64,000 nucleotides of DNA from Geothrix limicola (GTDB taxonomy: Bacteria > Acidobacteriota > Holophagae > Holophagales > Holophagaceae). The notes under the pieces were generated by a model. It was given only the letters and a program-made list of their open reading frames with translations, ran no database searches and was not told the DNA's origin. A program made the translations under genes and the position numbers. This document shows positions 1-64,000 of the stretch, piece by piece (within the stretch, counting starts at the first letter, position 1; each line of letters begins with the position of its first letter). The DNA lies in NCBI RefSeq assembly GCF_030268085.1, contig NZ_BSDE01000002.1, forward strand, positions 372,001 through 436,000, written 5' to 3'.

Positions 1-1
1 G

Positions 2-31
2 CTGCTGCCCAAGCCGGAGACCCCATGGTGA
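2..31 (+). CDS. possible 3' end of an upstream gene (partial)
   Basis: From base 2 the frame reads LLPKPETPW and stops at TGA 29-31, overlapping the ferredoxin start at 25 by seven bases. Short start/stop overlaps are the rule in this window, so an upstream gene ending here is plausible. Nine residues are too few to identify it, and chance openness cannot be excluded. Confidence 0.3.
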   Translation: MLPKPETPW

Positions 32-309
32 AAGTGCACTTCCTCCTCGAAGACCTGCTGGTGGAGGCCCCCGCGGGCACGCCGCTGCAGCGCATCGCCG
101 ACGCCGCGGGCGCCGATATCACCTTCGGCTGCCGCACGGGTTCCTGCGGCACCTGCCGGGTGCGCGTCGCCGAAGGGCTGTCGCATTGCAGCGAGCCCGG
201 CGCCGAAGAACGCGATTTCCTGGCGGGCCTCGACGCGTCCCCCGATCAGCGCCTGGCCTGCCAGGTCACCGTGCAGGGCGACGTCGCCATCGACTACATC
301 GGACTCTAG
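25..309 (+). CDS. 2Fe-2S ferredoxin
   Basis: This 94-residue protein has the plant-type [2Fe-2S] ferredoxin ligand pattern: C36-x4-C41-x2-C44 in the segment GCRTGSCGTC, with the fourth ligand at C79 (RLACQV). It would be a cytosolic one-electron carrier. A GGAG at 16-19 precedes the ATG. The stop lies two bases before metH, so the two genes are probably cotranscribed. Cobalamin-dependent methionine synthase needs a low-potential electron donor to reactivate cob(II)alamin, so this ferredoxin may be that donor. That partnership is inferred from position only. Confidence 0.85.
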   Translation: MVKVHFLLEDLLVEAPAGTPLQRIADAAGADITFGCRTGSCGTCRVRVAEGLSHCSEPGAEERDFLAGLDASPDQRLACQVTVQGDVAIDYIGL

Positions 310-311
310 CC

Positions 312-3300
312 ATGACCACCCTCGAGAGCCTCCTGAATGACAAAGTGCTGCTGCTGGACGGCGGCATGGGGACCCAGATCTTCGCGCGCTCACCTTCGGT
401 GGAGGACTACGGCGGCGCGGCGCTCGAAGGCTGCGTGGACCTGCTCACCGAGCGGCGCCCCCAGTGGATCCGCGAGATCCATGAAAGCTACTTCCGCGCC
501 GGCGCCGATGCGGTGGAGACCAACACCTTCGGCGCGAACCCGCTGGTGCTCGGCGAATTCGGGCTCTCCGACAAGGCTTACGCTCTCAACGTCCAGGCCG
601 CTTCCCTCGCCAAGGAGGTGGCTCGCAGCTTTGATCGCCCCCGCTTCGTCATCGGCTCCGTGGGGCCCGGCACCAAGCTGATCACGCTCGGGCACGTGAC
701 CTACGCGAACCTGCTGGCCTCGTACCGTGTGCAGATGGAGGGCCTGCTGGAGGGCGGCGCGGATGCCATCCTCATCGAGACCTGCCAGGACCTGGGCCAG
801 ATCAAGGTGGCCGTGCGGGCCGCCCGCGAGATCATGGCCGCCAAGCACAAGCGGGTGCCCCTCTGGGTGCAGGCCACGGTAGAAACGACGGGCACCCTGC
901 TGGTGGGTTCGGACATCTCCGCCGTACTCACCAGCGTCGAGCCCCTGGGCATCGATGTGCTGGGCCTCAACTGCGCCACGGGCCCCGATGAAATGCACCA
1001 GCACCTCCAGACGCTCTGCGAGGCCAGCCCCTTCCGCATCAGCTGCCTGCCCAATGCGGGGTTGCCGGAAAACCGCGGCGGCCAGGTGGTCTACCCGCTG
1101 GATCCCGCGGGATTTGCGCCCAAGGTGCTGCACGCGGCCTCGGAGTTCGGCCTCGCCATCGTCGGCGGCTGCTGCGGCACGACGCCCGACCACATCCGGG
1201 CCCTGGCCCCGGGCGTTGAAAAGCTCAATCCGCCGCGGCGCGAGCCCAAGCTGGAACGCAGCGCCGCCAGCCTCTACCAGAGCGTGGCCCTGCGCCAGGA
1301 ACCCGCGCCCCTTATCGTGGGCGAGCGGACCAATGCGAACGGCTCGAAGAAATTCCGCGACCTGCTGGCCGCCGAGGACTGGGAGGGCATGATCGCCCTG
1401 GCCAAGGAGCAGCAGCGGGAGGGCGCCCACCTGCTGGACCTCTGCGTGGCCTACGTGGGCCGCGACGAGGTGCGCGACGCCGACGAGCTGCTGAGCCGCC
1501 TCGTCTCGCAGATCAACCTGCCCCTCATGATCGACAGCACGGAGTTTCCGGTCATCGAAAGGGCCCTGCAGCGGTCCCCGGGGAAATGCGTCATCAACTC
1601 CATCAACTTCGAGGACGGCGAGGCCAAGGCCCGCGCGATCCTCGGCCTCTGCAAGACCTACGGCGCCGCCGTCGTGGCGCTCACCATCGACGAGCGCGGC
1701 ATGGCCAAGGGCCGCGGGCAGAAGCTCGACGTCGCCAAGCGCCTCTATGCCCTGGCCGTGGGCGAATACGGGCTGGATCCCGGCGACCTCATCATCGATC
1801 CGCTCACCTTCACCCTGGGCAGCGGCGACGAGGAGTTCCGCGGATCTGCCATCGAGACGCTGGAGGCCCTGCGGCTCATCAAGGCCGAGCTGCCGGGCGT
1901 CATGACCATCCTCGGCGTGAGCAACGTGAGCTTCGGCCTGAATCCCGCCACCCGCCACATCCTCAACGCCCTCATGCTCTACCACGGCGTGAAGCACGGC
2001 CTCGACATGGCCATCTTCAACGCCTCGAAGGTGATCCCCGTCGCCAAGATCGATCCCGAGGACCGGAAGATCGTCGAGGACCTGATCTTCGACCGCCGCG
2101 CGGAAGGCTACGATCCCCTGAAGGCCCTCATGGCCCGCTTCAGCGACCGCAAGACCAAGGTGGCCGAGGATCACCGCGCCGACCTGCCCGTGCTGGAGCG
2201 CCTGCACCGCGGCATCCTCGACGGCGAGAAGCAGGCCATCCTCGCCGACGTGGACGAGGCCCTGAAGGATCATGATCCCCTCAAGCTCATCAACGAAGTG
2301 TTGCTCGGCGCCATGAAGATCGTCGGCGAGCGCTTCGGCGCCGGCGAGATGCAGCTGCCCTTCGTGCTCGAAAGCGCCGAGGCCATGAAGGCCGCCATCA
2401 AGCGCATCGAACCGCATCTGCCGCGGGAATCCACCTACCAGAAGGGGCGCATCCTCCTGGCCACCGTGAAGGGCGACGTTCACGACATCGGCAAGAACCT
2501 GGTGGACATCATCCTCAGCAACAACGGCTTCGAGGTAAAGAACCTGGGCATCAAGCAGCCCATCGAAGCCATCCTCAAGGAGCTCGATGCCTGGCCCGCC
2601 GAGGCCATCGGGCTCTCGGGCCTGCTCGTGAAATCCACCGTGATCATGAAGGAGAACCTGCACTTCATGGAGTCGCTGGATCTGAAGGTGCCCGTCATCC
2701 TCGGCGGCGCCGCCCTCACCCGCGACTATGTGGAGGGCGACTGCCGCCGCACCTACTCGGGCTCGGTGTACTACGCCGAGGACGCCTTCGAGGGGCTGCG
2801 CCACATGCAGGCCCTGGTGGCGGGCGAAACCAGCGTGCCCGCGCCGGTCTCTGCCGCGGAAAGCGGGGATGGCATCAAGGTGATCCGCCGCGGCACCGCC
2901 TCGGTGGCGCTGACCGAATACGGCCAGAGCAGCTGGATCCGGCACGAGGCGCCTTCGCCCGAGCCCCCCTTCTGGGGCGTGCGTGAGCTGTCGGATGCGC
3001 CGGTGGATCTCTTCGAGCACCTCGATGAATTTGCGCTGATCCGCAACCGCTGGGGCTTCGTCCAGGGAAGCCAGAGCGACGAGACCTTCGCCGCCGTGCT
3101 GCGCGACAAGGCCGAGCCGCAGTTGGCCTACTGGCGCGACCGCCTGGCGAAGGACCGGCTCTTCCAGCCCAGGGCCCGCTACGGCTACTTCCCCGCGCGC
3201 GCCGAGGGCGACGCGCTGCGCGTCTTCGATCCCGCCGATCCCGCGCGCAGCCTGGCCCTCCTCGAATTCCCACGCCAGGCTTCGGGGCGGCGTCTCTGCA

Positions 3301-3734
3301 TCACCGACTTCTTCCGCGCCGATCAGACCGACGTGCTGGCCCTCCAGCTCGTGACCCTGGGCCAGGCGGCGGCGGATCACGCGGCGAAGCTCTACAAGGA
3401 AGACGGCTACGCGGACTACTTCGCCTTCCACGGTCTCGCCACCGAGCTCACGGAAGCCTATGCCGAGCGGCTCCACGCGCGCATCCGCCGCGAGCTGGGC
3501 ATCCACGCGAAGGATCTCCCCGGCCGCGCCCTCTTCGCCCAGGGCTACCAGGGTTCGCGCTACTCCTACGGCTACCCGGCCTGTCCCGATCTTCAAGGCA
3601 ACGGCCCCATCCTCGACCTCCTCAACGGCCAGGAGATCGGCGTCCACCTCAGCGAAAGCCACCAGATGGATCCCGAATACACCACCAGCGCCCTCGTCGC
3701 CTGGCATCCCCAGGCGCGCTACTTCTCGATCTGA
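312..3734 (+). CDS. metH: cobalamin-dependent methionine synthase
   Basis: This 1140-residue protein transfers the methyl group of 5-methyltetrahydrofolate to homocysteine via methylcobalamin. The N-terminal homocysteine domain has its zinc ligands at C221 (GLNC) and C287-C288 (GGCCGT). A pterin-binding domain follows (about residues 330-600), beginning near [13 protein letters not shown]. The cobalamin module carries GDVHDIG at 721-727, with H724 as the lower cobalt ligand. The C-terminal AdoMet reactivation domain contains [10 protein letters not shown]. The length is slightly below the roughly 1200 residues common in the family, but all four modules are present. The start at 312 is chosen because the Hcy domain begins there ([10 protein letters not shown]); the longer frame from 186 lies in another reading of the ferredoxin gene. 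No Shine-Dalgarno is obvious, which fits translational coupling. Confidence 0.97.
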
Positions 3735-3927
3735 GTTCCGGCGGCACGCAGTCCAGGCACGGGCTCGCGGAAATCGGCAAAAAGAGTCATTGATTTTGAT
3801 TTCGGTCTCTTTGGCCGATGGGTATGATTCCATCCGAACCCATCTCCAAGATCCCTGAACAACCGGACCCAGGCCGACGCACGCTGCCGATTGGCGTCTC
3901 GAAGGACGCCGTCCCCGAGGAGGATCC

Positions 3928-4611
3928 ATGAACCAGCACACCCGAACGGGCCGCGGGCGGCAGGTGCTCACCCTCGCCATGATCGCCCTGCCCTGGTTCC
4001 TGCGGGATCAGCTCGCCACCTCCCTGGACGAGAACTCCCGCGAGCTTCAGCAGGTGATGGTCGAGGCGCACAACCAGGAGCAGCGGGAACAGCAGGGCGA
4101 TGACCTGCGAGAGCTCAACCGCCAGCTGGCCCGCATCGAGCTGCGCCAGAAGCAGAGTTCCGGCGAGCTGGATGAGCAGCAGGTCGAGGAGGAGACGGCC
4201 CAGTTGCTCTCGAGCACCTTCGCCTCCGAAGGCGTGGCCCTGGGCCATCGCGTGAGCTCCTTCGAAGCCCTGCTGCCCAGAATCACCATGGCCGAGTCCA
4301 CCCGGAAGGATTTGGCGGACAAGGGCCGGGCCGCGGGTGCCGTGGCCAAGACCCTGGAGACCTTCGACGCGAAGGCCCATCACGAGCACATGGATCAGCT
4401 GGTGGCACAGTGGGATCAGGCCGAGTCGACCCTGCGCGAGGCATTTGATCGGCTGTTGACGGAGGCCGAGCGGGAGCGCGATTCCAGCGCCCGATGGGCC
4501 ACCTGGTCCCGCTTCGCCGCCTGGGCCTTCACGGCCCTGGCCGCCCTGTCGGTGGGCGACTGGAGAAAGCTCCTCCCCGGAAACAGCGGGACCGCCGAAG
4601 CCGACCAGTAG
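3928..4611 (+). CDS. unrecognised coiled-coil protein with membrane anchor
   Basis: I do not recognise this 227-residue protein. A GGAGG motif precedes its ATG by a few bases. A hydrophobic stretch near residues 13-25 is followed by a long Gln/Glu-rich region (about 30-85) with the heptad character of a coiled coil. A second helical segment leads to a likely membrane helix near the C-terminus (about 193-210, rich in W, F and A). A stub facing the cytosol or a bitopic membrane protein is possible. It sits between metH and the cys operon without overlapping either, so a sulfur role is not implied. Confidence 0.75.
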   Translation: MNQHTRTGRGRQVLTLAMIALPWFLRDQLATSLDENSRELQQVMVEAHNQEQREQQGDDLRELNRQLARIELRQKQSSGELDEQQVEEETAQLLSSTFASEGVALGHRVSSFEALLPRITMAESTRKDLADKGRAAGAVAKTLETFDAKAHHEHMDQLVAQWDQAESTLREAFDRLLTEAERERDSSARWATWSRFAAWAFTALAALSVGDWRKLLPGNSGTAEADQ

Positions 4612-4731
4612 CGCCCGGTCCGGCGCTGCGCCAGAACCCAACCTCAAAGCCCGATGCCATCGCCGAGAGACGACTCCGCGACCGAGGCCAGGGGCCTGGG
4701 CACCCCTCGACGAGAAAGGCGTTGAAGGGTT

Positions 4732-4835
4732 CAAACAAAATAAAACTTATTTAGTTTTGTATTATGTTTTATTTTTAATTTTTGATTGAAAAATATGGCT
4801 TGAAAAAGATTTCTTGTTTGATTATCTTTTTCATC
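4732..4835. other. AT-rich island upstream of the cys operon
   Basis: About 100 bases consist almost wholly of A and T in a chromosome that is otherwise strongly GC-rich. No ORF or hairpin terminator is convincing inside it. The promoter at 4800-4828 lies at its downstream end, so the island may act as an UP element, as a binding region for a nucleoid protein, or simply as flexible promoter DNA. Confidence 0.6.
4800..4828 (+). promoter_or_regulatory. sigma-70-type promoter of the sulfate assimilation operon
   Basis: TTGAAA at 4800-4805 and TATCTT at 4823-4828 are separated by 17 bases. Transcription would start near 4835, about 50 bases before the SAM-I aptamer. It is the only clear -35/-10 pair near this leader. 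Confidence 0.5.
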
Positions 4836-4885
4836 TGACCTCACGGGGTCCGCACACTCGAATCCTTGTCAGTTCCATAGCGCGA

Positions 4886-4978
4886 TATCCAGAAAGGTGG
4901 AGGGACGGGCCCTGTGAAACCTTGGCAACCTGCGAAAGCAAGGTGCCAATTCCTGCCGACGGCGTGGGCTGTCGGATA
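4886..4978 (+). promoter_or_regulatory. SAM-I (S-box) riboswitch aptamer 1
   Basis: The conserved S-box core is present: AGAAAGGTGGAGGGA at 4891-4905, then GGCCC, TGAAACC, GGCAACC and GGTGCCAATTCC. P1 can form between TATCC (4886-4890) and GGATA (4974-4978), and P4 between CCGAC and GTCGG just inside it. SAM binding stabilises P1 and lets the terminator at 5012-5043 form, switching off the downstream sulfate assimilation and uptake operon. The segment from about 4868 to 4957 is nearly identical to the second copy at 16,500-16,590. Confidence 0.95.
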
Positions 4979-5011
4979 GATGCCGGGCGGTTCGAACCAA
5001 CAGACGCACAC

Positions 5012-5043
5012 GGGGCCCGATCACATCGGGTCCCTCTCTTTTT
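5012..5043 (+). terminator. intrinsic terminator of SAM-I riboswitch 1
   Basis: GGGGCCCGAT (5012-5021) pairs with ATCGGGTCCC (5025-5034), with one G-U pair and a three-base loop, and a pyrimidine tract with five consecutive T follows. It lies 33 bases after the aptamer and is the expected expression platform. Confidence 0.9.
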
Positions 5044-5094
5044 GACGCGCGGAACGGCAAGGTCCCAGTCCCCCGACCATCCACCAGGAGACGA

Positions 5095-5224
5095 CATGAC
5101 CCAGCCCATGCAGCCCACCCATCTCCACCATTCGCCCAAGGCCCCCTCCTGTCGACGGAACCGCAGGTTCCTCCACGCCCCGGACGCCCCGCTCGACAGG
5201 AGATCCCGTGCCCCGCAACGCTGA
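5095..5224 (+). CDS. small leader ORF before sumT (candidate)
   Basis: An ATG with a strong ribosome site (AGGAG, 6 bases upstream) opens a 42-codon frame between the riboswitch terminator and sumT, overlapping the sumT start by 17 bases in another frame. The peptide is basic and His/Arg/Pro-rich, with HLHH, a central SCRR and a C-terminal RRSR; it resembles no domain I know. It could be a leader peptide that couples or attenuates translation of sumT, or a chance ORF. A similar arrangement recurs at 11,224. Confidence 0.4.
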
Positions 5225-6077
5225 ACCCCCCTCTGGATCCGGCCCCCGGCGCGGCTTCGTCAGCCTCGTCGGTGCGGGTCCCGGCTCGCCGGACCTGCTC
5301 ACCCTCCGCGGCCTGCGGGCTCTGGAACAAGCCGACGTCATCCTCTACGACGCCCTGCTCGAACCCGGATTCGCGAAGCTCTTTCCCGAACAGGCCCTGG
5401 CCCTTCCCGCGGGCAAGCGCTGCGGGGGCTTCGGCATCACGCAGGAACGCATCCACGAGCTGCTGCTCGAACATGCCCGCGCGGGGCATCGCGTCGTGCG
5501 CCTCAAGGGCGGCGATCCCTTCGTCTTCGGGCGGGGCGGCGAAGAAGCCAAGGTCCTCGCCGAGGCCGGCATTCCCTTCGAGGTGATCCCCGGCGTCAGC
5601 GCCCTGCAGGGCGCGGCCGCGGCCTCGGGCATCCCCATCACCCACCGCGGCGTGTCGCGCGAGGTACGCATCCTCGAAGGCCACCACCTGCTGGCATCCA
5701 ACACCAACTGGTTCGAGCTGGCCCGCACCGAAGCCACCCTGGCCATCTTCATGGGCACGCGCTCGCTGCAGGCCGTGGCCCGGCGCCTGCTGGACCACGG
5801 GGCCGACCCGGACCTGCCCGTGGCGCTGGTGGAGCGCGCCTTCTGTGAGGGACAAGCCACCACCATCTCCACCCTGCGCCTCGCCGCCGAAGGCCACGTC
5901 GTCTCCCGCACCGAAGGCCCTGGCCTCGTCTACCTGGGCGCCGCCATCCGGCACCGCGTCCCCTCCCTCCAACCGGAATCCTCCTTCACCCAGGCCCATG
6001 ACACTCCTGCCGCTCTTCCTCGATCTGAACGCGAAGCAGGTGCTGCTGGTGGGGGGCGGAAGCGTCGCGCAGGCTAA
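5208..6077 (+). CDS. cobA: uroporphyrinogen-III C-methyltransferase
   Basis: This 289-residue enzyme makes precorrin-2 from uroporphyrinogen III with two SAM-dependent methylations, the entry to siroheme. VGAGPGSPD at residues 21-29 is the family N-terminal loop. RLKGGDPFVFGRGGEE and the VIPGVSA-ITHRG region follow. The GTG start at 5208 is chosen for its AGGAG ribosome site. The catalytic fold ends near residue 250 (YLGAAIRHR); the remaining Arg/Pro/Gly-rich tail is coded in the stretch that also encodes the first 26 residues of the next gene. The enzyme supplies siroheme for the sulfite reductase two genes on. Confidence 0.93.
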   Translation: MPRNAEPPSGSGPRRGFVSLVGAGPGSPDLLTLRGLRALEQADVILYDALLEPGFAKLFPEQALALPAGKRCGGFGITQERIHELLLEHARAGHRVVRLKGGDPFVFGRGGEEAKVLAEAGIPFEVIPGVSALQGAAAASGIPITHRGVSREVRILEGHHLLASNTNWFELARTEATLAIFMGTRSLQAVARRLLDHGADPDLPVALVERAFCEGQATTISTLRLAAEGHVVSRTEGPGLVYLGAAIRHRVPSLQPESSFTQAHDTPAALPRSEREAGAAGGGRKRRAG

Positions 6078-6594
6078 GCTCCGGCCGCTGATCCCGACCG
6101 GCGCCACCCTCCGCGCCGTGGCCATCCGATTCTCCGAGGCCTTCCGTCAGGAGGCCGAAAGCCACGGGGTGCAGCTCCTCGAGCGGCCCTTCGAACCCGG
6201 AGACCTGAACGGGATCCACCTGGTGGTGTCCGCCACCAACGATCCCGAGGCCAACGCCCACGTCGCCGCCCAGGCCCGCTCACGCGGCATCTGGATCAAC
6301 GCGGTGGACGATCCCGCTTCCTGCGACGCCCTCTTCGCCAGCACCCTGCGCCGCGGCCCCTTCACCCTGGCCATCTCCACCGAAGGTGCCTTCGCCGGGC
6401 TATCGCGCGCGCTGCGCCTGGCCCTCGAGGACCTGATCCCCGAGGCGGATCCCGACCTCGACGCCCTGCTGGAACTCCGCCACCAGGCCAAGCGCCTTCC
6501 GCTCGAGGTGCGCAGCCGAGCCCTCCAGAAGCTGCTCGCCGAATTCCGCTCGACCTATTTTCCGCAGCCCGAAACGCCCAGGAGTTCCCGATGA
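5998..6594 (+). CDS. precorrin-2 dehydrogenase/sirohydrochlorin ferrochelatase (Met8/CysG-N type)
   Basis: This 198-residue protein matches the N-terminal half of CysG: an NAD-binding glycine loop VGGGSVA at 18-24, then VSATNDPEANAHVAAQAR and WINAVDDPASCDALF, then GAFAGLSRALRLALE. It would oxidise precorrin-2 and insert iron to give siroheme. With cobA it replaces the fused CysG of enterobacteria. The ATG at 5998 starts a family-typical N-terminus (LPLFLDLNAKQVLLVGGG), which means 80 bases of overlap with cobA in another frame. The stop overlaps the sulfite reductase start as ATGA. Confidence 0.9.
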   Translation: MTLLPLFLDLNAKQVLLVGGGSVAQAKLRPLIPTGATLRAVAIRFSEAFRQEAESHGVQLLERPFEPGDLNGIHLVVSATNDPEANAHVAAQARSRGIWINAVDDPASCDALFASTLRRGPFTLAISTEGAFAGLSRALRLALEDLIPEADPDLDALLELRHQAKRLPLEVRSRALQKLLAEFRSTYFPQPETPRSSR

Positions 6595-8267
6595 GTACAC
6601 CCCAAGCTGAAACGCCCGCCCAATCGCCCGCCCATTCGCCTGTAGAGGCCCTCAAACACGCCTCACGCCACCTCCGCGGAACCCTGGCCGAAGAGCTGGA
6701 TTCGCCGGTGGAGGGCTTCAGCAAGGATTCCGAAACCCTACTGAAGTTCCACGGCCTCTACCAGCAGAAGAACCGCGACAAGGCCGAAGGCACGCCGAAG
6801 CACCCCGTGCTCATGGCCCGGGGTCGCATCCCCGGCGGTCGCCTCGAAGCGGCCCAGTACCTGGCCTGGGATCACATCGCCAATACCTTCGGCGATGGCA
6901 GCCTGCGCATCACAACCCGCCAGAGCCTCGAGCTGCACGGCGTCGTGAAGGGCGAGGCCAAGGCCACCCTGAAGGCCCTCCGGGCCGCGCTGCAGACGAC
7001 CCAAGGCGCCTGCGGCGACGTGGTGCGCAACGTGACCCAGACGCCCAACCCCTGCGGCCGCGCGGACCTCGCCCAGCTCGACGACGTGGCCCGGCAGCTT
7101 TCGGAGCGCTTCCGAGCCTATTCCAACGCCTACGCCGAGGTCTGGCTGGATGGCGAAAAGGTGGACGAGGCGACGGAAAAGGAGCCCCTGCTCGGCGACG
7201 CCTACCTGCCCCGCAAGTTCAAGATCTCCGTCACCCTCGCCGGCGAGAATGCCGTCGACGTCTACACCAACGACCTCGCCTTCGCCGCCACGCTGAAGGC
7301 GGGCCGCATCGACGGCTACTTCGTCCTGGCCGGGGGCGGCATGGGCATGACCCACAACGACCCCACCACCTTCCCCCGCCTGGCGGACCTGCTGGGCTGG
7401 GTGCCCGCCGAAGCCCTGCTCCCGGTGGCCGACGCGGTGGTGGGCGTTCATCGCGACCACGGCAACCGCGGTGACCGGCGCCGGGCCCGCCTCAAGTACG
7501 TCATCCACCAGCGGGGCCTCGACTGGTTCCGCGCCGAGGTGGAGACGCGCGCGGGCCTCGTCTTCCTCGATCGCGATCTGCCGCCCTGGCGCACCACCTC
7601 CACCCTCGGCTGGCTGCCCCGCGTGGATGGCACCTGGGCCCTGGGCCTGCACACCCTTTCGGGCCGCCTGGCGGGTCCGCTGAAAGCCGCCCTGCGCGAG
7701 CTCGTCGACCGCCACTGGCTGGCCGTGCAGTTCACGCCGGACCAGGACGCCATCCTCGTCGGCATCCCTGAGGCGGCGAAGGCCGAGGTCGATGCCTACT
7801 TCAAGGCGCGCGGCCTCGACATCCACAGCCCCGCGCCCCTCTTCGACCGCGCCCTCGCCTGCGTGGCCCTGCCCCTCTGCGGCCTGGCCATCACCGAGGC
7901 CGAGCGCGTCCTGCCCGAACTGCTCGCCCTGATCCAATCCCGGCTCGAAGCCCACGGCCTCGCCGACCGCGCGCCGGTCTTCCGCGTGGCGGGCTGCGCC
8001 AACGGCTGCTCGCGACCCTACGCCGCTGAATTCGCCCTCGTGGGCCAGACCCCCGGCAAGTACGCCGTCTACCTCGGAGGCAATGTGGAAGGCACTCGAC
8101 TGGCCCAGGAAGTCGTTCAGAAGGTTCCGACAGAAGCCCTCGAGCCCTTCCTTGATCAGCTCTTCAGTCTTTGGAAAGCCGCCTCTGAGCCCGACGAGCG
8201 CCTCGGCGATTTCGCCGCCCGTCTGGGCCTGGACACCCTGAAGCAGCAGCTGGAGGTGATCCAATGA
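6591..8267 (+). CDS. assimilatory sulfite reductase hemoprotein
   Basis: This 558-residue enzyme belongs to the nitrite/sulfite reductase family with siroheme and [4Fe-4S]. The cluster ligands follow the canonical spacing C424-x5-C430 and C469-x3-C473 (GCANGC). TFGDGSLRITTRQ and NVTQTPNPC mark the substrate and siroheme region, and YLGGN lies near the end, as in CysI. It reduces sulfite to sulfide with six electrons. No CysJ flavoprotein gene is nearby, so ferredoxin may be the donor. A nitrite reductase is the alternative, but the APS reductase, ATP sulfurylase and sulfate importer context argues for sulfite. Confidence 0.92.
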   Translation: MSTPQAETPAQSPAHSPVEALKHASRHLRGTLAEELDSPVEGFSKDSETLLKFHGLYQQKNRDKAEGTPKHPVLMARGRIPGGRLEAAQYLAWDHIANTFGDGSLRITTRQSLELHGVVKGEAKATLKALRAALQTTQGACGDVVRNVTQTPNPCGRADLAQLDDVARQLSERFRAYSNAYAEVWLDGEKVDEATEKEPLLGDAYLPRKFKISVTLAGENAVDVYTNDLAFAATLKAGRIDGYFVLAGGGMGMTHNDPTTFPRLADLLGWVPAEALLPVADAVVGVHRDHGNRGDRRRARLKYVIHQRGLDWFRAEVETRAGLVFLDRDLPPWRTTSTLGWLPRVDGTWALGLHTLSGRLAGPLKAALRELVDRHWLAVQFTPDQDAILVGIPEAAKAEVDAYFKARGLDIHSPAPLFDRALACVALPLCGLAITEAERVLPELLALIQSRLEAHGLADRAPVFRVAGCANGCSRPYAAEFALVGQTPGKYAVYLGGNVEGTRLAQEVVQKVPTEALEPFLDQLFSLWKAASEPDERLGDFAARLGLDTLKQQLEVIQ

Positions 8268-8998
8268 CCCGGTTCCCCCTCTACGAAGTCATGGAGCTCA
8301 ACGCCCGGTTCAAGGGCGCCAGTCCCGAGGCCGTGCTGACCTACGCCGCCGAAACCTTCGGCGAGCGTCTCACCTTCGCCTGCAGCCTGGGCCTGGAGGA
8401 TGTCGTGGTCTTCGACCTCCTCTCCAAGCTGCCCGAGCCGCCGCGCATCTTCTTCCTCGACACGGGCCGCCTGCACCAGGAGACCTACGACACCCTCGCC
8501 GCGCTGCGGGAGCGCTACGGCCTGCCCGTGGAGACCTACTTCCCACGCCACGAAGCGGTGGAGGATTTCGTCAACGGGTACGGTCCCAACGCCTTCTACG
8601 AAAGCCTGGAGCTTCGCAAATCCTGCTGCGCCATCCGCAAGCTCGAACCCCTCGCGCGGGCGCTGACGGGCGCGGACGCCTGGATTACGGGCCTGCGCAG
8701 CGATCAGGCCGCCACGCGCGCGGGTCTGGAGCGCTTCGAACTCGACAACGCCCACGGTGGCATCCTCAAGATCAACCCACTGGCCGACTGGAGCCTGGAG
8801 CAGACCTGGGCCCACGTGCGCGCGCACCAGGTGCCCTACAACAAGCTTCACGACCAGGGCTTTCCCAGCATCGGCTGCGCGCCCTGCACCCGCGCCATCG
8901 CGCCCGGCGAGGACATCCGCGCGGGCCGCTGGTGGTGGGAATCCCCCGAACACAAGGAATGCGGACTCCACGTGAAGATCGCCCAGGAAACCCGATGA
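8264..8998 (+). CDS. cysH: assimilatory APS reductase (CysH family, 4Fe-4S type)
   Basis: This 244-residue protein reduces adenylyl sulfate to sulfite and AMP. The [4Fe-4S] ligands that separate APS reductases from the cluster-free PAPS enzymes are all present: C121-C122 (KSCCAIRK) and C205-x2-C208 (IGCAPC). The catalytic cysteine is C233 in KECGLH. Its ATG overlaps the sulfite reductase stop as ATGA, and its own stop overlaps cysD the same way. No APS kinase gene or domain is in the operon, which fits the direct APS route. Confidence 0.93.
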   Translation: MTRFPLYEVMELNARFKGASPEAVLTYAAETFGERLTFACSLGLEDVVVFDLLSKLPEPPRIFFLDTGRLHQETYDTLAALRERYGLPVETYFPRHEAVEDFVNGYGPNAFYESLELRKSCCAIRKLEPLARALTGADAWITGLRSDQAATRAGLERFELDNAHGGILKINPLADWSLEQTWAHVRAHQVPYNKLHDQGFPSIGCAPCTRAIAPGEDIRAGRWWWESPEHKECGLHVKIAQETR

Positions 8999-9918
8999 CG
9001 CTCCTCGCCCCTATCACTCAGACCCTCACCCACCTCGACTGGCTCGAGGCCGAGGCCATCCACATCCTCCGCGAAGTGGCGGGCCAGTGCGCCAACCCCG
9101 TGCTGCTCTTCAGCGGCGGCAAGGACAGCCTCGTGCTGCTGCGCCTGGCGGAAAAGGCCTTCCGCCCCGGCCGCTTCCCCTTCCCGCTCATGCACATCGA
9201 CACGGGCCACAACTACGAGGAAGTCACCGCCTTCCGCGACCACCGCGCCGCCGAGCTGGGCGAGCGGCTCATCGTGCGCAGCCTGGAGGATTCCATCCAG
9301 CAGGGTCGCATCGTGCTCAAGTCCCCCCTTGAGGCCCGCAACCGCCACCAGAGCGTGACCCTGCTGGACGCCATCGCCGAATTCGGGTTTGACGCCTGCA
9401 TCGGCGGCGCCCGCCGCGACGAGGAGAAGGCCCGCGCCAAGGAGCGCATCTTCTCCTTCCGCGATGCCTTTGGCCAGTGGGATCCCAAGAACCAGCGTCC
9501 CGAGCTGTGGGACCTCTACAACGCCCGCATCGATCCCGGCGAGAACATCCGCGCCTTCCCCATCTCCAACTGGACGGAGCTGGACGTGTGGCAGTACATC
9601 GCCCGCGAGGGCCTGGAGCTGCCGAGCATCTACTTCGCCCACGAACGCGAGGTCGTGGTGCGGCGTGACGGCGCCCTCGTGCCCGTCACGCCCCTCACGC
9701 CCGCAAAGGCCGGCGACGACGTGCAGCGCCTCTCCGTGCGCTTCCGCACGGTGGGCGACATCACCTGCACGGCCCCCGTGCGCAGCACTGCGCGCAGCGT
9801 CGACGAGATCCTGCTCGAAACCGCCACCACCGAACTCACCGAACGGGGCGCCACCCGCCTGGACGACCAGACCAGCGAAGCCTCCATGGAACAGCGCAAG
9901 AAGGAGGGCTACTTCTGA
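8995..9918 (+). CDS. cysD: sulfate adenylyltransferase small subunit
   Basis: This 307-residue subunit makes APS and pyrophosphate from sulfate and ATP. The PP-loop SGGKDS is at residues 40-45, and family landmarks MHIDTGHNYEE, GGARRDEEKARAKER and ISNWTELDVWQYI follow. The C-terminal KKEGYF is typical. The start is the ATG overlapping the cysH stop; an upstream in-frame start at 8932 would extend into cysH without adding family sequence. It shares one base with the cysN start. Confidence 0.96.
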   Translation: MTLLAPITQTLTHLDWLEAEAIHILREVAGQCANPVLLFSGGKDSLVLLRLAEKAFRPGRFPFPLMHIDTGHNYEEVTAFRDHRAAELGERLIVRSLEDSIQQGRIVLKSPLEARNRHQSVTLLDAIAEFGFDACIGGARRDEEKARAKERIFSFRDAFGQWDPKNQRPELWDLYNARIDPGENIRAFPISNWTELDVWQYIAREGLELPSIYFAHEREVVVRRDGALVPVTPLTPAKAGDDVQRLSVRFRTVGDITCTAPVRSTARSVDEILLETATTELTERGATRLDDQTSEASMEQRKKEGYF

Positions 9919-11201
9919 TGGCCACCCCCACGCTCATCGACCCCCGGACGAACACCCACGTTGATCTCGGCGTCCTCCGTTTCCTCACCTGCGGCAGCGT
10001 GGACGACGGCAAGAGCACCCTCATCGGGCGCCTGCTCTACGACAGCAAGGCCATCCTCGCGGACGCCCTTCAGGCCATCGAGCGCACCAGCCAGAGGCGC
10101 GGGCACGCTGACGTGGACCTGAGCCTGCTCACGGACGGCCTGCAGGCCGAGCGCGAACAGGGCATCACCATCGACGTGGCCTACCGCTACTTCAGCACGG
10201 GCACGCGCAACTTCATCATCGCCGACGCGCCGGGCCACGAGCAGTACACCCGCAACATGGTCACAGCCGCCAGCACCGCCGATCTCGCGCTCATCCTCGT
10301 GGACGCACGCAAGGGCGTGCTCACCCAGACGCGACGCCACCTCACCCTCGCGCACCTGGTCGGCATCCGCCACCTCGTCGTCGTCGTGAACAAGATGGAT
10401 CTGGTGGGCTACGACCAAGCCATCTTCGAACGCATCCGCGAGGACGTGCTCGGCTTCGCTCGCGAGCTCGGCGCACCGGACCTCCGATTCCTGCCCCTGT
10501 CCGCCCTGGCGGGCGACATGGTGGTGGAGCGCGGCGACAACCTGCCCTGGTACGAGGGCCCCACCCTCGTGGAACTGCTGGAGACGGCGGCGCTCGAGGA
10601 CAGGCGCCAGACCCTGCCCTTCCGCTTTCCCGTGCAGTGGGTCATCCGCCCCCATCAGGATTTCCGCGGCTACGCGGGCCGCGTGGCCTCGGGCCGCGTG
10701 CAGGTGGGCGACGCGCTGACCGTGCTGCCCTCGGGCCGCGGTAGCCGCGTGAAAGCCATCCACCTGGGCGACGCGAAGCTGGCGGAAGCCGTGGCCGGGC
10801 AGAGCGTCACCCTGGAGCTGGAGGACGACATCGACATCTCCCGCGGGGACCTCCTCGCGGAAGCCGCTCAGCCGCCTCTCTCCGCCCGCGCCCTGGAGGT
10901 GGACCTCTGCTGGCTGTCCGAAGCGCCCTCCCGTCCCGCCGGTCGCTACCTCCTGCGCCACGGCAGCCGCGAGACCCGCGCCCTGCTGGACGGCTCGGCC
11001 CAGCGCCTGGATCTGAATTCCCTGTCGCGGGAACTGGAAACGCGTCTCGCCATGAACGACATCGCCCGCCTGCGCCTGAAGCTGCAGCAGCCCCTGCCCG
11101 TCGACCCCTACCTGGAGAACCGCGCCATGGGCGCCTTCATCCTCGTGGACGAATCCACCCACGCCACGGTGGCCGCGGGCTTCGTGCGGGAAACCCTCTA
11201 A
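9918..11201 (+). CDS. cysN: sulfate adenylyltransferase GTPase subunit
   Basis: This 427-residue GTPase activates CysD. The G1 loop GSVDDGKST is at residues 26-34, DAPGHEQYTRNM gives G3 and VNKMDLV gives G4; two beta-barrel domains follow. The protein ends at the normal CysN length with no fused APS kinase (CysC) domain. It begins on the last base of the cysD stop, so the subunits are strictly coupled. After it comes a 102-base gap before the porin, containing a small ORF. Confidence 0.95.
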   Translation: MATPTLIDPRTNTHVDLGVLRFLTCGSVDDGKSTLIGRLLYDSKAILADALQAIERTSQRRGHADVDLSLLTDGLQAEREQGITIDVAYRYFSTGTRNFIIADAPGHEQYTRNMVTAASTADLALILVDARKGVLTQTRRHLTLAHLVGIRHLVVVVNKMDLVGYDQAIFERIREDVLGFARELGAPDLRFLPLSALAGDMVVERGDNLPWYEGPTLVELLETAALEDRRQTLPFRFPVQWVIRPHQDFRGYAGRVASGRVQVGDALTVLPSGRGSRVKAIHLGDAKLAEAVAGQSVTLELEDDIDISRGDLLAEAAQPPLSARALEVDLCWLSEAPSRPAGRYLLRHGSRETRALLDGSAQRLDLNSLSRELETRLAMNDIARLRLKLQQPLPVDPYLENRAMGAFILVDESTHATVAAGFVRETL

Positions 11202-11223
11202 CCCAACCGACTCAGGAGAACAC

Positions 11224-11307
11224 ATGCGCGCCAGCTGTCGAAGCCTCAGGGCCCCCTCCGTCCGTCCAATCCTGCACCTTCGACATCCCTATCAAGGAAC
11301 CCCATGA
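11224..11307 (+). CDS. small leader ORF before the porin gene (candidate)
   Basis: An ATG preceded by AGGAG opens a 27-codon frame that ends in an ATGA overlap with the porin start. The peptide is basic, contains SCR near its start and LHLRH near its end, and looks compositionally like the leader ORF before cobA. The exact stop/start overlap and ribosome site suggest real translation, perhaps to couple porin synthesis to the operon. It is short enough to be chance. Confidence 0.4.
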   Translation: MRASCRSLRAPSVRPILHLRHPYQGTP

Positions 11308-12608
11308 CCACCTTCTTCCGCGCCGCCCTGGTCGGGTCGGCCCTCACCACCCTTTCTCCCCTCTTCGCCCAGGACGCCACGCCCTCCGTGCACGGACTGT
11401 TGCAGCTTTGGTACGACCAGACCCTCCACCGTGACCTTCGCAACGACAAACTGGCGACCACCAACAGCAACACGTACTACGACCTTCCATCCAATTTCAT
11501 CGAAAACAGCCTGGTCATCCGGCGCGCCCAAATCCAGGTCAATGGCGAGACGCCTGGCGCTCCGGGCCTGAGCTACCTGGCGATGTTGGACCTGGCAATC
11601 AATCCCACCAGCGTCAACGCCTCCAATTCCAACGCTCCCTACAACCCCGGCATTCTGCAGGACGTGTACCTGACCTACACCTTCTCAAACGCCTTCGATC
11701 TCCGCGTAGGCCAGTTCAAGAACCTTCAGACCTACGAGGGTCTGGCCTCTCCCGCCGAACTCCTCTTCGCCGAGCGCTCCCAGTTGGGGCGGCGCTTTGC
11801 GGACAAGCGCGACCGGGGCATCGTCTTGGGATGGCGTTTCGGCAGGCCAGGACTCCAAGGCAAGGCCAGCCTCGGCGTGTTCAACGGCACGAACGATCTC
11901 GCGGCAGGGAAGGCCAATGATCTGAATGCCCAGAAAGACTGGGCCGGGCGTATCCAGATCCAGGCCGGATCCCACACCTTCGGCGCCTACGGGCTGAGCG
12001 GCGGCACGGATCAAAAGGATGGCTCCTGCCTCGTGGCCAAAACCTTTCCCGGCCCTCTGGCACCCTCTGCTCAGACCACCCTTCACCAAGGTGACCGCAC
12101 CACCAACGCGGGCGCATTCTGGGCCTTCGATGACCGCACCTGGCACGCCGATGCCGAAGTCATCACTGGCCTCTGGGGGCGCCGCTACCCGTCCGTGGGT
12201 GCTCAAGCGGGCGCTGCGGGGCGTGAGAGCCTCGATCAGCGATTCCTCAGCTGGTACGCGTCACTGGCCCGCACCTTCGGACGCCACGTCCTCGCCCTGC
12301 GCTACGACACGCTCAACGCGAACCACGGCTCCTTTTGGACCACGGCCTTCGATCCCTACCGTGAAAGTGCACCTGGTGTTCCGAGGCTCGCCAACGGCGC
12401 CCCCATCGATCTCACGCCGAAGTATGTGGAATTCACCACCGGCTACACCTATAGCCTGACTGGCCCTGAGAATCGGGCCTGGTTCCGGGCCTCCAACGTG
12501 AAGCTGAACCACATCCGCCGCGGCCACCACTTCCTCGCTCCGGGAGCTGGCGAGGCCGGGACCAGAGGAGACGACAGCCTCCTGGCCGCCCTGCAGGCCA
12601 CCTATTGA
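11304..12608 (+). CDS. outer-membrane porin, candidate sulfate porin
   Basis: This 434-residue protein has a Sec signal peptide (hydrophobic core after an Arg, cleavage likely after LFA near residue 22). Its body resembles phosphate-selective porin O/P-type beta-barrels: IRRAQIQVNGE, DVYLTYTFS, LRVGQFK, and LFAERSQLGRRFADKRDRGIVLGW. The C-terminus ends in an aromatic residue (ATY), as in barrels handled by the Bam complex. It lies between cysN and the sulfate-binding protein gene and would share their SAM control. I infer that it admits sulfate or organosulfur anions; anion selectivity cannot be read from sequence. Confidence 0.82.
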   Translation: MTTFFRAALVGSALTTLSPLFAQDATPSVHGLLQLWYDQTLHRDLRNDKLATTNSNTYYDLPSNFIENSLVIRRAQIQVNGETPGAPGLSYLAMLDLAINPTSVNASNSNAPYNPGILQDVYLTYTFSNAFDLRVGQFKNLQTYEGLASPAELLFAERSQLGRRFADKRDRGIVLGWRFGRPGLQGKASLGVFNGTNDLAAGKANDLNAQKDWAGRIQIQAGSHTFGAYGLSGGTDQKDGSCLVAKTFPGPLAPSAQTTLHQGDRTTNAGAFWAFDDRTWHADAEVITGLWGRRYPSVGAQAGAAGRESLDQRFLSWYASLARTFGRHVLALRYDTLNANHGSFWTTAFDPYRESAPGVPRLANGAPIDLTPKYVEFTTGYTYSLTGPENRAWFRASNVKLNHIRRGHHFLAPGAGEAGTRGDDSLLAALQATY

Positions 12609-12621
12609 GGGTCGATAAGCC

Positions 12622-13644
12622 ATGACACGTAGCCTCCTGATCACCCTCTCTCTCGCCGGCCTAACCCTCCTCGGCTGGGCAGGACTCCGCGCCGTCCAGG
12701 GCCCCGCCGAACTCCAGACGCTCCGTCTCCTCAACGTGTCCTACGACCCCACTCGGGAGCTCTACCAGGATGTGAACACTGCCTTCGCCCAGGCTTGGAA
12801 GACGCGCACGGGACAGGAGCTCAACATTCGCCAATCCCACGGCGGCAGCGGCAAACAGGCCCGCGCCGTGCTGGATGGGCTGCAGGCGGATGTCGTGACC
12901 CTGGGCCTGGCGTACGACATCGATGCCCTGGCCCAAAAAGGGCACCTGCTCCCCGAGGACTGGCAATCCCGCCTGCCTCATCGCAGCACACCCTACACGT
13001 CCACCATCGTCTTCCTCGTGCGCAAGGGAAACCCCAAGGGCATCCGCGACTGGGCGGATCTCATCCGCCCCGGCGTGGCCGTCATCCAGCCCAATCCCAA
13101 GACCAGTGGGGGCGCACGCTGGAATTACCTGGCCGCCTACGGTCAGGCCCTCCTCCAGCCCGGAGGCAGCGAGGCGAGCGCCCGCGCCTACGTTGCCGCT
13201 CTCTACAAGAACGTGGCGGTGCTGGATTCCGGCGCGCGCGCCAGCACGACCACCTTCATCGAGCGGGGTCTCGGCGACGTGCTCGTGACCTGGGAGAACG
13301 AAGCCCTGCTGGCGCTCAACGGCGAGGCACCGGACCGCTTCGAACTGGTGGTGCCCACCACCAGCATCCTCGCGGAGCCCCCCGTGGCCGTCGTGGACAA
13401 GGTGGCGCAGCGCCACGGCACCACCGAGGTGGCCAAGGCTTACCTGGACTTCCTCTACACAGAAGCGGGCCAGAGGCTGGCAGCCAAACATCATTTCCGG
13501 CCGCGGCTCGCCGCGGTAGCCGTACACCCTTTCCCCCAGCTTCGACTGTTCACGGTTGATGAAGCCTTCGGTGGCTGGAAGCGAGCCCACGAGACCCACT
13601 TCAAAGACGGGGGCCTCTTCGACCAGATCTCCGCCCTTCGCTAG
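12622..13644 (+). CDS. sulfate ABC transporter periplasmic binding protein
   Basis: This 340-residue protein has an N-terminal hydrophobic signal or anchor (residues 5-22) and the sulfate/thiosulfate binding-protein fold: [58 protein letters not shown], and [10 protein letters not shown]. It captures sulfate in the periplasm for CysT, CysW and CysA, which follow at once. It could also bind thiosulfate (CysP-like); the sequence alone does not decide. Confidence 0.94.
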
Positions 13645-13652
13645 GAGCACCC

Positions 13653-14477
13653 ATGGCCCACACCGCCTCCGGGCGCTCCCTCCCGGGCTTCGGCCTCAGC
13701 CTGGGGCTCACCCTGACCTACCTCAGTGTCATCGTGCTGCTGCCGCTTTCGGCGCTGGTGCTGAAGGCCGGCGGCGCCACCTGGACCCAGTACTGGCAAG
13801 CCGTGTCCGATCCCCGCGTGGTGGCCTCGCTGCGACTGAGCCTCTTGGCCAGCCTCGCCGGGGCCATTCTGAACCTGGTCTTCGGCGTGCTCGTCGCCTG
13901 GGTGCTCGTGCGCTACCGCTTCCCCGGACAGAAGGTCGTCGACGCCATCGTGGACCTGCCCTTCGCCCTGCCGACGGCCGTCGCGGGCATCGCGCTCACC
14001 AAGATCTACATGCCCGAAGGGTGGATCGGCCGGTTCCTCCCCTTCAAGGTGGCCTACACGCCGCTCGGCGTGATCGTGGCGCTCGCCTTCATCGGATTGC
14101 CCTTCGTCGTGCGCACGGTACAGCCCGTGCTCGAAGAACTCGACGCCCAGGAGGAGGAAGCCGCCGCCTGCCTGGGAGCCAGCCGCCTCCAGACCCTGCG
14201 GCATGTGGTGCTGCCGCCCCTCGTGCCAGCCCTGCTCTCGGGCTTCACCCTCGCCTTCGCCCGGGGGCTCGGCGAGTACGGATCCGTCGTCTTCATCAGC
14301 GGCAACCTGCCCTTCCACACCGAGATCCCGCCCCTGCTCATCATCAGCAAGCTCGAGCAGTACGACTACCTCGGCGCCACCGCCATCGCGACCGAGCTGC
14401 TGTTCATCTCGTTCGCGCTGCTCTTCGTCATCAACCGGCTGCAGCCCAAGCCGCGCAAGGGAGCCTCCCATGGCTGA
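13653..14477 (+). CDS. cysT: sulfate ABC transporter permease CysT
   Basis: This 274-residue inner-membrane protein has about six membrane helices and the binding-protein-dependent permease loop (EEEAAACLGAS, followed by LPPLVPAL) that contacts the ATPase. DLPFALPTAVAGIAL and GEYGSVVFISGNLPF are CysT/CysU landmarks. It starts eight bases after the binding-protein gene and overlaps cysW by eight bases. Confidence 0.95.
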   Translation: MAHTASGRSLPGFGLSLGLTLTYLSVIVLLPLSALVLKAGGATWTQYWQAVSDPRVVASLRLSLLASLAGAILNLVFGVLVAWVLVRYRFPGQKVVDAIVDLPFALPTAVAGIALTKIYMPEGWIGRFLPFKVAYTPLGVIVALAFIGLPFVVRTVQPVLEELDAQEEEAAACLGASRLQTLRHVVLPPLVPALLSGFTLAFARGLGEYGSVVFISGNLPFHTEIPPLLIISKLEQYDYLGATAIATELLFISFALLFVINRLQPKPRKGASHG

Positions 14478-15327
14478 CAAGACCCCGCTCTCCCTGGCCC
14501 GCCGCGAATCGCCCCTCATCCGCGGGGTGGTCACGGCCCTCGCGCTGGGCTACCTGGCCTGCTTCCTCGTGGTGCCCCTCGTCGCCGTCTTCGCCGAGGC
14601 CTTCAAGCAGGGCGCGGCAGCCTACTTCAAGGCCTTCGAGGACGCTGAGACCTGGCGCGCCATCCGGCTCACGCTCTTCGCCACGGGCCTGGCCGTGGCC
14701 CTCAACACTACCTTCGGCCTCACGGCGGCCTGGCTGCTGGGCAAGTTCGATTTCCGCGGACGCCACCTGCTCACCAGCCTCATCGACCTGCCCTTCGCCG
14801 TGTCCCCCGTCATCTCGGGCCTGATCTTCGTGCTGCTCTTCGGCGCCCAAGGCTGGTTCGGCCCCTGGCTCGGCGACCACGACATCCGCCTCATCTTCGC
14901 CACGCCGGGCATCGTGCTGGCCACCACCTTCGTCACCTTCCCCTTCGTCGCCCGGGAACTCACGCCCGTCATGCTCGCCAAGGGCCGCGACCAGGAGGAA
15001 GCGGCCCGCATGCTGGGCGCCAGCGGGTGGCAGACCTTCTGGAAGGTGACCGTGCCTTCGGTGAAGTGGGGCCTGCTCTACGGCGTGATCCTCTGCAGCG
15101 CCCGGGCCATGGGCGAGTTCGGCGCCGTCAGCGTGGTTTCGGGCCACATCCGCGGCGAGACCAACACCCTGCCCCTCCACATCGAGGCGCTCTACAACGA
15201 GTACCAGTTCGTCGCCGCCTTCGCCTGCGCCTCGGCCCTCAGTCTGCTGGCCCTCGTCACTCTCGCCCTCAAAGCCTTCGCCGAACGCCGCCGCGACCAG
15301 AGCTTAAATCAAGAGACCGCCCCATGA
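14470..15327 (+). CDS. cysW: sulfate ABC transporter permease CysW
   Basis: This 285-residue permease is the partner of CysT. It has about six membrane helices, [15 protein letters not shown], the ATPase-contact loop [14 protein letters not shown], and [15 protein letters not shown]. The ATG at 14470 starts [13 protein letters not shown] within the last codons of cysT. The stop overlaps cysA as ATGA. Confidence 0.95.
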
Positions 15328-16415
15328 GCATCCACGTCGACTCCGTCTCCAAACGCTTCAACCATTTCGTCGCGCTGCAGGACGTCTCCCTCGCCATTCC
15401 CGAAGGCCAGCTCGTGGCCTTGCTGGGTCCCTCGGGCTCGGGCAAGACGACACTGCTGCGCATCATCGCCGGCCTGGAATCGCCCGACGCAGGCGAGGTG
15501 CGCATCCACGGTGATGCGAAACCCTCCATCCACACCCAGCGCAAGGTCGGCTTCGTGTTCCAGCACTACGCGCTCTTCAGCCACCTGAGCGTCTTCGAGA
15601 ACGTGGCCTTCGGGCTGCGCGTGCGGCCGCGCCGGGAGCGGCCCTCCAAGGCCGAGATCGCGGCCCGGGTGCAGAAGGTGCTGGCCATGGTCCACCTGGA
15701 TTGGGCCGGGCACCGCATGCCCGACCAGCTCAGCGGCGGCCAGCGCCAGCGCATCGCCCTCGCCCGGGCCCTCGCCATCGAGCCCGAGGTGCTGCTCCTG
15801 GACGAGCCCTTCGGCGCCCTCGACGCCCAGGTGCGCGCGGAGCTGCGCCAGTGGCTGCGCCGGCTGCATGAACAAACGGGCCTCACCTCCGTCTTCGTCA
15901 CCCACGATCAGGAAGAGGCCATGGAAGTGGCGGACCGCATCGTCGTGCTGCACCAGGGGCGCATCGAGCAGGACGGCACGCCCCAGGAGGTCTACGAGAA
16001 GCCCGCCACACCCTTCATCTACCAGTTCATCGGCCAGGTGAACCGCTTCCGCGGCCGCATCCGCGACGGCGCCTTCCAGGTGGGGGAGACCTCGGTCTCG
16101 CTGGCCGGTCCGACGCCCGAGGAGGGCGCGCGGGTGGAAGGCTACCTGCGCCCCCATGAGCTGGATCTGGCGGTGGATCTCAGCCCCGGCGCCCTGCCCG
16201 CCACCATCACGCGCATCCAATCGCTGGGGCCCCTCGCGCGGGTGCGCCTATCCGCGGCCCACGACCAGTCCGATCTGGAGGCCCACCTCAGCGCGGACGA
16301 ACTCGGGCAGCTGAGCCTCGCCGTGGGCCAGCGCATCTTCGTGAAGCCCCGCCGTCTGGACCTCTTCCCCGACACCTCGCCGCGGCAGCCCGCGGACGGT
16401 GACTGGGTGATCTGA
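15324..16415 (+). CDS. cysA: sulfate/thiosulfate import ATP-binding protein CysA
   Basis: This 363-residue ATPase energises the CysTW importer. Walker A GPSGSGKT is at 35-42, the signature LSGGQ at 136-140, and Walker B ends at D160 ([11 protein letters not shown]). [12 protein letters not shown] gives the H-loop. The C-terminal third is the TOBE-like regulatory extension found in CysA (YLRPHELDL, then [11 protein letters not shown] at the end). It is the last gene before the second riboswitch. No clear terminator follows it, so some transcripts may run on into the second S-box leader. Confidence 0.95.
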
Positions 16416-16517
16416 ACGCACCCGACCTCGCGCTCAAGTGAATGGCCCCTTGACCCGATGGGGGGATGTGCGAGACTTGTTCCTTGTTACGAGATCTTTG
16501 TCAGTTCCATAGCGAGT

Positions 16518-16614
16518 TATCCAGAAAGGTGGAGGGACGGGCCCTGTGAAACCTTGGCAACCTGCGAAAGCAAGGTGCCAATTCCTGCCGTGATCGAGCA
16601 ATCGAACGCGGAGA
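16518..16614 (+). promoter_or_regulatory. SAM-I (S-box) riboswitch aptamer 2
   Basis: This aptamer has the same core as the first one, including AGAAAGGTGGAGGGA (16523-16537), GGCAACC and GGTGCCAATTCCTGCCG. About 90 bases up to 16590 are almost identical to copy 1, while P4 and the 3' part of P1 differ. P1 pairing (TATCC with GGAGA) looks weaker than in copy 1. Upstream, a TTGACC at 16450-16455 could be a -35 element, but no good -10 follows at the right distance. It should control the metY-metA-lysC-SDR operon by SAM-dependent termination. Confidence 0.94.
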
Positions 16615-16648
16615 GATGTCGAGCTGTGTCGAGCTGACGCAACCATCG

Positions 16649-16682
16649 AAGGGGCCCGAGAAATCGGGCCCCTTTTGCTTTT
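16649..16682 (+). terminator. intrinsic terminator of SAM-I riboswitch 2
   Basis: GGGGCCCGA (16651-16659) pairs perfectly with TCGGGCCCC (16664-16672) around a GAAA loop, extended by two A-T pairs. A tract TTTTGCTTTT follows. It ends about 60 bases before metY. Confidence 0.93.
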
Positions 16683-16742
16683 CCTGGACTTGCTTGGACG
16701 ACAGGGCCTCGGCCTTCTCAACTTCCTTTTCCAGGAGCCGCC

Positions 16743-18062
16743 ATGAGCGCCGACACCAGCACGACCGACAGCAGCACCGCCACCCGCACCCCCAGCTTCG
16801 AGACCATCGCCCTCCATGGCGGCCAGGTCGCCGACAGCGACACCAAGAGCCGGGCCGTGCCCATCTACCAGACAACGAGCTACGTCTTCGATTCCGCCGA
16901 GCACGGCGCCGCGCTGTTCAACCTGGAAGTCCCCGGCAACATCTACACCCGCATCATGAACCCCACCCAGGCCGTGCTGGAGACGCGCGTGGCCCAGCTC
17001 GAAGGCGGCATCGCGGGCCTGGCCGTGGCCTCGGGCCAGGCGGCCATCACGCTCACGTTGACGACACTGCTGCGCGGCGGCGACCACGTCGTCGCGGGCG
17101 ACAACCTTTACGGCGGCACCTACAACCTGCTGCACCACACCCTGCCCCGCACGGGCATCACCACCACCTTCGTGGATTCGACGAACCCCGAGGCCTTCCG
17201 CGCCGCCATCACGCCGAAGACCCGCGCCATCTACCTGGAGGCCCTCGGCAACCCCAAGCTGGACGTGCCCGAATTCGACGTGATCGCGGCCATCGCCAAG
17301 GAGGCGGGCATTCCTCTCATCGTGGACAACACGCTGCCCAGCCCCTACCTGGTCAATCCGCTGGCCCACGGCGCGAACATCGTCGTGCACAGCGCCACCA
17401 AGTTCCTGGGCGGGCACGGCACCTCGGTGGCGGGCGTCATCGTGGATGGCGGCACCTTCGACTGGAAGAACGGCAAGTTCCCCGAATTCACCGAGCCCTT
17501 CGCCGCCTACCACGGCGCCGTGCTGGCGGATCTCGCGGGCCCCGCGGCCTTCATCACCAAGGCCCGCATCGAGGGCCTGCGCGATACGGGCGCGGCCATC
17601 AGCCCCTTCAACGCCTTCCTCATCCTCCAGGGCATCGAGACCCTGCACCTGCGCCTGCAGCGCCACGGCGAGAACGCCCTCGCCATCGCCCAGTGGCTCG
17701 AGAAGCATCCCAAAGTGGCCTGGGTGAACTATCCCGGCCTCGCCGGCAACGCCAACCACGCCGCGGCCAGCCGCTACTTCCGCAAGGGCGCGGGCTTCGG
17801 CGGCATCCTCACCTTCGGCGTGAAGGGCGGGCTGAAATCCGGCAAGGCCGTCATCAACGGTGTGCAGCTCTTCTCGCGCCTCGCCAACGTGGGCGACGCC
17901 AAGAGCCTCATCATCCATCCCGCCAGCACCACCCATTCCCAGTTGTCCGCCGCGGAACGCGAAACCACGGGCGTCACAGAGGATCTGATCCGCCTCTCCG
18001 TCGGCCTCGAGAACATCGACGACCTCATCGAGGACCTGGACCTGGCCCTCGCGAAGGCTTGA
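16743..18062 (+). CDS. metY: O-acetylhomoserine sulfhydrylase
   Basis: This 439-residue PLP enzyme combines O-acetylhomoserine with sulfide to give homocysteine. The cofactor lysine is K220 in [28 protein letters not shown] and LEGG near the N-terminus and [11 protein letters not shown] near the C-terminus match the MetY branch, and the length is that of MetY rather than the shorter MetB/MetC enzymes. An AGGAG precedes the ATG. The enzyme joins the sulfide made by the upstream operon to the acetylhomoserine made by the next gene. Confidence 0.95.
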
Positions 18063-18066
18063 TCCG

Positions 18067-19002
18067 ATGCCCGTCAAGATTCCCGATTCCTTGCCCGCCC
18101 GGGGCGTCCTCGAAGCGGAGAATGTGTTCCTCATCGAGGAGCACCGCGCCCTGCAGCAGGACATCCGCCCGCTTCGCATCGCCATCCTCAACCTGATGCC
18201 CACCAAGGTGGCCACGGAGACCCAGCTGCTCCGCCTGCTCGGCAACACGCCCCTGCAGGTGGAGGTCACGCTGCTGCACATGGCCTCGCACACCGCGAAG
18301 AACACCTCGGCCGAGCACCTGCTGGAGCACTACGTCTCCTTCGCCGAGGTGCGCGACCAGGCCTTCGACGGCCTCATCGTCACCGGCGCGCCGGTGGAGA
18401 CGCTGCCCTTCGAAGCGGTGGACTACTGGGAGGAGTTGGCCGAGCTGCTGGACTGGGCGAAGACGCACGTCTTCTCCAGCTTCTTCATCTGCTGGGGGGC
18501 GCAGGCGGCGCTGCACCGCTACTACGGGATCGGCAAGTACGAGCTGCCCGAAAAGCAGTTCGGCGTCTTCCCCCACCGGCTGCTCGTGCGCCACGAGCGC
18601 ATCGTGCAGGGCTTCGACGATGTCTTCTACGCGCCCCATTCCCGCCACACGGAAACCCGCCGCGACGACATCCTGGCCGAGCCCCGGCTCGTGCTGCTCG
18701 CCGAATCCGAAGAGGCCGGCGTCTACCTCGTCCAGTCCGCGGACCGCCGCCAGCTCTTCGTCACGGGCCATTCGGAGTACGACCCCTGCACGCTCCAGGG
18801 CGAGTACGCGCGGGACCTCGGCAAGGGCCTGCCCATCGGCGTGCCCAAGAACTACTTTCCGGAAGACGATCCCACCCGCGAGCCGCTGGTGCGCTGGCGG
18901 GGCCATTCCAACCTGCTCTTCTCGAACTGGCTGAACTACTTCGTCTACCAGGAGGCGCCCTTCGAACTGGACGTGCCTTCCGCGAAAGGGGGGCGTCCAT
19001 GA
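18067..19002 (+). CDS. metA: homoserine O-acetyltransferase of the MetA family
   Basis: This 311-residue enzyme has the MetA catalytic residues at canonical numbers: C142 (FICWGAQ), H235 and E237 (TGHSEYD). Residue 111 is Glu (TGAPVE). In this family Glu111 is known to favour acetyl-CoA, while Gly111, as in E. coli, favours succinyl-CoA. I therefore call it an acetyltransferase, which agrees with MetY just upstream. It begins four bases after metY and overlaps lysC by ATGA. Confidence 0.93.
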
Positions 19003-20351
19003 CGCTGAAGGTCCTCAAATTCGGCGGCAGCTCCGTGGGCAGCGCCGAAGCGCTGCGACGCGCCGCGGGCATCGTGCGCGATGAACTGCCGAAGGGCGGT
19101 CTCGTCGTGGTCTCGGCCCTGAAGGGCACCACGGATCAGATCATCGACGCCTGCTCGGCGGCGGGCCGCGGCGACCTGCCCCAGGCTCATTCGGGGCTGG
19201 CCGCCCTCCACGCGCGCCACCTCGCCGTGGCCCAGGAACTGGGCCTGACCGAAGCCGTGCTGCCCGCCTGGGAGCCCCTCTTCACGCGCCTGGATCAGCT
19301 GCTCACGGGCATGGCCATGCTGGGCGAGGCCACGCCCCGCGCCCGCGACGCGGCCCTGGCCGTGGGCGAGACGCTGTCGGCGAACCTGGCGGCCCTCTGC
19401 TTCAAGGGGACCTTCCGCGATGTGCGCGAGGTGATGAAGACCGACGCCCGCTTCGGCAAGGCGCGGCCCCTGCTCGACGAGCTGCGCGGCGCCGCGGCGC
19501 CCTGGCGGGAGGCCCTCGAAGGCGGCGCCCTGTGGGTGACCCAGGGCTTCCTGGGCTCTTCGCCCGAGGGCATCACGACCACGTTGGGACGTGGCGGCTC
19601 GGATACCAGCGCAACGCTGCTGGGCGAGGCGCTGGGGGCCGGAGAGGTGCAGATCTGGACCGACGTGGATGGCGTCCTCAGCGCCGACCCCAGTCTCGTA
19701 CAGGAGGCCCGACCCATCCCCCAGATGAGCCTGGGCGAGGCCGAGGCCCTCAGCGCCTTCGGCGCCAAGGTGCTGCACGCCGATTCGCTGGCCCCCGGCG
19801 GCCGCGCGGGCTTCCGCCTGGTGGTGGCCAACACGCTGCGGCCCGGCGCCTCGCGCACGGAGATCCTGCCCGAACCGCCCTCTCGCACGGCGGGCGCGGT
19901 CACGTCGGTCGCCTACAAGGAGGGCATCAGCCTCCTGCGCTTCCCCGCCTCGGCGGGCCTGGAGCCGCCCCTGGAGGCGGCGCGCAGCCTCGAGGAAGCC
20001 GGGGCCCTGCGCTTTGGCCTCATCTCCAGCCCCGCGGGCACCCTGCTGGCCGTGCGCTCCGAAACCCACGCCGCCGCCGAAGTACTCGGCACCCTCGCCT
20101 CGTCCGGAGCCGCCTCGGGCCTCAGCTGCGAATCCGGATGGGCCGTGGTGGCCCTGGTGGGCGAAGGCCTGCGCGCCGATCCCGTGGCCGCCCTGCGCCA
20201 CCTCGCGGCCCTGGGCCAGGAGCCCGTGGGCGGACTGCTCACGGGAAGCAGCACGGTATCGATCGCCTTCCTCGTCCCCGAATCCCGCCTGGGCGACCTC
20301 ATCCCCCGTCTTCACGACCGCTGTGTGCTTGAAGCACAGGAGATCTCATGA
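18999..20351 (+). CDS. lysC: aspartate kinase
   Basis: This 450-residue kinase begins with [11 protein letters not shown] and contains [20 protein letters not shown] and [12 protein letters not shown], the aspartokinase substrate and ATP motifs. The C-terminal 150 residues are ACT regulatory repeats. There is no homoserine dehydrogenase fused to it. Placed in the met operon under SAM control, it would feed aspartyl phosphate towards homoserine. It overlaps both neighbours by ATGA. Confidence 0.94.
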
Positions 20352-21112
20352 CTCTCGACCTCGCCAACCTCCGCACCCTCGTCACCGGAGGCAGCCGCGG
20401 CATCGGCGCCGCCACCGTGCGCCTGCTCGCCCGGCACGGCGCCAAGGTGGCCTTCACCTACCTCAAGCGCGAAGACGAGGCCCTGGCCCTGCAGTCCGAA
20501 CTGGCCGCCGCGGGGCACACCGTCCTCGCCATCCGCGCGGACCAGCGCCGCCGCGAGGATGCCCAGGTGGCCGTCGCCGCCGTGGAAGCGGCCTGGGGCG
20601 GGCTGGACGCCTTCGTGGGCAATGCCGGCATCTGGGCCGCCACGCCGGCTGAACTCGAGGATGAAACGGTGCTGCTGGACATCCTGGAGACCAACGTGAC
20701 GGGCCTCTTCCGCTGGCACGCCGAGGTCATCCCCGCCCTCAAGCGGGCCGGAGGCGGCCACCTGGTGCTGCTCTCCAGCACCGCCGGCCAGCGCGGCGAA
20801 TCGGGCCATGGAGCCTACGCCGCCAGCAAGGGCGCGGTCATCTCGCTGGTGAAATCCCTGGCGCCGGAACTGGGCCCCGCGGGCATCCGCGTGAACGCCG
20901 TGGCGCCGGGCTGGGTGGACACGGATCTGAGCGCCCCGGCCCTGCGCGGCGACCCGGCCCAGCGGGCCCGCATCGCGGCGATCTTCCCCCTGGGCCGCAT
21001 TCCCGAGGCCGAGGATCTGGCCGGCCCCGTGGCCTTCCTCCTCAGCCCCTGGGCCTCCGCCATCACGGGCGAGGTACTCAACGTGAACGGCGGGACGGTG
21101 CTCTGCGGCTGA
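20348..21112 (+). CDS. SDR-family oxidoreductase
   Basis: This 254-residue protein is a classical short-chain dehydrogenase: TGGSRGIG cofactor loop near residue 13, GNAG, catalytic Ser in LLSSTAG and Y-x3-K in YAASKGA, and a C-terminal GEVLNVNGG. It resembles FabG-like 3-oxoacyl reductases, but its substrate is unknown. Translational coupling to lysC places it under the SAM riboswitch. No methionine or homoserine step is known for this family, so its role there is unclear. Confidence 0.85.
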   Translation: MTLDLANLRTLVTGGSRGIGAATVRLLARHGAKVAFTYLKREDEALALQSELAAAGHTVLAIRADQRRREDAQVAVAAVEAAWGGLDAFVGNAGIWAATPAELEDETVLLDILETNVTGLFRWHAEVIPALKRAGGGHLVLLSSTAGQRGESGHGAYAASKGAVISLVKSLAPELGPAGIRVNAVAPGWVDTDLSAPALRGDPAQRARIAAIFPLGRIPEAEDLAGPVAFLLSPWASAITGEVLNVNGGTVLCG

Positions 21113-21118
21113 ACCCTC

Positions 21119-21802
21119 TTATTTCGCTCCACCCGCCTGGCCGCACCAGGCGCAGTAGGACCAGGCGGCCTGGAAGGTCTCCCCGCACTTGGCGCAGGGC
21201 CTCGGCTTGACGCAGGAGGCGAGGGGGGTCTTCCAGGTCATGGTCATGCCCGAGAATTCATCCACCTTGCCCACCTTCAACGTGAGCGACCCTTTCCGCA
21301 GGGGCGAGGCGAAGACACGCTTGTCCGCGCCAGTCCGGCCCGGGAAGACGAGCAGCCGGAAATCCTCGTTGCCCCGGGAGGCGAAGCTCTGGCGCACGAG
21401 GTTGAGCAGGTTCTCGACCTTGGGAGGCAGGTCCGACAGGGGCTTCACCGCGCGGCCCGCCTCATCCACCAGGCTGGTGCTGGCGCGCAGCTGAGCCGTG
21501 CTGAGGCTTCTGGGACCATCCTCGCCCTTGGTCTTGGCCTGCACCATGAAGACCGAGTAGTCCTGCAGGAAGTCCAGGTCCTTCGCGAGGCTGCCGGAAT
21601 CGAGGCCCGGCGACTGGGCCATGCCCGCCGCCAGGAAGAATTCCTGAGGCAGCCACATGGCCATGCCCTCCTTGTCCTTGCCGATATCCGTGCGCATGAC
21701 CTCGAGGACCATGTCGTTCACGTTGACGGGGCCCGAGGTCTGGGCGCTCAGGACCGGCGACAGGCCGATCAGCAGGGTTGCGACGAGCAGGAGGGAGCGC
21801 AT
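21119..21802 (-). CDS. secreted protein with C-terminal zinc ribbon, function unknown
   Basis: This 227-residue protein starts MRSLLLVATLL, a clear Sec signal peptide with cleavage near LSAQ. The start at 21802 is chosen for that signal; the longer frame adds an unrelated N-terminus. The middle is soluble and unrecognised. The last 25 residues contain C-x2-C-x10-C-x2-C, a zinc-ribbon arrangement that is unusual on an exported protein. It converges on the SDR gene with six bases between stops and is apparently monocistronic. Confidence 0.72.
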   Translation of the reverse strand: MRSLLLVATLLIGLSPVLSAQTSGPVNVNDMVLEVMRTDIGKDKEGMAMWLPQEFFLAAGMAQSPGLDSGSLAKDLDFLQDYSVFMVQAKTKGEDGPRSLSTAQLRASTSLVDEAGRAVKPLSDLPPKVENLLNLVRQSFASRGNEDFRLLVFPGRTGADKRVFASPLRKGSLTLKVGKVDEFSGMTMTWKTPLASCVKPRPCAKCGETFQAAWSYCAWCGQAGGAK

Positions 21803-21877
21803 GGGAACCTCGGGGGAGGTCCCATGTGTATCACGGCAGGGCCCTTCTGCCATCCTTGGCCACGGCCCGGCGTCCGC

Positions 21878-22108
21878 TCAGCTCTGGCGCAGCAGCCACG
21901 CCGTCAGGCGCGAATGGAAGCCCTGGGGATCCTCCAGATCCGATGGCCTGAGCCGGGCCGGATGGGAGGGATCTCCCACCACCAGCGGGGTCGCCTCCAG
22001 CATGTTGGGCAGACGCTGGCCGCCCGGAAGGGACCAGAGGGCCCCTCGGGTTTCGGCTTCCCTCGGCTCGGTGGCCTGGCGCCGTTCACCCTTTGTCTCG
22101 CAGTTCAT
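21878..22108 (-). CDS. small hypothetical protein
   Basis: This 76-residue frame has a purine-rich ribosome site (GGGAGAAGG) just before its ATG. The first third is charged; the rest (LPNMLEATPLVVGDP onward, ending LTAWLLRQS) has the residue mix of a real protein. I recognise no family. It is divergent from the next plus-strand gene and upstream of the zinc-ribbon gene on the same strand. Confidence 0.45.
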   Translation of the reverse strand: MNCETKGERRQATEPREAETRGALWSLPGGQRLPNMLEATPLVVGDPSHPARLRPSDLEDPQGFHSRLTAWLLRQS

Positions 22109-22373
22109 CTGCCTTCTCCCGTGGATTTAAAAGATAGGCATCCCCACCTGCCGCGCCACCTGGACCCGGCCGCCCCGGGGAGACACCGGGGTTCGGAGCC
22201 CATCCCCACCGGGGCGTTGAAACCCGATGCCATGACGATGAGTCCACGCATCAATGCCGGTAGAGACTCGACATGAATATGAATTTTACGACCCTTCAAC
22301 CCTGACGCGGGGCCGGGTGCGGACGTACCTTTGGGCCAGCGCGGATGCATCCCCGCGAGAACAGGGGACTGCC

Positions 22374-22931
22374 ATGAAATCCCTCAACGAAATCCCAACC
22401 CCCAACCTGGTGTGGCGGAGAAGCACCTCCACCCCCCCGGACTTCGAGCTGCTCGGAAACGCCGGGGCCTACGCCACCCTCACCTTCCTGGAGGAGACCG
22501 GCATCCTGGCCAAGGTCCGCACCTCCGAAGGCAGCTGGACCCTCAAGCACCTCGGCGTCCTGGCTCCGGTCGTAACCCTGCGGGCCGAAGGGGAGAAGAC
22601 GAACCTGGCCACCTTCCACCCCCACGCCCTGCGGCACGGCAAGCTCCAGTTCGAGGACGGCGCGGTCTTCGATTGGACCTGGAACCATGGCTCGGAAACC
22701 GGCGGCACCTTCATGGATCCCGGAGGCACGCCCCTGGTCCGCCTGCACGCCCACCCCGGCAAGGATCTCAACACCGCGCCCGGACTCGAGGAGTGCGACG
22801 TGGATCTGAACCTGGGTTCCTTCGCGCGGCGGCGCCATGCCCTGCTGGCGGCCTTCGGCTGGTACCTGATCCTCTTCGACCACCTGAAGGAGCGGGATGC
22901 CGTGGCCGCGGAGACGGCACTGAGGCTCTGA
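22374..22931 (+). CDS. hypothetical cytosolic protein
   Basis: I do not recognise this 185-residue protein. The ATG at 22374 has an AGGGGA upstream and begins the compositionally normal part of a longer frame. It has alternating beta-strand character with several short W/F/H-rich segments (WTLKHLG, FDWTWNHG), reminiscent of single-domain beta-barrel folds, and ends in a helix (FGWYLILFDHLKERD). There is no signal peptide. The 265 bases upstream contain several G/C-rich inverted segments but no element I can name. Confidence 0.7.
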   Translation: MKSLNEIPTPNLVWRRSTSTPPDFELLGNAGAYATLTFLEETGILAKVRTSEGSWTLKHLGVLAPVVTLRAEGEKTNLATFHPHALRHGKLQFEDGAVFDWTWNHGSETGGTFMDPGGTPLVRLHAHPGKDLNTAPGLEECDVDLNLGSFARRRHALLAAFGWYLILFDHLKERDAVAAETALRL

Positions 22932-23020
22932 TCCTTCCCAGGCACTTGTGATTTAGGCCCGGTTCCTCCTTCCCGGCAGGGCAGGTTCTGCTCCACCCTG
23001 GAGGTTTCCGAGGTTCATCC

Positions 23021-25078
23021 ATGCGCCCCCACCTGACCCCCCTGGCCCTGTGTCTGACCCTTCCCGCGCTGGTGGCAGCCACGCCCAAACAGGGGGCCCC
23101 CCAGGTCCGCGGCCTCGATCTGGCGGGCATGGACCGGACCGTGGCGCCCGGCGACGACTTCTTCGGCTACACCAACGGGACCTGGGTGAAGCACACCGAG
23201 ATCCCCGCCGACCTGGGCGGTTTCGGCGCCGGAAACATGGTGATGGACCTCACGGACAAGCGCACGGCGGAGCTGATCCGGGCCGCCGCCGCTTCGAAGG
23301 CCCCCGCGGGTTCGGACCTGCGCAAGATCGGTGACTACTTCACCAGTTTCATGGATGAGAAGGCCATCGAGGCCAAGGGCATGGGCCCCCTCCAACCCGC
23401 CCTCAAGGCCATCGGGGCCATCCAGGACCGCAAGGACCTGGCCCGCTACCTCGGCACCACGCTGCAGGCCGACGTGGATGTGCTGAACGCCACCAACTAT
23501 TACACCGCCAACATCTTCGGTCTCTGGGTGGCCCAGGATCTGGACGAGCCCACCCGCTATGCGCCCTTCCTCCTGCAGGGCGGCCTGGGCCTGCCCGAGC
23601 GCAGCTACTACCTGGATCCCTCCGAGGGCATGGCCCGCATCCGCACGGCCTACCAGGCCCACTTGGCGGCCATGCTCAAGCTGGCGGGCCTGGATGACTC
23701 CGAAAAGCGCGCCGTAGCCGTGATGGACCTGGAGACCCGCATGGCCAAGGTCCACGCCGGCCGCGAGGAATCAGGCGACGTGCTGAAGGGCAACAACCAC
23801 TGGAGCCGCGCTGAGTTCGCCACGAAGGCCCCGGGCCTCGACTGGGAGACCTTCTTCACCGCCGCCGAGCTCAAGCAGCCCCAGACCTTCGTCGTCTGGC
23901 AGCCCGCGGCCTTCACGGGCCTCTCGGCCCTCACCGCCGAGGTGCCCCTCGCCACCTGGAAGGATTACCTCGTCTTCCACGCCATCCAGCGCCGGGCCCG
24001 CGTGCTGCCCAAGGCCGTGGGGGACCAGTCCTTCGCCTTCTACGGCAAGGTGCTGAGCGGCACCTCCCAGCCCCGCGAGCGCTGGAAGACCGCCGTGGCC
24101 TTCACCAACCAGGCCCTCGGCGAGGTGGTGGGCAAGGCCTACGTCGCCAAGTATTTCTCCCCTTCGGAAAAGGCCCGCGCCCAGAAGATGGTGGCCAACC
24201 TCCTGGCCGCTTTCCGGAAGCGCATCGAACACCTGGATTGGATGTCCCCCGCAACCAAGGAGAAGGCCCTGGCCAAGCTGGCCACCCTCAAGGTCGGCGT
24301 GGGCTACCCCGACCGCTGGCGGGACTACAGCGGCCTGAGCGTGGTGGCGGGTGATGCCTACGGCAACGCCGAGCGCGCCGACCGCTTCGAGTACCTGCGC
24401 AACGTGAAGAAGCTAGGCCAGCCCATCGACCGCACGGAATGGGTGATGACGCCCCAGACCGTCAACGCCGTAAACCTGCCCGTCATGAACGCCCTCAACT
24501 TCCCGGCGGCCATCCTGCAGCCCCCCTACTTCGATCCGAAGCGTCCCATGGTCATGGACTACGGCTCCATCGGCGCCGTCATCGGCCACGAGATCAGCCA
24601 CAGCTTCGACGATTCGGGCTCCCTCTTCGACGCCACCGGCAAGCTGAACAACTGGTGGACGCCCGAGGACCTGAAGCACTTCCAGGCCTCGGCCGACCAG
24701 CTCGTGAAGCAGTTCGACGCCTACGAGCCCTTCCCGGGCCTGCACATCAACGGCCGCCAGACCCTGGGCGAGAACATCGCCGATGTGGCCGGCCTCGCTG
24801 CCGCCTACGATGCCTACCGCATCTCCCTGGGCGGCAAGCCGGCGCCGATGGTCGCGGGCTTCACGGGCGATCAGCAGTTCTTCATCAGCTTCGGCCAGAG
24901 TTGGCGCCAGAAGACCCGCGAACCCCAGCTCCGCCAGCGCATCCTCACCGACGGCCACGCGCCCGCCGAATTCCGCCCCTCCACCGTGCGCAACCTCGAC
25001 GCCTGGTACGCCGCCTTCTCGGTGAAGCCCGGCCAGAAGCTGTACCTGGCGCCCGCGGACCGCGTGAAGGTCTGGTAG
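23021..25078 (+). CDS. M13-family (neprilysin/PepO-like) zinc metallopeptidase
   Basis: This 685-residue exported peptidase has a signal peptide ending near VAA (residue 20). The zinc site HEISH is at 523-527 and the third ligand lies in GENIADVAG downstream, as in gluzincins of family M13. VMNALNFPA corresponds to the substrate-binding NA-x-Y/F motif, and an M13 N-terminal domain (DDFFGYTNGTW) is present. It would act in the periplasm or outside on short peptides. It appears monocistronic and is followed by a strong hairpin. Confidence 0.94.
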   Translation: MRPHLTPLALCLTLPALVAATPKQGAPQVRGLDLAGMDRTVAPGDDFFGYTNGTWVKHTEIPADLGGFGAGNMVMDLTDKRTAELIRAAAASKAPAGSDLRKIGDYFTSFMDEKAIEAKGMGPLQPALKAIGAIQDRKDLARYLGTTLQADVDVLNATNYYTANIFGLWVAQDLDEPTRYAPFLLQGGLGLPERSYYLDPSEGMARIRTAYQAHLAAMLKLAGLDDSEKRAVAVMDLETRMAKVHAGREESGDVLKGNNHWSRAEFATKAPGLDWETFFTAAELKQPQTFVVWQPAAFTGLSALTAEVPLATWKDYLVFHAIQRRARVLPKAVGDQSFAFYGKVLSGTSQPRERWKTAVAFTNQALGEVVGKAYVAKYFSPSEKARAQKMVANLLAAFRKRIEHLDWMSPATKEKALAKLATLKVGVGYPDRWRDYSGLSVVAGDAYGNAERADRFEYLRNVKKLGQPIDRTEWVMTPQTVNAVNLPVMNALNFPAAILQPPYFDPKRPMVMDYGSIGAVIGHEISHSFDDSGSLFDATGKLNNWWTPEDLKHFQASADQLVKQFDAYEPFPGLHINGRQTLGENIADVAGLAAAYDAYRISLGGKPAPMVAGFTGDQQFFISFGQSWRQKTREPQLRQRILTDGHAPAEFRPSTVRNLDAWYAAFSVKPGQKLYLAPADRVKVW

Positions 25079-25110
25079 GCCCGGACACCTAGTCCCAAAT
25101 CTCTAGACAT

Positions 25111-25155
25111 AAGCGGCTCCGGCCCGGTGCTTTCACCGGTCCGGGGCCGCTTCTC
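25111..25155 (+). terminator. probable intrinsic terminator after the M13 peptidase gene
   Basis: AAGCGGCTCCGGCCCGGTG pairs with CACCGGTCCGGGGCCGCTT around a CTTT loop, with one mismatch and one G-U pair in 19 positions. The T tract after it is short, so termination strength is uncertain, but the position just after a stop and before the next operon fits. Confidence 0.7.
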
Positions 25156-25262
25156 GATTCCCGATCTTGCAGTGTTTTTACCAGACCCTACATTTCATCA
25201 ATGCGGCCTTGCCCGGCGCCTGCGGCCATCGGCCAGGTCAGCTGAATCCAGCAGGAGCCTCC

Positions 25263-25775
25263 ATGACCCTGCGCATGCTCCTTCCCCTCGTCCTTGCCTC
25301 CGGCCCCGCACTTCCGGCCCAGGACCGGGCTCCGGCACCCCCGCCCCTGACGGAGTTCCAGAAATCGACCCTCCACAAGGAAGTCGCCCAGGTCGTGCTG
25401 GCCTGGATCCAGGCCCAGGAACGCGCCGACGCCCGGGCGGTCCTCGCCTACTACGCGGCCCTTCCGGAATTCCCGCTGATGTACGCGGATTCGGAAGGCC
25501 GGCTGATGGATTTCGAAGCGTTCCAGAAGCGCCTTCACGACAGCTACGAAGGCGCGGCACCCTGCACGATCACGCCCCGCAAGGAGATGCTCGCGGTGCT
25601 GGACGCGGAGACGGTGCTCTGGTCCTTCCAGGGCGCCTGGCGGGGCACCCTGAGGCTTGAGCCTCCGCTCCAGATGGAAGCCTGCGCCATGAGCCTGCTG
25701 ATCAAGCGGGTGGCCGGGGAATGGAAGATCGTCTACCAGCACGAATCCCATCCCACCTCCCCGAAGGTGCCCTGA
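25263..25775 (+). CDS. exported NTF2/SnoaL-like protein 1
   Basis: This 170-residue protein has a signal peptide (MTLRMLLPLVLASG, cleavage near LPAQ) and a single NTF2-like alpha+beta cone domain, with the pattern of a helix, FxxRLHDSYEGA, and WKIVYQHESH at the end. No catalytic residues are evident; such domains often bind small ligands. It is a diverged tandem copy of the next gene: both end in WK-(I/F)-x-Y-x-HES. The start at 25263 is chosen for its signal peptide. Confidence 0.75.
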   Translation: MTLRMLLPLVLASGPALPAQDRAPAPPPLTEFQKSTLHKEVAQVVLAWIQAQERADARAVLAYYAALPEFPLMYADSEGRLMDFEAFQKRLHDSYEGAAPCTITPRKEMLAVLDAETVLWSFQGAWRGTLRLEPPLQMEACAMSLLIKRVAGEWKIVYQHESHPTSPKVP

Positions 25776-25806
25776 AGGCCGAACACCTCTTTCGAAAGGA
25801 GCTCCC

Positions 25807-26331
25807 ATGAAGATCCTTCGAACCCTCGCCCAAGCCGGCCTCCTGGCGGTGGCCCTCGCCGCCCCGGCCCAACCGCAGGAAACCCTCTCGGAAGCCCAGC
25901 AGGCCCAGATCCGCGCCGAAGTCCTGCAGGCCGTCAAACCGCTCCTCGCGGCCGTGGAGCGCCTGGATATCCAGGCCATGCGGACCCTCTCCCACAAGAG
26001 CCCGGAGTTCAGCTTCGTCATGCCCGATGGCACCTCGTATGGATTCGAAGAGGTGCTCGCCACGGCCAAGGAGCTGTTCGCCAACCTCTCGGGCCAGAAG
26101 ATGATCACCCAGAAGGAGCGGGTGCTGGTGCTGGCCCCGGACGCGGCGCTGTACCTCTGGCAGGGCCGGAACGACGTGATGCAGAAGGATGGCGTGCTCC
26201 TCCGCTCCGATCCCTACTGCTGCACGTACCTGTACCGGAAGGTGGATGGTCAGTGGAAGTTCGCCTACGGACATGAATCCGGACTGCCCTCCCAGCCCGT
26301 TCGCGTCGAGGAAAGCGAGAAGGGCCGCTAA
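25807..26331 (+). CDS. exported NTF2/SnoaL-like protein 2
   Basis: This 174-residue protein is the paralogue of the previous gene, 31 bases downstream. It has a signal peptide (cleavage near APAQ), AVERLDIQAMRTLSH, a Tyr/Phe-rich pocket region (FSFVMPDGTSYGF), a CC pair at YCCTYLYRK, and WKFAYGHES. Periplasmic ligand binding is a guess from fold; no substrate is suggested by context. Confidence 0.75.
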   Translation: MKILRTLAQAGLLAVALAAPAQPQETLSEAQQAQIRAEVLQAVKPLLAAVERLDIQAMRTLSHKSPEFSFVMPDGTSYGFEEVLATAKELFANLSGQKMITQKERVLVLAPDAALYLWQGRNDVMQKDGVLLRSDPYCCTYLYRKVDGQWKFAYGHESGLPSQPVRVEESEKGR

Positions 26332-26451
26332 TCGGAACAGGCCTGCGCGAACCGGGTGAAGGCCTATGTTTGAATCAGGCCGCCCCGCGAAGGCCGGGGC
26401 CCGAACCTCCGGTCTCGTCAGGTGCCGCTTGATCCTCAGGCCGGAGGGGTC

Positions 26452-26997
26452 ATGTCCAGCCGCCCCGCGCCCTTCATCCTGCTTCTCGCCCTGGGCCTCG
26501 GCCTGAATCACGGTCTCGACGCCCAGGAGGCCCCGCGGGCCCAAGCGCCCCTGCAGGGAAAATTGGGGCTTGGCACCCTGCCCCGCCCCTCCCTGAACGG
26601 CTTCCAGACCGTCCTGCTACGGAAGGAATCCCACCTTGGCTCGCCCCTGGATCCGGGCTTCCGACTGAGCCCCCGGGGCTGGCAGGAGCTGTCCTTGAAG
26701 ACGCGGCCCCCGCTGAAGCTTCCGGCCCGGAAAGGGCCCGGTGAAGCCACCGTCGAAGTGTGGGATCGCCCCCTGCCGGAGCTTCCGAAGGAACAGGCCT
26801 TCCTCTCGAACCTCGACCGCATGAAGCGGCGGCTCACCCTGGCCCTGCAGGCTCCGCCGCCCCGGCACGGCGACCTGGATCTCGCCCACCTGATGCTTGC
26901 CGACCCGGCCCAGCCCCACACGCTGGAGCTCGCCAAGGTGCGCTCGGTGCACCTGCGGTTCAACCGGCTGCCGCCCAACCGCAGCCTGCCGAGGTAG
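26452..26997 (+). CDS. exported protein of the RFNRLPP family, member 1
   Basis: This 181-residue protein has a signal peptide (cleavage near LDAQ). The ATG at 26452 follows GGAGGGG. The mature part has no domain I know. It shares a layout with the gene at 34,159: a central ATVEVWD, then a segment P-P-x2-H-x3-(D/E)-L, a DP pair, L-x-K-V-(R/K)-S and a C-terminal RFNRLPP. The two are paralogues 7 kb apart. Confidence 0.72.
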   Translation: MSSRPAPFILLLALGLGLNHGLDAQEAPRAQAPLQGKLGLGTLPRPSLNGFQTVLLRKESHLGSPLDPGFRLSPRGWQELSLKTRPPLKLPARKGPGEATVEVWDRPLPELPKEQAFLSNLDRMKRRLTLALQAPPPRHGDLDLAHLMLADPAQPHTLELAKVRSVHLRFNRLPPNRSLPR

Positions 26998-27064
26998 CTG
27001 AGGACGGGCGTGGAGGCCTCGGGAAAGGCGCGGTAGGCTCAAGGTCTCGCCGATGGAGCCGCCC

Positions 27065-27655
27065 ATGTCCCTGCTTGATGCCTCCCGCAGCATCCTCGTG
27101 CTGATCGATTTCCAGGGGAAGCTTGTTCACATGGTGCACCGCCCCGGCATGGTGCTGGAATCCGCCCGCCGCCTGATGCGCCTGGCGGATTTGTTCGAGG
27201 TGCCCGTGGTCCTCACGGAGCAGTATCCCAAGGGCCTCGGCCCCACGGAGGAAAGCCTGCGCAAGGTCTACGACAGCCTCTCCACGCCCACCTTCTTCCA
27301 GGAGAAGACCGCCTTTGGATGCTGCGGTGACGCGGGTTTCGAAAACCTGCTGCAGCAGGCCCGTCCGGGGCTGGCGCCCGCCAAGCGCCAGATTGTCATC
27401 GCCGGCATCGAAGCCCACGTCTGCGTCATGCAGACCGTGCTGGAACTCCTGGCCTCGGGCCACGAGGTGCACCTCTGCTGGGACGCCATCAGCGGCCGCG
27501 GCGAGGAATACCGCAAATACGCGCTGAAGCGCATGGCCGCCGCCGGCGCCTCGCTCACCAACCACGAGTCCGTGGCCTTCGAATGGGCGCGGGACAAGGA
27601 TCACCCCCAGTTCAAGGCGCTCTCGGCGCTCATGAAGGAGGGGCAGCCCCAGTGA
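27065..27655 (+). CDS. isochorismatase-family hydrolase (YcaC-like)
   Basis: This 196-residue protein has the isochorismatase-like triad: Asp in LVLIDFQGKL, a Lys in FFQEKTAFGC, and Cys in AGIEAHVCVMQT, preceded by the family cis-peptide region. Family members hydrolyse amides or isochorismate; the substrate here is unknown. The ATG at 27065 is preferred over 27053 because GGAG lies six bases before it. Its stop overlaps the next gene start (GTGA). Confidence 0.88.
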   Translation: MSLLDASRSILVLIDFQGKLVHMVHRPGMVLESARRLMRLADLFEVPVVLTEQYPKGLGPTEESLRKVYDSLSTPTFFQEKTAFGCCGDAGFENLLQQARPGLAPAKRQIVIAGIEAHVCVMQTVLELLASGHEVHLCWDAISGRGEEYRKYALKRMAAAGASLTNHESVAFEWARDKDHPQFKALSALMKEGQPQ

Positions 27656-28617
27656 CGGCTCATTCGGCGCACCCGAACGAGAGCCGGGGCCGGGACCTCG
27701 ACGTCGTCGTCATCGGCAACGCCGGGGTGGATACGAACGTCTTCCTCCCCAAGCCGGGCATCGATTTCGAAGTGGAGGCGAACTTCACGGAGAACCTCGA
27801 CTGCGCGGGCCAGGCCGGCGTCTACGCGGCCCGCTCCTATGCCGCCCTCGGATACCGCACCGCCTTCATCGGCCACGTCGGCGACGACTGGGCGGGCGGC
27901 CTGGTGCGCGAAGCCTTCGCCGCGGATGGCATCGACACGAGCCTGCTGGGGCACGATCCCGCCGGCACCGCGCGCAGCGTGAACCTCATGTATACCGATG
28001 GGCGGCGGAAGAACTTCTATGACGCGAAGGGCCACATGGACCTCGAGATCGATCTGGAGGCCTGCCGCGCGCTCCTGGCCCGCGCGAAGCTGGTCCACGT
28101 CCACCTGGCGAACTGGACCCGCCGCCTCCTGCCCATCGCACGGGACCTGGCGCGGGATTCGGGCCTCACCATCGCCTGCGACCTGCAGGACGTCGTCGAT
28201 CTCAAGGATCCCTACCGGTCGGACTACATCCGCCTATCGGACATCCTCTTCTTTTCGTCGGTGAACCACCCCAATCCGGCCCGCCCGATCCTCGCGTTCC
28301 TGAAGGCCGGTCCCGCGCGTGCGGTACTTTGCGGACTGGGCGCGAAGGGCTGCGCCCTGGGCACGCGGGAGGGGATCCGCACCTTTCCGGCCCTGTCCCT
28401 GCCCGCCCCCGTGGTGGATACGAATGGCGCCGGGGACAGCCTGGCGGCGGGCTTCCTCGCCAGCCACGTGCTGGAGGGAAGGACCCTCGAAGAAGCCGTG
28501 CTCCGGGGCCAACTGGCGGCGCGCCACGCCTGCGCTCAGCGGGCCACCTCGTCCAATCAGATCACCGCCTCGCAGCTCGACGCGCTCACCGCGGCCTTCC
28601 ACGCCTCCGAGGTCTAG
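27652..28617 (+). CDS. PfkB-family sugar or nucleoside kinase
   Basis: This 321-residue kinase starts at GTG 27652, overlapping the previous stop. It has the ribokinase-family glycine pair region (CAGQAGVYAARSYAALGYRTAFIGHVGDD) and the catalytic DTNGAGDSLAAGF near the C-terminus, where the last Asp is the base. The substrate is not evident; adenosine, ribose or fructose are all possible for the family. Context with an isochorismatase-like hydrolase and a UDG-like protein gives no clear pathway. Confidence 0.88.
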   Translation: MTAHSAHPNESRGRDLDVVVIGNAGVDTNVFLPKPGIDFEVEANFTENLDCAGQAGVYAARSYAALGYRTAFIGHVGDDWAGGLVREAFAADGIDTSLLGHDPAGTARSVNLMYTDGRRKNFYDAKGHMDLEIDLEACRALLARAKLVHVHLANWTRRLLPIARDLARDSGLTIACDLQDVVDLKDPYRSDYIRLSDILFFSSVNHPNPARPILAFLKAGPARAVLCGLGAKGCALGTREGIRTFPALSLPAPVVDTNGAGDSLAAGFLASHVLEGRTLEEAVLRGQLAARHACAQRATSSNQITASQLDALTAAFHASEV

Positions 28618-28618
28618 C

Positions 28619-29230
28619 ATGTCCCGCATCCGCGGCCACGCCGTGCCCGCCCTGTTTCCCGAGGCCGGCCCAGTCTCCATCATGCTCTTCGGCGAGGCCC
28701 CGGGCCCCCGCGGCGCCGATCAGTCCGGCATCCCCTTCTGGGGGGACGGCGCAGGCATCACGGTCTACCGCGCCCTCGCGGCCACCGGCCGCGCCGAGGT
28801 GCCCGAAGCCGCCTGGGAGGACTGGGACGGGGCCCGCTTCAAGGCCCTGGGCCTGGCGCCGCGCCTGCGGGACACGGCCCTCAGCAACGCCTTTCCGGCC
28901 TGCCCCACCAAGGATGGCGAGCATTTCCACGCGCCTTCGAACCGCGACCTGCTCGACCCCGCCAACCTGGCCCGGTTGTCCGAAGAACTTGGCCGGGCCC
29001 TGGCCGGACGTGCCACGCCCCTGCGGGTCATCGCCTTCGGCAAGCGCGCGGAATGGGTGCTCAGCCGCCTTCCCGAGGCCCCGGCCATCGACCTGTGCTC
29101 CCTGCCCCACCCCAGCGCCCAGGGCTTGCTGCAGGGCGCGCCGAACCGGGGCAAGGGGCTAAAACTGGAGGACCTCCGCCGGGAATGGCAGGCCCGGCTC
29201 ATCCATTTGCTTCACTCGACCTCGATCTGA
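28619..29230 (+). CDS. uracil-DNA glycosylase superfamily protein
   Basis: This 203-residue protein has the UDG fold motifs: GEAPG at 25-29, followed by SGIPFWGDGAG (motif A region), SNAFPACPTKDG, and HPS at 164-166 (motif B). Family 4 UDGs carry four cysteines for an iron-sulfur cluster; here only three cysteines are evident, and they are not in that arrangement, so it is a cluster-free relative or a diverged member. It may excise damaged bases, but activity on uracil is uncertain. It starts two bases after the kinase gene. Confidence 0.75.
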   Translation: MSRIRGHAVPALFPEAGPVSIMLFGEAPGPRGADQSGIPFWGDGAGITVYRALAATGRAEVPEAAWEDWDGARFKALGLAPRLRDTALSNAFPACPTKDGEHFHAPSNRDLLDPANLARLSEELGRALAGRATPLRVIAFGKRAEWVLSRLPEAPAIDLCSLPHPSAQGLLQGAPNRGKGLKLEDLRREWQARLIHLLHSTSI

Positions 29231-29344
29231 GCGTGCAAATTCACGAGCTTAAGATCTCTTAACATAATTTAACCACTGCCCCTGCACCCTACTTGTAAGC
29301 TTTGGGCACTCCCTCAGAGGGATCTTTCACAGCTTGGAGGCTTC

Positions 29345-32167
<2,823 letters not shown>

Positions 32168-32184
32168 TCTTAATCATCGCCCGC

Positions 32185-32216
32185 AAAAGGGGGAGCGGCT
32201 CGCCGCTCCCCCTTTT
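32185..32216 (+). terminator. intrinsic terminator after the M16 peptidase gene
   Basis: GGGGGAGCGGC (32189-32199) pairs perfectly with GCCGCTCCCCC (32202-32212), flanked by AAAA before and TTTT after. The stem is 11 G/C-rich pairs and sits 20 bases after the stop. Confidence 0.9.
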
Positions 32217-32302
32217 CGTTAGGCGGAAACGACGTTCCATGGTCTGCTGGATGTCCGCTTGGCGTTGATCAGGGACGCGGGGCGAAGACGGAGGGCGTCG
32301 CC

Positions 32303-34132
32303 ATGGCACGCATCGAACGGGAATGGCAGGCTGAACACGAGGGCGCGGCCCTGGCTTCGGAACTGCATCGGATCATGGTCATCAGCCACCGGCAGGCCAA
32401 GGGCTTCATCGACGGCCACTGCGTCACCGTGAACGGCGAGACCGCCGACAAGCACGGGCACCGGCTGAAGGCCGGCGACACGGTGAAGGTCGCTTTCGAC
32501 CCCGAGCAGACCTATGAGGTGCTGCCCCCGGCTCGCAAGCTGCAGGCCGGCCCCTTCGAAACCCTGTGGGAGGACAACCACCTCCTCTTCGTCTACAAGC
32601 CCGCCGGGCTTCTCACCGTGCCCGCCGAACAGGGCAACGAGCCCAACCTGGCCGAGGCCATCACCGAGTCCTATCGCCGCCGCGGCTTCAAGCGCTTCAA
32701 CCTCTACATCGTGCACCGCCTCGACCGCTTCACCAGCGGCGTGCTCGTCTTCGCCAAGACCCCCGAGGCCCTCCACGGCCTCAAGAAGCATTTCGAACTG
32801 CACCGCCTCCAGCGCGTCTATTACGCCATCCTCCTGGGTGAGCTGCCCGAGAACAGCGGCACGCTGGCTGGACACCTCATCGAGCACGCCAAGTCCCTCA
32901 AGATGTCCGTGGCCAAGGTCCGCAAGGGCCCCGGCGGCGGCAAGCGCATGCCCGCGGGCGCCAAGGAGGCCGTGACCCACTACCGCGTCATCGAGCGCCT
33001 ACCGGGCCACACCGTGGTGGAAGTCAAGCTCGAGACCGGACGGCGCAACCAGATCCGCGTGCAGTTCGCGGATCGCGGCTTCCCCCTGCTCGGCGATCAA
33101 GTCTACGGCACCGAAAGTCCTTTGCTGGACCGCCAGGCTCTGCATGCCGAACTGCTGGGCTTCAAGCACCCCATCACCGAAGAGCAGGTCACCGTCACGG
33201 CCCCCATGCCCGCGGACATGGAAGCGGCCCTCAAGGCCCTGCGCAACCAGGCCCGCATCGTCCGGGCGAGCATCGGCGTGAAGGGCGAGGAAGGCATCTT
33301 CAAGCCCACCGAAAGCCGCGATCACAAGCTCAAGCGCGTGGCCCGGGCCAAGCGCTACGAGGATCACGAAGACGCCCCCAACCGTCCCCGGCGGGATGAG
33401 GGCGAGGATCGCCCCCGGCGCACCTTCGGCAGCACCGACCGCCCCGCGCGTCCCCGCCGCGAGGGTGATGAGGAACGTCCTCGCCGCAGTTTCGGCGCCG
33501 CCGAGCGTCCCACCCGGCCCCGTCGCGACGATGAAGAAGCCCGCCCCAAGCGCGCCTTCGGCAGTGCTGATCGTCCCGCGCGTCCCCGCCGCGACGGTGA
33601 TGAAGAACGTCCCCGCCGCAGTTTCGGCGCCGCCGAGCGTCCGACCCGGCCCCGTCGCGATGATGAAGAAGCCCGCCCCAAGCGCGCCTTCGGCAGCACC
33701 GACCGCCCCGCGCATCCCCGCCGCGAGGGAGATGAGGAACGTCCTCGCCGCAGCTTCGGTGCCAGTGACCGTCCCGCCCGCCCGCGCCGTGAGGATGGCG
33801 AGGCCCGCCCACCCCGCACCGCTACGCGCCCCAGCGAGCGTCCCGCCCGTCCCCGCCGCGATGGCGAGGAAGAACGTCCGCGCCGCAGCTTTGGTGCCAG
33901 TGACCGCCCCGCCCGCCCGCGCCGCGAAGACGGCGAGGCCCGTCCTTCTCGCACCGCCGCACGGCCCGGTGAGCGCCCCGCGCGTCCCCGCCGCGAAGAG
34001 ACCGACGAGCGTCCGCGCCGCAGCTTCGGCGCCGGCGAGCGGCCTTCGGGCCCCCGCCGGGAGGGCCCTGGCAGCCGCCCCGCGGGCAAGTTCGCGCCAC
34101 GCACGGGCAAGCCCAAGCCTCGGAAACCCTAG
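32303..34132 (+). CDS. RluA-family pseudouridine synthase with S4 domain and Arg-rich repeat tail
   Basis: The 609-residue protein starts with an S4-like RNA-binding domain (about 12-70) and an RluA catalytic domain with D141 in HRLDRFTSG, then ETGRRNQIRVQF and GDQVYG. The enzyme part ends near residue 330 and isomerises uridines in rRNA or tRNA; the target position is unknown. Residues from about 350 to the end are a low-complexity tail of some 250 residues built from RP-x-RPRR and ERPRRSFGA units. Such tails are expected to bind RNA. Typical RluA proteins are about 300-350 residues, so the tail nearly doubles the length. Confidence 0.92.
   Translation: MARIEREWQAEHEGAALASELHRIMVISHRQAKGFIDGHCVTVNGETADKHGHRLKAGDTVKVAFDPEQTYEVLPPARKLQAGPFETLWEDNHLLFVYKPAGLLTVPAEQGNEPNLAEAITESYRRRGFKRFNLYIVHRLDRFTSGVLVFAKTPEALHGLKKHFELHRLQRVYYAILLGELPENSGTLAGHLIEHAKSLKMSVAKVRKGPGGGKRMPAGAKEAVTHYRVIERLPGHTVVEVKLETGRRNQIRVQFADRGFPLLGDQVYGTESPLLDRQALHAELLGFKHPITEEQVTVTAPMPADMEAALKALRNQARIVRASIGVKGEEGIFKPTESRDHKLKRVARAKRYEDHEDAPNRPRRDEGEDRPRRTFGSTDRPARPRREGDEERPRRSFGAAERPTRPRRDDEEARPKRAFGSADRPARPRRDGDEERPRRSFGAAERPTRPRRDDEEARPKRAFGSTDRPAHPRREGDEERPRRSFGASDRPARPRREDGEARPPRTATRPSERPARPRRDGEEERPRRSFGASDRPARPRREDGEARPSRTAARPGERPARPRREETDERPRRSFGAGERPSGPRREGPGSRPAGKFAPRTGKPKPRKP
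33370..34065 (+). repeat. in-frame tandem repeats coding the Arg-rich tail
   Basis: About 700 bases consist of imperfect 60-base units (20 codons), each coding an ERPRRSFGA or ARPKRAFGS block followed by an RPxRPRR block and acidic residues. Two neighbouring 120-base units (near 33,450-33,690) are almost identical, which suggests recent duplication. The repeats keep several frames open on both strands; those other frames are not genes. Confidence 0.85.
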
Positions 34133-34158
34133 GCCCCTCTCGCGGCATCCCTGATTCG

Positions 34159-34629
34159 ATGCGCCCCTGTCCCGCCCTCCTGACCGCGCTGCTCTCCGCC
34201 ACCCTCCTGGTCGCCCAGGAGGCGGCGCCACTCCCCTCCCTGGAATTGCGAACGCATCTGGGCGGGGATTCCGCGACGGACATCCGCCTCGCGCCGAAGG
34301 GCTGCTGGGATGGGCTGATCCTGGGGGTGCTCGCGCAGACCCCGGGCTCGGCCACGCCCCGGCTCCGCAGGGGCCAGGCCACCGTGGAGGTCTGGGACCT
34401 GATGCCCGCCACGACGCCGCGGCACGAAGCTTTCGCGCTCTACCTCGGCGAGCTCCGCGCCAGCCTGTCCAGGGCCTGGCTGGTACCTCCGCCGAAACAC
34501 CAGGCGCTCGAACTAAACGAGATCATGGCCAACGATCCGAGCAGCCCGCAGAAACTCGACCTGACGAAGGTCAAGTCCATGCAGGAGCGATTCAACCGCC
34601 TCCCGCCGAGCGGATCCACGGTGAAGTGA
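34159..34629 (+). CDS. exported protein of the RFNRLPP family, member 2
   Basis: This 156-residue protein has a short signal peptide (cleavage near VAQE). It is paralogous to the gene at 26,452: ATVEVWD, PPPKHQALELNEIM, DP, LTKVKS and RFNRLPP in the same order. The N-terminal third is not conserved between the two. It is not recognised as a known family. It begins 26 bases after the pseudouridine synthase and has a start without a clear Shine-Dalgarno. Confidence 0.68.
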   Translation: MRPCPALLTALLSATLLVAQEAAPLPSLELRTHLGGDSATDIRLAPKGCWDGLILGVLAQTPGSATPRLRRGQATVEVWDLMPATTPRHEAFALYLGELRASLSRAWLVPPPKHQALELNEIMANDPSSPQKLDLTKVKSMQERFNRLPPSGSTVK

Positions 34630-34630
34630 G

Positions 34631-34648
34631 CGCCGCGATCCGGCGGTT
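34631..34648 (+). repeat. 18-bp inverted repeat, left copy
   Basis: CGCCGCGATCCGGCGGTT occurs here and, perfectly inverted, at 35,904-35,921. The two copies bracket the pterin dehydratase and SDR genes. The core GCGATCCGGCGGT is also the right arm of the palindrome at 34,731-34,782. A further hairpin core GCTCC-CCC-GGAGC at 34,676-34,688 suggests that 34,630-34,720 holds a decayed copy of that element. Confidence 0.75.
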
Positions 34649-34730
34649 TCGTGGCATGACCTCCATCGGACGGCCGCTCCCCCGGAGCAGCCTCCCACTC
34701 GGCCTTAGCCTCGTGGCGATGGAGCCTCCT

Positions 34731-34782
34731 CGCCGGATCCTCGCTTCGCAGACTGCCCCGCAGTCTGCTCCGCGATCCGGCG
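34731..34782. repeat. nested palindromic element, copy A (52 bp)
   Basis: The outer arms CGCCGGATC (34731-34739) and GATCCGGCG (34774-34782) are perfect complements. Inside them GCAGACTG (34748-34755) pairs with CAGTCTGC (34761-34768) around CCCCG. Copy B at 48,782-48,833 has the same length, the same nested layout and the same spacer TTCGCAG, with compensating base changes in both stems. It ends five bases before the stop of the dehydratase gene and could also act as that gene's terminator hairpin. Confidence 0.8.
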
Positions 34783-34787
34783 GTCGG

Positions 34788-35096
34788 TCAAATGTGATCC
34801 AGGTACATCCGGTCCAGGGCCTCGGCCAGATCCAGGTCGCGCTGAGTCACGCCCAGGCTGACATGGGTGCTGAGCACGGCCACGACCCAGCGGTACCCGA
34901 GGGTGAGATCGGGGTGGTGGTTCACTTTTTCGGCGTGCTCGGCGGCCGCGACGACGAAGCCGACCCCGCGGGTGTAGGCCGAGAACACGTAGCGGCGGCG
35001 CAGCGTCAGCCCATGGGAATCGCCCTGCGCGACCCAATCCGGATGCGCCTTCAGGAAGGCCTCCATGACGTCAGGGCTGACCAGATCCTTGGACAT
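34788..35096 (-). CDS. pterin-4a-carbinolamine dehydratase
   Basis: This 102-residue protein has the family motif EKVNHHPDLTLGYRWV followed by STHVSLGVTQRDLDLA. It dehydrates 4a-hydroxytetrahydropterin and so supports phenylalanine hydroxylase; no hydroxylase gene is in the window, though hppD for tyrosine breakdown lies 13 kb away. The start at 35096 gives the usual family length. It is divergent from the SDR gene, with 46 bases between starts. Confidence 0.92.
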   Translation of the reverse strand: MSKDLVSPDVMEAFLKAHPDWVAQGDSHGLTLRRRYVFSAYTRGVGFVVAAAEHAEKVNHHPDLTLGYRWVVAVLSTHVSLGVTQRDLDLAEALDRMYLDHI

Positions 35097-35142
35097 GCTT
35101 TCCCCCCTGGTGCATCCTAATCTGTTGCCTTTGAGTTGCGCC

Positions 35143-35901
35143 ATGCCCTTCAACCAACCTCCCCTGCTCGGCCGCATCGCCCTGGTCACCGGATCCTCCC
35201 GGGGCATCGGGCGGGCCATCGCCGTGGAATTGGGCCGCTGGGGCGCGGATGTGGTGGTGCACGCCCAGAAGAACCTGGACCTGGCCGAGGCGGTGGCGAA
35301 CGAGGTTCGCGGCATGGGCCGGCGTGCCATGACCGTGCTGGCGGACGTGCGTGTGAAGGCCGAACTGGAGGCCGCCGCGGACCGCGTGAAGGCCGAACTC
35401 GGGCCCGTCGACATCCTCGTGAACAACGTGGGCACGCGGCAGGACGGCCCCTTCATCCTCATGGGCGACGAGAAGTGGGAGGAGGTCATGAACGTGAACC
35501 TCCGCGGCACCGTCTACGCCACCAAGGCCTTCGTGCGCGGCATGATGGCCCGCAAGTGGGGCCGCATCGTCAACATCGTGAGCCCCACGGGCATCATCGG
35601 GCAGGCGGGCCAGACCAACTACGGCGCCAGCAAGGGCGCCGTGATCGCCCTGACCAAGAGCCTGGCGCGGGAGATGGCGCCCTTCGGCGTGCTGGTGAAC
35701 GCGGTCAACCCGGGCCTCATCCACACGGAACTCACCCAGGACGTGCCCGAAGAGAAGCGCAAGGCCATGCTCGCGCCCACCATCCTCAAGCGCGAGGGCG
35801 AGCCCGAGGAGGTGGCCGGCGTCGTGGCCTTCCTCTGCTCGGACTGGGCCAGCTACATGAGCGGCCAGATCGTCAACGTCGATGGCGGGCTCTGTCCTTA
35901 G
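35143..35901 (+). CDS. SDR-family oxidoreductase (FabG-like)
   Basis: This 252-residue enzyme has TGSSRGIG, NNVG, a catalytic Ser in NIVSPTG, Y-x3-K in YGASKGA, and GQIVNVDGG at the end. It resembles 3-oxoacyl-[acyl carrier protein] reductases, but many SDR enzymes share these motifs, so the substrate is open. The start MPFNQPPLLGR is chosen because family homology begins there; no strong ribosome site is visible. The inverted repeat at 35,904 begins two bases after its stop. Confidence 0.88.
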   Translation: MPFNQPPLLGRIALVTGSSRGIGRAIAVELGRWGADVVVHAQKNLDLAEAVANEVRGMGRRAMTVLADVRVKAELEAAADRVKAELGPVDILVNNVGTRQDGPFILMGDEKWEEVMNVNLRGTVYATKAFVRGMMARKWGRIVNIVSPTGIIGQAGQTNYGASKGAVIALTKSLAREMAPFGVLVNAVNPGLIHTELTQDVPEEKRKAMLAPTILKREGEPEEVAGVVAFLCSDWASYMSGQIVNVDGGLCP

Positions 35902-35903
35902 CC

Positions 35904-35921
35904 AACCGCCGGATCGCGGCG
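35904..35921 (-). repeat. 18-bp inverted repeat, right copy
   Basis: This is the exact reverse complement of 34,631-34,648. It lies between the SDR stop and the stop of the convergent REC-kinase gene. Confidence 0.75.
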
Positions 35922-35934
35922 ATCCATAGAAAGC

Positions 35935-37140
35935 CTAGGTTTGCGTGGAGCCGGTGGCCACCTCGTCGCGGAGGGGGAGCTCCACGATGAAGGCCGCGCC
36001 CTGGCCGGGTCCGCTTTCGACCCACACCCAGCCGCCGTGCAGTTCCACCATCTGCTTGACGATGGAAAGGCCCAGGCCCGTGCTGTACTCGCCCCCCGTG
36101 GGCCGGGCGGAGAGGCGCTGGAAGGGGCCGAAGACCTGTTCCATGTCCTCGGGGTTCAGCCCAGGCCCCTGGTCCCGCACCTCGATGTGGACGCGGTCCT
36201 GGCCATCGACGATGCGAAGGCCCAGCTCGACGCGCACCGTGCTTCCAAAGGGCGAATACTTGATGGCGTTGTTCACGAGATTGTCCATGGCCTGGGAGAT
36301 CCTCAGCTGGTCCATCTGCCCCCAGCATTCCGCGGCGAAGGTCTCCAGGTAGATCAGGCGGATGCCCTTGCTGTCGGCGTAGGTTTCGTTTTCCTGGACG
36401 ACGCGGTGCACTAGGTCCCCCACATTCGTCATCTCGAAGGTCAGGTTCACCTCGCCCATCTCCTGGACCGCGGAATCCAGCACGCTGTTGATGATCTGGA
36501 TCATCCGCTGGACCATGTCGTGGATCCTGACGGCCTGGCCCAGGGCGGCCTCTCCGACCCGCCCCTGCTCAGCTTCTTCGCAGATGCGATCGGCCATGAG
36601 AAGGATGCCTCCCAGAGGATTTCTCAGGTCGTGGGCCGCCGTGGCGAGGAAGCGCGTCTTGATCTGATTCGCCTGGCGCAGGCGTTCGTTGACGAGCTGC
36701 AGCTGGGCGCCCATGGACTCGACGCGACGCGTGTATTCCCTCTCCAGGTCGTGGCTGCGCTTCTTCTCCAGGCAGGCGGAGATACGCGCCTTCAGCAGCT
36801 GCTGATTGATGGGCTTGGACAGGTAGTCCTGGGCCCCGAGCTGGATGCATTTGAGCACCGTCTCCTGCTCGCTGAGGGCCGAGAGCATGATCACCGGAAG
36901 GTGCTTCAGGCCTTCGTCGTCGTGCATGGTCCGGATCACCTGGAGCCCATCCACGCCCGGCATCATCACATCGAGCAGGACCATGTCGAAGGGGGTTTCA
37001 CACAGCTTTTGCAGGGCCTCCGCCCCGTCCGCGGCCGTCTCGACCCGGTAGCCCTCCCGCTCAAGGATGCGGGTCATCACCTCCCGGTTGAAATCCGCAT
37101 CGTCGACCACGAGGATCCGGGCGGGAGCCAGGGGGTTCAT
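35935..37140 (-). CDS. receiver-histidine kinase, soluble
   Basis: This 401-residue protein has an N-terminal receiver domain (VLLDVMMPGVDG near residue 55; KPI near 105), a coiled coil, a HisKA box with the phospho-acceptor in ATAAHDLRNPLGG, and a HATPase domain with NLVNNAIKYSP and STGLGLSIVKQMVELHGG. There is no membrane segment. It is the last gene of a four-gene operon and its ATG overlaps the upstream receiver gene as ATGA. It probably takes phosphate from, or is modulated by, the membrane hybrid kinase. It has no DNA-binding output. Confidence 0.93.
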   Translation of the reverse strand: MNPLAPARILVVDDADFNREVMTRILEREGYRVETAADGAEALQKLCETPFDMVLLDVMMPGVDGLQVIRTMHDDEGLKHLPVIMLSALSEQETVLKCIQLGAQDYLSKPINQQLLKARISACLEKKRSHDLEREYTRRVESMGAQLQLVNERLRQANQIKTRFLATAAHDLRNPLGGILLMADRICEEAEQGRVGEAALGQAVRIHDMVQRMIQIINSVLDSAVQEMGEVNLTFEMTNVGDLVHRVVQENETYADSKGIRLIYLETFAAECWGQMDQLRISQAMDNLVNNAIKYSPFGSTVRVELGLRIVDGQDRVHIEVRDQGPGLNPEDMEQVFGPFQRLSARPTGGEYSTGLGLSIVKQMVELHGGWVWVESGPGQGAAFIVELPLRDEVATGSTQT

Positions 37141-37514
37141 GGCGCACCGGAAGTCCCGAGCAGGGCGCGGATCTTGCCGACCAGACGCGTGAGGTCCGCG
37201 GGCTTGGTGTCGTAGTCGTCGCAACCGGCGGCGAAGGCCGCCTCCTGATCGGAGGTCAGGACGCGGGCCGTGAGGGCCACCACCGGAATGCGGGCGGTCT
37301 GCGGATTGGCCTTGATGCGCCGGGTGGCCTCGAAGCCGTCGATGCCGGGCAGTCCCAGATCCATGAGCACCAGGTCCGGCTGTTTCTCCTCGCAGAGCTG
37401 GATGCCCTCTTCGCCGTCCACGGCCGTGAGCACCGTGAAGCCCCTCCGTTCCAGCAGGCGCGAGATCGCATCGCGGTTCATCTCGTTGTCTTCCACCAGC
37501 AGGAGTGTGGTCAT
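37137..37514 (-). CDS. single-domain response regulator
   Basis: This 125-residue receiver has the acidic pair VEDNEMN, phospho-acceptor Asp in VLMDLGLPGIDG, Thr/Ser region VVALTARV, and Lys in DTKPADL. It lacks an output domain. It overlaps the genes on both sides by four bases, so it is made in step with the two kinases and may shuttle phosphate between them. Confidence 0.94.
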   Translation of the reverse strand: MTTLLLVEDNEMNRDAISRLLERRGFTVLTAVDGEEGIQLCEEKQPDLVLMDLGLPGIDGFEATRRIKANPQTARIPVVALTARVLTSDQEAAFAAGCDDYDTKPADLTRLVGKIRALLGTSGAP

Positions 37515-39883
37515 GAAAGGTCCCTCTCCAGTCCGTCACCCAGGCCACGTTGCACCGCCCGGCGGATTTCGTCCATCAATTCGCCTTTCGAATAGAGTCC
37601 CTTCTGGAGCACGGCCGCCACCTGGGCCTGGCGCAGGCGGTCACGTTCCTTATCGGACAGATCGCGGGCAGTCAGCACGATGACGGGAATGTCTGCCCAA
37701 TCGGGGTTGCGCTGCTTTTCCGCCAGGAAGCTGAAACCATCCATGCCCGGCATCATCAGGTCGAGCAGGATCACGCTGGGGGTTTCCTTCCTCAGGTGAT
37801 CGATGGCCGCGATGCCATCCATGGCGGGCCAGGATTCCCAGCCTTCGGACAGCAGGCTCCGCTGGACCGCCTGCTGGGTGGGCAGATCGTCTTCCACCAC
37901 GAGCACCCGGGCGGGCGCATCCGAGGGCCGGAACCTCTTCAGCGCGCTCGTGAGCTGGGCGCGGTCGATGGGCTTGAAGAGGTATTCCACGGCGCCGAGC
38001 GCCAGCCCCTTCTCGGCTTCGTCGAGGATCGTCAGCATGACCACCGGGATCCGCGCGAGCAGGGGATCGACCTTGAGGGTCTTGAGCACGGTCCAGCCAT
38101 CCATGTGGGGCATCATGACGTCGAGCACGATGAGGCCCGGCTGGTGCTCGGCTGCCAGGCGCAGGCCCTCGGCGCCGTCGGAGGCCGTCAGGACTTCGTG
38201 GCCATCGAGGACGAGCAGCCTCGACAGGGCGTTGAGCAGGAAGGGATCGTCGTCCACCAGGAGGATGGGCCCGCGAACCACCACCGGGGCCACCCGCGGG
38301 TCCTTGGGAGCGGCTGGCGGCGGCTCCGGAGCGGCCTCCACGGGCGCGGTGGGCAGCACGATGGTGAACAGGGCCCCCTTGCCCAGTTCGCTGTGGAGCC
38401 GGATGTCGCCGCCCAGGATCTGGCAGAATTTCCGGCTGAGGGCGAGGCCCAGGCCCGTTCCGCCGAACTGGCGGGTGGTGTTCTCCTCGGCCTGGATGAA
38501 CTCGTTGAAGATCCGCAATTGCTGCTCGGGACTGATGCCGATGCCCGTATCCTCCACGGCGATGTGGAGCCACGGCGCGTCCAGACCCTCGGGAACGGCC
38601 AGGTAGGCCCGGACGGTGATCTGGCCCTGCCTGGTGAACTTGCAGGCGTTGCTGAGCAGGTTGAACAGGGATTGGCGGACCTTGGTGGCATCCGAAATGA
38701 TCGAGCCCAGGGCCGGGTCCGCCTCCAGGTGGAGCGAATTCGCGTTCTGGGCGGCCAGGGGGCCCACCGTGCTGAGCACGTCCTTGATGAGGGGCAGCAC
38801 CTCGAAGGCGTCCCGGTTCACAGTCATCTTCCCCGCCTCGATCTTCGACAGGTCGAGGATGTCGTTGATGAGGCTCAGCAGGTGTCGGCCCGAGCTCTCG
38901 ATGCGCTGAGCATCCGAGAGGATCCCCCTCTGGTCGGCCTCCTCGGCTTCTTCGCGGATCAGCTCGCTGTAGAGCAGGATCGCATTGAGGGGTGTGCGCA
39001 GCTCGTGGCTCATGTTCGCCAGGAAGGAGCTCTTCGCCTTGTTGGACACATCGGCCCGCTCCTTGGCGATGAGCAGTTCGTTGTTGGCGCTCATCAGCTC
39101 GGCCGTGCGGGTGGCGACCTGCACTTCCAGTTGGTCCCGCTGGCTTTCCAGGCGGCGGTCCTGGATCTGGATCCGTTCCAGCATGCCGTTGAAGGCGCCC
39201 ACCAGCACGCCCATCTCGTCATCGGAGGGCGTCACGCTCGCGCGCAGGCTGAAGTCCCGCGTGCTCGACACGCGCGAAGCCACTTCGGCCAGATCCAGCA
39301 CGGGCGCCGTGATCACGTCCACCCAGCGCCGGCCCAGGGCCCAGACGAGGATGCCCACCAGCGTGATGACCGCCAGCAGGAACAGGGCCGTGTTCACGAG
39401 CCGGTGCCAGCGTTCCGTCTGGTCCATCTCCAGGAAGAGCAGACCGACGACCCGGCCTTCCGGCGTGTAGATCCGCTTGATCAGGCGGAGGCGTCCCTCC
39501 TCGAACCAGATCCGGTCATCCAGGCTGAGCTTGCGCTGGAGATGGAGGGGCTGTCCCGCCGGGTAGGTCGCCAGTTCGTCCAGCAGCGCCGAGTAGGCCG
39601 CGGCCCGGGTGAGGTGGCCGTGGGTCTTCAGGGGCCGGAGGATCTCCTCGGCGGCATGCTGGTCGTCAAAAGTGACGGGCGCCGCCAGGTTGAACGAGAT
39701 GATCTCGGCCAGGGAATACAGAGCGGCCGCATCGGCCTTCCGCGCCGCGTAGCTCTCGAAGGCGAGGAAGACGGCCGCTCCGAGGATCAGCGCCGAGGCC
39801 GTGGTCCCGAGCACCAGCAGCATGGCCTTGCGCCGAAGCGAGGTCTTCGGCTGGGCCAGGGCAGACAGAAGGGGCGGGGTCAC
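37511..39883 (-). CDS. membrane hybrid histidine kinase (CHASE8-like sensor, HAMP, HisKA, HATPase, two REC)
   Basis: This 790-residue kinase has membrane helices at about 20-42 and 165-187 enclosing a periplasmic domain of the CHASE8 type, then HAMP, a coiled coil, HisKA with MSHELRTPLNAIL, HATPase with NLLSNACKF and GGTGLGLALSRK, and two receiver domains with acceptors in LIVLDVMMPHMDG and VILLDLMMPGMDG. The gene before it codes a YfiR-like periplasmic protein, a usual partner of CHASE8 sensors. The likely job is a phosphorelay responding to an envelope signal. Confidence 0.94.
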   Translation of the reverse strand: MTPPLLSALAQPKTSLRRKAMLLVLGTTASALILGAAVFLAFESYAARKADAAALYSLAEIISFNLAAPVTFDDQHAAEEILRPLKTHGHLTRAAAYSALLDELATYPAGQPLHLQRKLSLDDRIWFEEGRLRLIKRIYTPEGRVVGLLFLEMDQTERWHRLVNTALFLLAVITLVGILVWALGRRWVDVITAPVLDLAEVASRVSSTRDFSLRASVTPSDDEMGVLVGAFNGMLERIQIQDRRLESQRDQLEVQVATRTAELMSANNELLIAKERADVSNKAKSSFLANMSHELRTPLNAILLYSELIREEAEEADQRGILSDAQRIESSGRHLLSLINDILDLSKIEAGKMTVNRDAFEVLPLIKDVLSTVGPLAAQNANSLHLEADPALGSIISDATKVRQSLFNLLSNACKFTRQGQITVRAYLAVPEGLDAPWLHIAVEDTGIGISPEQQLRIFNEFIQAEENTTRQFGGTGLGLALSRKFCQILGGDIRLHSELGKGALFTIVLPTAPVEAAPEPPPAAPKDPRVAPVVVRGPILLVDDDPFLLNALSRLLVLDGHEVLTASDGAEGLRLAAEHQPGLIVLDVMMPHMDGWTVLKTLKVDPLLARIPVVMLTILDEAEKGLALGAVEYLFKPIDRAQLTSALKRFRPSDAPARVLVVEDDLPTQQAVQRSLLSEGWESWPAMDGIAAIDHLRKETPSVILLDLMMPGMDGFSFLAEKQRNPDWADIPVIVLTARDLSDKERDRLRQAQVAAVLQKGLYSKGELMDEIRRAVQRGLGDGLERDLS

Positions 39884-40428
39884 GGGGTCGGCCTTGGCGC
39901 GGAAATCGGCTTCGCGAGGGACATCAGCCGGGATCCCAGCAGCAGGTTGGAGCGGCGCGCCGCCTCGGGGTTCACGACCAGCCGCACGTAGCCTCCCTCC
40001 AGGAGCAGGTTGAGGATCACACCCTTCCGGGCGAGTGATTCATCGTCGGAGAGGGTGAGGATCTCCTTGCCTTCCGTCCAGGAGAGGATCCCGTCGATGC
40101 GGCGCTGCTCGGAGGCGCAGATGAACAGGGCCTGGCAGCCCTCCGCGTCGCGGACCTTGGAGATGTAGCGGATCTGGATGGGCCGGTGGTGGACGGTCAG
40201 CGACTGGGTGCCCTCGTCCAGGCGGGTTCCGAAGGGCGATTCCCCGAGGACCGCGAGTTTGAAGGGCTCCTCCTTCCAATTGGCTTCGGAGGGCCACTGG
40301 ATGTAAGGAAGGATCATCAGCAGGATCTTGGCCTTGCTGGAGTACTCGGTGGGTTTCTCCAGCGCCGGGGCTCCGGTCCCGGCGCTCAGCACCAAGACCG
40401 CGCACAGGCATGGCATCAAGCTGCTCAT
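39880..40428 (-). CDS. YfiR-like (DUF4154) periplasmic protein
   Basis: This 182-residue protein begins at 40428 with a signal peptide (MSSLMPCLCAVLVL, cleavage near APA). The family opening YSSKAKILLMILPYIQWP and the later KEILTLSDDES and ILNLLLEGGYVRLVVNPEAARR match YfiR/DUF4154. In the Yfi system YfiR represses the membrane partner YfiN from the periplasm; here the partner is a histidine kinase instead of a diguanylate cyclase. It overlaps that kinase gene by ATGA. Confidence 0.87.
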   Translation of the reverse strand: MSSLMPCLCAVLVLSAGTGAPALEKPTEYSSKAKILLMILPYIQWPSEANWKEEPFKLAVLGESPFGTRLDEGTQSLTVHHRPIQIRYISKVRDAEGCQALFICASEQRRIDGILSWTEGKEILTLSDDESLARKGVILNLLLEGGYVRLVVNPEAARRSNLLLGSRLMSLAKPISAPRPTP

Positions 40429-40662
40429 CCGCACACGCGACAGGATCCCGCCCGGTCTCGGCCTGGGCCGCCACGGTGGGCTGGGAGGGGGGTCTGGGAC
40501 ATGGTCAGGACAGCCGAAAGGCTCACAGGGCATGGAGGGGGTGTACTGGGTGGGTTGAAGGATTCACCTAGCATGACATTCGGAACGAATGGCATGTCCC
40601 ATGAGAAGCTGCCCTTGCGAAAATGCCCGTTCCCGCCCCAGCGGGCTGGTTTTGCTCCCGGC

Positions 40663-41577
40663 CTAGCGGTTCCGGTCGGCGGCCATCAGCGCGTTGGTCA
40701 GGAGCCCTGCAATGGTGAGGGGGCCCACGCCGCCGGGCACGGGCGTCACGGCAGAAGCCACGTCCATCGCTTCTCCGAAACGCACGTCTCCGCAGAGCAC
40801 GGCGCCCTTGGTCTTGAGGTTTTCAAGTTTTTTGGGCTCCGCGGCGAAAATCTGCTCGCCCAGGCTGAGGCTTTCCACCCGGTTGATGCCCACGTCCACC
40901 ACCACGGCCCCGGGCTTGAGCCAGGAGCCTTCCACGAGGCCCGGCCGGCCCACGGCGGCCACCAGGAGGTCCGCCTCGCGGCAGACGGCCGGCAGATCCT
41001 TGGTCCGGCTGTGGGCGATGGTCACGGTGGCGTGCTGCTCGAGCAGCATGAGCGCCATGGGCTTGCCCACGATTTCGCTGCGGCCCAGCACCACGGCACG
41101 GATGCCCTTGAGGTCCACGCCGTGGTGCGCCAGCAGGGACATGCAGGCGCTGGGCGTGCAGGGGCGCAGGCCCGGCAGCCCTTCCAGCAGCAGGCCCTGG
41201 TTGATGGGATGGAAGCCGTCCACATCCTTCTCGGGGCTGATGCGGTGCAAGGCCCGCTTGGAATCCAGGCCCTTGGGCAGGGGCAGCTGCACGAGGATGC
41301 CGTCCACACCGGGATCGGCGTTCAGCCGGTCGATGAGGGCATCCAGATCCGCCTGGGCCGTATCTGCGGGCAGACGGTGCTCGAAGGAGGTGATGCCCAC
41401 CTTGGCGCAGGCCGCGGACTTGTTGCGCACGTAGACGTGGCTGGCCGGGTCGTCGCCCACCAGCACCACCGCCAAGCCCGGTGCCCTCAACCCCTTGGCC
41501 TTTCGGGCCTCGACGCCCAGGCGCACCGCCTCCAGCATGCGGTCCGCGTGCGCTTTGCCATCCAGGATCGTGGCCAT
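40663..41577 (-). CDS. folD: bifunctional methylene-THF dehydrogenase/methenyl-THF cyclohydrolase
   Basis: This 304-residue enzyme interconverts methylene-, methenyl- and formyl-tetrahydrofolate. It has [14 protein letters not shown] with the catalytic Lys, [37 protein letters not shown], and [12 protein letters not shown]. The ATG at 41577 is chosen because GGAGGA lies five bases upstream. It is transcribed away from rimP. The 234 bases between its stop and the YfiR start hold no gene I can support. Confidence 0.96.
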
Positions 41578-41666
41578 GGTTCCTCCGACTTCCATTGAAT
41601 CCCAGGGCAGCTGTGGCCCCCATCAAGTTTTTTCACAGATGGGCCCCTCTGCGGCATTCCCTTCCC

Positions 41667-41695
41667 TTGAGATTCCAAGCAAAGAGCGTTAGACT
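41667..41695 (+). promoter_or_regulatory. promoter of the rimP-nusA-infB operon
   Basis: TTGAGA (41667-41672) and TAGACT (41690-41695) are 17 bases apart. Transcription would start near 41702, giving an 80-base leader that contains the terminator at 41742. Confidence 0.55.
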
Positions 41696-41741
41696 CCAGG
41701 GTCAATTCGGCCATGGCTTCCCCACTCGGGTGCCAAGACTG

Positions 41742-41766
41742 GGTGGGTTCGTCCCACCTTTTTTGT
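41742..41766 (+). terminator. intrinsic terminator inside the rimP leader (possible attenuator)
   Basis: GGTGGG (41742-41747) pairs with CCCACC (41753-41758) around a TTCGT loop, followed by six T. It lies downstream of the predicted promoter and 27 bases before the rimP start. No plus-strand gene lies upstream for it to terminate, so it most likely sets how often transcription enters the operon. Confidence 0.75.
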
Positions 41767-41784
41767 TGTTCTATCGGAGTCTCA

Positions 41785-42354
41785 GTGGACTTGAAGAAGG
41801 TGCAGCCGCCCCTCGAACGCCAGCTGGCCCTGCTGGGCTACGAGCTGGTGCATCTGGAGACCGCCCGCGAGGGCAAGGACGAGCTGCTGCGCCTCTACAT
41901 CGACCACCTGGATGCCGAGACCAGCCATCGCAAGGTCACCCTGGACGACTGCACGGCGGCCCACGAGGGCCTGCTGCTGTGGATGGATGTCGAATTCCCC
42001 GACCTGCGCGAAAAGCTCGGCGTGGAAGTCAGCAGCCCCGGCATGGAGCGCCCGCTCGTGAAGGCCGATCACTTCCGCCGCTTCGCTGGTCGTCTCTGCC
42101 GCGTGCAGACCGCTGCGCCCATCAACGGGCAGAAGCGCTTCAAGGGCTGGATCGGCCCCGTGGCCGACGGCAATGTCACCCTCGAAGAGGACGGCGTGCT
42201 CAAGGTCGTCCCCATCGAAGCCATCCAGAAGGCGCGGCTCGCGCCCTTTGACGAAGAGAAGACCCCGCGGCCCAAGCACCTGACCGCGAAGTTCACCGAA
42301 GTTCCCGATGCCGACGGCGTAGAGACAAGCGTCGTCGATGAAGAGGAGGCCTGA
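41785..42354 (+). CDS. rimP: ribosome maturation factor RimP
   Basis: This 189-residue protein assists 30S subunit assembly. It has the RimP N-domain (LERQLALLGYELVHLE and LRLYIDH) and VEVSSPGMERPLVKADHFRRFAGR, then the SH3-like C-domain. The GTG at 41785 with CGGAGT just upstream gives the normal N-terminus; an in-frame ATG at 41713 would place the leader terminator inside the coding region. The C-terminal tail beyond the SH3 domain is acidic. It is the first gene of the rimP-nusA-infB operon. Confidence 0.94.
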   Translation: MDLKKVQPPLERQLALLGYELVHLETAREGKDELLRLYIDHLDAETSHRKVTLDDCTAAHEGLLLWMDVEFPDLREKLGVEVSSPGMERPLVKADHFRRFAGRLCRVQTAAPINGQKRFKGWIGPVADGNVTLEEDGVLKVVPIEAIQKARLAPFDEEKTPRPKHLTAKFTEVPDADGVETSVVDEEEA

Positions 42355-42355
42355 G

Positions 42356-43684
42356 ATGGCAAACGTCGCAACGACCTTTTTCGACAGCGTGAAGATGATC
42401 GCCGCTGAAAAGGGCATCCCCGAAGAGGATGTCTTTGGCGCGGTGGAAGAAGCCCTGGCCAAGGCCGCGGACAAGTATTTCAACGCCCAGGATTTCTACG
42501 GCAACTTCCAGGCCCAGATGGACCGGGAGACCGGCGAGTTCCACGTCTACGCCCTGAAGCAGGTCGTGGCCGAGGTCGAAGAGGAGGACCTCGAGATCAG
42601 CCTGACCGAAGCCCAGACGCTGAACCCCGACGCCGCCGAGGGTGACACCCTCTGGCTGCCCCAGGACACCAGCCAGCTGGGCCGCATCGCCGCCCAGGCC
42701 GCCAAGCAGGTGCTCGTGCAGAAGGTCCGCGAGGCCGAGCGCGAGCGCATCTTCACCGAGTTCGCCGACCGCATCGGCGAGGTGGTGGTGGCCGAGGTCA
42801 AGCGCTTCGAGAAGAGCGCCATCATTCTCGAGATCGACCGCGTCGAAGCCATGCTGCGCCGCAGCGAGGCACTGCGCGGTGACCGCTTCGACAAGGGCCA
42901 GCGCATCAAGGTCGTCATCGTCAGCGTCGACCGCAGCGCCAAGGATCCCCAGGTGCAGGTCAGCCGCACGGATCCGCGGCTGCTCATCAAGCTCTTCGAG
43001 AACGAAGTGCCCGAAATCCATGACGGCACCGTCGTCATCCGCAACTGCGTCCGCGAAGCCGGCGACCGCGCCAAGGTGGCCGTCCACAGCCTCGATCCCG
43101 ACGTCGATCCCGTGGGCGCCTGCGTGGGCCTCAAGGGCAGCCGCGTGCAGGCCATCATTCGCGAACTGAAGAACGAGAAGATCGACATCGTCCGCTACTC
43201 GGACGACGCGGCCCAGTTCATCGCCAACGCGCTGAACCCGGCCAAGGCCATCCGCGTGAACCTCGGCGATCCCGAGGGCCGCCGGGTCGAGGTCGTGGTG
43301 GACGACGAGCAGCTCAGCGTCGCCATCGGCAAGCGCGGCCAGAACGTGCGCCTCGCCGCCAAGCTCACGGGCTGGAACATCGATGTCCGCAGCGAGGCCG
43401 ACAAGCGCCGCGAAGCGGAAGTCGCCATGGGCCTGGCCCTGCCCGAGGTCGTCTCCGACGCCTCCGAGGCCGAAGAAGTCGCCACGCCCGCTTCCACGTT
43501 GCTCGACGCGCTCGACGTCGAGGGCCTGGACGCCGCCCTGGCGGAACGTCTCGCCAATGCGGGCTATCCCGACGCCAAATCCCTTTACACTGTCACTGCC
43601 GAGCAGCTCATGCAGGTGGAAGGCATGGATCAGGATCTGGCCTTCCGTCTCATCGATGCCGTGCAGGCTCACTTCGGGGAGTAG
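42356..43684 (+). CDS. nusA: transcription termination/antitermination factor NusA
   Basis: This 443-residue protein binds RNA polymerase and RNA. It has the N-terminal polymerase-binding domain (about 1-125), an S1 domain, and two KH domains (DPVGACVGLKGSRVQAI, then AIGKRGQNVRLAAKLTGW). A short helix-hairpin-helix module (LDVEGLDAALAERLANAGY) ends the protein. The ATG at 42356 follows AGGAGG; a start at 42338 within rimP is less likely. It may feed back on the leader terminator of its own operon. Confidence 0.96.
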   Translation: MANVATTFFDSVKMIAAEKGIPEEDVFGAVEEALAKAADKYFNAQDFYGNFQAQMDRETGEFHVYALKQVVAEVEEEDLEISLTEAQTLNPDAAEGDTLWLPQDTSQLGRIAAQAAKQVLVQKVREAERERIFTEFADRIGEVVVAEVKRFEKSAIILEIDRVEAMLRRSEALRGDRFDKGQRIKVVIVSVDRSAKDPQVQVSRTDPRLLIKLFENEVPEIHDGTVVIRNCVREAGDRAKVAVHSLDPDVDPVGACVGLKGSRVQAIIRELKNEKIDIVRYSDDAAQFIANALNPAKAIRVNLGDPEGRRVEVVVDDEQLSVAIGKRGQNVRLAAKLTGWNIDVRSEADKRREAEVAMGLALPEVVSDASEAEEVATPASTLLDALDVEGLDAALAERLANAGYPDAKSLYTVTAEQLMQVEGMDQDLAFRLIDAVQAHFGE

Positions 43685-43741
43685 GCTGTAGTCCTGCAGC
43701 CCTTCCCGTTTCCCACCCCCAGGCCGAGGTAATCCGCTTAC

Positions 43742-46930
<3,189 letters not shown>

Positions 46931-46947
46931 TTCGCATTCGCACAGTG

Positions 46948-46976
46948 AAGGGGCCCGCATCGCGGGCCCTTTTTTT
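46948..46976 (+). terminator. intrinsic terminator of the rimP-nusA-infB operon
   Basis: GGGCCCGC (46951-46958) pairs with GCGGGCCC (46962-46969) around a three-base loop, extended by A-T pairs, and seven T follow. It lies 20 bases after the infB stop. Confidence 0.92.
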
Positions 46977-47100
46977 GGTGATGGACTCCAGTTCTTTCTC
47001 CTTATTAGGACCGATTCCGTCCTGTATCGCTTCTAGTCTTGGCTCCGGCGCCCCCTGAGATCTCGCAAATCTCGAAACCCCTTCACCCGCAAAGGAAACC

Positions 47101-47481
47101 ATGACGACCCCATCCGAACAGACCGCCCAGGTGATCCATCGTTTCAACCAGGCCTTCCAGCGCCACGAGCCCGCCCTGCTGGCCGATCTCATCGCCGAGG
47201 ACTGCGTGCTTGAAAACACCCAGCCCGCGCCGAATGGCTCGCGACACGTCGGTCGCGCGGCCTGCCTGGCCGTGTGGGAAGGCATCGCCGGCGACCCCAA
47301 CGGCTGGTTCCAGGAGGAGGAGGTGCGCGTCTTCGGCGAGGAAGCCCTCATCTTCTGGCGCTACTGCTGGGGCCCAGGCGAGGAGACCTCGGTCCGGGGC
47401 CTCAACGTGATGCGCGTGCGGAATGGCCTGATCGTCGAAGGCCGCGGCTACGTCAAGGTTTCCCCGCCTCCCGTGGCCTGA
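47101..47481 (+). CDS. cytosolic NTF2/SnoaL-like protein
   Basis: This 126-residue protein is a single NTF2-like domain: VIHRFNQAFQRHEPALLADLIAEDCVLEN at the start, then GRAACLAVWEGI and LNVMRVRNGLIVEGRGYVK. It has no signal peptide, unlike the two exported relatives near 25-26 kb. Members are enzymes or ligand binders; nothing here fixes the activity. AAAGGAAACC before the ATG serves as ribosome site. Confidence 0.82.
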   Translation: MTTPSEQTAQVIHRFNQAFQRHEPALLADLIAEDCVLENTQPAPNGSRHVGRAACLAVWEGIAGDPNGWFQEEEVRVFGEEALIFWRYCWGPGEETSVRGLNVMRVRNGLIVEGRGYVKVSPPPVA

Positions 47482-47557
47482 CCCTGCCCCCAAAAGAGAC
47501 CCTGTGCCGAACCCTTTTCCAAAGTCACTCATATTCGACTCAATGGTATTCAAATCT

Positions 47558-47577
47558 TGATTACAAAGAAGTAATCA
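47558..47577. promoter_or_regulatory. palindromic operator candidate upstream of hppD
   Basis: TGATTAC-AAAGAA-GTAATCA is a perfect 7-bp inverted repeat with a 6-bp centre, lying in a short AT-rich part of the 167-base gap before hppD. A second inverted repeat GTGAC-CCTC-GTCAC follows about 10 bases later. Either could bind a dimeric regulator of tyrosine breakdown; no regulator gene is adjacent. Confidence 0.5.
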
Positions 47578-47648
47578 TTCACGGTGTGACCCTCGTCACG
47601 TGTCGGCGCCCCCACACTGGAAGCACGCCTTTCAGGATCGGAATCGCC

Positions 47649-48758
47649 ATGTCCACACCCAGTTTCGCCCTCAGCGCCCCGATGGAGGCCCAGCCCGCCA
47701 CCAATCCCATGGGCCTTCACCGCATCGACCACTTCCAGCTGACCGGTTCCATCGGTCGGCTGGAACCGCTGTACCGCCGCATCGGCTTCGCGCGCATCGC
47801 CAGCGGCCAGGCCGTCTGGGGCCGCTTCGTGCACATGCGCCAGCAGCGCATGGACATCCTCATCTACGAAGCCGATCCCTCCCATCCCGCCGGGCGCTAT
47901 TTCCAGAACCACGACGAGGGGGTCTGCGCCCTCAGCTTTCTCGTGGAGGACCTGGACGCCGCCCTCGCGCACGCGCGCTCGAGCCAGGCCAAGGTCCTGC
48001 TCGAACCGCAGGTCCATGTCCTCGGCGAAGGCACCCTCCGTTTCGCGGCCATCCAGGGCGTGGGCGAGGTCTGGAACTTCCTCGTGGAGCGCCGCGGCGA
48101 GCTCTCCGCCTTCTGGCCCGACCTCTCTCACGATCCCGCCCCGGCCCTCTGCGATCCCGGCCTGGTGCGCGTGGATCACCTGACGAACAACGTTGGCCCC
48201 GCCGAGATGGAGGCCCTGGTGGACTTCTACGGCCGCGTCTACGGCTTCGTCGTCACCCGCGAATTCCACATCCGCGGCGCCCTGGGCACGGGCCTGGATT
48301 CCAAGGTCGTGCAGAGCGCCAACAACCAGGTGATCATCCCCATCAACCAGCCCACGGACGAGAAGAGCCAGGTGCAGGAGTACGTGAACCGCCACAAGGG
48401 CCAGGGCGTCCAGCATGTGGCCATGTCCACCAACGACATCTTCCACACCTTGCGCACGCTGCGTGAGCAGGGCTTTAAATTCCTGCGGGTGCCCGACACC
48501 TACTACGAGCTGCTGCCCGGCCGCATCACCAAGGGCGGCTACAGCGTGCGCGAGGACCTCGCCACCGTGAAGGATCTCGGCGTCCAGATCGACGGCGACG
48601 AAAGCGGGTACCTGCTGCAGATCTTCACCGAAGACCAGATCGGACCGCTGTTCTTCGAGATCATCCAGCGGAGGGGGAACATGGGCTTCGGAGAGGGCAA
48701 CTTCCAGGCGCTGTACGACTCCATTGAATTGGATCAGAAAAAGAGGGGCGTGCTGTAA
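47649..48758 (+). CDS. hppD: 4-hydroxyphenylpyruvate dioxygenase
   Basis: This 369-residue enzyme converts 4-hydroxyphenylpyruvate to homogentisate in tyrosine catabolism. The Fe(II) ligands of the second vicinal-oxygen-chelate domain are H177 (VDHLTNN), H256 (QHVAMST) and E337 (FFEIIQR). GFGEGNFQALYDSIE near the end is the family C-terminal helix. The gene ends IELDQKKRGVL and TAA. The same eleven codons plus TAA recur 120 bases downstream in the same frame (see 48,841). Confidence 0.96.
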   Translation: MSTPSFALSAPMEAQPATNPMGLHRIDHFQLTGSIGRLEPLYRRIGFARIASGQAVWGRFVHMRQQRMDILIYEADPSHPAGRYFQNHDEGVCALSFLVEDLDAALAHARSSQAKVLLEPQVHVLGEGTLRFAAIQGVGEVWNFLVERRGELSAFWPDLSHDPAPALCDPGLVRVDHLTNNVGPAEMEALVDFYGRVYGFVVTREFHIRGALGTGLDSKVVQSANNQVIIPINQPTDEKSQVQEYVNRHKGQGVQHVAMSTNDIFHTLRTLREQGFKFLRVPDTYYELLPGRITKGGYSVREDLATVKDLGVQIDGDESGYLLQIFTEDQIGPLFFEIIQRRGNMGFGEGNFQALYDSIELDQKKRGVL

Positions 48759-48781
48759 TCCCCCAATCCTGATTCGCTCCT

Positions 48782-48833
48782 CGCCGGGTCCCGACTTCGC
48801 AGGCTCCCCCGGAGCCTGCTCCGTCACCCGGCG
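48782..48833. repeat. nested palindromic element, copy B (52 bp)
   Basis: The outer arms CGCCGGGT (48782-48789) and ACCCGGCG (48826-48833) enclose GCAGGCTCC (48799-48807) paired with GGAGCCTGC (48811-48819) around CCC. Length and layout equal copy A at 34,731, and stem bases differ in a paired manner (GCAGACT with AGTCTGC against GCAGGCT with AGCCTGC). It lies between hppD and the duplicated hppD tail. Confidence 0.8.
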
Positions 48834-48840
48834 GTCGCGA

Positions 48841-48878
48841 CCATCGAGCTGGATCAGAAAAAGCGGGGCGTTCTCTAA
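48841..48878 (+). pseudogene. duplicated 3' end of hppD
   Basis: This segment codes ATIELDQKKRGVL and TAA in the same frame as hppD, exactly 120 bases after the equivalent codons at 48,721-48,758. Six of eleven codons differ between the copies, and every difference is synonymous. The frame between the two TAA codons is free of stops. It may be a remnant of a second hppD copy, a 3' end brought by an inserted element, or an unrecognised read-through extension. Confidence 0.75.
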
Positions 48879-48894
48879 GAGGTTTCGCGGCCCC

Positions 48895-49620
48895 TCACTT
48901 CTTGTTCCGGACATGCTGCACAAGGGCTTCTGCGTAGGCTCGGAGGCTGGCCTGCCGGATGTTGGCCTCGCTCCGCGAACCTTCGGGCAGGGGTTTCAGG
49001 TGGGGCTTCAGATCCAGGTAGGGCGTGCCATTCCCCCCGAAGAGCCAGACCGTTTCGCTGCTGGCCACCACCTCCTGCCGGTCTCCCCTGCGCTCCAGCA
49101 CCTCCCATTCGTCCTTGAACTGCCAGGGGAGGTAGCCCAGCTCCTTGAGCGAGGCCTGGTTGTGCTCGTACCAAGTCGGGCCGTAGCCCAGGCCGATCAG
49201 GGCTCCGGCTCCGGTGGCGATGGCGGCTGACCTCCAGGTCTGCCAGAAGGTGAAGGCGATGGCTGGGCAGAGCGCCCCGAACAGGGCCCCATAGCCTGTG
49301 GAGACGAGCACCGCCTTCCAGCGGCCCCGTTCCACGTTCGGATTGGGTTCCCCGCTCAGGGTGAGACGAAAGACCCGAACGGAATCCGCCGTCGGTTTCG
49401 CAGCTTCGACTGGCACGCCGAGGCCTTCGCTGAGTTGCGCCACCAGCGCCTTTTCCTCCTCTGGCGTCATCCCAGGAACGGTCTGGACCAGCTCCACCCG
49501 CTGCACCGGTTTCTCCCGGAGGGCGGTCTCGGGACGCTTGCAGGCGGAACCCAGGGCCAGCAGGACGCCGCACAACGCCATCGTCATCGCCTGGGGGGCA
49601 CGGAATGGGAGCGCGCACAT
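48895..49620 (-). CDS. probable exported or lipoprotein-like membrane protein, function unknown
   Basis: This 241-residue protein has an N-terminal hydrophobic segment ending LALGSAC, a near-lipobox cysteine around residue 27. A second hydrophobic hairpin in the middle (STGYGALFGALCPAIAFTFW and SAAIATGAGALIGLGYG) is Gly/Ala-rich. The rest (FKDEWEVLERRGD, TVWLFGGNGTPYLDLK) is soluble. I do not know the family. The start is uncertain: 49,620 and 49,587 both give a signal segment. It is divergent from the pseudopilin gene. Confidence 0.65.
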   Translation of the reverse strand: MCALPFRAPQAMTMALCGVLLALGSACKRPETALREKPVQRVELVQTVPGMTPEEEKALVAQLSEGLGVPVEAAKPTADSVRVFRLTLSGEPNPNVERGRWKAVLVSTGYGALFGALCPAIAFTFWQTWRSAAIATGAGALIGLGYGPTWYEHNQASLKELGYLPWQFKDEWEVLERRGDRQEVVASSETVWLFGGNGTPYLDLKPHLKPLPEGSRSEANIRQASLRAYAEALVQHVRNKK

Positions 49621-49738
49621 GGGGACCCCGGAAGAGGAATCGGAAGCCTGGGTGATGATCATGGATCGGTCGTCTATCCTATCAGCCCCACCCACCAAGC
49701 CCGGCGCGGGCGGGCTCGAGTCACGGTAAGGTTAAGCC

Positions 49739-50140
49739 ATGCCACTCGACCCTTCCCGCCAGCGCGGGTTCACCCTCATCGAACTGATCGTCGTCATGAC
49801 GATTCTGGCCCTGCTGGCCACCGTGGGCCTGGCGGGCTACCGCCACAAGACGCTGGTGGCGCGGGAAGCCGTGCTGAAGGAGAACCTGTTCCAGCTCAAC
49901 CACGCCCTGGAGCAGTACCGCGCCGATCGCGGCAAGTATCCCTCCAGCCTTGCCCCCCTCAAGGAACTGGGTTACCTGCGCGACATGCCCATGGATCCCA
50001 TGACCCAGTCCCGGGACACCTGGCAGACCGAACTGGAGCCGCCGGATCCCGACAACCCTGACGCCGAACTGGGCGTGTTCAGAGTGCGCAGCGGATCCAC
50101 GGACAAGGGCGAGAACGGCATCCCCTACAACGAGTGGTAG
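49739..50140 (+). CDS. type II secretion GspG-like pseudopilin
   Basis: This 133-residue protein has a class III signal peptide cut before Phe in RGFTLIELIVVMTILALLA, with Glu at +5. A long N-terminal helix and YRADRGKYPSSLAPLKELGYL with RDMPMDPMT match major pseudopilins of the GspG type. No other secretion or pilus gene is adjacent, so the system it serves is elsewhere. TAAGG precedes the ATG. Confidence 0.9.
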   Translation: MPLDPSRQRGFTLIELIVVMTILALLATVGLAGYRHKTLVAREAVLKENLFQLNHALEQYRADRGKYPSSLAPLKELGYLRDMPMDPMTQSRDTWQTELEPPDPDNPDAELGVFRVRSGSTDKGENGIPYNEW

Positions 50141-50160
50141 CGCCGTTTTAACGTGAACGA

Positions 50161-50199
50161 GGGGGGACCGCCCGGGAATCGCGCCCTTTGCGTCCCCCC
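50161..50199. other. hairpin between pseudopilin and DUF4149 genes
   Basis: GGGGGGAC (50161-50168) is complementary to GTCCCCCC (50192-50199) with a 23-base loop. It follows the pseudopilin stop by 20 bases and has no T tract. It may stabilise the 3' end of the transcript or impede read-through. Confidence 0.45.
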
Positions 50200-50249
50200 A
50201 CGTGCTGCCCGAACCAAGCCCGGCCATCACGTCTGACCTTCAGGAACCC

Positions 50250-50780
50250 ATGAGCCCCAGCACCCTCCGCCGTCTCGACCAGGCCACCCAGGTTCTGCTC
50301 CTCCTGTGGGCCGGAGCCGCCCTCGGCTTCGGCGTCTTCTCCGCGCCGGTCTTCTTCCAGGAACTGCCCAGCCGGGACGTGGCAGGCCACATCGCGGGGC
50401 TGATCATCGGCCGCCTGGACTGGACGGCCTGGGTCGTCTTCGCCTTCGCCGGCCTGAGCTGGGCGGGCCGCTGGGCCGCCGAGATCCACGAAGAGATCAT
50501 CGGCCCCATCCGCCTCTGGAGCGCGGGCCTGCTGGTGGCTCTGCTCATGTGCCTGGCCAGCAGCTTCGTCGTCACGCCGAAGGTCCACGCCATCCGCGCG
50601 CGCATCAACGCGCCCGTGGAAAGCCTGGCCCCGGACCATGCGGACCGCGTGGCCTACAACAAGGCCCACAGCCTCAGCCGCAACCTGTTCTTCCTGCGCA
50701 TCCTGCTGGCCATCGGCCTCGCCGCCACCGTGAGCCTGATGCCGCGGGAGCGGGACGCGAAGGTTCCGTCCCCAAGCTGA
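50250..50780 (+). CDS. DUF4149 (TMEM205-like) membrane protein
   Basis: This 176-residue protein has about four membrane helices (near 11-28, 50-72, 82-105 and 143-162). LLLLWAGAALGFGVFSAPVFF, a loop with VTPKVHAIRAR, and HADRVAYNKAHSLSRNLFFLRILL match DUF4149. Function is unknown for the family. The ATG at 50250 follows CAGGAACCC; the longer frame from 50202 has no ribosome site. A clear terminator follows. Confidence 0.82.
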   Translation: MSPSTLRRLDQATQVLLLLWAGAALGFGVFSAPVFFQELPSRDVAGHIAGLIIGRLDWTAWVVFAFAGLSWAGRWAAEIHEEIIGPIRLWSAGLLVALLMCLASSFVVTPKVHAIRARINAPVESLAPDHADRVAYNKAHSLSRNLFFLRILLAIGLAATVSLMPRERDAKVPSPS

Positions 50781-50839
50781 TCTGCTGAAAGACAGGCCGC
50801 GACGAGTCAGTGGTGTGCCCGGGGGATGATCTGGCCCGG

Positions 50840-50880
50840 AGGGGTTCATTCGATTGGAATGAGCCCCTATTCCATTTTGA
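50840..50880 (+). terminator. intrinsic terminator after the DUF4149 gene
   Basis: GGGGTTCATTC (50841-50851) pairs with GAATGAGCCCC (50857-50867) with one G-U pair and a five-base loop, extended by an A-T pair. A T-rich stretch (TATTCCATTTT) follows and leads into an AT-rich region. Confidence 0.75.
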
Positions 50881-50945
50881 TCGAAGAAATGTTCGACAGA
50901 TCTTTTTCATTTTATTTAAATATTAAAATAAAATAATTTATACAT
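50868..50945. other. AT-rich island upstream of the YXWGXW protein gene
   Basis: Nearly 80 bases are dominated by A and T, including a run of about 30 without G or C. They lie about 105 bases before the next start and probably hold its promoter, though no single -35/-10 pair stands out. The island resembles that at 4,732-4,835. Confidence 0.5.
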
Positions 50946-51050
50946 TGGAACAGACAATGCTTCGCACCATTGTGGGGGATCAGCGGAAAGAGAGCCTGTC
51001 CCCTGTTTTGGCTAATTGCGATGCCTAGAATGACCCCCAGAGGTGGAACC

Positions 51051-52208
51051 ATGCGCATCCATCGACTCACGTCCCCTCTCACCTGCCTCCTCCTGACCAC
51101 CGCCGCGGCCTCTCCGCTCTCCGCACAGATCAGCATCCAGATCACGGTCGGACCGCCCCCCATCCCGATCTACGAGCAACCCGACCTTCCCGAGGAGGGC
51201 CTGCTCTGGATTCCCGGCTACTGGGCCTGGGGTGAGGATGGCTACTTCTGGGTGCCGGGCACCTGGGTCCGTCCCCCTGATCGCGGTCTGCTCTGGACTC
51301 CCGGCTACTGGGCCTGGAGCGGTAATTACTTCGAATTCCGCCCGGGTTACTGGGGTCCCCACGTGGGCTACTACGGCGGCATCAACTACGGATACGGCTA
51401 CGGGGGTTCTGGCTTTGAAGGGGGCTATTGGCAGGGCCCGAACTTCTACTACAACCGTTCCGTGAACCGCGTGGACAGGTCTCACGTCACCTATGTCTAC
51501 AACAAGACAGTGATTGTCAATAACACCACCACCGTGGCCTACAACGGCGGGCCGGGCGGTGTGAGAGCCGCACCGACCGCCCAGGAACAGGCGGCGGAAA
51601 GAGAGCGGCACGTGCAACCCACCGCGGAGCAGACCCAGCATCACCAGGCCGCCAGCCAAAACAAGGCGCTGCTCGTCTCGACCAACCAAGGCAAGCCCCC
51701 GGTGGCCGCGACCGTGAAACCCGCCGACTTCTCACCGAAGAGGGCCGTGGCCGCCAAGGCCCCGGGCGGCAGGGTCGAAGAAACCACGTTGAGGGCCACC
51801 GCGAGGACTGCTCCACCGAAGCCCATCGCACCTCCCGCGAAAGGCCAGGCCCCTGAGCCCAAGCCCAGCCCGCCTCGCCCCGACGGACCGCCAAAACTCC
51901 CCGTTCCCTCTCCAGAGCGCCGCCCCGAGCCCCCGCCCGAACGCCACCCGCCTCAGCCAGCACCGGCTCCCCTTCCCCAGCGTCGCCCGGCTCCGCCTCC
52001 TACTCCCGAACCACGCCCGATCCAGCCGCGTCCAGCGCCCGAGCCGCATCCACCCGAGCCGCGTCCAGGGGAGCGTCGCCCGGAGCCTGCGCCTCATCCG
52101 GCTCCGGAGCACCGACCGGAACCCGCACCCCACCCAGAGAAAAAGCCCCCGAAACCCGAGCATCCTGAGCCCGAGCCCAAACCCAAGCCCGAACCCCACC
52201 GTGAGTAG
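51051..52208 (+). CDS. exported YXWGXW-repeat protein with Pro-rich tail
   Basis: This 385-residue protein has a signal peptide (cleavage near LSAQ) and three or four repeats of the type GLLWIPGYWAWGEDGYFWVPGTW, of the YXWGXW family (residues about 40-120). A Tyr/Gly-rich stretch and an Asn/Tyr-rich segment follow, then a Gln/Ala helix region, and a Pro/Glu/His/Arg-rich tail from about 265 to the end (PEPH, PEPRP units). It is presumably exported and perhaps a cell-surface or periplasmic structural protein. No enzyme signature is seen. Confidence 0.8.
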   Translation: MRIHRLTSPLTCLLLTTAAASPLSAQISIQITVGPPPIPIYEQPDLPEEGLLWIPGYWAWGEDGYFWVPGTWVRPPDRGLLWTPGYWAWSGNYFEFRPGYWGPHVGYYGGINYGYGYGGSGFEGGYWQGPNFYYNRSVNRVDRSHVTYVYNKTVIVNNTTTVAYNGGPGGVRAAPTAQEQAAERERHVQPTAEQTQHHQAASQNKALLVSTNQGKPPVAATVKPADFSPKRAVAAKAPGGRVEETTLRATARTAPPKPIAPPAKGQAPEPKPSPPRPDGPPKLPVPSPERRPEPPPERHPPQPAPAPLPQRRPAPPPTPEPRPIQPRPAPEPHPPEPRPGERRPEPAPHPAPEHRPEPAPHPEKKPPKPEHPEPEPKPKPEPHRE

Positions 52209-52250
52209 GCTCAGCCGCCGATTCTGTTGGAGGTTGTCGGATGCTCTGGA

Positions 52251-53354
52251 TCAGCCGCCCACGGCCTGAACCCGGTCCCCATCTTTCAATCCGAAGGGCG
52301 GGTTAAGCACGACCGTATCGCCGGGCTGCAGGCCGCCCAGCACGCGGATGCGCTGGTCCTCCTCCTCGCCGAGCTGAAGGGTCTGGAAGCGCACTCGGCC
52401 ATCCGCCTGCAGCACGGCGGCCAGTGACCTTCCGTCCCGCAGCATCACGGCCTCGACGGGCACGGCGAAGCGGCTGGAGGCCTTCACCTTCAAGGCCACC
52501 TGCACGAAGCCGCCCGCGAGGAAGGCGCCGTCGCGGTTGTCGAGATCGGCCTCCACCAGCAGGGTGCGGGTCTTCGGATCCAGGGCCCCCGCGACGCGGC
52601 TCAACTTCACCTGGCGGACCAGTTCGGGCCGCTCGGAAGGACGCACCTCGATGACCGTGCCGGCCTTCACCAGGGGCGCCACGACGGCGTCCAGGTACAT
52701 CGTCACCCGCAGCCGGTCCACCTGGGCCAGGGTCACCAGGGGCTGGGCCGTGCTCGTGGTGCCGCCGTTCTGCACTAGGGCGCCGGGATCGGCGAAGCGC
52801 TGGGTCACCACGCCGGTGAAGGGCGCCTTCACCACCTGGTAGCCCTTCAGCGTGGCCTGTGAGGCCAGCTTTTCCGAAGCCACCTTCGCGTCGGCCTCGG
52901 CCTGTTCGACCTCGCGCGGGCTGATGAGCCCGTCCTTGCCGAGGGCCCGGCTGCGTTCGGCGTTACGGCGCTTGTTCTCGAAATCCGCCTGCAGGGCCTG
53001 GGTGTCCCGGTCCGTTTCCGGCGACTCCACCACGGCCACGACCTGCCCCACGCTCACCGCCGTGCCCTTGTCCACGGGGATGCTGCGCAGGAAGCCGCTC
53101 ACCTTGGCGTAGAGCGTCGTGCTCGCGAAGGGCAGCGCCTCACCTTGCACGCTCAGGCCGCGTTCGCCGGTCTGGGCCCCCAGCTTGACCACGCGGACCC
53201 GCGGGCCCGCCTCCGCCTCGGCCTTGCGCTGATGAGCCTCCTGCTTCAGGCCCGACTGCTTGGCCCACACGATGGCGCCCAGGCCCATGGCCGCCACGGC
53301 CACGGTCAGCACGCCGCCCAGCTTGAAGGTAGGAGATTCGGGTCGCTCGCTCAT
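52251..53354 (-). CDS. RND efflux periplasmic adaptor (membrane fusion protein)
   Basis: This 367-residue protein has one N-terminal membrane anchor (about 12-30), the lipoyl-type half-motifs GFLRSIPVDKGTAVSVGQVVAVVESPE and APFTGVVTQRFADPGALV around a helical hairpin, then beta-barrel and membrane-proximal domains. It connects the RND pump to an outer-membrane channel; no TolC-like gene is in the operon. It overlaps the pump gene by four bases. Confidence 0.93.
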   Translation of the reverse strand: MSERPESPTFKLGGVLTVAVAAMGLGAIVWAKQSGLKQEAHQRKAEAEAGPRVRVVKLGAQTGERGLSVQGEALPFASTTLYAKVSGFLRSIPVDKGTAVSVGQVVAVVESPETDRDTQALQADFENKRRNAERSRALGKDGLISPREVEQAEADAKVASEKLASQATLKGYQVVKAPFTGVVTQRFADPGALVQNGGTTSTAQPLVTLAQVDRLRVTMYLDAVVAPLVKAGTVIEVRPSERPELVRQVKLSRVAGALDPKTRTLLVEADLDNRDGAFLAGGFVQVALKVKASSRFAVPVEAVMLRDGRSLAAVLQADGRVRFQTLQLGEEEDQRIRVLGGLQPGDTVVLNPPFGLKDGDRVQAVGG

Positions 53355-56300
53355 GCTTCACTTCCTTCCTGTTCCTGCTGGAACCTGCTCTCCAGCAGAT
53401 GGGCCGTGGGGGGCTTCTTCCGCAGGAGGCTGTAGACGACGGGTACAATGAAGAGGGTGACGAAGGTGGCCATGAGCAGGCCGCCGATCACGGCCCGGCC
53501 CAGGGGCGCGTTCTGGCTGCCCGCCTCGCCCAGGGCGAGGGCCATGGGCACCATGCCGATGATCATGGCCAGGGCCGTCATCAGCACGGGGCGCAGGCGC
53601 ACCTTGCCGGCTTCGAGGGCCGCGTCCACGGCGCTGAGCCCGGGGTTCCCGGCCCGCACCTCGTTGGCGAAGCTCACGATGAGGATGGCATTCGACGTCG
53701 CGATGCCCACGGCCATGATGGCGCCCATGAGGGATTCCACGTTGAAGGTCGTGCCCGTCAGCGCCAGCATCCAGAGGATGCCCACGAGGGCGCCGGGCAC
53801 CGCCATGATGATGATGAAGGGGTCGAGCCAGCTCTGGAACAGCACCACCATGAGCAGGTAGACGAGGAGGATGGCGATGACGAGGCCGCCGCCGAGGCTG
53901 CGGAAGGATTCGGCCATCACCTCGTTCTGACCGCGGATGCGGATCTTCATGGGCGCCGGCAGCGGGCCCAGGGCCTTGATCTGGGTCTCGATGTCCTTCA
54001 CCACGCTGCCCAGGTCGCGACCCTCGGCGTTGGCCATCACGTCCAGCACGCGCTGCACGGTGAAGTGGTTGATCTCGCTGGGCGTGCTGATGCGCTGGAT
54101 GGAGGCCAGGTTCGAAAGCGGCTCGAAGGTGCTCTGGGCGCCCGGTCCCGCGGCCTTGAAGGGATCCGCTTGAAGAAGGTTGGCGGCGCCCGGCAGGCCG
54201 AAGGGCGTCGCCAGCAGCTTCTCCGGCGAATCGAGGTTGGAAAGCGGCGACTTCACCACCACCGTGTAGTTCACGCCGTTGGCCGGATTCAGGAAATACG
54301 AAGGCGCCAGCTGCCCGTTGCCCGATAGCGAGACCAGCAGCCCGTTGGCCACGTCGCGCTGGGCGACGCCCACGCGGGCCGCGCGCAGGCGGTCCACATC
54401 CACCCGATAGGCGGGGGATTCGGTCACCTGCTTGAGGCGCACGTCCACCGCCCCGGGCACCTGCTGGATGGCGGCCTTCAGGCGCTGGGCCACTTCGGCG
54501 CTGGCCTTCAGGTTCGGCCCCTCGATCTGGACGTCGATGGGCGCGGCCACGCCGAAGTTCAGCACCTGGCTGACGATGTCGGCGGGCTGGAAGTAGAAGC
54601 TCACGCCCGGCAGATGCTTGGGCAGCTCCTCGCGCATCCGCGCCATGTGCTCGCGGGTGTGGTGGCCTTCAGGTGCGAGCGAGATGAAGATATCGGCGTC
54701 CTGGCTCGTGACGCTGTCGCTGGGCATGAAGGCCATGTTGAAGGCGTTGGGCACGCCGATGTTGCTGTTGATGGAGCGCAGTTCGGAGGGCGGGATGATG
54801 GCCTTGATTTCATCTTCGACCTGAGCCACCAGCCGCTCCGTCTCCTCGATGCGCAGGCCCACGGGCGCGCGCACGTGCAGCTTCATCAGGCCCACGTCCA
54901 CCGTGGGGAAGAAGTCGCGGCCGATGACGAAGAGCAGGCCCGAACTCACCAGCAGGAAGACCACCGAGATCATCAGGACGAAGACGCGGTGATGCAGCAC
55001 CTGGTCCAGGACCCGTCCGTAGGCCTCCTGCAGGCGGTCCAGCCAGAGTTCGCGCCAGGCGTTGAAGCGGCCCACGAGGCTCTGGGCTTCGGGATGATCG
55101 TGCTCCATGAGCATGCGCGCCATGGTGGGCACGAGGGTGCGAGACAGCACGTACGAGGCCAGCATGGAAAACACGACGGCCATGGCCAGCGGCGTGAAGA
55201 GGTACTTGGCGGGGCCCACCAGCAGCACCACCGGGAAGAACACGATGCAGATGGCGAGCGTCGCGACGATGGCGGGCACCGCGATCTGGCGGGCGCCATC
55301 GAGGATGGCCACCGTGAGGGGCTTGCCCATGGCCTGGTTGCGGTGGATGTTCTCCACCTCCACCGTGGCGTCGTCCACCAGCATGCCGATGGCGAGGCTG
55401 AGGCCGCCCAGCGTCATGATGTTGAGCGTCTGGCCCGACAGCTTGAGGCCCACCAGGCCCACGAGGATGGCCAGGGGGATGCTGGTGCAGACGATGAGCA
55501 TGCTGCGCCAGGAGCCGAGGAAGAGCAGGATCATCACCGAGACGAGCAGGGAGGAGGCGAGGGCCTCCTTCGCCACGTCCTGGATGGCGGCCCGCACGAA
55601 GTGGCTCTGATCGAAGTCGAAGCGCATCTCCATGCCCTTGGGCGCGGCCGCCTGGATGGCGGGCAGGGCCTCCTTGGCCGCGTCCACCACGGCCAGCGTG
55701 GAGGCGTCGGCCTTCTTCAGGATGGCCAGGTAGGTGGCCCGCTGGCCGTTGATGCGCACGATGTTGGTCTGGTCCGCGAAGCCGTCGTAGACGCGTGCCA
55801 CGTCGCCCAGGGTCACGGGCGCGCCGTTCACCAGCTTCACGGGCAGGCCCTTGAACTCCTCGATGGCCGTGGGACTGGAATTGGTGAGGACGGGCACCTC
55901 GCGGCTGCCCATTCGCGCAGATCCTGCGGGCGTGATGACGTTTTCCGAGGACAGCGCGTTCACCACGTCGGCGGGGCTGAGGCCGCGGGCCGCCAGCTTG
56001 GCCGTGTCGATGTCCACGGAGACCTGGCGCTGCTTGCCGCCGTAGGGCAGCGGCGCGGACAGGCCGGGGATGGTGAAGAGGCGGATGCGGATGAAGTTCT
56101 GGGCGTAGTCCACGATCTGCTGCTCGGGCAGGGTTTCGCTGCGGGCGGCGAGCTGGACCACGGGCACGTTGCTGGCGTTGAACTGGATCACGGCCGGGGC
56201 CGTCATGCCCGGCGGCATGATGCGCAGGATGGGCCCGCTGACCGCCGAGATCTGGGCGATGGCCGTGCCGATGTCCGTGCCGGGCTGGAAGTAGACCCGC

Positions 56301-56575
56301 AGCAGGCCCACGCCCTGGATGCTCTGGGACTCGATGCGCTCGATGCCGTTCACCGTGGTGGACATGGCCCGCTCGCTGATGGTCACCACACGGCGTTCCA
56401 TCTCTTCGGGCGACAGACCGCCGTACTGCCAGACCACGGCCACGACCGGGATATCGATGCTGGGAAAGATGTCCACCGCCATCCGCTGGATGGAGAGCAC
56501 CCCCATCATCAGCACCAGCAGGCACATGACGGCCGTGGTGTAGGGGCGGCGGAGGGCTAGCCTAACGATCCACAT
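53351..56575 (-). CDS. RND-family efflux pump permease
   Basis: This 1074-residue proton-driven pump has the family layout of twelve membrane helices and two large periplasmic loops. LALRRPYTTAVMCLLVLMMG and DIFPSIDIPVV open it; GGLSLAIGMLVDDATVEVENIHR carries the proton-relay aspartates; FFPTVDVGLM starts the second half. The substrate could be drugs, solvents or heavy metals; the adjacent MarR regulator suggests small organic compounds. It lies 12 bases after marR. Confidence 0.94.
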   Translation of the reverse strand: MWIVRLALRRPYTTAVMCLLVLMMGVLSIQRMAVDIFPSIDIPVVAVVWQYGGLSPEEMERRVVTISERAMSTTVNGIERIESQSIQGVGLLRVYFQPGTDIGTAIAQISAVSGPILRIMPPGMTAPAVIQFNASNVPVVQLAARSETLPEQQIVDYAQNFIRIRLFTIPGLSAPLPYGGKQRQVSVDIDTAKLAARGLSPADVVNALSSENVITPAGSARMGSREVPVLTNSSPTAIEEFKGLPVKLVNGAPVTLGDVARVYDGFADQTNIVRINGQRATYLAILKKADASTLAVVDAAKEALPAIQAAAPKGMEMRFDFDQSHFVRAAIQDVAKEALASSLLVSVMILLFLGSWRSMLIVCTSIPLAILVGLVGLKLSGQTLNIMTLGGLSLAIGMLVDDATVEVENIHRNQAMGKPLTVAILDGARQIAVPAIVATLAICIVFFPVVLLVGPAKYLFTPLAMAVVFSMLASYVLSRTLVPTMARMLMEHDHPEAQSLVGRFNAWRELWLDRLQEAYGRVLDQVLHHRVFVLMISVVFLLVSSGLLFVIGRDFFPTVDVGLMKLHVRAPVGLRIEETERLVAQVEDEIKAIIPPSELRSINSNIGVPNAFNMAFMPSDSVTSQDADIFISLAPEGHHTREHMARMREELPKHLPGVSFYFQPADIVSQVLNFGVAAPIDVQIEGPNLKASAEVAQRLKAAIQQVPGAVDVRLKQVTESPAYRVDVDRLRAARVGVAQRDVANGLLVSLSGNGQLAPSYFLNPANGVNYTVVVKSPLSNLDSPEKLLATPFGLPGAANLLQADPFKAAGPGAQSTFEPLSNLASIQRISTPSEINHFTVQRVLDVMANAEGRDLGSVVKDIETQIKALGPLPAPMKIRIRGQNEVMAESFRSLGGGLVIAILLVYLLMVVLFQSWLDPFIIIMAVPGALVGILWMLALTGTTFNVESLMGAIMAVGIATSNAILIVSFANEVRAGNPGLSAVDAALEAGKVRLRPVLMTALAMIIGMVPMALALGEAGSQNAPLGRAVIGGLLMATFVTLFIVPVVYSLLRKKPPTAHLLESRFQQEQEGSEA

Positions 56576-56587
56576 GACTTGCTCTCC

Positions 56588-57076
56588 CTACTTCTGCTCA
56601 GACTTCGGTTCGGAGCCGGATTCGATCAGCTCCGCCTCCATCCGATCCAGGTTGTCCATGACCGAGGCGAGCACGGACCGCAGCTGGGCGCGATCCCCTT
56701 CGGGCAGCCCCTGTTCCATGCCCTCCCGCATGTACTGGCGGAAACCCTGGAGGGAGGCCACCAGGGCCTCGCCGGCGGGCTCGAGGGTGAACAGCACCCG
56801 CCTGCCGTGGGAGGGATCCGCCTCGGCCCGCACGAGACCCCGGTCCTGGAGGGTGCGGAGGATCCGGCTCGCGGTGGGCTTGTCCATCCAGGTGCAGCGG
56901 GCCAGATCCCCGTGGCAGCGGCCATCCTTCTCGGACATGGCCATGAGCAGCTGGTACTGCTGGGGCGAGAGGCCAAAGGGCGCCAACCGCCGCCAGGCCA
57001 CCTGTCGCATGCGGCTCTTCACCGCGGTGATGATGTGGGGCAGACTTGCCGTTTTCCAAGAACTCGAAAGTTGCAT
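56588..57076 (-). CDS. MarR-family transcriptional regulator
   Basis: This 162-residue regulator has a winged helix-turn-helix: LSPQQYQLLMAMSEKDGRCHGDLAR, DKPTASRILRTLQDRGLV and a wing with DPSHGRRVLFTLEPAGEAL, between dimerisation helices. It is the first gene before the RND pump, so it probably represses the pump until a ligand binds. The start at 57076 is chosen because the longer frame adds a poor N-terminus; a perfect palindrome covers this start (57,070-57,083). Confidence 0.9.
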   Translation of the reverse strand: MQLSSSWKTASLPHIITAVKSRMRQVAWRRLAPFGLSPQQYQLLMAMSEKDGRCHGDLARCTWMDKPTASRILRTLQDRGLVRAEADPSHGRRVLFTLEPAGEALVASLQGFRQYMREGMEQGLPEGDRAQLRSVLASVMDNLDRMEAELIESGSEPKSEQK

Positions 57077-57083
57077 AAGCAAC
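57070..57083. promoter_or_regulatory. candidate MarR operator
   Basis: GTTGC-ATAA-GCAAC is a perfect palindrome overlapping the proposed marR start. A further GCAAC half-site lies 12 bases away at 57,091-57,095, in the gap between hflX and marR. MarR proteins commonly bind such sites at their own promoters. Confidence 0.5.
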
Positions 57084-57140
57084 AAATTACGCAACAGGAT
57101 TTCCCCTGTCCAGCCCCAATCCACCTGGAGGGGGTTTTGC

Positions 57141-58331
57141 CTAGGGGGCGGGGACGGTGTCCGGCAGTTCCCAGGCCTCCAGCTCCCGGGGCTTGGCGGG
57201 CCCGGGGATGAGTTCCCTCAGCCAGAGGCGGATCTCATCCAGGCCCACCCCTTGGACGGCACAGGATTGGACGGCCCCGGGATGGCGCTTCTTCAGCTCC
57301 AGTTTCTGGGGGCGGTGCAGGCGGTCCACCTGGTTCAGCACCAGCAGGCGCGGCTGGGCCTCCACGCCCTCAGGCTCGCATCCGATCTCGCGCAGGGTGG
57401 CGCCCACAACCTTGAGGTGGTCCTCCAGATCCGGGTGGGCGGCATCGGCCACCACGAGGAGCGCGTCCGCCGTGCGGACCTCCCCCAGGGTGCTGCGGAA
57501 GGCTGCCACCAGCTGATGGGGCAGCTTGCGGATGAAGCCCACCGTATCGGCCACCAGGCAGTGCTTGGGTTCCAGGGCCCCCTCCCCCGTCTCGGGATTG
57601 AAGTCCTGGCCCAGCCAGGCCTTGCGGGTGGTGGTGTCGAGGGTGGCGAAGAGCAGGTCCCGGGGCTCGCCCTCCCCCGTCAGGGCCTTCAGCAGGCTCG
57701 TCTTCCCCGCGTTCGTGTAGCCCACCAGGGCCACCCGGGGCAGGCCCTTGGGCCGTCCCTTGCGCTGGGTCTCCCTCACCTGCTCAAGGTGGGTGAGCTC
57801 CCGCTTGAGCTGGCTGATGCGGGTGCGGATCATGCGGCGGTCCACCTCGATCTGGGTTTCGCCGGGTCCCCCGCGCAGGCCCACGCCACCGCCCTGGCGC
57901 TCGAGATGGGTCCAGGCCCCCTTGAGGCGCGGCAGCTCGTATTCGCAGCGGGCCAGCTCCACCTGGGCCTTGGCCTCCCGGGTCTGGGCCCGCTGCTCGA
58001 AGATGCTGAGGATGAGGCCCGTGCGATCCAGGCAGATGAGGCCCGTGAGCTTTTCGATGGCGTTCACTTGGCTGCCGCTCAGTTCGTCGTCGCAGATGAG
58101 GTGGCGCACGCCTTGGCGCGTTGCTTCGTCCGCCAGAGCCTCCAGCTGGCCCGAGCCGTAGAAGGTCTTGGGGGCGATCTGGGGGCGCTTCAGCGACCGC
58201 CTGGACAGGACCTGGAATCCGCAGCTTCGGGCCAGCTCCGCCAGCTCCAGCAGGTGATCCTGGATGACCTCCTCCCGGTCCTCGGGGCCTTGGCGGGCGA
58301 TGAGCAGACAGCGGAGGGGCGATTCATCCAT
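57141..58331 (-). CDS. hflX: GTPase HflX
   Basis: This 396-residue GTPase associates with the 50S subunit and splits stalled ribosomes. The N-terminal HflX domain (TFYGSGQLEALA, DDELSGSQVNAIEKL, VLDRTG-type segment, then ARCEYELPRL and GGGVGLRGGPGETQIEVDRR) precedes the G domain with GYTNAGKTSL, DTVGFIRKLPHQL and LNQVD. The start at 58331 gives the standard N-terminus; the frame stays open far upstream but opposes the PilZ gene there. It is transcribed towards marR with 64 bases between. Confidence 0.94.
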   Translation of the reverse strand: MDESPLRCLLIARQGPEDREEVIQDHLLELAELARSCGFQVLSRRSLKRPQIAPKTFYGSGQLEALADEATRQGVRHLICDDELSGSQVNAIEKLTGLICLDRTGLILSIFEQRAQTREAKAQVELARCEYELPRLKGAWTHLERQGGGVGLRGGPGETQIEVDRRMIRTRISQLKRELTHLEQVRETQRKGRPKGLPRVALVGYTNAGKTSLLKALTGEGEPRDLLFATLDTTTRKAWLGQDFNPETGEGALEPKHCLVADTVGFIRKLPHQLVAAFRSTLGEVRTADALLVVADAAHPDLEDHLKVVGATLREIGCEPEGVEAQPRLLVLNQVDRLHRPQKLELKKRHPGAVQSCAVQGVGLDEIRLWLRELIPGPAKPRELEAWELPDTVPAP

Positions 58332-58412
58332 ATCGCAAACGTGCCTGTCCGGGCGGCAATAATCAAGCCCCTGCCAAGTCGGACGATGCAGAGAACCAGG
58401 AGCCAAGCATTC

Positions 58413-59723
58413 ATGGCCATGTTCGGGATCAAAAAAGGCAAGTCGTCCGATGGGGTTGAGCTGGTCCTGGCCTACCTGGAGGAGGCCCAGCGCCTGCGCG
58501 TGCCCCTGAACCTCGTGGACGGACGGGGACGCTCCATCACCGCCACCATCGGCAGCGTGTCCGAAGAGCGGGTGATGGTGACGCCCCAGGGTGTGCTCAC
58601 CATGGAAAAGGGCAGCGCCCTGGAGCTCTTCTTCGTGCTCGACGGCATCCGCTTCAAGGCCCCGACCAAGCTTCAGGAAAGCAGGCCCGGCGCCGTCGCC
58701 CTGGACCTGCCCTCCGGCATCAGCCTGGCGGAACGCCGCAAGAAGCCCCGGGCCCGGCTCAACAACCGGGAGGGCGCCACCGCCATCGCCCTGACGGGCC
58801 TCTTCGATGGCGTCGGCCTCAACGGCAGCATCGAGAACGTCTCCGAAGGAGGCCTTTGCATCCGGGTGGAACGGGTCATGGAAGTGAAGACCCAGCGGAA
58901 GATGCACATGGGGCCCAACGTGCTGGCCGTGGGCCAGGCACTCATGCTCATCAAGCTCACCAAGCTGCCCAAGTGCCCCACCATCGAATTGACCGGTACC
59001 GTGGCCTGGGTGGACGCCACCCAGGGCCTCCTCGTGGGCATCACCTTCGAGAAGGGCAAGGAGTCCCTGCTGGCCCCCGTGCGTTCGCTCGTGGCGAGCC
59101 GCACCGCGGCCATCCCATCTTCGGTGCCGCCCAAGACGCGGCGCCAGCCGGAGAGCAATCCCGAGCCCGAGGAACCGACCTACCGCCCGGCCCCGAAGAA
59201 GGAGCCCGAACCCGCGGCCGAGGCGCCCAGCGCCGCCACCCCTGCCGCGCCCCCGCCGCCTCTTCCCGAACCCGAACCCGACCCTGAGCCGGCTCCGGCG
59301 GTCCAGCTCGACGAGCGGGCCCTGGCCCTCCTCCGCGTGAAGAAGCGGTCCCGCGGCATCCTCCTGGCCATGCCCCCGGGGCCCGACCGGGACGCCGTGT
59401 CCAGCTTCCTCAGCGAGGACGGCTATGGCCGCATCCTGCTTTCGGACACGCTGACCGACCTCCTCGAACAGGTCGAGCGGCCGGGCCTCCACCTGATCCT
59501 GGTGGATGGCGGCGTGGTCGAACTCCAGGGCCTCGCCCTGGCCTCCCTGCTGCGCCACCGCCTCGAAGACAGCATGCCCCCCGTCATCCTCGCGGAAGAT
59601 TCCGTGGATGCGGACCTGGTGCTGGGGGCCCAGGAGACGGGCGTGGCCCAGATCCTCGTGAAGCCCTACGAGCTGGATGCGGAATTCCTCCGCATGATCG
59701 AAGAGCACCTGGGCCTCGCCTAG
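58413..59723 (+). CDS. PilZ-domain protein with C-terminal receiver-like domain
   Basis: This 436-residue protein has a YcgR-N-like part (about 5-100; FKAPTKLQESRPG), a PilZ domain with RKKPRARLNNR and NVSEGGLCIRV that should bind cyclic di-GMP, then a Pro/Glu-rich linker (about 235-300) and a receiver-like domain. In the latter the loop LILVDGGVV holds an Asp at the acceptor place and LVKPYELD has the Lys, but the N-terminal acidic pair is missing (ILLAMPPG), so phosphorylation is doubtful. Its start is uncertain by two codons. Confidence 0.85.
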   Translation: MAMFGIKKGKSSDGVELVLAYLEEAQRLRVPLNLVDGRGRSITATIGSVSEERVMVTPQGVLTMEKGSALELFFVLDGIRFKAPTKLQESRPGAVALDLPSGISLAERRKKPRARLNNREGATAIALTGLFDGVGLNGSIENVSEGGLCIRVERVMEVKTQRKMHMGPNVLAVGQALMLIKLTKLPKCPTIELTGTVAWVDATQGLLVGITFEKGKESLLAPVRSLVASRTAAIPSSVPPKTRRQPESNPEPEEPTYRPAPKKEPEPAAEAPSAATPAAPPPPLPEPEPDPEPAPAVQLDERALALLRVKKRSRGILLAMPPGPDRDAVSSFLSEDGYGRILLSDTLTDLLEQVERPGLHLILVDGGVVELQGLALASLLRHRLEDSMPPVILAEDSVDADLVLGAQETGVAQILVKPYELDAEFLRMIEEHLGLA

Positions 59724-59772
59724 ACGCGCCTGAACGCGCCAATACCCACTTGGAGCAGGCTACCCTGGTGCC

Positions 59773-60999
59773 ATGCCGCTCTTCGAACGCACCATCGCCG
59801 AACGCTACCTGAAGACCCACCGCAAGGGGGCCTTCGTGCGGATCATGGTGCGCTTCGCCCGCGGCGGCACGGCCCTCGGCGTCTTCGCCATGGTGGTGAC
59901 GCTGGCCGTGATGAACGGATTCCGCGAGGAGATCCAGGCCACGCTCTTCAGCGCCACGGCCCATTTCACCGTGTTCCACCTCGCGGGCGACATCCCGAAT
60001 ACGGAGGGCGCGCTCAAAACCATCCGCGGCGTTCCTGGCGTGCAGGCCGCGTCGCCCATCCGCCTGGAGAAGGGCCTCCTGCGCCGCCCCGACAGCGACA
60101 TGCCTCCCGAAGCCGTGGTGGTGAAGGCCGTGGATCCCGCCACCGCCCACAGCACCTCCAGCATCTTCGATTCCATGAAGCCCATCCCCATCTCGCAATT
60201 GAAGGAAGGCGACATCGTCCTAGGGCAGGAACTGGCCCAGCGCCTCAGCATCAAGGTGGGGGATACGGTCGCCCTGGCCTTCTTCCGCCTTGAGCTGGGC
60301 CTGGGCGGGCAACAACCCAAGATCGCAGTCTTCCGCGTGGCCGGGACCTTCCTCACCCACAGTTCGGAATACGACAAATCCTGGGCCTTCATCCACCTCG
60401 GCGACGCCATGCGGATCGCCCGTTCAGAGGGCCGCGCCGAATTGATCGAGGTGCGCGCCCGCAGCATCGAGGCCATCGCCGACGTGAAGCCCCGCGTGCT
60501 TGAAGCCCTGGGCCCCGCCTACCAGGCCACGGACCTGCGGGACTCCAACAAGTCCCTCTTCGCCGCGCTCACCGTGGAGAAGTGGGCCTTCGCCGCCATC
60601 CTCAGCCTCATCGTGCTGGTGGCGGCCTTCAACATCGTCGCCTCCCTCGTGCTGCTCGTGACCGAGAAGCGCCACGACCTGGGCGTGCTGCTGGCCCTGG
60701 GCGCCACGCCGAAGCAGATCCAGCGGCTCTTCGAACTGCAGGGCCTGCGCATCGGCGCCGTGGGCACGGCCTGGGGCCTGGGCACCAGCGTGCCCCTCTG
60801 CCTGATTCTCGATCACTTCAAGCTGCTGAAGCTGCCCGCGGCCGTCTACGACTTCATCACCTACATGCCCTTCCGGCTCAAGGTGCTGGACGTCGTGCTG
60901 GTGGGCCTGCTGCCCCTGCTGGTCTCCTGGCTGGCGGCGCGCTATCCCGCCAAGAAGGCCGCGGCCCTGGATCCCGTCGACGCGCTGAGGGCCGAATGA
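59773..60999 (+). CDS. lipoprotein-releasing ABC transporter permease (LolC/LolE-type)
   Basis: This 408-residue inner-membrane protein has one N-terminal helix after RIMVRFARGGTALGVFAMVVTLAVMNGF, a large periplasmic MacB-like domain, and three helices near the C-terminus (AFAAILSLIVLVAAFNIVASLVLLV onward). EKRHDLGVLLALGAT is the family ATPase-contact loop. With the ATPase next to it, it would extract lipoproteins from the inner membrane. A single permease gene suggests a homodimer (LolF-like) instead of LolC plus LolE. Confidence 0.9.
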   Translation: MPLFERTIAERYLKTHRKGAFVRIMVRFARGGTALGVFAMVVTLAVMNGFREEIQATLFSATAHFTVFHLAGDIPNTEGALKTIRGVPGVQAASPIRLEKGLLRRPDSDMPPEAVVVKAVDPATAHSTSSIFDSMKPIPISQLKEGDIVLGQELAQRLSIKVGDTVALAFFRLELGLGGQQPKIAVFRVAGTFLTHSSEYDKSWAFIHLGDAMRIARSEGRAELIEVRARSIEAIADVKPRVLEALGPAYQATDLRDSNKSLFAALTVEKWAFAAILSLIVLVAAFNIVASLVLLVTEKRHDLGVLLALGATPKQIQRLFELQGLRIGAVGTAWGLGTSVPLCLILDHFKLLKLPAAVYDFITYMPFRLKVLDVVLVGLLPLLVSWLAARYPAKKAAALDPVDALRAE

Positions 61000-61646
61000 T
61001 CGGACATCCCCTTTCCATCCAGGGCCTGCACAAGACCTATCCGGGCAACGCGCACCCCGTCTTCGACGGCTTCGATCTCGAGGTGGAGGCCGGCAGCCTC
61101 TGCGCCATCGTCGGCGTGTCAGGCGTCGGCAAGACGACCCTGCTGAACTGCATCGCGGGCCTGGATCACTGGGAAGCGGGCAGCATCGCCGTGGGCGGAG
61201 ATCCAGTGCCCGCCGGCGCCGAGCCCCGCGCCCTTTTCCGCCGCCGCCGCGTGGGTCTGGCCTTCCAGCAGCCCCACCTGCTGCCCGAATTCACCGTGCG
61301 GGAGAACCTGCGCATGCCCCTCCTCATCGACGGGGCGGTGTCGCCCGAATCCGAAACCTGGATTGGACAGCTGCTGTCCACCGTGGGCCTGGGCGGCCTC
61401 GAAGAAAGGCTGCCCGGCCAGCTTTCCGGAGGCCAGGCCGCGCGCGCGGGGCTGGCCCGCGCGCTGGTGCGCAAGCCCGCGCTCTGGCTGCTGGACGAGC
61501 CCACGGGCAACCTCGATCCCGCCACGGCCGAAGAGGTCTTCGGCTTCCTGCTCGGCCTCCACGCCGAACTGCGGCCCACGACCCTGCTCGTCACCCACAA
61601 CCCCGGCCTGGCCGAGCGCTGCATGCGGACGGTGCGCCTGGGTTGA
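60996..61646 (+). CDS. lolD: lipoprotein-releasing ABC transporter ATPase
   Basis: This 216-residue ATPase has Walker A GVSGVGKTT near residue 38, QQPHLLPEFTVRENL (Q-loop region), signature LSGGQAAR and Walker B LWLLDEPTGNLD with the THNPGLAERC H-loop. It belongs to the LolD/MacB group. It overlaps the permease by ATGA. Its last 56 bases are also covered by the tail of the convergent GGDEF gene. Confidence 0.93.
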   Translation: MIGHPLSIQGLHKTYPGNAHPVFDGFDLEVEAGSLCAIVGVSGVGKTTLLNCIAGLDHWEAGSIAVGGDPVPAGAEPRALFRRRRVGLAFQQPHLLPEFTVRENLRMPLLIDGAVSPESETWIGQLLSTVGLGGLEERLPGQLSGGQAARAGLARALVRKPALWLLDEPTGNLDPATAEEVFGFLLGLHAELRPTTLLVTHNPGLAERCMRTVRLG

Positions 61647-62607
61647 GCCCCCCTGACGCGAACCTGAAGCCGTTCCTGCCCTGGCGTTTCACCTCGTAGA
61701 GGGCCTTGTCGGCCTTGGACAGCAGGGCATCCGCCGTTTCACCGTGCCCGGGGTAGAGGGCGATCCCGATGGACACACCCACGGCACAGGCCTGCTCACC
61801 CACCAGGATGGGTTCTGCCAGCGAAGCCAAGATCGTCGTGGCGATGCGCTCCACGTTCTCCCGGCCCTGGACCTCGGTCAGCAACATCGTGAATTCATCC
61901 CCCCCCATGCGGGCCAGGGTGTCGGATTCCCGGATGCAGTGGCTCATGCGCTCGGCTGCCGCCACCAGCACCGCATCGCCCGCATCGTGGCCGAGGGTAT
62001 CGTTCACTTCCTTGAATTCGTCCAGATCGAGGAAGAGCACCGCAAACCGGGTGCCTCTCCGCTTGGCCTGGAGCAGGGCCTGCTGGAGCCGGTCGTTGAA
62101 CAAGAATCGGTTGGGCAGTCCCGTGAGCTGATCGTGACGAGCCAGGTGCTCCAATTGGCCCTGGAGGCGCTTGATCTCGGTGATGTCCTCCTTGATCCCC
62201 ACGAAGTGCGTGATGACCCCGTTGTCGTCGCGGATGGGTGAAATCGAGGCCACCTCCCACACCAGGTCGCCTGATTTGGTGCGGTTGTTAAAAACACCGT
62301 GCCACTCGTTGCCCGCGAGAATGGTTTTCCACATTTCCTGGTAGAACTCCCGGGACAGGAATTCCCCCTTGATGATCCGCGGCGTCTTTCCGATGGCCTC
62401 TTCGGCCGTGTAGCCCATCAGCTGGGTGAATTTGGGATTCACGTACTGGATGACGCCCCGGGTGTCGGTGATGATCACGGAAACCGGGCTCTGCTCCACC
62501 GCCTTGACGAGGATCCTCAGGAACCCGAGGACACCCTGGGCCTCCTCAGCCCCCGGAAACAGGGCCGAAAACGTCGGCGTGATGGGAGCGGTTTTGCGGA
62601 GAACCAT
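61591..62607 (-). CDS. PAS-GGDEF diguanylate cyclase
   Basis: This protein (338 residues from the ATG at 62607) has one PAS/PAC unit (SVIITDTRGVIQYVNPKF to GIKEDITEIK) and a GGDEF domain with the active site GGDEF and an inhibitory RxxD five residues before it (RESD). It should make cyclic di-GMP with product inhibition. No membrane segment is seen. A start at 62676 is also possible; neither has a good ribosome site. The 22 residues after the GGDEF fold are Pro/Gly/Cys-rich and result from reading into the opposite strand of lolD. Confidence 0.9.
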   Translation of the reverse strand: MVLRKTAPITPTFSALFPGAEEAQGVLGFLRILVKAVEQSPVSVIITDTRGVIQYVNPKFTQLMGYTAEEAIGKTPRIIKGEFLSREFYQEMWKTILAGNEWHGVFNNRTKSGDLVWEVASISPIRDDNGVITHFVGIKEDITEIKRLQGQLEHLARHDQLTGLPNRFLFNDRLQQALLQAKRRGTRFAVLFLDLDEFKEVNDTLGHDAGDAVLVAAAERMSHCIRESDTLARMGGDEFTMLLTEVQGRENVERIATTILASLAEPILVGEQACAVGVSIGIALYPGHGETADALLSKADKALYEVKRQGRNGFRFASGGLNPGAPSACSARPGRGCG

Positions 62608-62759
62608 CGGTGGCCTGTTAGGGTGTGAGGACAGTTTGAACCAATCAGAAACGAAATAATCAAACGAAATGCCCATGTTTTGACGCTTATTCAATTGTAA
62701 ATAAACGCCACAATTCTGCTCTGCCGTGAAACTGCAATTCAGTTCGGCTTCACCCAACC

Positions 62760-63197
62760 TCAGTCCAGACGGTTTGCAGGGAGCCCCTTGGCCCTTCGCG
62801 CTTCCAGCAGCTCCCCAAGGATCACCGCCGCCGCCGCCGCATCCAGCATGGCCTTCCGCTTCTCGGGCTTCACGCCCCGCTCCCGCAACAGGCGTTCAGC
62901 CTCGGCGCTGCTGAGGTGCTCGTTCACCAGGCGCAGGGGCAGGCCCGTGCGCGCGGCCAGGTCCTCGCCGAAGGCCCGCGCGGCGGGCGCCGTGGCGCTT
63001 TCGACGCCGTCCTTGTGGCGGGGCAGGCCCACGGCCAAGGCCTGCACACCCTCTTCCCTGCAAAGCTTCACGAGACGCACGAGGGTGCGTTCCTCCTCCT
63101 GAGGCCACACCTCGAAGGGCGAGGCGAGAATCTCCAGCTCGTCCGAAAAGGCGAGGCCGATCTTCTTCGTTCCGTGGTCGATGGCGAGCCAGCGCAT
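62760..63197 (-). CDS. RuvX/YqgF family Holliday-junction resolvase-like nuclease
   Basis: This 145-residue protein has the RNase H-like acidic sites: Asp in LAIDHGTKKIGLA, Glu in VNEHLSSAEAE, and Asp in MLDAAAAAVIL. VGLPRHKDG is a family loop. It is implicated in 16S rRNA 5' maturation in E. coli. It is divergent from the alkyltransferase gene, with 17 bases between starts, and is followed on its strand by the GGDEF gene across about 150 AT-containing bases. Confidence 0.93.
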   Translation of the reverse strand: MRWLAIDHGTKKIGLAFSDELEILASPFEVWPQEEERTLVRLVKLCREEGVQALAVGLPRHKDGVESATAPAARAFGEDLAARTGLPLRLVNEHLSSAEAERLLRERGVKPEKRKAMLDAAAAAVILGELLEARRAKGLPANRLD

Positions 63198-63214
63198 GCT
63201 GCCATCCTAGCGGG

Positions 63215-63694
63215 ATGAAGGCCCGTACCCTCAGCTTCGCCACGGATCTCGGACGGATCCAGCTGACCTGGACGACCGGGGGGATCTGCGCCCTGCGTTT
63301 TGTCGAGGACCTGGATCGCGATGACGCCAAGGAGGCGCCGATCTGGGTGCTGGACGCGGTGCGGCAGCTCATGGCGCACCTCGCGGGCCATCCCCAGACA
63401 CTCAGCAACATCCCCCTCGACCTCTCCGGGCTGACGCCCTTCCAGCGCCGCGTGGCCGAGGTGCTTCGTGCCACTCGGCCCGGGCAGACCATCAGCTACG
63501 GCGAGGTGGCCCTGCTGGCGGGGAGACCCGGCGCGGCGCGGGCCGTGGGGCAGGCCGTGAAGGCCAACCCGATCCTCATTCTCGTGCCCTGCCATCGCGT
63601 CGTCGCCGCCGCTGGGCCGGGTGGCTGGAGCGCCTTCGGCACGCCCGAGCGCAAGGCGCGCCTGCTGGAACTCGAAGCCCTCACAAGCGGTTGA
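63215..63694 (+). CDS. methylated-DNA-[protein]-cysteine S-methyltransferase
   Basis: This 159-residue suicide repair protein has the acceptor cysteine in ILVPCHRVV, the helix-turn-helix LTPFQRRVAEVLRATRPGQTISYGEVA, and the RAVGQAVKANP Asn hinge. It removes alkyl groups from O6 of guanine. There is no fused AraC-type Ada domain. It overlaps the convergent epimerase gene by 14 bases. Confidence 0.94.
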   Translation: MKARTLSFATDLGRIQLTWTTGGICALRFVEDLDRDDAKEAPIWVLDAVRQLMAHLAGHPQTLSNIPLDLSGLTPFQRRVAEVLRATRPGQTISYGEVALLAGRPGAARAVGQAVKANPILILVPCHRVVAAAGPGGWSAFGTPERKARLLELEALTSG

Positions 63695-64000
63695 TGTCGC
63701 GCATCTCCAGCACGGCCTGGGGCGCGCCGTTCCGGGCCGCGTGGATCATGGCCCGGCCCAGCTGTTCGGTGGTGGTGAGGCTGTCGGGTGAAAGGGCCTT
63801 CAGCAACGGGAGGAAGGGGCCCAACGCCCGATAGAGCAGGCGGTAGAGCGGTGTGCGCGACCTGATGCCATGCAGGGGCCGGATGGCGCCCGGACGGAAC
63901 AGGTGGACGGCCCTGAAGGGCAGGCGCAGGAGCGCGTTTTCCGTCTGGCCCTTCACCCGCGCCCACATGATGCGGCCCTTTTCGGAGCTGTCGGCACCGG
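63681..64000 (-). CDS. NAD(P)-dependent epimerase/dehydratase family protein (partial, C-terminal part)
   Basis: The visible part reads GADSSEKGRIMWARVKGQTEN at the window edge and continues through LFRPGAIRPLHGI to DINRL. The order (Ser-rich loop, an MWARVKG-type segment, then FRPG) matches small bacterial SDR-type epimerases of about 215-230 residues. The N-terminal Rossmann loop lies beyond base 64,000. An internal Met at 63,968 is not a likely start, because conserved sequence continues upstream of it. Confidence 0.75.
   Translation of the reverse strand, partial: GADSSEKGRIMWARVKGQTENALLRLPFRAVHLFRPGAIRPLHGIRSRTPLYRLLYRALGPFLPLLKALSPDSLTTTEQLGRAMIHAARNGAPQAVLEMRDINRL

Follow-up and report, generated by a model that had tools for sequence, protein, structure and literature searches.

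In the window analysed here, a stretch of 64,000 nucleotides of the Geothrix limicola genome (contig NZ_BSDE01000002.1, positions 372,001 to 436,000), the last codons of hppD recur a short distance downstream of the gene with a palindrome lying between the two copies. The product of hppD has 369 aa and scores 314.7 bits with TIGR01263 in a profile search. Direct comparison bore out the original prediction that the end of the gene, eleven codons and the stop, is repeated in frame 120 bases on (Table 1): the working tail, R, reads ATT GAA TTG GAT CAG AAA AAG AGG GGC GTG CTG TAA and the second tail, R', reads ATC GAG CTG GAT CAG AAA AAG CGG GGC GTT CTC TAA, with six codons differing, all six synonymously as had been claimed, and no other change. 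The offset of 120, with 41 matches out of 70, stands alone among offsets 110–130, the others of which give 13–23. The frame is indeed open from the first TAA to the second (read by eye), and the palindrome said to lie between the tails is present, its core, P, being delimited by a covariance model (R1) that was built from ten copies, of which the copy at hppD is one (87.3 bits). In a scan of 864 kb of the window genome, 5 of the 684 predicted gene ends reached a tail-repeat score of at least 21, against none of the mismatched pairs; hppD scored 23, one of the five, located on contig 3, consists of two related domains and was excluded as a tail, and a chance origin of the hppD tail repeat is unlikely. 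A second hppD-like gene of the same genome is on another contig and is 39% identical. A complete tandem pair of hppD genes in relatives, which the original prediction held would count against it, was not seen in any of the relatives' hppD loci read, over 250 to 1500 nt downstream of the gene.

Table 1. Positions within the window of hppD, its two tails, the intervening hairpin and related features
Feature	Position	Strand	Basis or remark
Second P core in the window (L075)	34729..34786	+	Covariance model
hppD, 4-hydroxyphenylpyruvate dioxygenase, with working 3' end	47649..48758	+	Open frame; TIGR01263 match above cut-off
R, working tail, IELDQKKRGVL-TAA	48723..48758	+	
Spacer 3' of hppD stop, 11 nt, TCCTCCNATC-like	48759..48769	+	Similar in several P-bearing relatives
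Left flank of P, TGATTCGCTC	48770..48779	+	Includes the left half of the hairpin foot, TCGC (48774-48777)
P core	48780..48837	+	Hairpin with bulge and internal loops; apical stem differs among copies
Right foot, GCGA (48837-48840), complementary to TCGC, with the junction to second tail	48837..48842	+	
R', second tail, IELDQKKRGVL-TAA	48843..48878	+	Adjoins downstream neighbour, as in P-less relative G003 (L016)
Convergent neighbour ORF, 267 aa	48895..49698	-	No NCBIfam match

By covariance-model search, P was detected in 41 of the 61 genomes of the family, comprising all 31 genomes of the genus Geothrix searched, which at E 0.01 have between 1 and 30 copies apiece, and 10 of 30 genomes of other genera. 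Across the phylum (199 genomes, E 1e-6), matches were found in 15, namely the window genome, 13 other Geothrix and one genome of a sister genus. The copies analysed are the highest-scoring among some 150 matches listed, and across the 114 distinct 58-nt copies among those matches 20 pairs are kept in 95.3% of cells, as against only 35–43% in a control with the pairing partner slid by one or two, a figure that leans towards the model since the same structure had been used to find the copies. The apical stem shows many compensatory pair types. P is a structured, dispersed hairpin family, REP-like in character. No Rfam family matches P as a known RNA: a search of eight loci at E 0.1 gave no match over the core, the only matches being in L058 (a tRNA, and mir-4041 under its gathering score, neither over the core), and the window itself gave two SAM riboswitches only, none over P. 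These riboswitches (RF00162; window 4882-4986 and 16514-16622) share 97 bp at their 5' parts that are 97% identical and 11.6 kb apart, and imperfect repeats with a period of 66–69 bp occupy 33377-34080 of the window. A derivation of P from phages or plasmids was rejected, the 84-bp insert having no match in either collection at E 1e-5. Looked at as an intrinsic terminator, P is not followed by a T run in the listed copies, except in L136 and L166, which have five T's in the foot.

Several other arrangements were seen around P. Tandem arrays with a unit of 71–73 bp occur at L062, L059, L102, L103, and L114, and in several arrays the copy beside the gene's stop codon looks intact and those farther away more decayed. 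At four loci (L112, L128, L133, L120) P is followed by GGAGGTGCGG(C/A)ATGA, resembling a ribosome-binding site and start codon, ahead of different genes, and at L058, L181, and L148 a tRNA-like sequence lies beside P (by tRNA model in L058 and by likeness of the right flank in the others).

The association of P with repeated gene ends was examined in the 122 P clusters among the matches listed, which were oriented and the 250 nt upstream aligned against the 250 nt downstream. Direct repeats scoring above the 99th percentile of mismatched pairs flank 47 of the 122 clusters, and only two clusters surpass the largest mismatched-pair value because, we infer, some mismatched pairs are orthologous loci. 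Of these 47, 37 have a second copy that begins no more than 9 nt from where P ends on the right (33 of them no more than 4 nt), and on the left side the distance from P to the repeat is variable, from 0 to 197; the ten repeats that start more than 9 nt from P include terminator pairs and were left out of the tail count. Most of the repeats are gene 3' ends, spanning the last 20–150 bp of the gene, and a few are gene starts (L056, L120). Judging by the translations, we take the repeated ends to include those of a threonine dehydrogenase-like gene, an LpxD-like acyltransferase, glutaminyl-tRNA synthetase, an acyl-CoA dehydrogenase, GlmS, and FtsX-like permeases, as well as tRNA-side sequences; names backed by search are those of hppD (TIGR01263) and the L058 tRNA alone. 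The earlier idea of an element that sits at gene ends and restores the 3' codons therefore holds as a pattern, in that other copies of P and other hairpins precede a repeated gene end, but does not extend to every copy, since among the ten strong P copies of the window genome a clear tail is present in three (hppD, L074, L078) and a weak one in a fourth (L080). For the second P copy in the window (L075), a duplicated gene end was looked for and none was detected.

The extent of the repeat varies even at one gene, the duplication at the threonine dehydrogenase-like gene measuring 149 bp in L105 and 82 bp in L108. Arrays of the form R-P-R-P-R are present at L146, L153, L063, and L080, and in arrays that hold tails the final unit is a tail and never P. 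At L175 the repeat continues beyond the stop, through the spacer, and into the first bases of another P, an arrangement that reads as a tandem duplication. At L068 (in G011) P is followed by a threonine dehydrogenase-like tail with no matching tail found in the 250 nt upstream, possibly a displaced unit.

P is also placed with precision relative to genes that converge on it. Among the matches listed, the stop codon of a convergent ORF of at least 80 codons begins one base after P in 41 of the 122 clusters, and all other offsets from 0 to 11 together account for four clusters; in the copy at 34729-34786 of the window, the right end of P is 1 nt from the TGA of the convergent ORF. Many of the 41 stop-seated loci are orthologous, and they present 28 different 8-mers. 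The foot of the hairpin pairs with the stop and one further base, whether TAA, TGA, or TAG, with a mismatch in 6 of the 41 (by eye), and foot–target pairing sums to 125 over 39 targets against a shuffle mean of 66.8 and a largest value of 87 in 5000 shuffles. Pairing does not prove that the foot guides the choice of target, since self-templated repair of imperfect palindromes, as set out in passages of PMC8794818, could yield the same result; template switching at imperfect palindromes could have made the feet of P. Part of another report has REPs at most 15 nt behind stop codons lowering translation in Escherichia coli (PMC12306157), and by analogy a role of P in translation or at mRNA ends is possible.

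Among relatives, hppD loci were fetched from 30 of the 46 genomes with a match, and the end of the gene was readable in 28 (L033 and L042 are cut): 14 of these have at least one extra tail and the other 14 a single one, with G047 reaching four tails and G040 and G038 three. At hppD in other species, the position of P is occupied by a second palindrome or a terminator, and some of the other inserts are terminator-like. For 17 second tails behind other inserts, one of which is a P relative, the preceding 80 nt have a mean folding energy of −40.3 kcal/mol, against −25.6 (sd 8.0) kcal/mol for 265 intergenic windows of the window genome, 9 of the 17 lying within the lowest 5% of that control. P and several of the other hppD inserts have a common hairpin base, a TC/TC loop and then TCG plus 3–4 nt before R' (by eye). 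Most inserts are shorter than 220 bp, the longest read, of about 590 bp in G047, containing only mechanical open frames that cross tails. G047 also has a tail duplicated along with part of a terminator, the joint lying inside a hairpin arm, and it has tails with a common spacer; in several species R' is interrupted by other inserts. Three further tails, all of which terminate precisely with the stop codon, turned up in the 864 kb of the window genome, as did one gene start copied from the ATG onward. Two of these tail inserts and the gene-start insert resemble another hairpin family, and one insert is a P relative (by eye). A scan for gene starts in the window genome gave six matches with a score of at least 19 against one in the null, the sole match read being that on contig 1, position 171798. 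A third kind of insert, ending in GAGCCAG, was observed at HU-like loci (L121, L124, L132) between a P-less working end and a tail of ~30 bp with P.

The differences between the two copies bear on their history. We aligned 44 R/R' pairs as nucleotides, which introduces no bias to synonymous changes, and retained the 39 with a coding frame, five frameless pairs being excluded; some of the retained frames, namely those of L138 and of the gene starts L056 and L120, are open to doubt. The 107 codon differences comprise 88 that are synonymous, 1 stop-for-stop exchange, and 18 that are non-synonymous, where a synonymous share of 36.5% is expected if only R is constrained (probability 4.5e-23, a value that is too strong because pairs from related species have a common ancestry and composition guided the choice of frames). 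A separate count on hppD tails (53 synonymous, 5 not, 13 stop exchanges) was set aside, its search pattern having favoured synonymous changes. The stop of R' is at the homologous codon in 36 of the 39 pairs and is a different stop from that of R in 11; in L073 and L125 the usual stop is absent from one of the two copies. In 34 of the 39 pairs R and R' cease to be alike somewhere from 9 nt upstream to 4 nt downstream of the stop, the exceptions being L056, L120, L138, L156, and L175. The sequences 3' of the two stops are mostly unrelated, L108 and L072 having near-identical tails with unlike sequence directly after the stop, and orthologues of two species likewise lose likeness near the stop. 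Because the changes are mostly synonymous and the stops differ in 11 of 39 pairs, both tails seem to have diverged mostly while each served as a gene end, and an origin from two alleles would be the easiest account of this. These synonymous differences and exchanged stops agree with the proposal that homeologous recombination left R' over from a second allele, and that proposal forms part of the best explanation.

The order of events is suggested by what lies beyond the last tail. In G003, hppD runs directly into the convergent neighbour without an insert; a neighbour like that of the window follows the last tail in G022 and G047 (by eye), and where this could be judged (the window, G022, G047) the last copy adjoins the hppD neighbour of the P-less relative, other species having different neighbours 3' of hppD. 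Three hppD loci have at least three tails, and in each of them divergence is greatest in the outermost one. With the last tail at the old neighbour and the outermost tail most diverged, new tails seem to have been inserted upstream of old ones. L233, which like L246 and others comes from a metagenome assembly that may hold chimaeras, shows the same succession of second hppD tail, spacer, and P, but on its right P adjoins the leader of a pilin-like gene and has no tail beyond it. At the HU-like loci R is without P and R' with P, and two unlike ends appear to have been put together.

We therefore favour, at a probability that we put a little below one half (about 0.48), the reading that a new gene end with its hairpin was brought in by recombination from another allele and that the old end was left downstream as a fossil. 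Under such a process, R with the hairpin would enter from another allele or strain; the left joint would be made by ordinary homology within the gene, and the right joint would form where the hairpin ends, with strand exchange or repair synthesis halting there and re-annealing at a short match. A joint upstream of the recipient's stop would leave the recipient's own tail as a fossil, and a joint downstream of it would leave no second tail. Evidence in favour comes from the synonymous excess, the stop exchanges, the precision of the right junction, the divergence of outermost tails, L233, and the HU-like loci, together with the single tail in half of the readable hppD loci (14 of 28). Several observations point the other way. 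At the LpxD-like locus, all 7 of the 7 species have an R' with 95–98% likeness to the R of its own species and no more than 89% to any other, the junction being the same in 6 of the 7, which looks like local homogenisation, and at hppD own-species likeness (mean 0.898) is slightly higher than that between species (0.84–0.88). The tandem trace in L175 and the spacer common to tails of G047 also count against it, the spacer would have to be new in L108 and L072, and the stop is missing in L073 and L125; no donor allele was identified for R and no enzyme was found. A more specific form of one-ended recombination, which we regard as unlikely, would have the gene-free hairpin as its fixed end: a structure-specific enzyme would read the hairpin base (TC/TC loop and foot) and join the right end to a site complementary to the foot, in many cases precisely at a stop codon, and alleles and species would thereby trade whole gene tails and 3' UTRs with the frame kept.

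Two explanations are serious rivals to the replacement of a gene end by recombination. A replication fork may have slipped at the hairpin and duplicated the gene end along with it, slippage or gene conversion then homogenising the copies and one hairpin being lost. The own-species likeness at the LpxD-like locus, the L175 tandem trace, the R-P-R-P-R arrays, and the joint within a hairpin arm in G047 all speak for such local events, and local duplication and conversion surely take part; as the main cause we think them rather unlikely, since a copy behind a stop should gain non-synonymous changes, whereas 89 of the 107 differences are synonymous or stop-for-stop, likeness ends near the stop with mostly unrelated sequence beyond, and arrays that hold tails end in a tail and not in P. 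Alternatively, P may transpose with long target duplications of variable length, insertions in the last codons surviving because the duplication restores the gene. The precise right junction, the two lengths at the threonine dehydrogenase-like gene, and the dispersal of P accord with this, and the elements IS1549 and IS1634 offer a precedent (passages of PMC2266710). Such duplications should overrun the stop at random, however, and in 34 of 39 pairs the repeat stops at −9 to +4 nt from it; a Y1 transposase (PF01797) is present in 12 of 61 genomes and in the window genome as just a fragment, and terminators and other hairpins show the same picture, which makes transposition improbable in our view.

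Tails could also accrete through a site-specific recombinase that attaches at gene 3' ends, with every insert supplying a gene end of its own. Genomic islands use tRNA genes as attachment sites in this manner. Consecutive tails of which the outermost is most diverged, the hairpin base common to P and several hppD inserts, and an integron integrase above cut-off in 40 of 61 genomes are compatible with accretion; we consider it very unlikely given targets that are many unrelated genes, inserts that are mostly below 220 bp with even the longest holding only mechanical open frames, and integron attC sites of another kind, P occurring once in six integrase-side stretches (47.9 bits, L271). Least likely to us is that the second tail is functional, through read-through translation or as a regulatory RNA, and kept by selection. 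The peptide IELDQKKRGVL or IELDQKQRGVL is kept in 17 of 21 extra hppD tails, a count tilted by its search pattern towards synonymous changes in the first seven codons, but R' is absent from half of the readable hppD loci and broken by other inserts in several species, and the spacing from R to R' is a multiple of three in only 11 of 35 pairs (chance, one third) and is 121 in one hppD case. In-frame read-through, which the original prediction had raised for the tail, was rejected because this spacing is not conserved modulo three.

Among known systems, the closest likeness is to the mORFs of fungal mitochondria, which according to the parts of PMC3630166 available bring a foreign carboxy-terminal end (Allomyces atp6; Glomus atp6, atp9, cox2, and nad3), fuse it to the resident gene, and displace the native end downstream; the mORF C-terminal of atp6 differs in nucleotides from that of a relative with identical amino acids. 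A second gene end displaced downstream of an insert is likewise found at hppD and other P loci. In contrast to mORFs with their encoded homing endonuclease, P inserts are gene-free hairpins of less than 100 bp and occur at many bacterial chromosomal genes. As to foreign origin, the synonymous differences and stop exchange fit, no donor was found, and the LpxD-like tails follow their own species. The duplicated tails work like mORFs but are not filed as a member of that class, being without an endonuclease and their foreign origin not being proved.

P resembles REP and REPIN sequences in being short, dispersed, structured, near gene ends, and also grouped. In the portion of PMC3733652 available, REPs associated with RAYTs are palindromes of 20–40 bp tagged GTAG or CGTC, the tag being unpaired at one end; P is longer (58-nt core), with a bulge, internal loops, and a locus-specific foot, and an unpaired GTAG or CGTC tag is absent from its ends, which are CTCGCC and GGCGGTCG. 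The word stem "duplicat" is absent from the main text of that article. No RAYT linked to P was found; PF01797 is represented in the window genome by a 35-position fragment only and has no match in G040, which has 30 copies of P, and a present RAYT-driven spread was rejected, the Y1 transposase being too rare. For IS1549 and IS1634, long variable direct repeats of 8 to 514 bp beside the element are described, with a mechanism that is not known (passages of PMC2266710). Long repeats are present at P as well, where they end near a stop codon and usually not at the left end of P; the elements of that family, by contrast, are 1.5–2 kb with a transposase, and the same passages make no tie of the repeats to stop codons.

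The integrase of a chromosomal integron lies outside the window in the window genome (G000 contig 4, 18756-19700), TIGR02249 being above cut-off in 40 of the 61 family genomes and the integron integrase present in most of the genus, and many attC-like sites were seen in the stretches read, with arrays in L269, L272, L273, and L274. An attC is an imperfect hairpin with a variable apical part and has the core sites RYYYAAC and GTTRRRY. The attC-like sites of this genus are GCCTAAC...GTTAGGC and 66 or 123–125 nt long; P has neither that core nor that size, and its feet vary by locus (TCGC, TCCC, TAAG, TGAC, and others), such that P was rejected as an attC of this integron. A further analogue of tail duplication is given by pneumococcal merodiploids, whose duplication through one-sided pairing in transformation is described in part of PMC3784515. 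ComEC (PF03772) is present, the same search also matching in 10 of 14 control genomes. In the open-licence literature searched, no account of such duplicated gene tails with hairpins in bacteria was found.

The duplicated tails constitute a readable fossil record of the turnover of gene ends and 3' UTRs, and they resemble, in bacteria and without an endonuclease, the gene-end swaps reported from fungal mitochondria. Stop-seated P with its locus-specific foot further provides a testable case for whether small hairpins seek out their positions or create them, a question that REP-like elements also raise.
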